DNA of 32,135 bases from Desulfurococcales archaeon. Lineage in GTDB: Archaea; Thermoproteota; Thermoprotei_A; Sulfolobales; Acidilobaceae. The notes beneath the pieces are model-generated. The model was given only the letters and a program-made list of their open reading frames with translations, was not told the origin of the DNA and ran no database searches. Both the position numbers and the translations under genes were made by a program. The stretch is from NCBI GenBank assembly GCA_015521115.1, contig WAOT01000002.1, positions 1 through 32,135 of the forward strand, given 5' to 3'. Positions 1-32,135 of the stretch are shown here, in pieces; the stretch's first letter is position 1; each line of letters begins with the position of its first letter.

Positions 1-51
1 GCGAAGGCCAGGGTGTGGGAGCGGGTAAAACATGCCTACACTGGTGGTTGA
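1..51 (+). CDS. C-terminal end of a possible VapB-like antitoxin (partial)
   Basis: An open frame enters from the left edge and ends at TGA 49-51. Its last 16 residues are basic and amphipathic (ending KHAYTGG). It overlaps the start of the PIN-domain gene by 20 bases, the spacing expected of an antitoxin-toxin pair. Only the tail is visible, so the antitoxin assignment rests on position and is an inference. Confidence 0.3.
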   Translation, partial: AKARVWERVKHAYTGG

Positions 52-413
52 CACGAACATCGTCTTCTCCGCCATCATAAAACCCGGCAGAATAAGGGAG
101 ATCCTCTTCCGCTCTCCCCTCAACCTCTACGCCCCAGAGGAGCTAGTCGAAATAGTCAAAAATGTGGATCCAGAGGACACACCTTTTGCGGCCCTAGCTA
201 TGCACCTCGGGGTTCCCCTATGGACTGGAGATAAAGGGGATACTGGAGTTGGCAGCGGACGCAAGATTCAAGCACTTTGTTGCCATCGACACGGAGGGCG
301 TGGAAATGCTCCTAGAGGGGAGGAGCCTGGAGGAGGTCAAGGAGAGGATTAGAGAGAAGTACGGGAGGAGTAATGCTTCCCATGGTGGAAGCGGTTGCGG
401 AGACGAAGACTAA
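32..413 (+). pseudogene. Broken PIN-domain (VapC-like) toxin / ribonuclease gene
   Basis: The start is ATG at 32. PIN hallmarks are clear: VVDTN with Asp7, YAPEEL with the second acidic position near residues 36-37, DPEDTPFAALA with Asp49 and LWTGDK with Asp67. PIN proteins are metal-dependent RNases, usually VapBC toxins. Two lesions are visible. First, the frame shifts after WTGDKG in a run of four G at 236-239; with three G the frame continues as ILELAADARFKHFVAIDTEG to TAA 411-413. Second, roughly 45-50 residues normally found between the YAPEELVE helix and the DPEDTPF helix are absent, so the repaired protein would be only about 126 residues. The G-run shift alone could be a sequencing error, but the central deletion cannot be explained that way. 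Confidence 0.75.
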
Positions 414-446
414 GGATATAATCATAGAAACAGGAGTGGGGGTCGG

Positions 447-596
447 TTGGTAGAGGACTTTGTTGAGACCCTCGGCAACAGGGCCTGGGAACTCTACCTC
501 ACCTACAAGTGGCTCCAGCTCCCCGAGGTTCCCGAGAGAAAGGTGGAGGAGCTGGTTCGAGAGGCTAAGAGAAGGGCTGCGGAGAAGATACAATGA
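447..596 (+). CDS. Small hypothetical protein, 49 aa
   Basis: The frame starts with TTG at 447 behind a GGGGGT stretch (438-443) and runs to TGA 594-596. The product is helical and charged (NRAWELYLTYKWL, then KVEELVREAKRRAAEKI). The stop overlaps the ATG of the next small frame by the ATGA arrangement typical of coupled genes. I recognise no family. It could be an antitoxin-like or PaREP-like remnant, or a chance frame beside the toxin pseudogene. Confidence 0.35.
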   Translation: MVEDFVETLGNRAWELYLTYKWLQLPEVPERKVEELVREAKRRAAEKIQ

Positions 597-709
597 AGCT
601 CGGGCTAACAATGGATGTGGACATCATCTTCTTAATCCTCATCGGTGGAAGGGGGCTCGGAATAATTGTATTATTGTGTGCGGCCGTACCTGTGTTGGTG
701 GTGTTGTGA
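593..709 (+). CDS. Very small hydrophobic peptide upstream of gcvPA, 38 aa
   Basis: ATG at 593 overlaps the preceding TGA, and TGA at 707-709 ends the frame one base before the GTG start of gcvPA. The predicted peptide is almost entirely one membrane-spanning segment (IIFLILIGGRGLGIIVLLCAA). Position suggests translational coupling or a leader peptide. It may also be non-coding, since G/T-rich DNA produces Val/Leu/Gly codons by chance. Confidence 0.25.
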   Translation: MKLGLTMDVDIIFLILIGGRGLGIIVLLCAAVPVLVVL

Positions 710-710
710 T

Positions 711-2099
711 GTGGGCTCACACCGCTATTGGATCCCTAATGCTGAAGACATTGAAGAGCTTGTCCGTAAAGCGGGGTTCTCTGGCGTTGGGGAGCTTTTC
801 AGTGATATTCCTCGGAGTGTTTTGGCGAGGGGGTTCTGGGATAGTCTTCCTATTGGTGCGGGTAGGCCTCTTAGTGAGATGGAGGTTGTGGAGTGGGTTA
901 GGGAGAGGCTTGCTCGAGTTTGGGGTGGTGGTGTACCGCCGTTTCTAGGGGGTGGTGCTTGGGCTCATTATGTCCCTGCTTATCAGAGGTTTATATTGAG
1001 GCTGGGGGAGTTCCTCACGAGCTATACTCCATATCAGCCTGAGGCTAGTCAGGGCCTTTTGCAGGCGTTGTTTGAGTATCAGAGTCTTATGGCTGAGATC
1101 CTCGACATGGATGTTGTGAATAGTAGCCATTATGATGGTAGCACGGCCCTAGCTGAGGCCGTCCTCATGGCCCTCCGCCTCAGGAGGGGGAGGAGGCGTG
1201 TTGTCGTCCCTGACACACTAGACCCCCGCTATAGGAAGGTGTTAGAGGCTTATCTGAGGCCTCATGGTGTTGTGATTTCTGAGATCCCGTCGAATAGGGA
1301 ATGCGGCTGCGTTGATCTTGAAGCCCTGGACGAGGTCGTAACCGGTGAGACGGCCGCGGTCGTCTTCGAGTTCCCCAACAGTATTGGAGTTGTAGACGGT
1401 GGGGCCGAGCAGGTGGGAGAGGCCGCTAGGAGGGCTGGAGCCCTCTACATTGTGAAGACAGACCCGATAGCCGCTACACTCTACAAGCCACCCGGGGAGC
1501 TGGGTGCCGATATAGCGGTGGCTGAGGGCCAGCCCCTAGGCCTCGGGTTAAACTATGGGGGGCCATACCTCGGTGTTATGGCCGTCCGATGGGATCTCCG
1601 GCTAATAAGGCAGATGCCCGGTAGGATCGCGGGGCTCTCCAGGGACTCTGAGGGGAGGAGGGCGTTCGCCCTCATACTGCAGGCCAGAGAGCAGCATATT
1701 AGGAGGGCTAGGGCTACTAGCAACATTACAACCAATGAGGCCCTAATGGCCGTCCTCGCAGCAGCCTACATAGCCGGCCACGGCGGTGAGGGTCTAAGGA
1801 TTGTGGCTGAGAATGTGAGGGCTAAGACCCTCTACCTCAAGGAGAAGCTGAGGGGGGCGGGGCTGGAGACTGTTGAGGCCGAGACTTGGAGGGATACCCC
1901 CTTCCGGGCTCCAACAGGGGACTTCGAAGGCCTTGCGGAGGCCCTAAGGAGGAGGAAGCTATACATAGGCCCACCCCTGCATGAGGCTTCAGCCGAGTGG
2001 CTCGACAGGTCTTGGGGGCTTATCGCCGTTACAGAGGCGCACAGGAAGAGGCACATCGACCTCCTTGTAGACGCTATAGGGGAGGCCCTCCGGAGGTGA
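711..2099 (+). CDS. gcvPA: Glycine dehydrogenase (decarboxylating) subunit 1, GcvPA
   Basis: This is the N-terminal half of the glycine-cleavage P protein. With GcvPB it decarboxylates glycine on PLP and passes the aminomethyl group to the lipoyl H protein. The start is GTG 711 (HRYWIPNAEDIEEL, the usual GcvPA opening), behind GGTGGTG at about 697-703; longer in-frame starts add non-family residues. The product is 463 aa, close to the usual 440-460. Recognisable segments are the SSHYDGSTALAEA stretch and NYGGPYLGVMA. The PLP lysine is on the partner, as expected for split P proteins. The next gene starts only a few bases on, so the two are one operon. The first ~450 bases are strikingly G/T-rich compared with the rest of the gene. 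No gcvT or gcvH lies nearby. Confidence 0.95.
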   Translation: MGSHRYWIPNAEDIEELVRKAGFSGVGELFSDIPRSVLARGFWDSLPIGAGRPLSEMEVVEWVRERLARVWGGGVPPFLGGGAWAHYVPAYQRFILRLGEFLTSYTPYQPEASQGLLQALFEYQSLMAEILDMDVVNSSHYDGSTALAEAVLMALRLRRGRRRVVVPDTLDPRYRKVLEAYLRPHGVVISEIPSNRECGCVDLEALDEVVTGETAAVVFEFPNSIGVVDGGAEQVGEAARRAGALYIVKTDPIAATLYKPPGELGADIAVAEGQPLGLGLNYGGPYLGVMAVRWDLRLIRQMPGRIAGLSRDSEGRRAFALILQAREQHIRRARATSNITTNEALMAVLAAAYIAGHGGEGLRIVAENVRAKTLYLKEKLRGAGLETVEAETWRDTPFRAPTGDFEGLAEALRRRKLYIGPPLHEASAEWLDRSWGLIAVTEAHRKRHIDLLVDAIGEALRR

Positions 2100-2102
2100 T
2101 CC

Positions 2103-3659
2103 GTGGTGCGGGAATATGTTCAGGCGAGATGGAGTGAGCCACTCATAATGGAGTACCCCGACAGGGGGCCCGCAGTCTATGCTGCCCCCCTCGAGGAGGA
2201 TCTCGAGAGGCTCAACAGGGAGAGGCCGGTGCCCGAAAGTCTCCTACGTAGGGATCCACCCGAGATCCCGAGGCTCACTGAGACCGAGCTCATAAGGCAT
2301 TACACTAGGCTTAGCCAGATGAGCTATGGAGTCGACCAGGGGCCTGTACCGCTGGGCAGCTGTACTATGAAGTATAACCCGAGGGTGGCCCTAGAGCTCG
2401 CGTTTGATGATAGGGTAACAGGCCTCCACCCCCATATGCCTGTGGAGGAGGTTCAGGGCCTCCTCCAGATGCTTTACGAGCTGCAGGAGTGGCTCGCCCA
2501 CATAACCGGGATGGACGGATGCATCCTACACCCCGCGGCAGGCGCCCATGGAGAGCTCGCTGGAACCCTGACCATCCGCAGGTATCACGGGCTCCTCGGA
2601 AGGGCCGGGGTGAAGGATGAGATAATCGTGCCCGACAGCGCACACGGTACTAATCCTGCGAGCGCTGCAATGGCTGGTTTCAGGGTTGTTGAGATCCCGA
2701 CGGCTGAGGACGGAAACGTTGATATGGGTGCCTTGAAGGCTGCTGTGGGTGAGAGGACTGCGGGGCTCATGATAACCAACCCCAGCACCCTCGGACTGTT
2801 CGAGGAGCATATCCTCGAGATCGCAGACCTGATCCACGGTGTCGGGGGGCTACTATACTATGACGGCGCGAACCTTAACGGCATAATGGGTTACGCTAGG
2901 CCTGGAGACATGGGGTTCGACATTGCTCATTTGAACGTGCACAAGACCTTCAGCGCACCACACGGCGGCGGGGGGCCCGGGGCGGGGCCTGTATGTGCCA
3001 AGGCTGTCCCCGTGGGGGACACAGGTCTGACGCTGCTAGACCTCCTACCTGGGCCCCGTGTAGTATATGATGAGGACGAGGGCCTCTACACTATAAGATG
3101 GCCGGGCAGGCATAGTGTGGGCCTAATTAGAGCGTACCCCTTCAACACTATCCCCCTAATATGGGCCTATATCTACATCCTCTCAATGGGCCCCCAGGGC
3201 CTTAGGCTAGCCACTGAGGCCGCGGTAGCGAAGACGAACTACTTCCTCAGCCTCATGAAGGGCTCGAAGGGATACAGCCTACCATACGGTAAGGGTAGGC
3301 CGAGGAAGCATGAGGCAGTCCTAAGCGCTGAACCCCTTAGAAGGGAGACCGGCGTTAAGGCGGATGACGTGGCAAAGGGCCTTCTGGATAGGGGCTTTTA
3401 CGCGCCCACCATATACTTCCCCCTCATAGTGGACGAGGCCCTCATGATAGAGTTCACAGAGACGGAGACCATCGAAAACATTGAGGCCTACGCTGAGGCC
3501 CTAAAGGAGATAGAGGAGATCTCGAAGAGGAACCCGCAGGAGCCTAAGAAGTGGCCGCTCAAGACGTCAGTAGGCAGAATAGACCAGGTGTACGCAAACC
3601 ACCCGAGGACGATGGCCCCAACGTGGAGAGTATACCTTAAGAGAAGGCAGACAGGATAA
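2103..3659 (+). CDS. gcvPB: Glycine dehydrogenase (decarboxylating) subunit 2, GcvPB
   Basis: This is the C-terminal half of the P protein, carrying the PLP Schiff-base lysine in LNVHKTFSAPHGGGGPG (Lys281 from the first GTG). Other family blocks are PLGSCTMKYNP, HPAAGAHGELAG, DSAHGTNPASA and YYDGANLNGI. The length of 518 aa is normal for archaeal and Gram-positive GcvPB. Two successive GTG codons (2103 and 2106) could start it; GGTGA at 2094-2098 suits the second better. It sits 3 bases after gcvPA, so the two are co-translated. The complex is cytoplasmic and feeds one-carbon units to the folate or pterin pool. Confidence 0.96.
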   Translation: MVREYVQARWSEPLIMEYPDRGPAVYAAPLEEDLERLNRERPVPESLLRRDPPEIPRLTETELIRHYTRLSQMSYGVDQGPVPLGSCTMKYNPRVALELAFDDRVTGLHPHMPVEEVQGLLQMLYELQEWLAHITGMDGCILHPAAGAHGELAGTLTIRRYHGLLGRAGVKDEIIVPDSAHGTNPASAAMAGFRVVEIPTAEDGNVDMGALKAAVGERTAGLMITNPSTLGLFEEHILEIADLIHGVGGLLYYDGANLNGIMGYARPGDMGFDIAHLNVHKTFSAPHGGGGPGAGPVCAKAVPVGDTGLTLLDLLPGPRVVYDEDEGLYTIRWPGRHSVGLIRAYPFNTIPLIWAYIYILSMGPQGLRLATEAAVAKTNYFLSLMKGSKGYSLPYGKGRPRKHEAVLSAEPLRRETGVKADDVAKGLLDRGFYAPTIYFPLIVDEALMIEFTETETIENIEAYAEALKEIEEISKRNPQEPKKWPLKTSVGRIDQVYANHPRTMAPTWRVYLKRRQTG

Positions 3660-3725
3660 AGGGGGGTTGCGGGGAGGTCAGTCCATAACATCTATCACTC
3701 AGTAAAGCGTGCACTGGGGTGAGGC

Positions 3726-4199
3726 GTGTTGGCTGAGGGTTCCTCCTTATCAGGGGCGTGTAGGGAGCTGTTAAGGTTAGATGAGTGGGTCTTGGACTTC
3801 CTCGAGGATACCCTGGTCGACAGCATACGCTCCTATATGAGGATGGAGGAGGAGCATGTCAGGTTAGCCGATAAGATGGGATCAGGCTTGAGGGAGCTTG
3901 AAAAGGTGCTGAAAAAGCTCCCCGAAGACCTCACCGGCTACCTAGTAGGCATCTACGGCGCCGATGTCGGGGTGAACCTTGGCGTACTCCTACTCGAGCC
4001 CTTCGATAAGGTCTTCGAGGTTGTCGTGAATGAGTGCACGGGCGACGATATAGGGGATCCTAGAAGAGCAGCTAGGGTGAGGAGGCTTGTCCTGCAGGCT
4101 AACCTCGAGGTCTTAGCGTCTATGAAGCGCCTGGCCTACCTTGTCGAGGGCATAGCTGGGCCGGGAGGGAGGGGCCCCCACTTCAGCCTCGGCCCCTAG
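3726..4199 (+). CDS. Hypothetical all-helical protein, 157 aa
   Basis: I do not recognise this protein. It begins with GTG 3726 or TTG 3729 behind GGTGAGG (3718-3724); the spacing favours TTG. It is predicted mostly helical and acidic, with RMEEEHVRLADKM, LRELEKVLKKL and VRRLVLQANLEVLASMKRLAYLVEGIA as amphipathic helices. There is no signal peptide and no membrane segment. A Gly/Pro-rich tail ends it. It lies 66 bases after gcvPB and converges with the ABC operon, overlapping its last gene by 17 bases. It may be a small regulatory or structural protein. Codon use matches its neighbours, so the reading frame is probably real. Confidence 0.65.
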   Translation: MLAEGSSLSGACRELLRLDEWVLDFLEDTLVDSIRSYMRMEEEHVRLADKMGSGLRELEKVLKKLPEDLTGYLVGIYGADVGVNLGVLLLEPFDKVFEVVVNECTGDDIGDPRRAARVRRLVLQANLEVLASMKRLAYLVEGIAGPGGRGPHFSLGP

Positions 4200-4836
4200 A
4201 CCTCCCTGTTACTGGTAGGAATAGGAGGCTTGACGCGCTGAGGACTGCCCCTAGGGCTGATATTTTCTCGGGGTCTATTATGTGGTGCTCACCCACCTGA
4301 TAGGTGTACTTGTATGTCACGTTCTGGCCGACTATGAATACTAGGAGGGCCTCGTTCACCGTCAGGTTCTGCCTCACAATATAGTGGTCCGGGCTGACTG
4401 GTTTGACCTGGATTATTTTGAAGCTGAGCATTGTTGAGACCTGGGGTAGGACTGATAGGAGTTTCCCGGAGGCCTGGGCTGTCGTTGTGCCGTAGACGAC
4501 GCCTAGTCTCAGGTCTGTTTTGAAGTCCTCGTTCCCGACGCTAATATTGAAGGTCTGGAGGCCTTTCAGTAGCGACCTGGGATCACCCCTTATACCGCTA
4601 ACATAGTAGACCTCGCTAGCATTCCAGGCCTCGACCGTGACCACGCCCCTGCTTGTGAGCGTGTAGGTCGAGACGACGAGGGCACTATTGGGAGTGAGCT
4701 CTAAAGAGCCCGACATGGTCGTCACAGTCTTTACACCTAGCAAGTATCCCGCCACCCCTCCCAAGAACAGGCTTAGGCCTAGAGCGAGTAGTATCCGGCC
4801 GGCCACACTCCTGGGGCTAATCCAGCTCACGCTCAA
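4183..4836 (-). CDS. Accessory membrane protein of ABC exporter, 217 aa
   Basis: The start is TTG 4836, which overlaps the permease stop as TTGA, so translation is coupled. One membrane segment lies near residues 14-34 (ILLALGLSLFLGGVAGYLLG) and another near 193-208 (LGAVLSASSLLFLPV), followed by a basic tail. Between them is an extracytoplasmic, Thr/Val-rich, beta-type domain with several Asn-X-Ser/Thr sequons (NAS, NIS, NLT, NVT), consistent with an N-glycosylated surface domain. I recognise no named family. Its place as third gene after the ATPase and permease suggests an exported-side partner or sensor for that transporter. Confidence 0.75.
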   Translation of the reverse strand: MSVSWISPRSVAGRILLALGLSLFLGGVAGYLLGVKTVTTMSGSLELTPNSALVVSTYTLTSRGVVTVEAWNASEVYYVSGIRGDPRSLLKGLQTFNISVGNEDFKTDLRLGVVYGTTTAQASGKLLSVLPQVSTMLSFKIIQVKPVSPDHYIVRQNLTVNEALLVFIVGQNVTYKYTYQVGEHHIIDPEKISALGAVLSASSLLFLPVTGRSRGRG

Positions 4837-5591
4837 GGCTCATACCACCTCGAGAAGTGTAGGACGAAGAGTGCGCCTAGGACGAGCGTCAACCCAGGCA
4901 CGAGTAGGGCCTCCCACAGGCTGGGTGGTGGGACTATTGAGGGTGGGTTGACGTGCTGGTATGCTACGAGGTAGAAGCTCATCGCCCTTGAGATCTTGTA
5001 GGTAATGCTCTCATAGGTCGCGCTGAGGTTTGAGAGGATCAGCTCCAGGATGTTATAGGTGAAGTAGTAGAGCAGGCTTAATATGCTAGCAGTTCCTCCC
5101 CTCTTAGACAGGAGTGCTATAACGCTGAACGAGACGCCATAGAAAGTCGCCTGTACGAGGAAGGCCCCGAACATCTCTAGGAACTTGAGGGTCTCAGCCG
5201 ATATAAGGGGGTAGTACACTATTGAGGCTGCCAGCGCTGGGAGGCCGATGATTATGAGGGATGGGACTATAACCCTGCTTATGAGGATGACGAGGGCTAT
5301 GACCGGCCTGCTCAGGGGGTATGTGAGGTATATGTCTAGCACCCCCTCACCCGCCATGTGAGCTATCCCGGCACTACTCCTAAGAGCTAGGTAGAGTGCT
5401 GTGGCGAGGAGTGTAGGGCTCAAGATGCTCATTGCGAGGGACGCACTACTCCCATAATATTCTAGGTATGAGAGGAGTACCCCGACGAATGTGAATATGA
5501 ATATGACAGCGTCGAAGAGGCCAAGGCGGAGGCTGTCGCTAAAGTCGAGGTATGCGAGAACCACGCTCCTAGGGAGCTTCACCGCCACCAC
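4833..5591 (-). CDS. ABC-2 type transporter permease, 252 aa
   Basis: This is a polytopic membrane protein with about six hydrophobic segments, including AVIFIFTFVGVLLSYL, LVILISRVIVPSLIIIG, the YGVSFSVIALLS segment and LLVPGLTLVLGALFVL. The loop GEGVLDIYLTYPLSRP between the second and third segments is typical of ABC-2 permeases, where it contacts the ATPase. The first GTG (5591) lies inside the 3' end of the ATPase gene, a 23-base overlap. A GTG at 5582 has better spacing from GAGGGGTG and may be the true start. The substrate cannot be read from sequence; relatives export drugs, lipids, ions or polysaccharide. Confidence 0.85.
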   Translation of the reverse strand: MVAVKLPRSVVLAYLDFSDSLRLGLFDAVIFIFTFVGVLLSYLEYYGSSASLAMSILSPTLLATALYLALRSSAGIAHMAGEGVLDIYLTYPLSRPVIALVILISRVIVPSLIIIGLPALAASIVYYPLISAETLKFLEMFGAFLVQATFYGVSFSVIALLSKRGGTASILSLLYYFTYNILELILSNLSATYESITYKISRAMSFYLVAYQHVNPPSIVPPPSLWEALLVPGLTLVLGALFVLHFSRWYEP

Positions 5592-6486
5592 CCCTCAAGA
5601 GGCCCTCGAGCGCGGCCTCCACCGTGTCGACATTGTATACTGGGACTTCATCCTCGATTTCTGAAAGGTCTCTGAAGAGCCTCGAGATCTCAGCCCTCGA
5701 CTTAAGTTCGACCCTGACACTGAAGGCCTCCACCTCAACATTATAACCCCTCTCCGCCAGGAGCCTTGAGAGCTTCTCGGGGTCGCTTGTCCTCACCCTC
5801 ACTATCTTACTCATCTCTACTAGCCTCTCCGGGCTGCCGACGAAGGCCACCCTCCCGCCTAGTAGGACTATTATCTCCTCCCCAAGCCTAGAGACCTCCG
5901 CTAGGACGTGGCTGGTGAACAGTACTGTTAGGCCCATTTTCCTGTTGAGGTCTGAGAGTATCTGGAGGATCTTGACCCTCTCCACCGGGTCAAGGTTGGC
6001 CGTTGGCTCGTCAGCAATGATGAGCCGGGGCTCATGGATCAGTGCGTGGGCTATTGCTGCCCTCTGCTTCAACCCGGCACTCAGCTGGTCAAACCTCTTA
6101 TACTCGTGTCCTTCAAGGCTTGTGAGGGCGATTGCCTCGTCAACAGCATCAGCCGGCCTGGGGTGGCCGTATAGCATGGCCGTTATCCTGAGGAGCTCCC
6201 TGACAGGTATACTGCTCGGCAACTGGGGCCTCTCAGGTATGTAGCCTAGGGGCTCCCTAGCCCGTGGCTCCCTGAAGGGGTCACGACCGAACAGCCTCAC
6301 ACGCCCCTCAGTGGGCCGGAGTATTCCTACGACGACGCGGATGAGTGTAGTCTTACCAGCACCGTTGGGCCCGACAAGCCCGACTAGAACTCCGGGCCGG
6401 AGAGTGAAGGAGACCCCCCGTAATGCTAGTAGCCTTCCATACCTCTTCTTGACGCCCTCCACCTCTAATACGCTACCCACTACCAC
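5569..6486 (-). CDS. ABC transporter ATP-binding protein (ABC-2 exporter type)
   Basis: A complete nucleotide-binding domain is present: Walker A GPNGAGKTT at residues 39-47, ABC signature LSAGL at 135-139, Walker B LIIADEPTANLD starting at 155, and the H-loop His193 in FTSHVL. Residues ~225-300 form a C-terminal extension (VRVRTSDPEKLSRLLAERGY) common in CcmA/NatA-like exporter ATPases. The product is 305 aa, normal for this class. It is the first gene of a minus-strand operon with the overlapping permease and accessory protein. An AT-rich TATA-like box at 6558-6567 lies about 70 bases upstream of the GTG start. Confidence 0.95.
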   Translation of the reverse strand: MVVGSVLEVEGVKKRYGRLLALRGVSFTLRPGVLVGLVGPNGAGKTTLIRVVVGILRPTEGRVRLFGRDPFREPRAREPLGYIPERPQLPSSIPVRELLRITAMLYGHPRPADAVDEAIALTSLEGHEYKRFDQLSAGLKQRAAIAHALIHEPRLIIADEPTANLDPVERVKILQILSDLNRKMGLTVLFTSHVLAEVSRLGEEIIVLLGGRVAFVGSPERLVEMSKIVRVRTSDPEKLSRLLAERGYNVEVEAFSVRVELKSRAEISRLFRDLSEIEDEVPVYNVDTVEAALEGLLRGGGGEAP

Positions 6487-6557
6487 CTCTACCCTCCACG
6501 TCCCAGTGACCGTTCAGTTACGGGGCGCCGTTAGATTCGGGATGGGCGGCCTGGATC

Positions 6558-6567
6558 TTATTAAATT
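6558..6567 (-). promoter_or_regulatory. TATA-like box for the ABC operon
   Basis: Read on the minus strand the sequence is AATTTAATAA, an archaeal TATA match in an otherwise GC-rich gap. Initiation about 25 bases downstream would leave a leader of roughly 50 bases before the GTG at 6486. Confidence 0.4.
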
Positions 6568-6577
6568 CTCAATATAT

Positions 6578-6593
6578 GGGGGTCTCCGCCCCC
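6578..6593 (-). terminator. GC hairpin at the end of the kinase gene
   Basis: On the minus strand GGGGG (6593-6589), loop CGGAGA and CCCCC (6582-6578) form a 5-bp stem that begins in the kinase stop codon. It is followed by an AT-rich run. It could terminate or protect the kinase transcript and insulate it from the ABC operon. The stem is short, so this is tentative. Confidence 0.35.
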
Positions 6594-8758
6594 TAATCTA
6601 GCGACCTGCTTCCCTCCTGGAGCCTCTCGAGTATTAGGTCTACGCTCCTCCACCTCTCCTCCTTCCTCTTCCTTAAGCACTTCATTATGAGCTGGTCAAG
6701 CCACTCCGGGATGCCCGGGTTCAGACTGCTTGGCGGTGGGGGCTCAGAATTTACGATCTTATATGCTAGTGCTAGGGGGTTATCCGCTATGAACGGTGGC
6801 TGGCCTGTCAGCATCTCATATAGTAGTGCCCCCAACTGCCATATGTCAGTTCTCCAGTCCGGCATCCCGAAGGTTGCAGGGTCTATTTGCTCCGGTGCGG
6901 CGTATAGTAGGGTTCCCTTGAAGCCTGTCGATCCCGTTGTAGAGGCTTGGAGGAGAACCTTTGCGAGGCCGAAGTCTGTCAGCTTCGCCCTGCCCTCCCC
7001 GTCGAAGAGTATGTTCTCGGGCTTTATGTCTCGGTGCACTACCCCCATGTGGTGGGCGTAGCTTAGGGCCTCCCCGACGTCCCTTGCTATCTTAATTGCC
7101 TCCTTGAGGCCGAGCCTACCCCTTTCGGTAAGGACTCTCCTCAGGCTACCCCCCTCCATGAGCTCCATTGCGATATACGGTATAGGGGCGACCCCATAGT
7201 CAATAACCCTCACAATATTGGGGTGGTTGAGCTTGCTCCACGTCTCAGCCTCCCTCTTGAAGGTCTCTATCAGGCTCCCCGATAGCGTTGAGCCCAGCTC
7301 TATCCTCGGGATCTTGAGAGCCACCTTCTCGCCCGTGTCCTCCTTGACCGCTAGGTAGACTGTGCTGAACCCGCCACTACCGAGGCGCTTTATTATCTTG
7401 TAACCGCTAACAGGTAACTCCTCGCTAATGGGCGCCACTACAGGCTGGGGTGCCGGAGGCCCCTCCTCCCTCTTACGGGCCGGCCCGGGTGTGGGCGGCT
7501 CCTCCACCCGCTCAACTGGGGGCTTCTCCCCCTTGGGGGCTGGCTCGACCTGTACTCTGAGGCGTGTTGACACTTTCAGCGGGTCTGCGGTAATTGAGAC
7601 GACATAGGGGCCCTTCAGATCCTCCCCGGCCCTAATGGTGAACGTGTGACTGCCTTCACCCTCTACGCTCACCTCAAGGGGCTCCACCATTAGGCCACGT
7701 GGAGTTGTTACTCGGAGAGTGCACTGCTGGGGGCAGCTATACTCGACTCTGAAGCTACCAGCATCTCCCTGCTTGAGTTTTAGGATGGAGGGTGAGACTA
7801 GGATCTTGGCTGAGGATACAGGCCTATACACGCCTTCAGACCCCCGCCCGGAAGGGGAGGGCGGTGGTGCTGGGGGCCGGGGAGCATGTAGGCTAGACCC
7901 GCCAGCGGATCGTTTCTTATAGAGGAGGTATGCTGGTGCGCCGATCACTAATGCTAGGAAGACTAGGCCTAGTATAGCGGAGCCAGTACCCAGTTTTTCA
8001 GAGCTTGTAGTCCCGCTAGGTGGCTGTGGTGGTGGTTGCGGTGGGGGCGAGGAATATGATGTGCCGTTTCCTCCATGTGTTGGTATTGAGATGTTTGGGC
8101 GCTCGAAGGATATTTGAGAATATATAGTTAGCCCCAGGAACGTCCTGTACTCAGGGCTGTAGAGGAGGAGCACGTCCTCCGCTTTAGACCCGTTTATCCA
8201 CTCGGATAGCAGGATCTGGTAAGCCTTGTACCTCCCCCAGACATCTACCGGCCCGTATACTGCGACCTCTGTGGGCAGCGTTATGCTAGTGCTGTTACCT
8301 AGGTTGTCTCTGATATAAAACGTCGTGTACATCGAGGTGTTCGTATATATTGGGGGCCAGCTGTTACTGAGATTCGCTAGGTCGCTGAGGTTTAGAGGGA
8401 TTGGGGGGCTCATGAGGACATGTATCTCATAGCCCCCTGGATAGTAATATGAGAGTGAGTGTAGATTGCCCAGTCCGTCTATAATCAGCTCGACTGATAA
8501 TGTGCCGCCGGATGTCGTGTTAGCAAGGAATGAGACGGAGACACACTCTCCAGCAGCGCCAGCGCATGTTGCACTAGGGCTGACCTTAAGCCTTCCCCCT
8601 GTGTAGCTATAGTTGTAGCCTGCTAGGTCGCTCACATTAGTGTATACGACGTCTACGTCCGGGTTTATCCATGAGGGTATGGCCTGCACCGTCTGGGGTA
8701 GTAGGGATAGGGCTATTAGTGTGTAAAGGAGTACCGCAATAATAGTAGTATTCTTCAA
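6593..8758 (-). CDS. Receptor-like membrane Ser/Thr protein kinase, 721 aa
   Basis: TTG 8758 is preferred as start because GAGGTGG ends 5 bases before it, and it gives a clean signal peptide (MKNTTIIAVLLYTL... ending PQTVQA). Residues ~30-235 are an extracytoplasmic Tyr/Ser/Asn-rich domain with many glycosylation sequons. A Pro-rich spacer leads to a transmembrane helix at ~259-280 followed by YKKR. Residues ~315-405 look like an Ig-like beta domain, then a Pro-rich linker. The kinase domain spans ~453-716: glycine loop GSGGFSTVY, VALK Lys482, HRDIKPEN with catalytic Asp577, DFG 595-597, the APE segment and DIWQLGALLYEML. All catalytic residues are present. It directly follows an FHA gene, whose product probably binds its phosphothreonines. 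The domain order resembles bacterial PknB-type receptors with the ends reversed. Confidence 0.93.
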   Translation of the reverse strand: MKNTTIIAVLLYTLIALSLLPQTVQAIPSWINPDVDVVYTNVSDLAGYNYSYTGGRLKVSPSATCAGAAGECVSVSFLANTTSGGTLSVELIIDGLGNLHSLSYYYPGGYEIHVLMSPPIPLNLSDLANLSNSWPPIYTNTSMYTTFYIRDNLGNSTSITLPTEVAVYGPVDVWGRYKAYQILLSEWINGSKAEDVLLLYSPEYRTFLGLTIYSQISFERPNISIPTHGGNGTSYSSPPPQPPPQPPSGTTSSEKLGTGSAILGLVFLALVIGAPAYLLYKKRSAGGSSLHAPRPPAPPPSPSGRGSEGVYRPVSSAKILVSPSILKLKQGDAGSFRVEYSCPQQCTLRVTTPRGLMVEPLEVSVEGEGSHTFTIRAGEDLKGPYVVSITADPLKVSTRLRVQVEPAPKGEKPPVERVEEPPTPGPARKREEGPPAPQPVVAPISEELPVSGYKIIKRLGSGGFSTVYLAVKEDTGEKVALKIPRIELGSTLSGSLIETFKREAETWSKLNHPNIVRVIDYGVAPIPYIAMELMEGGSLRRVLTERGRLGLKEAIKIARDVGEALSYAHHMGVVHRDIKPENILFDGEGRAKLTDFGLAKVLLQASTTGSTGFKGTLLYAAPEQIDPATFGMPDWRTDIWQLGALLYEMLTGQPPFIADNPLALAYKIVNSEPPPPSSLNPGIPEWLDQLIMKCLRKRKEERWRSVDLILERLQEGSRSLD

Positions 8759-8770
8759 TGGAACCACCTC

Positions 8771-9721
8771 CTACATGCTTTTCAGTTTGATCTCGATCAC
8801 CTTGACCAATGTAGAGAGCTCCATGCGGAGCCTATTCAGCTGGGCAGGGCTATGCCTCCCCTTGACTACAAGGTCTGCTATCGAGGCGATCTCGTCCACC
8901 ATCTTCTTGTCCACGATTTTCAGTAGCACCTTGCTGGTTTCTTGGAGGATTAGGATAGCCCTGACGTTCTCCACAGCCTCCTCTATCTTCTTCTCATCCC
9001 TGGGCTCCAACTCGAGAGCGTGGATCGCCTCTTTAAGCATATTCTCAATGCTCAGTAGGACTGTCCTCTCATAGTCCTTCGTGGAGGTGCCCCTACCCTC
9101 AATCCTTATCCGATGCCCCTCATCAGCGTCGAAGCTCGTCTTAACATCCCTTGGGGCGACCACAATAATCCTACCGTCCTCCAGCTTTAGGCTCCTCGTG
9201 TAGAGCTCCCTGGAGAGGCGGGCCTTCGAGGAGTCAAGTACTAGGATCTCACCCGGCTTCGTGGGCTCAACGACTACATCCTCCGAGAGGATGCCCACCT
9301 TGAAGGAGGCCTGTGCACCCACTGTTATAATGTCTCCAGGCCTCGCCAGCACCTCAAGCAGGGGCTCAATCCTCTCCCCGTTAACATATGTCCCGTTAAG
9401 GCTGCCCCTACCATGTGTTCCGACATCCTTAACCAGGACACCCTTAACCGATGGCTTAAGGAGGGCGTGCCTCCTAGAGACTGTGGAGTCCTCGTATCCC
9501 GTCGCCACGTACTCGCCCGTGTCCTCCCTGTAGAGTATGACACTGTAAGGGTCGAGGCCGGGGGCCTTGATCTTCCATCCCCCCGGCCTCCCTATCCATG
9601 TAGGCGCCTCGACGATATACCTCCGCCTACTCCCTTTGAGATCGTTCCATATGAGTGTGTAACGCCTACCAGCCATCCTCATCCACACCTTACCCTGCCC
9701 AGACCCATAGGCCCCGGCCAC
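8771..9721 (-). CDS. FHA-domain protein, 316 aa
   Basis: The N-terminal FHA domain (~38-145) has the phosphothreonine-binding signature: IGRPG at 43-47, STVSRRHALL with Ser82, Arg83 and His85, and GSLNGTYVNGERI with Asn109-Gly110. FHA domains bind pThr peptides. Residues ~150-215 are a beta-rich linker, and ~215-316 are helical (ENMLKEAIHALELEP, EEAVENVRAILILQETSKVL, NRLRMELSTLVKVIEIKL). There is no signal or membrane segment, so it is cytoplasmic. GTG 9721 opens the longest frame; ATG codons at residues 14 and 16 are alternatives near GGTAAGGTGTGG. It ends 12 bases before the kinase start, and the kinase ribosome site abuts its stop, so the two are co-expressed. It is the obvious adaptor for the kinase. 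Confidence 0.93.
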   Translation of the reverse strand: MAGAYGSGQGKVWMRMAGRRYTLIWNDLKGSRRRYIVEAPTWIGRPGGWKIKAPGLDPYSVILYREDTGEYVATGYEDSTVSRRHALLKPSVKGVLVKDVGTHGRGSLNGTYVNGERIEPLLEVLARPGDIITVGAQASFKVGILSEDVVVEPTKPGEILVLDSSKARLSRELYTRSLKLEDGRIIVVAPRDVKTSFDADEGHRIRIEGRGTSTKDYERTVLLSIENMLKEAIHALELEPRDEKKIEEAVENVRAILILQETSKVLLKIVDKKMVDEIASIADLVVKGRHSPAQLNRLRMELSTLVKVIEIKLKSM

Positions 9722-9777
9722 ATGGGGGCCGGTCTAGCCCCCCTGAGCGGAACTGTGGGTGCGCCTGGGAAATAAGC

Positions 9778-9790
9778 AAAATTTAAAAAT
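9778..9790 (-). promoter_or_regulatory. TATA-like promoter of the FHA-kinase operon
   Basis: The gap 9722-9819 contains the only long A/T block in this region, centred on AAATTTAAAAATT. Read on the minus strand it places a start site near 9755, about 30 bases before the FHA start. It separates FHA-kinase from the coiled-coil genes upstream. The adjoining T-rich stretch could also end the upstream transcript. Confidence 0.45.
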
Positions 9791-9819
9791 TGAATTATAT
9801 TATTTTCTACTCATTACCG

Positions 9820-10344
9820 CTACTTCTCCTCTTCCCCCTTCATCTTCTCCATGATCTTCTTTGTCCTAGCGTCCACGGGGTACCCACCGATCTCGGGGCC
9901 GATCGCCGCGACTATTGCCTCCACGTTCTGGTCAAAGCTCTCCTTCTCGAACTTGATGTCAGCGAGCTTATCGATGAGCTTCTCGGGGTCCACCTTCTTG
10001 ATCTTCTCCCATATACCCTTCTTCTTCAGCTGCGCCTCCCAGCGCTTGAGCCTTATTAGGTTTATGAGCGCCTGCCTCTGCCTGAGTAGGTCTCCGTACT
10101 CCCGCTGTTTTGAGGCGATCTCGTCTTCGATGTTCTTGATCTTCTCCGCTATCATTACCTTCTCTCCTTCCGGCACGTTCTTCCCGTACTCGTATAGCCT
10201 CTCCTTCTCTGCCTCGAGCCTCTGGATCTGTCTTAGAACCATGTTGGCCCTAGTCTCGACACGGATCCTCTCCTTCTCTAGCTCCTCAATACTCACCTTA
10301 TCTATCCAGTCCGCTCCCCTCCCACGGAGGAACCCGAACACCAT
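9820..10344 (-). CDS. Small charged helical protein, ESCRT-III/PspA-like outline, 174 aa
   Basis: I chose ATG 10344 because GGAGGTG lies ~8 bases upstream; the longer frame from 10371 adds nine residues before that site. The N-terminus is short, basic and hydrophobic (MVFGFLRGRG). A long helical hairpin follows: helix 1 from VETRANMVLRQIQRLEAEKERL, a turn near NVPEGEK, and helix 2 AEKIKNIEDEIASKQREYGDLLRQRQALINLIRL. Shorter helices and KFEKESFDQNVEAIVAAIG come next, with a charged tail. That order (basic N-terminal helix, antiparallel hairpin, small helices) matches ESCRT-III and PspA folds, which polymerise on membranes. This is a shape argument only; no AAA partner (CdvC/Vps4) is present. 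It lies between the FHA-kinase pair and two other coiled-coil genes. Confidence 0.75.
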   Translation of the reverse strand: MVFGFLRGRGADWIDKVSIEELEKERIRVETRANMVLRQIQRLEAEKERLYEYGKNVPEGEKVMIAEKIKNIEDEIASKQREYGDLLRQRQALINLIRLKRWEAQLKKKGIWEKIKKVDPEKLIDKLADIKFEKESFDQNVEAIVAAIGPEIGGYPVDARTKKIMEKMKGEEEK

Positions 10345-10380
10345 CCCAACACACCTCCACGCTATACGCATATCCTGTTA

Positions 10381-10452
10381 CACAGGGGCTTGACCCGGAG
10401 ACGCCGCATGCCGCCCCCGAGTGCATGCGGCCCTTCTGACCCCTGCGGGGTC
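10381..10452. promoter_or_regulatory. Nested inverted repeats between two coiled-coil genes
   Basis: A perfect 9-bp inverted repeat GCCGCATGC (10403-10411) / GCATGCGGC (10423-10431) has an 11-base loop. Around it CACAGGGG (10381-10388) can pair with CCCCTGCG (10440-10447), with one G-U pair in the minus-strand RNA. A second hairpin, GACCCC (10438-10443) TGC GGGGTC (10447-10452), uses the same bases as the outer stem, so the two folds exclude each other. It occupies most of the 133-base gap between the genes at 9820-10344 and 10478-11080 and would lie in their minus-strand transcript. Confidence 0.45.
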
Positions 10453-10477
10453 GCCAGGGGAAACACTCATGTCGGGG

Positions 10478-11080
10478 TTAGGTTAGGGGGCCTCCCAGCA
10501 GGAGGCGGAGAGTCTCTATCCCCCTCTCAGTCCTCTCAACCTTCTCCCCGACCTTTGAGAGTAGCTTGTACACCCCCTCGACGGGCTCCTCACCCTTCTC
10601 GACCCTGCTCAGGATCTTCTCGACCTCTCTAGCGGCCTTTGGGCCTAGGAGTGTCCTGATCCTCTTCTTAGCCTCGAGCAGGGTGTTCTCGAGCTCTAGA
10701 AGTGCTTCTAGGTCTTCAATGAGGCTGTCAGTGTTCTGTATACTGTTCATTAGCATCCTCCTCTGGACTGGCCTCTTAGCGTATTGGAGCGCCTTGGAGA
10801 GCTCCTCCCTCCTCTTGTAGAGGTCGTCGAGCATTGCCGTGAGCTTAACGATCTCCGCCTGCTCGACGGTCAGCCCCTTACTGGCGAGCTTCTTCCTCCT
10901 ACGGTAGATCAGGTACGCTGCAGCGAGGGCCACACCCACAGCAGCCCCCGCCGCAGGGCCTGCCTGGAGTCCGACTACTGCTGAGACAGCCCTCCTGCCG
11001 ATCTCGATAAGTATGTTCCCCGTGTCAACAAGGGCTCCGCCCGCCTCGTCTCTCAGGTTCTCGAGGTCGTCCATGCCCAC
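10478..11080 (-). CDS. Membrane-anchored coiled-coil protein, 200 aa
   Basis: I do not recognise a named family. Residues ~1-30 are a short helical N-terminus. A Gly/Ala-rich membrane segment (~31-58, SAVVGLQAGPAAGAAVGVALAAAYLIY) ends in the stop-transfer cluster RRRKK. The rest is a cytoplasmic helical or coiled-coil region (AEIVKLTAMLDDLYKRREELSKAL, IEDLEALLELENTLLEAKKRIRTLL, VEKILSRVEKGEEPVEGVYKLLSKV). It starts 13 bases after the end of the large coiled-coil gene upstream, so the two are one operon. It probably anchors a coiled-coil assembly at the membrane that carries the kinase. Confidence 0.78.
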   Translation of the reverse strand: MGMDDLENLRDEAGGALVDTGNILIEIGRRAVSAVVGLQAGPAAGAAVGVALAAAYLIYRRRKKLASKGLTVEQAEIVKLTAMLDDLYKRREELSKALQYAKRPVQRRMLMNSIQNTDSLIEDLEALLELENTLLEAKKRIRTLLGPKAAREVEKILSRVEKGEEPVEGVYKLLSKVGEKVERTERGIETLRLLLGGPLT

Positions 11081-11093
11081 TCCACTACACCTC

Positions 11094-13067
11094 CTAGGCC
11101 GCCTCCTTGTAGACGAAGATGAGCTCTCCCTTCTCCACCTTCACCTTACCCACCCCCTCCTTCTGGAGCTTCTCAACAGCCGCTCTAACAGCCTTGGGGG
11201 ACATACCGGTCTTTTTAACGAGCTCTTTCAGGCGGAAGTGGGGCAGTGCTGGTGAGCGTGCTAGTGCCTCGTATTTCAGCTCCTTGATCTTGAGGGCAGC
11301 CTTCTCTATCTCCTCCAACGGTGTTAAGGGCCTCAATACCGCGGCGAACCTCTCGACAACAGGATCTGCTGGGTGATGGTATACCTCACCTGTTAGAGGA
11401 TCGAAGAGTATTAGTGTGAGGCTACTCGATAGGAACATCCTGTGGAAGTCTGTCCCCGCCACGTACTCCTGCAGTTTTCTCGTAAACCCTGTCGGGCTCA
11501 TCACCATTAGGACGTGATAGTAGCCGTTGTTCCTTGCCTCCATAGCCCTCTGGCTGGCGAGTGATAGGGCTTCGCCAAGCTTCATGGGCTCGAGGTCGTA
11601 CCCCTCCCTCTCATACCTCTCAGGCCTCACGAACGATAGGGCCTCTATGACTAGCCTCCTCCTCTTCCTCAAGACCCCCTCGTAGACTATGTACCTCGAG
11701 AACCTCCCCTTAGGCCCGCTACTGTCCGGGTGGAGTGCTCCCTCCTCGATGTTAGCCTTACCCCAGCTCTTTATCTTGACCTCCTTCCTACTCAGGGGGT
11801 CGTAGAGGGTTAGGGGGAGCCTGTTCATGTGGTAGTTGAACCTCTCAATGAACACGCTCTCATAGCCTAGGGCGTCCTCGAAGCTGGCAGGCCTCTCCTC
11901 ACTCTCACCCTTTATGGCTGACTCCAGCTCTCCCAGCTTAGCCTCAAGCGTCTGCTTCTCTGCCTCAAGGGCCTCCTTGGCCGTCGAGTACTCTCTAAGC
12001 ATGTTCTCGAGTTCCGCGATCCTTGACTTGAGCCTCTCGGCCTCAGCCTCAAGGGCCTCCTTAGCGGCCTTGTCCTGGCTGTACTGTTGTGTTAGCTGCT
12101 CCAGCTCTTTCCTCTTCTCCTCCAGCTCCTTGCGGGCCTTCTCGAGATCCTCCTCGACACGGCCCAGCTTGGACTGTAGCTCCTCGATACGGGATGCCAG
12201 CTCCTCCTTATCCCTCCTCAGGTAGTCGAGCTCCATGAGGATCTTCTCCTTCTCGACCTCCCTTGCTGCCAGGGCAGCACTCAGCTCTTCAACCCTCTGG
12301 AGGAGGGACTGCCTCTCCTCCTCTAGCACCTCGACCTGCCTCTCCAGCTCCGGTAGCCCGAGCTCTTTCTCTACCTTCTCGCGGATCTCCTTCTCAATCC
12401 TCTCCCTCAGCTCCGCACTCTCGAGCAGGGCCTTCTCATAGTCTGTGAAAAGCCTGAGGAGCCATGCGGGCTGCTGGTCTAGGAGCCTCTTCACGGCCTC
12501 GACAATGTTCTTGAACCTCCTCGAGTAGCGGGCTTGGAGGGCCTTGCTGACTGTAGCCCTAATCTTACCCTGTGTAGTCCACGTCTTTATGAGGCCTGAG
12601 AAGTCCACGTACTGCTTCCTCACGGCCTCGGCCACTAGGTCATATATCTCGCCGCTCCTCGAAACCAGGAGGTCTGCTAGCCTGTCTGGAGGAGTCACCT
12701 CGGGGTCTAGCTTGTTGAACCTCTCAAACTCCCTTAGGATCTCGATCTCGTCCTCAGTGAACATGGACATGATCTGCTTGGCGACGGGGTCTTCCGTCTT
12801 TTTACCTTTAAGGGCCGCAGCGATCTTGAGGAGCGCCCCATTAATGATACTGTTTATCTCGTCATACTCCTCCTTGCTCAGCGCCCGGAAGCACTTCCTG
12901 CGGAACTCCACCATCGTCTTCATAAGCTTTTGGGCGTCATCTAGTATTATGAAGTCCGGCAGGCTCTCTAGGCTTAGGAGATCCTCGCTCTCGAATATCC
13001 TGCGCGCGTCACTCACGAGGTCGTCGACGCACTCCCGGTAAAGGCTACTGGACTCCAATCCGACCAC
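11094..13067 (-). CDS. Long coiled-coil protein with C-terminal winged helix, 657 aa
   Basis: Residues 1-210 are helical and globular. Residues ~212-388 form a long, highly charged coiled coil with near-repeating blocks (AAKEALEAEAERL and TAKEALEAEKQTL). Residues ~395-580 are a mixed alpha/beta domain of unknown type (RLVIEALSFVRPERY, YYHVLMVMSPTGFTRKLQEY, TLILFDPLTGEVYHHP). Residues ~608-655 look like a winged helix-turn-helix (RLKELVKKTGMSPKAVRAAVEKL). No membrane segment is present. The start is GTG 13067 or TTG 13058. It heads the operon with the membrane-anchored coiled-coil gene and diverges from the K+ channel. SMC- or Rad50-like ATPase motifs are absent, so it is not an SMC protein. 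The winged helix could bind DNA or act as a protein-interaction module. Confidence 0.82.
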   Translation of the reverse strand: MVGLESSSLYRECVDDLVSDARRIFESEDLLSLESLPDFIILDDAQKLMKTMVEFRRKCFRALSKEEYDEINSIINGALLKIAAALKGKKTEDPVAKQIMSMFTEDEIEILREFERFNKLDPEVTPPDRLADLLVSRSGEIYDLVAEAVRKQYVDFSGLIKTWTTQGKIRATVSKALQARYSRRFKNIVEAVKRLLDQQPAWLLRLFTDYEKALLESAELRERIEKEIREKVEKELGLPELERQVEVLEEERQSLLQRVEELSAALAAREVEKEKILMELDYLRRDKEELASRIEELQSKLGRVEEDLEKARKELEEKRKELEQLTQQYSQDKAAKEALEAEAERLKSRIAELENMLREYSTAKEALEAEKQTLEAKLGELESAIKGESEERPASFEDALGYESVFIERFNYHMNRLPLTLYDPLSRKEVKIKSWGKANIEEGALHPDSSGPKGRFSRYIVYEGVLRKRRRLVIEALSFVRPERYEREGYDLEPMKLGEALSLASQRAMEARNNGYYHVLMVMSPTGFTRKLQEYVAGTDFHRMFLSSSLTLILFDPLTGEVYHHPADPVVERFAAVLRPLTPLEEIEKAALKIKELKYEALARSPALPHFRLKELVKKTGMSPKAVRAAVEKLQKEGVGKVKVEKGELIFVYKEAA

Positions 13068-13080
13068 GCACCGACCCTTT

Positions 13081-13100
13081 AAATGGGGTGCCCCCCATTT
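13081..13100. promoter_or_regulatory. Perfect palindrome in the divergent coiled-coil / K+ channel gap
   Basis: AAATGGGG (13081-13088), loop TGCC, and CCCCATTT (13093-13100) form an 8-bp perfect inverted repeat 14 bases upstream of the coiled-coil gene start. It overlaps a TTTAAA box (13078-13083). The rest of the gap 13068-13226 is AT-rich, with TATA-like TTATTATAAG near 13129-13138 that could serve the channel gene. The palindrome is placed where a repressor or activator would control the minus-strand operon. Confidence 0.45.
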
Positions 13101-13226
13101 TCGGGGTTTGATTAACCGCCTATTAAGGTTATTATAAGATGGTTTTGACTCAGAAGATCAAACCTTACTTATTAGATTCCCTCCACATCACTACCTCAAA
13201 GCCGGGACAAGACTAGTATATGAGGC

Positions 13227-14219
13227 GTGTGGGAGTTGGTTAACAGGCTGGAGGAGATCCTGCGCAGCCTCAAGAGGAGGGTAGAGGAGATCCTCGCGGG
13301 CTTGAAGGGTGAGGAGAAGGTTAGGGGGAGAGTCCTCGAGACCTGGGAGAGGTCTAAAAGGATTGCAGAGGAGTTCAGGAGGGAGCTGTTCGGGGACACG
13401 CTTTTCACAGAGACAATAATAACGAGCCTCATAGTCCTGAGCGTCCTCGTGCTTGTGGCCGACTTCCTCTTCCCCGCCGGCAGCGTGCAGGCCAGGAGCA
13501 TTTACAACCTCGACCTCCTGATATGCGCTATCCTGGCGCTGGAGTTCGTGTATAGGCTTCTGAGGAGTAGGGATAAGGGGGCTTTCCTCTCGCACTACTG
13601 GTATGAGGTGCTGGCCCTAACTCCGGCATATGCTACTGTGGCAATCAACGCACCCGTCCTAGCCGCTTTCCTAAGGCTTTTCAGGCTCGTCAGGGTTTAT
13701 AGGGTCTATAAGGTTCTTGGACGCCAGAACATCTATGTATGGATGCTCATCGATATAATCAGGGAGGCACGCCTCCTCCAGCTCCTAGTAGTGTTCCTCG
13801 TAGGCCTCAGCTTTACAAGCGTCATAGCATTCATGGCCGAGGCGAGGGCCCCAGGCTCTACTATCAGAACACTGACCGACGCCTTCTGGTGGAGCCTTGC
13901 TACAGTCACAACAGTTGGCTACGGGGACGTCGTGCCAGTAACGCCTATCGGCCGGGCCATAGGGGTCATACTTATGCTCTTCGGCATAGCAGTCCTGGGC
14001 GGCTTCATAAGCTTGACCAGCACGAGCGTCATGAGCGTCCTATCAAGGTATCAGAGGGTCATGAGGGAGCAGGCGCTAGCGGAGGACTACATGAAGCTCC
14101 GCTATCTCGCTGCGAGGATAACTGAGCTCTCAGAGGAGGAGTACCATAAAATGCTCGAGCTCGCAGAGAGGCTCCGCTCCTCGGGCCCAGGCCGGGAGGA
14201 CGGCTTAGAGGACTCCTAG
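13227..14219 (+). CDS. Voltage-gated K+ channel, KvAP-like, 330 aa
   Basis: A six-segment potassium channel. Residues 1-58 are an unusually long charged helical N-terminus. S1 lies at ~63-83, S2 ~94-111 and S3 ~124-142. S4 (~147-163) has positive residues every third position (Arg150, Arg153, Arg156, Arg159, Lys162). S5 is ~183-204, the selectivity filter is TTVGYGD at 228-234 and S6 ~243-262. A helical cytoplasmic tail follows. The filter and following PVTPIGRAIGV segment resemble KvAP of Aeropyrum. GTG 13227 is only one base from TGAGG; TTG 13236 is a plausible alternative. It converges with the amidohydrolase (15-base overlap) and diverges from the coiled-coil operon. Confidence 0.93.
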   Translation: MWELVNRLEEILRSLKRRVEEILAGLKGEEKVRGRVLETWERSKRIAEEFRRELFGDTLFTETIITSLIVLSVLVLVADFLFPAGSVQARSIYNLDLLICAILALEFVYRLLRSRDKGAFLSHYWYEVLALTPAYATVAINAPVLAAFLRLFRLVRVYRVYKVLGRQNIYVWMLIDIIREARLLQLLVVFLVGLSFTSVIAFMAEARAPGSTIRTLTDAFWWSLATVTTVGYGDVVPVTPIGRAIGVILMLFGIAVLGGFISLTSTSVMSVLSRYQRVMREQALAEDYMKLRYLAARITELSEEEYHKMLELAERLRSSGPGREDGLEDS

Positions 14220-15155
14220 GTTTTTCAGGAGCCTCTCAGCGTTTTCCCTCAGGATCGCCCTCTTAGCCTCCCCTGGTATGTCTAGGGAGAGGATCTCCTC
14301 TATAGTGTCCCTCATGTCTACCCCTACGACGTAGGGGTAGTCGCTACCGTATAGGATCTTCTCGTACCCTATCTCCTCCACCGCCCTTTCAATGAATATG
14401 GGCTCAGTAGCGCTCGTGTCAAGGTAGATGTTCTCGAGCTGCGCAGCGTTGAGTGCCTCCCGGAAAAAGATCCCGGGCATTAGCATGCTATAGGCGCCCA
14501 TATGGGCTATCACATACACCACGTCCGGGTTCTTCCTAGCCGCCTCAGCCACATACTTGGGCCTGGCATAGCGGCACAGCTTGGGGAGCTCCCACATGCC
14601 TGGGTCGCATCCTGTGTGGATTATGACGATCTTCCTGTTCTTCGCGGCCCAGTTGTATAGTGGTTGTAGGTTCCTGCTGGCGGGGTGTATGCAGTGGAGT
14701 GTTGGGTAGATCTTGACACCTATGAGAACGTCCTGGTACCTCCTAAGCCTCTTGAGGGTCTCCTCAACGCCGAGGTCTGGGTTGAAGCTCCCAACAGGTA
14801 ATAGCCTGTCGGGGAACCTCTCAGCCGCCATTACGACCTCTTCAGTCCTCCTCCTATGCTCGACCAGGAGCGTCTCGTGCTCCTTTATGCTCTCCTCGGG
14901 CTCGAAGAGGATCTTCCTCAGAGCAGCGCTCGGGTTGTAGGCCACGTAGTCCAGGATCTCCTCCGCGGCCTCCCGGATATAGCGGGGGTTCATCCTCCTG
15001 CGGAAGCTCCTCACACCCCCCTCAATAGCTATGACTACCGCCCTCTCAACGCCAGACCTGTCCATCACGCTCACTAGGTAGGATGCCGCCTCGACAGGGT
15101 CTTTGTACCTGAACGGTAGGTGTGTGTGGAAGTCTATGACCCTCATACCATGCAA
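14205..15155 (-). CDS. Amidohydrolase-2 family TIM-barrel metal-dependent hydrolase
   Basis: The metal-binding layout of the amidohydrolase superfamily is present: DFHTHLPF with His10 and His12, GVKIYP with Lys148, IIHTG with His180, IAHMG with His218 and LYGSDYPY with Asp272. The family includes ACMS decarboxylase-like decarboxylases and lactone or amide hydrolases, and the substrate cannot be read here. The length of 316 aa is typical. The start is ATG 15155 or the ATG at 15146 (MRVIDFHTH). The protein is cytoplasmic with no signal. Its gene is alone on this strand and shares a divergent promoter region with the ThiL-like gene. Confidence 0.88.
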   Translation of the reverse strand: MHGMRVIDFHTHLPFRYKDPVEAASYLVSVMDRSGVERAVVIAIEGGVRSFRRRMNPRYIREAAEEILDYVAYNPSAALRKILFEPEESIKEHETLLVEHRRRTEEVVMAAERFPDRLLPVGSFNPDLGVEETLKRLRRYQDVLIGVKIYPTLHCIHPASRNLQPLYNWAAKNRKIVIIHTGCDPGMWELPKLCRYARPKYVAEAARKNPDVVYVIAHMGAYSMLMPGIFFREALNAAQLENIYLDTSATEPIFIERAVEEIGYEKILYGSDYPYVVGVDMRDTIEEILSLDIPGEAKRAILRENAERLLKNLGVL

Positions 15156-15183
15156 TACGCCACACCTTTGGGCTGCCGGTCTC

Positions 15184-15217
15184 CCCTTTATTCTGGTGGT
15201 AGCTGGAGGGTATATAG
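15184..15217. promoter_or_regulatory. Divergent promoter region, amidohydrolase / ThiL-like
   Basis: The 98-base gap 15156-15253 holds TATATAG (15211-15217) for the plus-strand gene and a weaker minus-strand AATAAAGG at 15185-15192 for the amidohydrolase. The plus-strand start site would be near 15240, just before GGAGGT (15240-15245). Confidence 0.4.
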
Positions 15218-15253
15218 TAGGGGAACATTTACTGGTACAGGAGGTCTCGTGGG

Positions 15254-16156
15254 GTGCTGGAGCAGGAGGTCTTCAAACTCATACAAGCACGCCTCTACTC
15301 TTCAGACTGCTACCTCTACGAGGCGTGCCCCCTAGGTAGGGTAGTCGTCAACCTTGACGGCTACTCCCTCCCCGAGAGCAGGTACCGCTTCCTCACCCTA
15401 CCCATATGGGCTTGGAGGGCCGTCATGGGCGCCATAATGGATGTCGTCGCAACAGGTGCTAGGCCTGCAGGTGTGAGCGTGAGCCTGGGCCTACCAGAGG
15501 ATGAAGTGTATGAGGCCCTAACGGGCGCCCTGGAGGCCGCGAGATACGCTGGTGCAACACCCATGAAGCACGACACCAACACCTCCAGGGAGGGTTGGAT
15601 AGATGTTTTAGCGGTTGGAGAGCTGGAAACCAGCCCAGTCCCCAGACTCCCCTTAAGGAGGCGAGGCGAGCTCATAGTAGTCCAGATAGGCTACGCGGGC
15701 TACGGTGCCGTCGAGTATAGGCTACACTCTAGCGGGGCTGGTGTGGAAGCGGTTCCGCCATGGCTTGTTAAGAGGAAGCCGCCCATAGAAGCGTGGAGGG
15801 CCATCTCAAGATGCCAGCCGGCCGCCGCCTCAGATAATAGTGACGGGCTAGGCTACACCATTAAGGTCATGGCCCGACTGGGAAAACTCAACATCACTCT
15901 AGACAGACACCCACTAGTAGACCCCAAGCTCACGACGCAGTACAACCTCACACCTAGCGAAGCATTAACCTCATGGGAGGATTACAACCTAATACTCCTC
16001 ACTGACAAGGCAGGACTGGAATGCCTCTCGGAAGAGATTGAGAGGACAAGAACACCTTGGAGTGTTATAGGTTCTGCTAGCCCCGGCACAGGCCTGGTCA
16101 CTATCGGGGGACGTGCACTTAAGCTTGTAGGTTGGGAGAGGGTCAAGAGAGGTTAG
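15254..16156 (+). CDS. thiL: ThiL-like thiamine-monophosphate kinase (AIR-synthase-related)
   Basis: The fold markers of the PurM/ThiL group are visible: the early metal-binding Asp in VVNLDGYSLP (Asp35), AIMDVVATGARPAGVSVSLGLP (60-81) matching the SDxAAxGAxP block, HDTNTS (106-111) in place of the usual GGDT, and SDGLG (196-200) for the IDxSDGL block. ThiL phosphorylates thiamine monophosphate to the diphosphate cofactor. The length of 300 aa fits. GTG 15254 follows GGAGGT at 8-base spacing. Several motif residues are off-consensus, so it could be another AIR-synthase-related kinase; the symbol is provisional. Confidence 0.65.
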   Translation: MLEQEVFKLIQARLYSSDCYLYEACPLGRVVVNLDGYSLPESRYRFLTLPIWAWRAVMGAIMDVVATGARPAGVSVSLGLPEDEVYEALTGALEAARYAGATPMKHDTNTSREGWIDVLAVGELETSPVPRLPLRRRGELIVVQIGYAGYGAVEYRLHSSGAGVEAVPPWLVKRKPPIEAWRAISRCQPAAASDNSDGLGYTIKVMARLGKLNITLDRHPLVDPKLTTQYNLTPSEALTSWEDYNLILLTDKAGLECLSEEIERTRTPWSVIGSASPGTGLVTIGGRALKLVGWERVKRG

Positions 16157-16203
16157 GAGGAGAGCGGGTGTGAGGACAGCTGGGGGGAGCCCTTGTATTT
16201 AAC

Positions 16204-16536
16204 TTACTGCCCCAGCCTCTCCCTTACCTTCTGGATGAGGCCCCTGATCCTCTCCCTTATGCTGTGGATGTTCATTGCCTGGTAGTAGTAGCCTTCCCTG
16301 ACTAGCATTGTGGAGGCTATCTCCTCTACCAGTCTTTTAAGGTCTCGGGCCTCCTCAGCGAGGTCGTCCTCGCTCGCGAGGACTAGTACCCGGCCGAGCT
16401 CGTGGAGAGCGTCTTGGAGCTCTCCTCTCTTTATCCTCTTGTTGATACTTGGTAGCATCTCTTCAATCTCATCGGCAAGGATCAGTGCCCACTTCGCTAT
16501 CGCCTTACCGTACCAGTTGTTACTAGTTGAGGGCAA
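16204..16536 (-). CDS. Small helical hypothetical protein, 110 aa
   Basis: I do not recognise it. The frame stays open far upstream, to 16998, but that extension overlaps the helicase start and is low-complexity, so I placed the start at TTG 16536 behind GGGGAG. A TATA box CTTATAAG (16577-16584) is correctly spaced for it. The product is helical: AIAKWALILADEIEEMLPSI, LQDALHELGRVLVLA, EEARDLKRLVEEIASTML, RERIRGLIQKVRERL. There are no membrane segments. It sits divergently beside the membrane-tethered helicase gene, which may or may not be meaningful. A start at ATG 16596 or 16587 would add 20 or 17 residues. Confidence 0.6.
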   Translation of the reverse strand: MPSTSNNWYGKAIAKWALILADEIEEMLPSINKRIKRGELQDALHELGRVLVLASEDDLAEEARDLKRLVEEIASTMLVREGYYYQAMNIHSIRERIRGLIQKVRERLGQ

Positions 16537-16576
16537 TTCGGGTCTCCCCAAATTAGTATCTTCATGGCCGCTACAT

Positions 16577-16584
16577 CTTATAAG
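16577..16584 (-). promoter_or_regulatory. TATA box for the small helical gene
   Basis: The palindromic CTTATAAG, read on the minus strand, predicts initiation near 16554, about 18 bases before the TTG start and just upstream of GGGGAG. This is the main argument against the longer reading frame. Confidence 0.5.
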
Positions 16585-16721
16585 CATTGCTAACATATTC
16601 AGCCTGTCGCAGGGTGGGTGAAGGGTGGGTTCGGATCCTGCCAGAGTCCACACCCGAGAGGCTCCTTCGGCCCATGGAATTCTCCACATCCCCACCCAGT
16701 GGGTTGAATGTAGGGTCTTCA

Positions 16722-16733
16722 GCAGTATTATTA
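16722..16733 (+). promoter_or_regulatory. TATA-like box for the helicase gene
   Basis: GCAGTATTATTA lies ~45 bases before the GTG start and predicts a transcript start near 16755 with GAGGGA (16761-16766) as the ribosome site. The remaining 16597-16721 stretch shows nothing that I can support as a gene. Confidence 0.4.
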
Positions 16734-16774
16734 GGAGGAGGTAGCACCTGGGAGTGTCGTGAGGGAATGGCCCG

Positions 16775-19700
16775 GTGGCCCCGCCCATAATGCTATTTGC
16801 ACTAATATCAGTACTGGCCGCTCTACTCCTAATCGTGACTCTCGGCATAGCACTCCTCCCCCGCCGGGGCGGCATAATTTGGGGCCTCACCCGGCTGCCT
16901 GGCGTGGAATGGTTGGCGTTCCGGGGGCTCATCAGGAGGCTCGAAAGGGGCGGGGGTGGAGGTGCTGCGCTGAGAGAGTGCGCCCTGAGGTGCTCCAAGG
17001 GCAGGGTGCACTATATATTTAACATGATGTTAAGCAGGGGCCTCTGCCCCAACGTGGGCGCCGTAGAGGCAGCCGTGGAGAGGGGTCTTGCGGGGGAGGC
17101 CTCCAGGGTCTATACGGTTGGTTGCCGTTATGAGGGTGCCATGGACAGGCTGCTTGAGACAGTCGCAGCGTTCTATGGCGGGCTCAGGATAAACCCTGGT
17201 GACCTAGTCATAGCGGTTTGCGACAGCTCTAGCGGGGTTCCCGTACTGGAGGTCGGTGGTAAGAGGTATTCTGGTGACATCCTACCCGAGAGGATGAGGA
17301 AAGAGGTGGAGGGGATCCCGGGTATCGGGGTATATAGTAGGAGGGGGGCTGTTGTATTATCATACGGTTGTCCTGGGGCCCCGTACCGTATTGAGATCCT
17401 AGCCCTCCAGGTTCTACCCGAGAGTGCTAACGACCTTGAAAGCCTGTCATACCATCTGGCCGTTAAACGCGGGCAGGGAGGGGACGTGGTTGAGCTTGTC
17501 AAGACTATCGCTAGGAGGCTCGCCTGGCTGGCGGAAAAACTACCAGTAGAGGCCAGACCGCCGGAGGCTGCCGCCGTGTTATTCACACTTGGGAGCGAGC
17601 CGGTTGAGTGTCCCTCGAATAAGATCTTAACAGACTCGCCACGGCTCGCATGCCCATACTATTCACCCTACAGGGTAGCCGGTAGAGTCGAGAGGTTAAG
17701 CGGGAGGCTGGCGTCGGTGGCGGCCTCCCTACAGGCTAGGGGTGGGAACCCTTGGAGGGCTGTGGTCAACCTTGAGATGAACGGGTGGGGTAGTGTTGCG
17801 AGGGCACTAGTCCCCCTCATAGGTACCGCTAGCGAGGGATCCCGGCATATTCTCCAGGTCGAGCCATGGTACCTCAATTGTTCGGGTATTAGAAGGGTTG
17901 ATAGGATCTCGTGTGTTAGGCCCTCAATAGACTGCTCAAGCTGGTGGGGGCCGGGGCCCGTTGAGGAGGCGGCAATGCGCCTCGGGTTTAAGGTTGAGAT
18001 GCCGGACTGCATGAGGAGGAAGGTTAGGCTCCATATTGAGAGGGTTGAAGGGGAGGCCAGTATAGTTGAGCTGGAGGGGGATGATGTTCCAGGACTTATT
18101 GCGGCTGCCACCGTGGAGGGGGCTGATGAGTATGACCTCATCGTTACCCCTAACGATACAGCTGCCGACACTTTCACCTCCATACTACAGGGTGTCAGGG
18201 TAATCCCGTGGTGGAGGTTTGAGCTGGAGCCATGGAGGGCGAAGGGGCGAGTCCTCCTAGTCCTACCGGAGAGGTTCCCTAAACCCCGGTGGCTGTCCCG
18301 CCTAGCATCCGAGAACCCGCGCTCCTTCTTGGAGGCGGCTATTGCTAGAGTTGTGCAACTCTCCTCTAAACCTGGCTACACGGCTATAAGCCCAGCCCTC
18401 CAGGCCAGCGGCCTCCCAGTTAGGGTAGCCAAGAAGGTCTCAACACCGCGTGAAATACCGGTTACTAGTGGTGTGCTGAGGGAGGCTGAGGCCCTCCTTA
18501 GACAGTACTGGGGGCCTAACTACACCCTACACCGCCACCAGGCGGTTGCCATAGAGGCGCTATACCGTGCCTGGTGGCCGAGGCCTGGTAGGCCCGTAAT
18601 GGCTGTATTCCCCACTGGCAGCGGTAAGAGTGCAGTCTTCCAGATCGGGGGGCTCATAATCTCGGGCCTACACGGTGGCCCTGTCCTGGTTGTAAGCCCA
18701 TTGAGGGCGCTGATAAGAGACCAGGTTGAGGGCCTCACCAGGAGGGGGTTGGCTGCTGCGAGGATAGATGCGACAGTTTCGGGGGAGAGGAGGAGGGCCG
18801 TACTCGAGGCGGCCTCCCTCGGCCTCCTGGACTTCCTCTACGTCACCCCGGAGAGGTTCTCTGACCCCGCATTCACCCTTACAATAGCGAGCAGCCCGCC
18901 CAGCCTCGTAGTCCTCGACGAGGCCCACACGGTGGCGAAGTGGGGTGCCAGCTTCAGGCCCTCATACCTTCATGCTGCCCGTTTCATATCGGATCTCAGA
19001 GGCGCCCCAGGTGCCCCCCATCTAGCACTGTTCACAGCTAGCGCCCCGGGGGAGATAGCTAGGATGGTTCTCGAGGCTGTTGGGGTTAAGAGCGGTGTGC
19101 TTGAGGTCAACCTTGATGGTGGCACCCCACCTCCTGACGGGTGGAAGGGGCTGATACTGAGGCTTCCCACTGTAAGGTCTAACCTACGCTTCGCAGTACT
19201 GCCCGTTGGGAGAGGTGAGGAGAGGCTTCCACCACTATACAGGGTCATGAGGGAGCTCCGAGAATGGGCGGATACCGTCTCCAAGCCATGGCTTGGTGTA
19301 GTGTTTACTGGGTATGTGAAGAGTGAGAGGCACCCCTGGGCTAACGCGGAGGCGCTCGCCGAGAGCATATCTAGGATGGCGGGCCTCGAGGCCATAGCAT
19401 ACCACGGGCAACTACTACAGAATGAGAGGAGGAGAAGGGAGGATCTCATATATGAGGCCAGCGAGACGGGCAAGGGGCCGAAGGTCGTCGTAGCCACAAA
19501 GGCGTTCGGTATGGGTGTAGATATACCGAACGTGAGGTGGATAGTCCATGTCATGCCTAGCGATAGCGTAGAGGACTACTATCAAGAAGCTGGTAGAGCG
19601 GGGAGGGACGGTCTACCAAGCGTTGCACTACACCTTTACAACCCGCTGGACTTCAAGGAGAAGGAGAGACTTCTAAAGTCTCAGAGAGTCCTCCCCAGCG

Positions 19701-20785
19701 TGGTACTACAAGTCTACAACACCATAATCCTCCTCCACGAGAGCCTGAGGAGGAAGACGGGCGGCTGGCCAACTATAGTAGTCCCGCTGGAACTGTTCCC
19801 CTCGAAGGTGCGGGCGCTCAGGGCGGTAGATATCCTACGCTCCCTAGGCCTCGTTGACTACTGGGTTACAACGACTAGGCTCCAGGGGTATCGCATCCCC
19901 AAGAGTCTTGAGAGCGCTGGTCTGACACCAGGGGAGTACATCCTACCCTGGAGTATGGCTGTCAGCGGTGACACGGTGATAGGGCCACGCCTCTCCAAGA
20001 CGCCGGCAGGCTGGCTTCCTGGCAATGCCCGCTACTACCGCTGCAGGAATGCTGTTGGAGGAGCTCCCCCTCACATGCCTGTAAGAGTAGAGGTACTAGG
20101 AGTGGACGTCAACAGTGGTGCATGTGGAGAGTGGGAGGAGGTCAATTTTGAGAGGGGGGAGATCCTCGTCCTCATGCCCAGCCTGGAAGTCCAGCATAGA
20201 CCCCTCCAAGTACTCGACGAGGACGCCTTCCAGGCCGTTATACGGCTCTCAACCCTAGAACTGGAGGGGATTAGGAGGTATTCACAACTACTCTCAGCGG
20301 CCTCAAAGATAGCGTCTGAGAAGGGGTGGATGTCTGACGAGGTAGACCAGCTCCTGAAGACGGGGATCGACGAGATACTCTCAAGCCCCCCAAAACTTGT
20401 CAGCGGGGACGCTCCGAGGGAGGTTTTCGGCCTCAAGAGGGTATGCCCCCAGCTCTCAGACTGCATGCCCGAAGTATTTGAAACTATAGACAAGGCATCG
20501 AAATGGCTGGGGGGACAGGAGGCCGTAACTGTAGCAGTACAGGATGAGGGAGTAGAGAACAGGATCTCGAAGAGGCTGACCCTTCACTTCGGGGAGCCCT
20601 TTAAAGGGGCGTTCGGCGTTAGAGCCTATAGGTCTGTACTGGCTGCCGCTAGGTCAGGGCACTATAAGCTTATGGATAGGGGGTTTATTGTGATAATAGC
20701 TAGAGCTAACAAGAGGACTATTAATGCTCTAAGGAGGTTAGAGGGATACCCCTACTATAGCCTATTCCTCTACAACACGGGCTAG
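16775..20785 (+). CDS. Giant membrane-anchored RecQ-like SF2 helicase, 1336 aa
   Basis: GTG 16775 follows GAGGGA with 8-base spacing. Residues ~5-28 form one hydrophobic segment (IMLFALISVLAALLLIVTLG) followed by PRRGG, so the rest should be a cytoplasmic body tethered to the membrane. Residues ~30-560 match nothing I recognise and carry many Cys, Trp and Arg residues. The helicase core is complete: motif I FPTGSGKSA with Lys618, motif Ia VVSPLRALIRDQV, motif II DEAH at 715-718, motif III FTASAP, motif V KAFGMGVDIPNVR and motif VI QEAGRAGRDG from Gln937. These spacings and the QEAGRAGRDG box are RecQ-type. The C-terminal ~370 residues are of unknown fold; RecQ zinc-binding and HRDC domains are not evident. 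It is more than twice the size of a typical RecQ. The stop overlaps the PadR gene by 4 bases. DpdF-type defence helicases are an alternative relation, but no other dpd genes are present. Confidence 0.9.
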   Translation: MAPPIMLFALISVLAALLLIVTLGIALLPRRGGIIWGLTRLPGVEWLAFRGLIRRLERGGGGGAALRECALRCSKGRVHYIFNMMLSRGLCPNVGAVEAAVERGLAGEASRVYTVGCRYEGAMDRLLETVAAFYGGLRINPGDLVIAVCDSSSGVPVLEVGGKRYSGDILPERMRKEVEGIPGIGVYSRRGAVVLSYGCPGAPYRIEILALQVLPESANDLESLSYHLAVKRGQGGDVVELVKTIARRLAWLAEKLPVEARPPEAAAVLFTLGSEPVECPSNKILTDSPRLACPYYSPYRVAGRVERLSGRLASVAASLQARGGNPWRAVVNLEMNGWGSVARALVPLIGTASEGSRHILQVEPWYLNCSGIRRVDRISCVRPSIDCSSWWGPGPVEEAAMRLGFKVEMPDCMRRKVRLHIERVEGEASIVELEGDDVPGLIAAATVEGADEYDLIVTPNDTAADTFTSILQGVRVIPWWRFELEPWRAKGRVLLVLPERFPKPRWLSRLASENPRSFLEAAIARVVQLSSKPGYTAISPALQASGLPVRVAKKVSTPREIPVTSGVLREAEALLRQYWGPNYTLHRHQAVAIEALYRAWWPRPGRPVMAVFPTGSGKSAVFQIGGLIISGLHGGPVLVVSPLRALIRDQVEGLTRRGLAAARIDATVSGERRRAVLEAASLGLLDFLYVTPERFSDPAFTLTIASSPPSLVVLDEAHTVAKWGASFRPSYLHAARFISDLRGAPGAPHLALFTASAPGEIARMVLEAVGVKSGVLEVNLDGGTPPPDGWKGLILRLPTVRSNLRFAVLPVGRGEERLPPLYRVMRELREWADTVSKPWLGVVFTGYVKSERHPWANAEALAESISRMAGLEAIAYHGQLLQNERRRREDLIYEASETGKGPKVVVATKAFGMGVDIPNVRWIVHVMPSDSVEDYYQEAGRAGRDGLPSVALHLYNPLDFKEKERLLKSQRVLPSVVLQVYNTIILLHESLRRKTGGWPTIVVPLELFPSKVRALRAVDILRSLGLVDYWVTTTRLQGYRIPKSLESAGLTPGEYILPWSMAVSGDTVIGPRLSKTPAGWLPGNARYYRCRNAVGGAPPHMPVRVEVLGVDVNSGACGEWEEVNFERGEILVLMPSLEVQHRPLQVLDEDAFQAVIRLSTLELEGIRRYSQLLSAASKIASEKGWMSDEVDQLLKTGIDEILSSPPKLVSGDAPREVFGLKRVCPQLSDCMPEVFETIDKASKWLGGQEAVTVAVQDEGVENRISKRLTLHFGEPFKGAFGVRAYRSVLAAARSGHYKLMDRGFIVIIARANKRTINALRRLEGYPYYSLFLYNTG

Positions 20786-21240
20786 CCGCACTTGTCCGCC
20801 ATGCACTCCTCGAGCCTCTTAACTTCATCCCTCACGACCCTGCATATTTCATCGGCGGGCTCCTTGAGGCCCTTCTCGCGGAGGATCTTAGAGCCCTCTA
20901 TGAGCATCCACTCGACGAACCTCAGCTTAACCTTAGCCTTATCCACAAGGATATCGGCTAGAGTCTTCCACCCCTTCTCTGTGAGGCCGTAAACCACCCT
21001 CTTACCCCCCCTCACACCTGTCTCCACGACCTCAACGACCTCTATTAGTCCCTCCTCCTTCATCGACTCGAGGAGAGGATATATTGTCCCAGCGGCCTTC
21101 CTCCACCTACCCATAGTCACCTCCTCAATCCTCTTCATAATGTCATAGCCGTGCCGTGGGCCCTCGGCTAGGATCCTGAGAATAACGCTCTTAAGAGACT
21201 CACGGTAGATTGCAGCAGCTCCAGACTTTTCACGCTTCAA
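20782..21240 (-). CDS. PadR-family transcriptional regulator, 152 aa
   Basis: The N-terminal winged helix is classic PadR: LKSVILRILAEGPRHGYDIMKRIEEVT, then KAAGTIYPLLESMKEEGLIEVVE and GGKRVVYGLTEKGWKTL. Residues ~95-150 form the C-terminal dimerisation helices, with two cysteines near the end (EECMADKCG). PadR proteins are ligand-responsive repressors, often of exporters or stress genes. The start is TTG 21240 after GGTAAGG. It converges with the helicase and overlaps it by 4 bases. Its own target cannot be read from sequence. Confidence 0.9.
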   Translation of the reverse strand: MKREKSGAAAIYRESLKSVILRILAEGPRHGYDIMKRIEEVTMGRWRKAAGTIYPLLESMKEEGLIEVVEVVETGVRGGKRVVYGLTEKGWKTLADILVDKAKVKLRFVEWMLIEGSKILREKGLKEPADEICRVVRDEVKRLEECMADKCG

Positions 21241-21336
21241 CCTTACCAGCCCTTATCCCCCAGCCTGCTCAGGTTTTCGATTCTGCATCCTTCCTCGCAA
21301 CGTAACTCAACCACAGGGACACACCTGAACCTCGAC

Positions 21337-21344
21337 TATATAAT
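21337..21344 (-). promoter_or_regulatory. TATA box upstream of the PadR gene
   Basis: ATTATATA on the minus strand lies ~97 bases before the PadR start, predicting a leader of ~70 bases in 21241-21313. The rest of the 133-base gap shows no gene. Confidence 0.35.
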
Positions 21345-21373
21345 CTGAAGTAATCCTAGGTAAGTATTTAGGT

Positions 21374-21877
21374 TTATAGGAATGCCTCAATACCTCCAAG
21401 AGCAGGATCGTATATCACCCTGTGGCCCTCCAGATTCCTGAGAACCCTGTTTATATACTTCTCGACCTCCGCCCGGGTCACACCCCGGGTCTCCGCTCTC
21501 CTCAACACTATTTCCATAACTGTAGCGTACTTCTTGTATGTCTCGTTGAGTCTCCTCCACTCAATATCCTTGAAGGCCTCCTCTATCTTCTTGTTTCGGG
21601 GGAGGAGCCCTGAGACCATCATGACAGCTATTATGGGGTAACCGATATACCCTCTGAACCTTGTACCGTTGTCCGTGCTATATACACGGATCTCCCTATT
21701 ACCCGATCTCTCGACAACGACCCTGTACTTCCTCGTACCGTCGCTGCCCACGACAGTCGCTCTTATCCTCGTGTTGCTCTCCTCAATAATAACTCTCCCG
21801 TCCGCGATGGCGCCGGCGGCTTCCAGCACCTTTATCCTTGGGGGCATCCTAAGGGGCTTAGAGGGGTCTCTTACCAA
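21374..21877 (-). CDS. Conserved-looking hypothetical protein, 167 aa
   Basis: I recognise no named family. The opening LRMPPRIKVLEAAGAIADGRV is followed by a beta-rich segment (RIRATVVGSDGTRKYRVVVERSGNREIRVYSTDNGTR), a hydrophobic GYPIIAVMMVSGLLP stretch that is too short and mixed for a clear membrane helix, and a C-terminal helical half (KIEEAFKDIEWRRLNETYKKYATVMEIVLRRAE). It overlaps the 3' end of the GalU-like gene by 7 bases and is translated from the same message. Confidence 0.75.
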   Translation of the reverse strand: MVRDPSKPLRMPPRIKVLEAAGAIADGRVIIEESNTRIRATVVGSDGTRKYRVVVERSGNREIRVYSTDNGTRFRGYIGYPIIAVMMVSGLLPRNKKIEEAFKDIEWRRLNETYKKYATVMEIVLRRAETRGVTRAEVEKYINRVLRNLEGHRVIYDPALGGIEAFL

Positions 21878-22761
21878 CCACTAACACCCCCTCCTAGGCT
21901 CCTGAGGGTCTCCATGTAGCTCTCTGGCCTCCCTATGTCAATATAGTTAGCCCCTTTGACCGTGTAACCGCAGACCCTCCCCTTCCGGGTGAGGATTTGG
22001 ATGGCATCAGTCAGTTCGTGCTCGCCTGTGCGAGGGTTTATACCGGCCTCCTCTAGTGCGGCCCTTATAGGGTCTGACTTGAAGACGTATACACCGCTAA
22101 TCGCCAGGTTACTGGGGGGCTCTTCAGGCTTCTCTATAACCTCTGTGACCTCGTAGACGTCATCGATGAGCTCTGAACCCGGTACAGCTACACCATACTT
22201 CTTAGGGTTCTCGACCTCGACAAGGGCTAAGAGGGCATCACACCTCTCGAGAGTCTTAAATGACTGGATGAGCCTCTCCAGTGGGCTGCCGTTATTGGAG
22301 TGGAGTAGTATGTCGCCGAGGTGGACTAGGACTGCCTCTGTTGACACCGCCTTCAAGCCCCTCTTAACAGCGTCTCCAAGCCCCCTCGGTTCCGGCTGGT
22401 CGACCCATATTATTGTCGAGTCTTCAAGCATGCCGTAGAACTCCTCTAAGGCCGACGCCTCCTTCATCTTCCCACGGGATCTCAGCTCGACTAGGAGCCC
22501 ATTATCCACTACGAAATGGTCTTGGAGTATCCTCTTCCCCCTGCCCACTACGAAGGCGAAGACCCGGATACCGGCATTGTAGAGGGCCTCATATACTAGC
22601 TGAATGAAGGGCTTAAACACTAGAGAACTACCAGGCCCGTTAGAAGGGACGGGGAGCATCTCCTTGGGTAACTCCTTGGTTGCCGGGATCATTCTGGTAC
22701 CAAGCCCTGCCGCCGGGATAAGGGCAGTAATATCAGCTGTCAATACATGCGCACCCCTCAT
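21871..22761 (-). CDS. galU: UTP-glucose-1-phosphate uridylyltransferase (GalU-like)
   Basis: A nucleotidyltransferase with the nucleotide-binding signature ALIPAAGLGTRMIPATKELPKEMLPV (~13-38) typical of GalU, then IQLVYEALYNAGI, QPEPRGLGDAVKRG, LVHLGDILL with the metal-binding Asp, and VEVENPKKYGVAVP. It makes UDP-glucose, or a related NDP-sugar, for surface glycan and glycoprotein synthesis. The length of 296 aa is normal. The longest start is ATG 22761. TTG 22743 has GAGGGGTG correctly spaced upstream and is equally plausible. The glycosylation-sequon-rich surface proteins encoded elsewhere in the window would be consumers of such sugars. Confidence 0.9.
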   Translation of the reverse strand: MRGAHVLTADITALIPAAGLGTRMIPATKELPKEMLPVPSNGPGSSLVFKPFIQLVYEALYNAGIRVFAFVVGRGKRILQDHFVVDNGLLVELRSRGKMKEASALEEFYGMLEDSTIIWVDQPEPRGLGDAVKRGLKAVSTEAVLVHLGDILLHSNNGSPLERLIQSFKTLERCDALLALVEVENPKKYGVAVPGSELIDDVYEVTEVIEKPEEPPSNLAISGVYVFKSDPIRAALEEAGINPRTGEHELTDAIQILTRKGRVCGYTVKGANYIDIGRPESYMETLRSLGGGVSGW

Positions 22762-22939
22762 ATGCGGGTGGGGCGTCCGCCTTTTTGAATACTGGTCGCT
22801 CCCTCCTACTAGCCTTTTTTACAGGACTGTATACCCTTCCGACCTTATTAACATATATATTATGAGAGAGTATAGTTATACATACCGTTACAGCGCCCTC
22901 CCCTAGGGCACCGAAGTCCATGCATGGCGGGGGATTATT
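22762..22939. promoter_or_regulatory. Divergent intergenic region, GalU / Cdc48-like gene
   Basis: The gap contains an AT block at 22851-22883 (CTTATTAACATATATATTATG, written here in pieces: CTTATTAACAT then ATATATTATG) suited to a plus-strand TATA box. A small inverted repeat GCCCT/AGGGC lies near 22893-22908. A CAAAAAGG-like element lies at 22778-22787 on the minus side. No RNA gene is visible. Confidence 0.35.
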
Positions 22940-24232
22940 GTGGCTGGAGAGGAGCCCAAGGCAATAGTATTCACAGTTAAACACTCACCCTCCAGAGACC
23001 CGCCCAAGCGGTTCAGGGCCCCATTAAGTGTGCTAAAACGTGTCGGGCTAGAGCCCGGTGACGTAGTGGTTGTGAGAAAGGGTAGGCGCGCGGTCTCGGG
23101 TACTATTTGGCCAGCGCTCGATGAGACGGAAGAACAAGTGATCTACTTGCCCGCCATCACCAGAGAGCTCTTAGAAGTGGCCGAGGGAGAGGAGGTCGAG
23201 GTAGAGCGGGTCAGCGTAAAGCCGGCCAAGATAGTGGTGTTAGCACCGGCAGGTGATTACATCGAGGTCGATGAGGGCTTTCTACATTATGTAAAGAAGA
23301 AGCTCGTCGATAAGCCCCTCATAGCAGGAGAGCCTGTCCCTGTGACTGTACTAGATAACGTGCTCTACCTCAAGGTTCTAGAAGTTAAACCTGAGGGCCC
23401 GGTTGTCGTGAAGAGAGGTTCCCAGGTAGTAGTCAGGACACGGGGACATTCGCACCCCTATACACCTAAAGTTGAGAGAGTACTAAGGGTCTTGCTTGAG
23501 AGCGAAAGGAGTATTAGACATGTTAGGGAGATAGTAGAATCCGCGCTCTCCCCTCCCCAGGGCTTAGACCCGGATGACTTGCCTAGATCCATACTTGTGG
23601 TAAAGGGAGTTGATAGCCTGGTGGATGAAGCCGTGGTCTACGCCCTCCACAGTATTGGTATAGCGAATGTTAGAGTCATACGGCCCGATTCATTGTTTGC
23701 CCTTGGGTCAAGTGAGGCTGTTAATAGCCTGTGGGAGTTTATTAGCCCGTCCGGTGCCACAGGGCCCCTTGTTATAGCTGTCCTAGACCTGGACAAGATC
23801 GCCGGTGCTGAGTCACCTGATCCCGGCCTGGCGAGGGCGGCTTCCGCAGTGTTAGAGCACGGGCTTAGGGCAATCAACTATACTCGGGATGGGCTCAGGA
23901 CGGTTGTGGTCGCTACAGTCTCATCTCTCGATGCGATTAGTAGGACGCTAGTCGCCGAGTTCTCCCTTGTGGTCGATGCGAGCAGGCCTTCTAGGAGCAC
24001 GATCAAGGAGGTTCTCAGGGAGGTTATACCCCTGGAGTGGTATGGTGGTGAGAGGGGCTTGGAGGAGATCTTGGGCCTAGCCCGCATGCTCCCCCTCGCG
24101 AGCATCCTCAAGATCCCATTGTTAGCCCTCAACCACGCCATCCTTAGAGGGGGTAGGGTTGAGGGTGTTAGGCCAGGGCTTGACGATATAAGGTGGGCGA
24201 TACAGGAGGCGATTAAGCAGTTGAGCAGGTAG
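22940..24232 (+). CDS. Cdc48/VAT-like protein with degenerate AAA domain, 430 aa
   Basis: Residues ~5-95 resemble the Cdc48 N-terminal double-psi barrel (RAPLSVLKRVGLEPGDVVVV, SGTIWPA, VIYLPAITRELLEVAEGEEVEVERV). Residues ~96-185 match the second Cdc48 N subdomain (KIVVLAPAGDYIEVDEGFLHYVKKKLVDKPLIAGEPVPV). Residues ~195-430 keep the outline of one AAA+ domain but not its chemistry. The Walker A GPPGTGKT position reads VVKGVDSLVDEA (~220-231). Walker B reads VIAVLDLDKIAG, with Asp283 kept but the catalytic Glu replaced by Leu284. The sensor-1 Asn region reads VVVATVSSLD. The arginine finger pair is not evident. It is therefore probably a non-hydrolysing paralogue, perhaps an adaptor or decoy subunit of Cdc48. 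GTG 22940 follows GGCGGGGG. Confidence 0.82.
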   Translation: MAGEEPKAIVFTVKHSPSRDPPKRFRAPLSVLKRVGLEPGDVVVVRKGRRAVSGTIWPALDETEEQVIYLPAITRELLEVAEGEEVEVERVSVKPAKIVVLAPAGDYIEVDEGFLHYVKKKLVDKPLIAGEPVPVTVLDNVLYLKVLEVKPEGPVVVKRGSQVVVRTRGHSHPYTPKVERVLRVLLESERSIRHVREIVESALSPPQGLDPDDLPRSILVVKGVDSLVDEAVVYALHSIGIANVRVIRPDSLFALGSSEAVNSLWEFISPSGATGPLVIAVLDLDKIAGAESPDPGLARAASAVLEHGLRAINYTRDGLRTVVVATVSSLDAISRTLVAEFSLVVDASRPSRSTIKEVLREVIPLEWYGGERGLEEILGLARMLPLASILKIPLLALNHAILRGGRVEGVRPGLDDIRWAIQEAIKQLSR

Positions 24233-24234
24233 CC

Positions 24235-24251
24235 GTTAACCCCCGGTTAAC
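24235..24251. promoter_or_regulatory. Perfect 7-bp inverted repeat after the Cdc48-like gene
   Basis: GTTAACC (24235-24241), CCC, GGTTAAC (24245-24251). It starts 3 bases after the stop codon and is followed by a C/G-rich hairpin (CCCC...GGGG, ~24259-24272). The pair could terminate the Cdc48-like transcript. The GTTAACC repeat also has operator geometry and lies ~35 bases upstream of the glnA TATA box. Confidence 0.45.
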
Positions 24252-24285
24252 ACCTCTCCCCCCGGGTCGGGGTGGGAGTCATACT

Positions 24286-24294
24286 CTTATTTAT
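24286..24294 (+). promoter_or_regulatory. TATA box of glnA
   Basis: CTTATTTAT predicts initiation near 24315, with GGGGTCACAAGG immediately before the ATG at 24341. The upstream GTTAACC palindrome is in a position to regulate it. Confidence 0.45.
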
Positions 24295-24340
24295 CCCCAC
24301 AACATTAAACCTGAACAGAAGCTAGAGCGGGGTCACAAGG

Positions 24341-25723
24341 ATGTCTGTCGGAAAGTACTCCTGGTACTACGTATACTTCACCGACCTCTTCGGGACTTTC
24401 CGGAGGGTACTCCTACACTCAAGCCTCCTAGACGAGAAGGCCTTCAAGGAGGGCCTTGGAAAACTTGATGGGAGCAGTGTCAGGGGGTTTACCACTATAA
24501 GCGAGAGCGACCTCGTCCTCAAGCCCGACCCCAAGACTATACTCCCCTACCCTTGGTGTGGGGATCTCTGCGAAGAGGGTGTTGGGAGGGTCATAGCGGA
24601 CGTCTATAAGCCCAGGGGAAGGGAGAGGCTCCCACAAGACCCCAGGGGTGCGGCCAGGCGGGTCGAGGAGCTCCTGGCGGAGAGAGGTCTGAGGGCGCTG
24701 ATGGCGGCCGAGCTCGAGTACTTCATATTCGACGGGATAAAGGTCAAGCTGGAGCCCCACATACAGTACTCCGAGATCATCGCCAACAAGGCGCCGTGGA
24801 GTGAGGCGGGAGGCCTTAAGGTGGCGTTCAAGGACGGCTACTATGTACCTTCACCCCATGACGCTGGGGAGGAGGTTAAGTACAGGATTATCAGAACCTT
24901 GACGAGGAAGTATGGGATCAAGGTTGAGGTCAGCCACCACGAGGTCGCGGGGGCCAGCCAGCACGAGCTCAACTTCCAGCCAGGTAGCCCTGTTGAGACT
25001 GCTGACAGGATACAGTTGATAAAGGAGGCGGTAAAGACTGAGGCTGCGCTATCGGGTAAGGTCGCCACTTTCATGCCCAAGCCTATTACAGGAGATAACG
25101 GGAGCGGTGTCCACGTCCACGTGAGCATCTGGAGCGGTGATACGAACCTCTTCTACGACGAGTCTGACGAGTACGCCGGGATAAGCGGGTTTGCTAGGAG
25201 CTTTATAGCGGGCATATTAGAGCACGCAAGGCCCCTCTCGGCTATCGTGAGCCCCACGGTCAACAGCTATAAGAGGCTGGTACCGGGCTTCGAGGCTCCA
25301 GTCTACCTGGTCTGGAGTAAGGCTAACAGGAGCGCCGCCATAAGGGTTCCAGCCTACCATAGGAAGGCTAGCGCTGCGAGGATAGAGTTCAGGAGCCCCG
25401 ACCCCAGCATGAACCCGTACCTCGCCCTCTCCGCAGTGATACTCGCTGGCCTCGACGGTGTTGACAGGAAGCTCGACCCGGGAGACCCGGTTGATGAGAA
25501 CGTCTACCTCATGACCCCCGAGAAGAGGAGGCAGCTCGGGATCAAGACACTCCCGAGGAGCCTAGATGAGGCGCTAGACGAGCTAGAGAGCGACCACGAG
25601 TGGCTCCTAAGGGCATGGCCAAGGGAGCTGCTAGAGAAGTATATTGAGATGAAGAGGGAGGAGACTAAGAAGCTTGCAATGTGGGTGAGCCCCGCAGAGC
25701 TAGACTATTACGCAGGCGTCTAA
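24341..25723 (+). CDS. glnA: Glutamine synthetase, type I
   Basis: It makes glutamine from glutamate, ammonia and ATP as a cytoplasmic dodecamer. GS signatures are clear: the glutamate-binding AAELEYFIFDG, EVSHHEVAGASQHELNF, the ATP-binding block MPKPITGDNGSGVHVHVSIW from residue 245, NSYKRLVPGFEAPVYLVW, the arginine/glutamate site ASAARIEFRSPDPSMNPYLALSA (in two parts: ASAARIEFR, SPDPSMNPYLALSA). The length of 460 aa is within the type I range. The region where bacterial GSI-beta carries the adenylylation Tyr is not recognisable, as in archaeal GSI-alpha enzymes. The ATG start is secure. A glycerate kinase gene follows after 25 bases. Confidence 0.96.
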   Translation: MSVGKYSWYYVYFTDLFGTFRRVLLHSSLLDEKAFKEGLGKLDGSSVRGFTTISESDLVLKPDPKTILPYPWCGDLCEEGVGRVIADVYKPRGRERLPQDPRGAARRVEELLAERGLRALMAAELEYFIFDGIKVKLEPHIQYSEIIANKAPWSEAGGLKVAFKDGYYVPSPHDAGEEVKYRIIRTLTRKYGIKVEVSHHEVAGASQHELNFQPGSPVETADRIQLIKEAVKTEAALSGKVATFMPKPITGDNGSGVHVHVSIWSGDTNLFYDESDEYAGISGFARSFIAGILEHARPLSAIVSPTVNSYKRLVPGFEAPVYLVWSKANRSAAIRVPAYHRKASAARIEFRSPDPSMNPYLALSAVILAGLDGVDRKLDPGDPVDENVYLMTPEKRRQLGIKTLPRSLDEALDELESDHEWLLRAWPRELLEKYIEMKREETKKLAMWVSPAELDYYAGV

Positions 25724-25748
25724 ACCCGCTACCCCGGGGGAGCCTGTT

Positions 25749-27065
25749 TTGTCCTCACAATTACTATCTACTGTAAACTACCTCGCCCGCCTCGTCGACA
25801 GTATAGTGAGCCTCTCAAGGCTCGACCTGAGGGTCGAGAGCTCTCTAAGGGAGACCGAGATAGGGGAGGCAGTTGTTGTAGCCTTCGGCAAAGGCTCTTG
25901 CCAGATGGCTGATGGGGCTCTAAGAAGTATCGGCTCTGTCGAGGGGGGCGTGATCGTTGTCCCGAGGGGGCAGGTCTGTAGGGTTGAGGGCCTCGAGGTC
26001 TTAGAGAGCACCCACCCCATACCAAGCACTGCGAGCCTTAAGGCCGCCGAGGCAGTCCTCGAGTGGGCGGAAACTGCAAGGAGTAGGGGGGTGACCCTAC
26101 TATCCCTCGTGAGCGGAGGGGGGAGCGCGCTCGTAGAAAAACCCCTTGAAGGATTAACTCTCGAGGATATTATTGAGGCTAACAGGGTGCTCCTAGCTAG
26201 CGGCTTAAGCATACTCGAGATCAACACTATAAGAAAGCACCTGAGCAGCGTGAAGGGTGGAAGGCTCGCTGCAAGGGCATACCCTGCAAATGTTATAGGG
26301 CTGTACGCGAGCGACGTCCCAGGGGACAGGCTAGACCTCATCGCGAGCGGCCCCACAGTCCCCGACCCGACAACGTTCCAGGACGCACTCACTATAATAG
26401 AGGCCAACGGGCTTGACAATATGATGCCGGAGAGGGTCATGAAGGTGCTAAGGGAGGGGGCTAAGGGGCTAATACCCGAGACGCCGAAGCCTGGAGACCC
26501 GGTCTTCGAACGGGTCGATAACAGGCTTGTAGCGGCGAACATTGATGTACTCGAAGGCCTAAAGAGGAAGTTGGAGGCAGACGGGTTCAACACATTAATC
26601 CTCACAAGCAGGTTAGAGGGGGAAAGTATCGAAGTCGGCAAGGCCCTCGCATCCATTGCCCTCGAGATCCTTGAGCGGGGCACCCCGATAAGGCCCCCGG
26701 CAGCTTTAATCGCAGGTGGAGAGACGAGCGTGACGCTCCCGCCAGGATCCGGGGGGAGAGGGGGGAGGAACACGGAGCTCGCCCTCTCACTCGCTTTAAG
26801 AGTAGACTACTGGAGGCCAGACCTACAGCCTGGGCGTATAGGTATACTCTCCATGGACACAGACGGAATAGACGGTTCGAGCCCTGCGGCCGGTGCTATC
26901 ACCTTCAACGGCATTTCCCGCCTAGCCCCTGGAGGTAGGAGGGGGCTCCTGGAGGCCCTGGCGCTGCACGACTCCTACACGGTGCTTGATAGCCTCGGGT
27001 TAACCGTTATCACTGGGCCGACTGGGACGAACCTGAACAGTGTAACAATAGTGTTAATAGCATAG
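25749..27065 (+). CDS. Glycerate 2-kinase, GK-II/MOFRL type
   Basis: The enzyme phosphorylates D-glycerate to 2-phosphoglycerate, linking the branched Entner-Doudoroff route and serine/glyoxylate metabolism to glycolysis. Family motifs are VAFGKGSCQMADG (44-56), ESTHPIPS, LVSGGGSALVE (120-130), EINTIRKHLSSVKGGRLA (157-174), YASDVPGD (186-193), IASGPTVPDPTTF (198-210), the late GGETSV and RGGRNTELALSLAL, and the MOFRL segment LSMDTDGIDGSSPAAGA. The 438-aa length is normal. TTG 25749 follows GGGGGAG with ~6-base spacing. It is probably co-transcribed with glnA. Confidence 0.93.
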   Translation: MSSQLLSTVNYLARLVDSIVSLSRLDLRVESSLRETEIGEAVVVAFGKGSCQMADGALRSIGSVEGGVIVVPRGQVCRVEGLEVLESTHPIPSTASLKAAEAVLEWAETARSRGVTLLSLVSGGGSALVEKPLEGLTLEDIIEANRVLLASGLSILEINTIRKHLSSVKGGRLAARAYPANVIGLYASDVPGDRLDLIASGPTVPDPTTFQDALTIIEANGLDNMMPERVMKVLREGAKGLIPETPKPGDPVFERVDNRLVAANIDVLEGLKRKLEADGFNTLILTSRLEGESIEVGKALASIALEILERGTPIRPPAALIAGGETSVTLPPGSGGRGGRNTELALSLALRVDYWRPDLQPGRIGILSMDTDGIDGSSPAAGAITFNGISRLAPGGRRGLLEALALHDSYTVLDSLGLTVITGPTGTNLNSVTIVLIA

Positions 27066-27122
27066 CATTAGCAATGGGGAAATTAACCGTCAAAGTAAAC
27101 CTAGGCTACCGGGGGTCACGGG

Positions 27123-27524
27123 GTGCTGGGGAGGCTGCTTATCGCTGTGGGCCTATCACTTGCAATAATATTCTTTGCACTAGCGCCCAGAAGCCCCCTA
27201 GCAGGATCTCTCGCTATAGGGCATGTTGAGGTCTTGGAGGCCGCTTCCGGCCTGGCAGCGATCGTATTCCTATTGGCCGGCTACATCGTCTACCAGCTTG
27301 AGGAGAAGCCCCGGGCTGTGGCCCTGCATAGTATTGCTGTGATGCTAGCCTTTCTTGCATATGGTGCCGTGGGCATGGCATTATGGGGCACTTTCTTCAG
27401 GGGCTATGGTGTTATTGGGGGTCTAGCCTCCTTCCTCGTAGCGCTCCCAGTTATCATTGTGGCTGAGAGGGCCGTGTTGAAAAGGCTTAGGAAGCAGGCC
27501 CTCCCGATACGTGTTGGCGAGTAG
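27123..27524 (+). CDS. Small polytopic membrane protein, 133 aa
   Basis: About four membrane segments: LLIAVGLSLAIIFFALAP, AASGLAAIVFLLAGYIVY, AVALHSIAVMLAFLAYGAVGMA and GVIGGLASFLVALPVIIVAE, with a basic cytoplasmic tail (RAVLKRLRKQ). I recognise no family. GTG 27123 follows CCGGGGGTCACGG. It lies 57 bases after the glycerate kinase, possibly in the same transcript, but function is not suggested by context. Confidence 0.75.
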   Translation: MLGRLLIAVGLSLAIIFFALAPRSPLAGSLAIGHVEVLEAASGLAAIVFLLAGYIVYQLEEKPRAVALHSIAVMLAFLAYGAVGMALWGTFFRGYGVIGGLASFLVALPVIIVAERAVLKRLRKQALPIRVGE

Positions 27525-27608
27525 CGTCTAGATTAAGTGTTAAGAGGCGTGTTAGTGAGCACTGATAGAAGGCCGGTATGCAATGTGCTCCGCTTGGCGT
27601 GTTCCAAG

Positions 27609-27617
27609 TTTAAATTT
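27609..27617 (+). promoter_or_regulatory. TATA-like box for the ZIP transporter
   Basis: TTTAAATTT lies ~50 bases upstream of the TTG start and is the only A/T-rich element in the gap 27525-27667. No other gene or RNA is visible in that gap. Confidence 0.45.
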
Positions 27618-27667
27618 GATCGCTAAGAGGTGCTCCTAGGGGCAAACTCGTCTGGAGGGATCTGATA

Positions 27668-28474
27668 TTGGGAGCCGGGTCGCTAGCATACTTGGAGAGC
27701 GTGTCGGGTGGCAACCCTGTAATCACTGCCCTCGTAATGTCCACTTTAGCCGCGGTTCTAACGGGGCTTGGGGGTTTCGGAGTACTCTTGATCCACGGCC
27801 CCACCTCGAGGAGGGAAAGGCTCGCTCCCGTTATCGACTTGGGGCTCGGGTTTAGTAGTGGTGTTATGATAGTTGCAGCGTTCACTAGCCTATTACTCCC
27901 CGCCATTGAGAGTAGCGGTGTGGGCAAGCCCCTTGCCGGCTTCGTCCTCGGGGCGGTCGTAATCCACCTAGTGAACGAGCTCGTCCCGCACGAGCACTTT
28001 GTGAAGGGGTTTGAGGGGCCTGAGAGGGCGAGGACTAAGGTTAAGGCTGCATGGCTGGTGGCGCTAGCAATAATAATCCACAACCTACCTGAGGGGCTGT
28101 CCATAGGGGCGGCCAGCGCCTATAGTGTACGTGACGGTATCGTGATAGGGCTTGCTATCGGCATTCAGGACATTCCTGAGGGCCTGGCAGTCGCCATACC
28201 GGTCTATGCGACCTCAGGCAGCTTAGCGAGGGCGCTCGCCATATCATGGATGAGTGGCGCCTCCGAGATATTGACAGCGGTGCCGGCTGCACTCGTCGGC
28301 TACTCACCAGTCCTGCTCCCGGTGGCCATGGGGTTTGGAGCCGGCGCCATGATCTATGTTGTGAGCCACGAGGCAATACCGGAGACACACCGTAGCGGTC
28401 ATGAGGGTAAGGCGACTCTGGCCTTCTTCACAGGGTTCATCGTGATGCTGGTGCTCGACACAATGCTCGGCTGA
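27668..28474 (+). CDS. ZIP-family divalent metal transporter, 268 aa
   Basis: A polytopic membrane protein with the two metal-site helices of ZIP transporters: IIIHNLPEGLSIGAA (136-150) and GIQDIPEGLAVAIP (165-178), plus HEAIPETH near residue 240. Short His-containing VPHEHF lies in the cytosolic loop region. ZIP proteins import Zn, Fe or Mn. The length of 268 aa and eight-helix outline fit the GufA/ZupT branch. TTG 27668 follows GGAGGGATC at ~7 bases. Confidence 0.92.
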   Translation: MGAGSLAYLESVSGGNPVITALVMSTLAAVLTGLGGFGVLLIHGPTSRRERLAPVIDLGLGFSSGVMIVAAFTSLLLPAIESSGVGKPLAGFVLGAVVIHLVNELVPHEHFVKGFEGPERARTKVKAAWLVALAIIIHNLPEGLSIGAASAYSVRDGIVIGLAIGIQDIPEGLAVAIPVYATSGSLARALAISWMSGASEILTAVPAALVGYSPVLLPVAMGFGAGAMIYVVSHEAIPETHRSGHEGKATLAFFTGFIVMLVLDTMLG

Positions 28475-28485
28475 CAGGCTAAACT

Positions 28486-28493
28486 CTTATAGG
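28486..28493 (+). promoter_or_regulatory. TATA box for the second ABC exporter operon
   Basis: CTTATAGG lies ~65 bases upstream of the GTG start at 28557. The remaining gap shows no gene. Confidence 0.4.
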
Positions 28494-28556
28494 AAATCCT
28501 CAAACACGCGATCAGTTAGGGACAATACACCCTGGCATGTACCCCGCGGCACAACG

Positions 28557-29318
28557 GTGATAGTGTTGGAAGAAGCCCTCACAGTCTCAGACCTGTGGAA
28601 AAGGTTTGATGGGGTGGAGGCCCTCAGGGGGGTCTCCTTCACAGTCGGTAGGGGCGAGATCTTCGGCCTCATAGGGCCCAACGGCGCTGGAAAGACTACA
28701 ACCCTGAGGATAGTTGTCGGCCTCCTCCACCCGGACAGGGGGAGTGTAAATGTTTACGGCCTAGACCCTTTCAGGGACGGGATACGTGTTAGGAAGATCA
28801 TAAGCTACCTCCCCGAGGAGGCGGGGGTCTACCGCCACCTCAGCGGCCTAGATTTCCTCAAGTTCATAGCAGAGGTCTACGCTGAGGATGAGAGTGAGGC
28901 TGAGGACATGGTCAGCTACGCAGTCCAGGTCTCAGGCCTGGGTGATAGGCTCCGGGATCCGGCTGGGACTTATAGTAAGGGGATGAAGAGGAGGCTCCTC
29001 CTCGCGGCCACCCTCATGACCAGGCCAAAACTCGCAGTCCTAGACGAGCCCACCAGCGGGTTAGACGTGTATCATAGTGTCATGATGAGGCGGACAATAA
29101 AAGACTACGTAGAAGAAACCGGAGCCTCCGTACTCCTCTCAAGCCATAACATGCTGGAAGTGGAATACCTCTGCGACAGGGTCGCCTTCATAGCCAGTGG
29201 CCGGGTCATAGCGGTAGGCTCACCGGAGGATCTCAAGCGGGAGTATAACGCTGCCAACCTAGAGGAGGCCTTCATAGATGCAGTAAAGCAGCACCAAGAA
29301 GGGGTGCTCCAGGCTTGA
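28557..29318 (+). CDS. ABC transporter ATP-binding protein (NatA/CcmA-like)
   Basis: The ATPase domain is complete: Walker A GPNGAGKTT at 40-48, Q-loop region YLPEEAGVYRHLSG, signature YSKGMKRR (139-146), Walker B LAVLDEPTSGLD with Asp163-Glu164, and H-loop His197 in SSHNMLEVE. The signature is the YSKGM variant common in ABC-2 exporters. Length is 253 aa. It couples to the permease, whose TTG overlaps its stop as TTGA. Confidence 0.95.
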   Translation: MIVLEEALTVSDLWKRFDGVEALRGVSFTVGRGEIFGLIGPNGAGKTTTLRIVVGLLHPDRGSVNVYGLDPFRDGIRVRKIISYLPEEAGVYRHLSGLDFLKFIAEVYAEDESEAEDMVSYAVQVSGLGDRLRDPAGTYSKGMKRRLLLAATLMTRPKLAVLDEPTSGLDVYHSVMMRRTIKDYVEETGASVLLSSHNMLEVEYLCDRVAFIASGRVIAVGSPEDLKREYNAANLEEAFIDAVKQHQEGVLQA

Positions 29319-30613
29319 CCTCTAAGCTCTGGACTGTGGCGAGGAAGGAGTTGAAAGAGCTGAGTAGGGAGAGGGTCGTCCTCTTCGGCCTACTCCTAGG
29401 CCCCCTCCTAATGTACCTGATAATGGGTGCAGCCGCAGGTGCTGCAGGGCAGCAGGCCAAGGAGGCTGCAGTTACACCTGTTAGGATCGCAATAGTGTAC
29501 CAAGGGCCTGGTAGGCCCCCTCCACTACTCGAGTCCATGGCCAAGGCGCTCAACGCCACTATCGTGGGAGCCGCTAGCCCCGAGAACCTCCTACGCCAGG
29601 GCTATGACACCGTACTCGTAGTCCATGAGGGGTTCGAGGAGAAGATCTCGACGGGCCAGGTGGCCGGCGTGACCCTCATCTACAAGCCCCACTCAATAGG
29701 GTTCATAGAGCTCAACAAGCCAATGGCGGTGGAGCAAGCAGTAGAGGAGGCTGCAAGGGCTGCAGTAGCGGAAAAGCTGAGGCAGGTTCTCCCCAACGTG
29801 TCAGCGGAGTTCCTCTACAACCCTGTGAACGTAGAGGTCAAATACTACTACCGGGGGGAGCTTACAGGCTACCAGCAGATCCTGGGGCTAACCCTGGGAG
29901 TGGGGCTGGCAGTGCCCCTCGCAGTCCTCATGACAGCTATAGCTAGCGCGCAGGTGGCTGCGATAAGCTTTGGAGTGGAGAAGGAGGCCAAGACCCTGGA
30001 GAAGCTCTTCACTCTCCCAGTCAGAAGGAGAGACCTCCTACTCGGCAAGCTCACCGCAGTCACAGCCCTAGCCCTGGGCGGTGTGGCGAGCTACACCGCG
30101 GGGTTCATCATATACATGTACATGACATCGAAGGCCTTCGCCACACAGACAGGGCAGGAGGCCACACAGGCATTCACGATAACCATACCCCACAGCCTCT
30201 ACGGTGTGATAGCGGCAGGCCTAGCCCTAGCAATATACACCACCACAGTGATCGGCTTCATCATAGGATCCCAAGCACAGGACGTGAGAGGGAGCCAGAT
30301 GGCGGTAAACTACACGATATTCATACTACTAATCCCCCTATTCCCCCTCTTCTTCGGCCTAGACCCCACCACACTACCCCGAACAGTGGCAATAGCACTA
30401 GCAGTAGACCCCTACTGGCTACTAGGCATAGCAACATACACGGCAGCCCTAGGCAGAACACTAACAGCAGCCCTAGCACTAACAGCACTCGCAGCCCACG
30501 CAATCACATGGACAATAATAGCATCACACCTATTAAACCCCGAAACAATGATAATAGGACACCCACTCCTCAAAAAACTAACAAGAAAACTAACGAAAAG
30601 GAAAACACCATAA
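29315..30613 (+). CDS. ABC-2 family transporter permease (NatB-like), 432 aa
   Basis: One N-terminal membrane helix (~24-45) is followed by an extracytoplasmic domain (~50-185) and then about five helices (ILGLTLGVGLAVPLAVLMTA, ALALGGVASYTAGFIIYMYM, LYGVIAAGLALAIYTTTVIG, YTIFILLIPLFPLFFG, ALTALAAHAITWTIIAS). SFGVEKEAKTLEKLFTLPVRRRDLLLGKL is the coupling loop typical of NatB/ABC-2 exporters (shown by its parts KEAKTLEKLFTLPVR and RRDLLLGKL). The substrate is unknown; Na+ or drug efflux are family precedents. The last ~300 bases turn extremely A/C-rich and G/T-poor compared with the start of the gene, a codon-level change with no frame disruption. Confidence 0.92.
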   Translation: MTSKLWTVARKELKELSRERVVLFGLLLGPLLMYLIMGAAAGAAGQQAKEAAVTPVRIAIVYQGPGRPPPLLESMAKALNATIVGAASPENLLRQGYDTVLVVHEGFEEKISTGQVAGVTLIYKPHSIGFIELNKPMAVEQAVEEAARAAVAEKLRQVLPNVSAEFLYNPVNVEVKYYYRGELTGYQQILGLTLGVGLAVPLAVLMTAIASAQVAAISFGVEKEAKTLEKLFTLPVRRRDLLLGKLTAVTALALGGVASYTAGFIIYMYMTSKAFATQTGQEATQAFTITIPHSLYGVIAAGLALAIYTTTVIGFIIGSQAQDVRGSQMAVNYTIFILLIPLFPLFFGLDPTTLPRTVAIALAVDPYWLLGIATYTAALGRTLTAALALTALAAHAITWTIIASHLLNPETMIIGHPLLKKLTRKLTKRKTP

Positions 30614-30663
30614 CCTCCACCCCACTAACCTCAACAACCGACCATGACACCCACCCCTAACCC

Positions 30664-30791
30664 AGTCCTACCTGTTTCGAACAATTCAGATAGTTGCAAC
30701 TAGTAATACACAAGCTACTCAGTTTTGCTGTCCCAACACGAGAGCACTCTCAGGCCTACTAACAGCACTCATAGTTTTACTTGTTTTGAAC
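30664..30791 (-). repeat. Three degenerate CRISPR repeats (trailer end)
   Basis: Decayed repeat copies lie at 30664-30682 (5 mismatches over 19), 30718-30737 (shortened by a base) and 30768-30791 (5 mismatches over 24). Their ends are 55 and 54 bases apart and the last ends 58 bases before the first good repeat's end, so the array's periodicity continues. Decay marks this as the old, leader-distal end. The intervening 31-36 base stretches are fossil spacers. The rest of 30614-30825 holds no gene. Confidence 0.75.
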
Positions 30792-30825
30792 GTGATAACA
30801 GACGAGGTCATAGAGGAGTGGGCCC

Positions 30826-32009
30826 CTCTTAGTTTTGCTTGTTTCAAACATAACTACAAGGGTAAACCCGTGTTCCACGTTAGAGTCTCTTAGTTTTGCT
30901 TGTTTCAAACCTTCCAGAAGAACCTCAAAGCATATATTCCAGGTAATCTTAGTTTTGCTTGTTTCAAACTAAACTATGAGCTAAGCGAGGACTACTTCAA
31001 TCTTAGTTTTGCTTGTTTCAAACATTTGCTCGACCTCTGCTATGTCATAGTCTTTTATATCTTAGTTTTGCTTGTTTCAAACTAACTACACCGAAAGGGC
31101 GAACATCGTCTATGTTGACGCATCTTAGTTTTGCTTGTTTCAAACAGTCTATCAAGCCCCTAGCTGGAGGAGTCAAAGAATCTTAGTTTTGCTTGTTTCA
31201 AACCGAGCAGGTGCTCATACTACCGGACAGCTACATATCTTAGTTTTGCTTGTTTCAAACCGGCCACTACGGTGTGGACGTGGTAGCGGGTGGCGTATCT
31301 TAGTTTTGCTTGTTTCAAACTAGGAAGTGAGAACGAGGGCGAAGAGAGGTGTCATCTTAGTTTTGCTTGTTTCAAACACGCGTTGAACAGGCGTCTTCAA
31401 ACCGCACCTCATCTTAGTTTTGCTTGTTTCAAACTAACATATCTAACGGTTGTAGCATATATGAATCTTAGTTTTGCTTGTTTCAAACCACATAACGACA
31501 CCAGACTAAAATACCCCACGGATCTTAGTTTTGCTTGTTTCAAACTATACGTTATTATCAACGATTTTCAACTTTTTATCTTAGTTTTGCTTGTTTCAAA
31601 CCGCACCCTTACCACCACACCACCGTAGGCACGGATCTTAGTTTTGCTTGTTTCAAACTATCATACCACTACTTATACCCTATAGATCAATATCTTAGTT
31701 TTGCTTGTTTCAAACCAAGCTAGCGTTTCTTGACGAGGAGCTCGGTATTGATCTTAGTTTTGCTTGTTTCAAACTGTAAACGCCTCCAACCCAGCCCAGA
31801 CAATATACAAATCTTAGTTTTGCTTGTTTCAAACGAAGACCTAATAGTAGAGCTAAAGGAAATCCAATCTTAGTTTTGCTTGTTTCAAACTGGAATTCAT
31901 GTTTCGCTAGATAAGGTTGAGATTAATCTTAGTTTTGCTTGTTTCAAACCACAGATTGAGCAGGAGGCTATCGAGAAGCTGGCCAATCTTAGTTTTGCTT
32001 GTTTCAAAC
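30826..32009 (-). CRISPR. CRISPR array, 21 repeats of 24 nt, 20 spacers
   Basis: The plus-strand repeat is ATCTTAGTTTTG followed by CTTGTTTCAAAC. It is identical in 19 copies; the two leftmost copies begin with C instead of A. Repeats end at 30849, 30910, 30969, 31023, 31082, 31145, 31203, 31260, 31320, 31377, 31434, 31488, 31545, 31601, 31658, 31715, 31774, 31834, 31890, 31949 and 32009. Spacers are 30-39 nt and all different. Decayed copies on the left and an AT-rich leader on the right show that the array is transcribed leftward, so the crRNA repeat starts GTTTGAAAC and ends ACTAAGAT. No cas gene is in the window; they may lie beyond the right edge. Several spacers read as open protein-like frames, for example the last one. 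Confidence 0.98.
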
Positions 32010-32135
32010 TGCCTGGTTCTGTGTGTTTCTATTTCTTCGCCTGGCTTATAAACCCTTAGATCCCAGTACGAAAACTATGATAAGCAATTGTTTGCACCAT
32101 TACCAGATTTCGTACAAAAACATAAATACCCCAAC
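32010..32135 (-). promoter_or_regulatory. CRISPR leader with TATA box and inverted repeat
   Basis: The stretch right of the last repeat is A/T-rich. GGTTTATAAGCC on the minus strand (32044-32055) is a good TATA box, predicting a start about 13 bases before the first repeat. Further out, GTACGAAA (32066-32073) and TTTCGTAC (32108-32115) form a perfect 8-bp inverted repeat, a possible site for a Csa3-type regulator. The window ends here, so the leader may be longer. Confidence 0.7.

Follow-up and report, generated by a model that had tools for sequence, protein, structure and literature searches.

A predicted membrane-anchored RecQ-type helicase of an archaeal family that looks like a parallel to human WRN with an inactivated exonuclease remnant

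Introduction

WRN is the best-known protein in which a single chain unites an exonuclease and a RecQ helicase. Bacillus subtilis DinG is described as an N-terminal DEDD exonuclease joined to a helicase that degrades ssDNA in the 3'-5' direction and is linked to replication stress (PMC12525004). In the present study, we analyzed a helicase gene in a 32,135-nucleotide stretch of archaeal DNA (hereafter the window), whose product had been read in an earlier note as a giant membrane-tethered RecQ-like helicase with two unassigned flanks. No description of such a protein was found in the open literature searched, and subscription papers might hold one. We put at roughly 60% the probability that it is a family-specific archaeal RecQ-type helicase, held at the membrane and belonging to an exonuclease-helicase clade, in which the exonuclease is dead and the role concerns DNA ends.

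Results and Discussion

Helicase Gene and RecQ Core

16775..20785, + strand: helicase gene, GTG start, 1336 aa (open frame; single copy in the genome)
18488..19144, + strand: RecQ-type RecA1 lobe, residues 572-790 (Pfam DEAD 2.4e-21; invariant columns)
19145..19639, + strand: RecQ-type RecA2 lobe, residues 791-955 (Pfam Helicase_C 7.8e-17)

The open reading frame starts with GTG at 16775 and ends with a stop codon at 20783-20785, and the strand opposite to it is full of stops. The complete SF2/RecQ motif set that the earlier note had recognized in the 1336-aa protein was confirmed by motif reading and by matches in Pfam, NCBIfam, and PDB. The RecA1 lobe contains a Q motif, Walker A (PTGSGKS, residues 613-619; 18611-18631), DEAH, and the aromatic loop typical of RecQ, the last two lying in LDEAHTVAKWGASFRPSY at residues 714-731. 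The other helicase motifs were SPLRALIRDQV, TPERF, FTASAP, VVATKAFGMGVDIPNVRW, and YYQEAGRAGRDG, and in the RecA2 lobe TKAFGMGVDIPN and QEAGRAGRD were near-invariant. The SF2 motifs and the aromatic-rich loop after DEAH, which together define a RecQ core, are conserved across relatives. RecQ structures in PDB matched the core at 1e-43, and the NCBIfam RecQ model TIGR01389 matched the protein at 5e-65 with 220 bits, which is below its curated cut-off of 640. A RecQ zinc-binding module was not detected, as residues 950-1085 contain no cysteine and Pfam gave no RecQ_Zn_bind match.

Exonuclease-RecQ Relatives Outside the Family

Three sporadic relatives were found outside the family of the window's genome, all in fragmented assemblies (G181, G434, and G093); the contigs that carry the exonuclease-RecQ genes are short, at 4.3-20.7 kb, and mis-binning of them is possible. 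Two of them are intact, namely P0002 (L073:728-4831 in G181) and P0003 (L091:7439-11983 in G434), and the one in G093 is decayed. Both intact proteins consist of a membrane helix, a complete DEDDh 3'-5' exonuclease, a RecQ core, and a winged helix. The exonuclease motifs read LALDVET, GHNITKYD, and HVPDED in P0002 and DIET, GHNVYFHD, and HDPVED in P0003. The catalytic residues of P0002 are D111, E113, D173, H221, and D226, and all five are conserved in P0003, so that both proteins carry the five DEDDh residues N-terminal to the helicase core, as in a WRN-like fusion. Pfam RNase_T matched P0002 above its cut-off (9.4e-7), and P0003 matched RNase_T (6e-4) and DNApol_Exo (2e-5) below theirs. A tree built from 46 helicase cores placed the family together with P0002/P0003 in one clade apart from 24 bacterial/viral RecQs (support 100/98), within which the two proteins were sister to the family (support 89/69). 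Descent of the family helicase from an exonuclease-helicase fusion is probable.

N-Terminal Flank

The earlier note had left about 530 residues before the core and about 370 after it unassigned, and this description stands. Neither flank gave a match to Pfam or to PDB sequences, either for the window protein alone or together with 28-33 relatives, and no known soluble helicase family was matched; the note had named such a match as fatal to its reading. Searches with the N-terminal flank profile gave no hit beyond the family, nor did they reveal the flank as a separate protein. An AlphaFold2 model of residues 40-570 (pLDDT 88) was used together with conservation to divide this flank as follows.

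16892..17194, + strand: helical linker, residues 40-140 (only helices in this part of the AlphaFold2 model)
17195..17554, + strand: probable degenerate DEDDh (DnaQ-like) exonuclease, residues about 141-260 (model order, profile alignment, motif absence)
17555..18055, + strand: middle N-terminal region, residues 261-427 (conserved TD.PR, QVEPW, and DC motifs)
18056..18454, + strand: small alpha/beta domain, residues 428-560 (invariant PE; kept in short members)

In the exonuclease-like region, the order beta-beta-beta-alpha-alpha-beta-alpha-alpha-alpha was predicted, and that of the DnaQ fold was seen at residues 144-254 of the model. The exonuclease motifs DxE...HxxxxD and HN..D were absent in all 28 members, including the window protein, and neither this protein nor its 27 relatives has the five-residue DEDDh exonuclease ahead of the core. 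The middle region had no family or structure match. The small alpha/beta domain is retained in short members that lack the remaining N-terminal flank and is possibly a RecA-like lobe lacking a P-loop; Foldseek searches with the N-terminal model as a whole gave weak hits, about 150 columns long, to lobes of RecA/RAD51 and of viral helicases.

The relationship between the family flank and the exonuclease flanks was examined by profile comparison. In plain hmmsearch, P0002 and P0003 ranked 1 and 7 of about 1230 without significant E-values; these E-values fail to separate relatives from decoys, whereas the hhalign rank against length-matched decoys does. By hhalign, the two proteins ranked 1 and 2 of 188 length-matched proteins with scores of 30.3 and 26.5 over 197 and 181 aligned columns (E 0.0055-0.0088), the next protein scoring 24.6, while one unrelated protein had scored 27.6 in a first, less strictly length-matched control set. 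The best of 100 column-shuffled controls reached 20.6, compared with the real score of 30.3. Foldseek searches of the N-terminal flank against PDB and viral folds gave nothing with E below 0.001, and the DnaQ fold was absent from the top 50 matches. Since Foldseek gave no confirming match, the reading of a dead exonuclease rests on the sequence profile and the strand order.

The missing DnaQ fold match would agree with an ordinary soluble-type RecQ serving genome maintenance, in which the helix is lineage-specific and unimportant and the N-terminal domain is new and unrelated to exonucleases. The first and second ranks of the exonuclease relatives in the flank comparison speak against this explanation, which we regard as unlikely. 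The N-terminal flank is instead probably a catalytically dead exonuclease followed by further domains, as the profile and model suggest.

Membrane Helix

16787..16843, + strand: single N-terminal membrane helix, residues 5-23 (hydropathy, flanking charge, recurrence)

The Kyte-Doolittle hydropathy of residues 5-23 was 3.01 over 19 residues, compared with a maximum of 1.54 in the remaining protein. The charge was 0 before and +3 after this segment, giving the combination of a helix and a positive inside that is expected of an integral membrane protein. From this strong hydrophobicity and the net positive charge behind it, a single helix is predicted, with the bulk of the protein in the cytoplasm. 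GTG at 16775 and ATG at 16790 are the only in-frame starts ahead of the segment. The earlier note had conceded that its tether would fall if the true start lay beyond the segment, but no alternative start was favored; the predicted upstream start is credible, since a similar segment occurs directly after the start in 17 of the 28 full-length relatives despite differing sequence.

The N-terminal flank is complete, or nearly so, in 28 members, of which 17 have the helix and 11 do not, the latter including those that we take to be Aeropyrum; in three further, short members most of this flank is missing. Five of the helix-bearing members have a weaker segment (hydropathy 1.5-2.0, mostly alanine-rich), but a net charge of +2 to +7 follows it in every one of the 17. 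P0002 and P0003 also have the helix, followed by charges of +4 and +6, and since both, taken as outgroup, carry it, the helix is most simply ancestral in the family. At least four changes in its presence were required on the tree. Since 11 full-length members are without it, the core function cannot depend on the helix, which is a real yet dispensable feature. The proposed tether is therefore supported by sequence for the window protein, the helix-bearing majority, and both intact outside relatives, but not for the whole family. Loss or change of the anchor at least four times would agree with a soluble-type RecQ, but retention of the helix in the 17 members despite strong divergence, and its presence in both outside relatives, speak against that explanation.

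A membrane anchor combined with a predicted cytoplasmic motor would also suit a DNA-import helicase that pulls, separates, or protects DNA reaching the membrane through a Ced-type conjugation apparatus. We consider this role improbable, more so than a soluble-type RecQ; it is not favored because the Aeropyrum-like members are without the helix although Aeropyrum has a Ced system. In 33 loci compared, among which only some neighbor clusters were identified, no adjoining import gene was recognized. It is in favor of import that Aeropyrum pernix has a Ced DNA-exchange system whose pili probably carry ssDNA (PMC9905601). However, Ced genes have been described in Sulfolobales (PMC11868833), outside the family, and no close relative of the helicase was found there.

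C-Terminal Flank

19637..19909, + strand: helical hairpin and winged-helix-like part, residues 955-1045 (AlphaFold2 pLDDT 93)
19910..20782, + strand: C-terminal segments, residues 1046-1336 (AlphaFold2 secondary structure; Cys conservation)

A winged-helix-like pattern follows the core in the AlphaFold2 model, and Pfam RQC gave no match. This part is common to the outside relatives, with profile E-values of 1.8e-11 for P0002 and 0.0012 for P0003. Beyond the helices and the winged-helix-like part, the model becomes rich in beta strands, then forms a helical hairpin, and closes with an alpha/beta segment. Near-invariant cysteines at 1090, 1117, 1224, and 1230 could form a putative displaced metal site or disulphides. 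Foldseek of the C-terminal flank against PDB returned no hit below an E-value of 0.001. For the final 120 residues, a phosphoribosyltransferase-like identity was considered and dropped, as Pfam gave nothing.

Distribution and Genomic Neighborhood

A relative of the C-terminal flank was found in 45 of the 48 genomes of the window's family, probably Acidilobaceae, in searches that scored only so many candidates in each genome; the three genomes without it are 55-77% complete. Full-length relatives are present in most genera of the family. A closely similar gene is almost absent from other families of the order, in which the searches found a single complete relative, in G181, and a single decayed one, in G093; a weak partial match to the C-terminal profile in G184 is not a helicase. 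The helicase tree follows the genera, indicating a vertically inherited core gene, which would also suit a soluble-type RecQ. A scan of named genomes gave bacterial RecQs only. Viral contigs, phages, and plasmids contained RecQ cores only and no full-length relative, and a viral or plasmid origin was rejected on this ground. Nearly all genomes of the family have Hel308 and NurA, so the protein does not substitute for a missing helicase or nuclease.

20782-21240, - strand: PadR-family regulator gene (Pfam PadR 2e-19; tail-to-tail with the helicase gene, 4 bp overlap)

The convergent pairing of PadR and helicase genes recurs in 13 genomes of many genera, PadR is nearby in three more, and the pairing required three changes on the tree. 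The adjacent regulator gene from which the earlier note had suggested control of the helicase is thus real and its pairing conserved, but regulation was not borne out: the genes are convergent and, lying tail-to-tail, do not share a promoter. Judged by their sequences, the genes upstream of the helicase resemble Gar1 and TFB in Caldisphaera/Acidilobus-like genomes; in other genomes, there appear, on the same basis, to be a divergent DUF457-like membrane protein and, after PadR, a V-ATPase subunit I-like gene. The neighbors are mixed metabolic and housekeeping genes, with no pointer to recombination or DNA import among them.

A further reading is that of an anti-virus defense helicase, akin to DpdF or to some comparable system. 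PADLOC DpdF models matched the core at 229 bits, and the exonuclease relatives are sporadic, like mobile defense genes. However, the match is confined to the helicase core, for which plain RecQ scores about equally (220 bits), and the DpdF equivalog NF041063 gave 127.5 bits against a cut-off of 550, so that the suggested relation to DpdF was not upheld. PADLOC, dpd models included, gave no defense match in the seven neighboring ORFs tested in the window. With no adjoining defense gene and vertical inheritance in 45/48 family genomes, anti-virus surveillance is very improbable, and a defense island was rejected on the same neighbors and the core status of the gene.

Proposed Role

For the preferred reading of a membrane-held helicase with a dead exonuclease, the following mechanism may be considered. 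One N-terminal helix would hold the RecQ-type helicase at the cytoplasmic face of the membrane. The exonuclease domain, its catalytic residues lost, most likely survives as a platform for binding DNA or a partner and might grip the 3' strand during unwinding. The ATP-driven motor, presumably 3'-5' by analogy with RecQ, would unwind or remodel DNA ends, flaps, or branched intermediates, and its product would be ssDNA for recombination. The anchor may keep the helicase locally concentrated at the membrane, the place of DNA segregation and of DNA arrival by intercellular exchange. Computation supports the anatomy, the clade, the distribution, the intact exonuclease of the relatives, and the lack of its motifs in the family, whereas the polarity, the DNA-end role, and the reason for the anchor are inferred. 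Our best guess for the function is that the protein processes DNA ends or ssDNA for recombination on the inner side of the membrane.

More broadly, and tentatively, these proteins may represent a class of exonuclease-RecQ machines new to archaea, anchored in the membrane and acting there on DNA such as that taken up from other cells. Its ancestral form would have been active in the manner of WRN, and in one whole archaeal family it would have become a core helicase whose former exonuclease is a non-catalytic DNA-handling domain. The active and apparently dead exonuclease versions form a natural set for testing the role of the domain apart from cutting. If an entire archaeal family has a membrane-fixed DNA helicase among its core genes, the question arises of which DNA step happens at the archaeal membrane.

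Comparison With Known Systems

The window protein shares with bacterial RecQ (TIGR01389) all helicase motifs, including the aromatic-rich loop, and, by the model, a winged-helix-like part after the core, but it has no RecQ zinc-binding or HRDC match and has large flanks and a membrane helix. With DpdF, of the 7-deazaguanine DNA modification system, it shares a RecQ-like core that matches DpdF models, but its flanks are unmatched and no dpd genes were seen around the helicase. RecQ-UvrD fusions in viral contigs are likewise giant RecQ proteins (about 1600-1760 residues), but their partner is a UvrD helicase and they gave no exonuclease match. DinG resembles the intact relatives in joining an N-terminal DEDD exonuclease to a DNA helicase; this helicase is XPD-like instead of RecQ, and the available part of the DinG report mentions no membrane helix (PMC12525004).

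Human WRN offers a further comparison. P0002 and P0003 have the same order of DEDDh 3'-5' exonuclease, RecQ core, and winged helix on one chain; the likeness is one of domain order, with no kinship claimed between the two exonuclease domains. In contrast to WRN, the archaeal proteins add a membrane helix and about 350-450 residues between exonuclease and helicase and are without the RecQ zinc module, and the exonuclease is probably dead in the window's family. The membrane-anchored archaeal versions are another case of exonuclease-RecQ coupling, and the helicase of the window's family looks like a usually membrane-bound archaeal parallel to human WRN whose front part is probably an inactivated exonuclease remnant.

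Genes around the helicase in the window

Four further genes of the window were annotated as follows.

6593-8767, minus strand: Ser/Thr kinase-domain protein, 724 aa, PknB-type match
11094-13067, minus strand: coiled-coil protein, 657 aa, weak ASRP/Rad50 similarity
16204-16998, minus strand: ORF upstream of the helicase and divergent from it, TTG start
22940-24232, plus strand: P0004, 430 aa, TIGR01243 match

The TTG start of the divergent ORF overlaps the 5' end of the helicase gene, and its true start is therefore probably nearer 16590; this ORF had no match in Pfam. Residues 31-209 of P0004 match TIGR01243 (79.8 bits) and correspond to the N-terminal domains of CDC48; a Walker motif was not evident in the following segment, where the AAA ATPase would be expected. 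Judging from this domain composition, P0004 appears to be a pseudo-ATPase or adaptor of the CDC48 type.

The kinase and coiled-coil genes lie in a common minus-strand gene run. In the kinase protein, the C-terminal end is a Ser/Thr kinase domain of the eukaryote-like kind (PknB-type, 279 bits), whereas the long N-terminal half is unassigned. The weak similarity of the coiled-coil protein is to Rad50 and to ASRP (archaea-specific SMC-related protein).

Variant and decayed relatives of the helicase, and viral RecQ-UvrD fusions

Short members of 816-904 aa were found in a single genus, g6 (L039 in genome G009, L037 in G028, and L041 in G035); in these proteins the helix has been lost together with most of the N-terminal flank, but the small alpha/beta domain that precedes the helicase is retained. 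An exonuclease-RecQ-type copy in genome G093 (L105) is decayed by several frameshifts and stops, which points to loss of the gene outside the main family. Three viral contigs (L112, L117, and L139) encode giant RecQ-UvrD fusion proteins of ~1700 residues.
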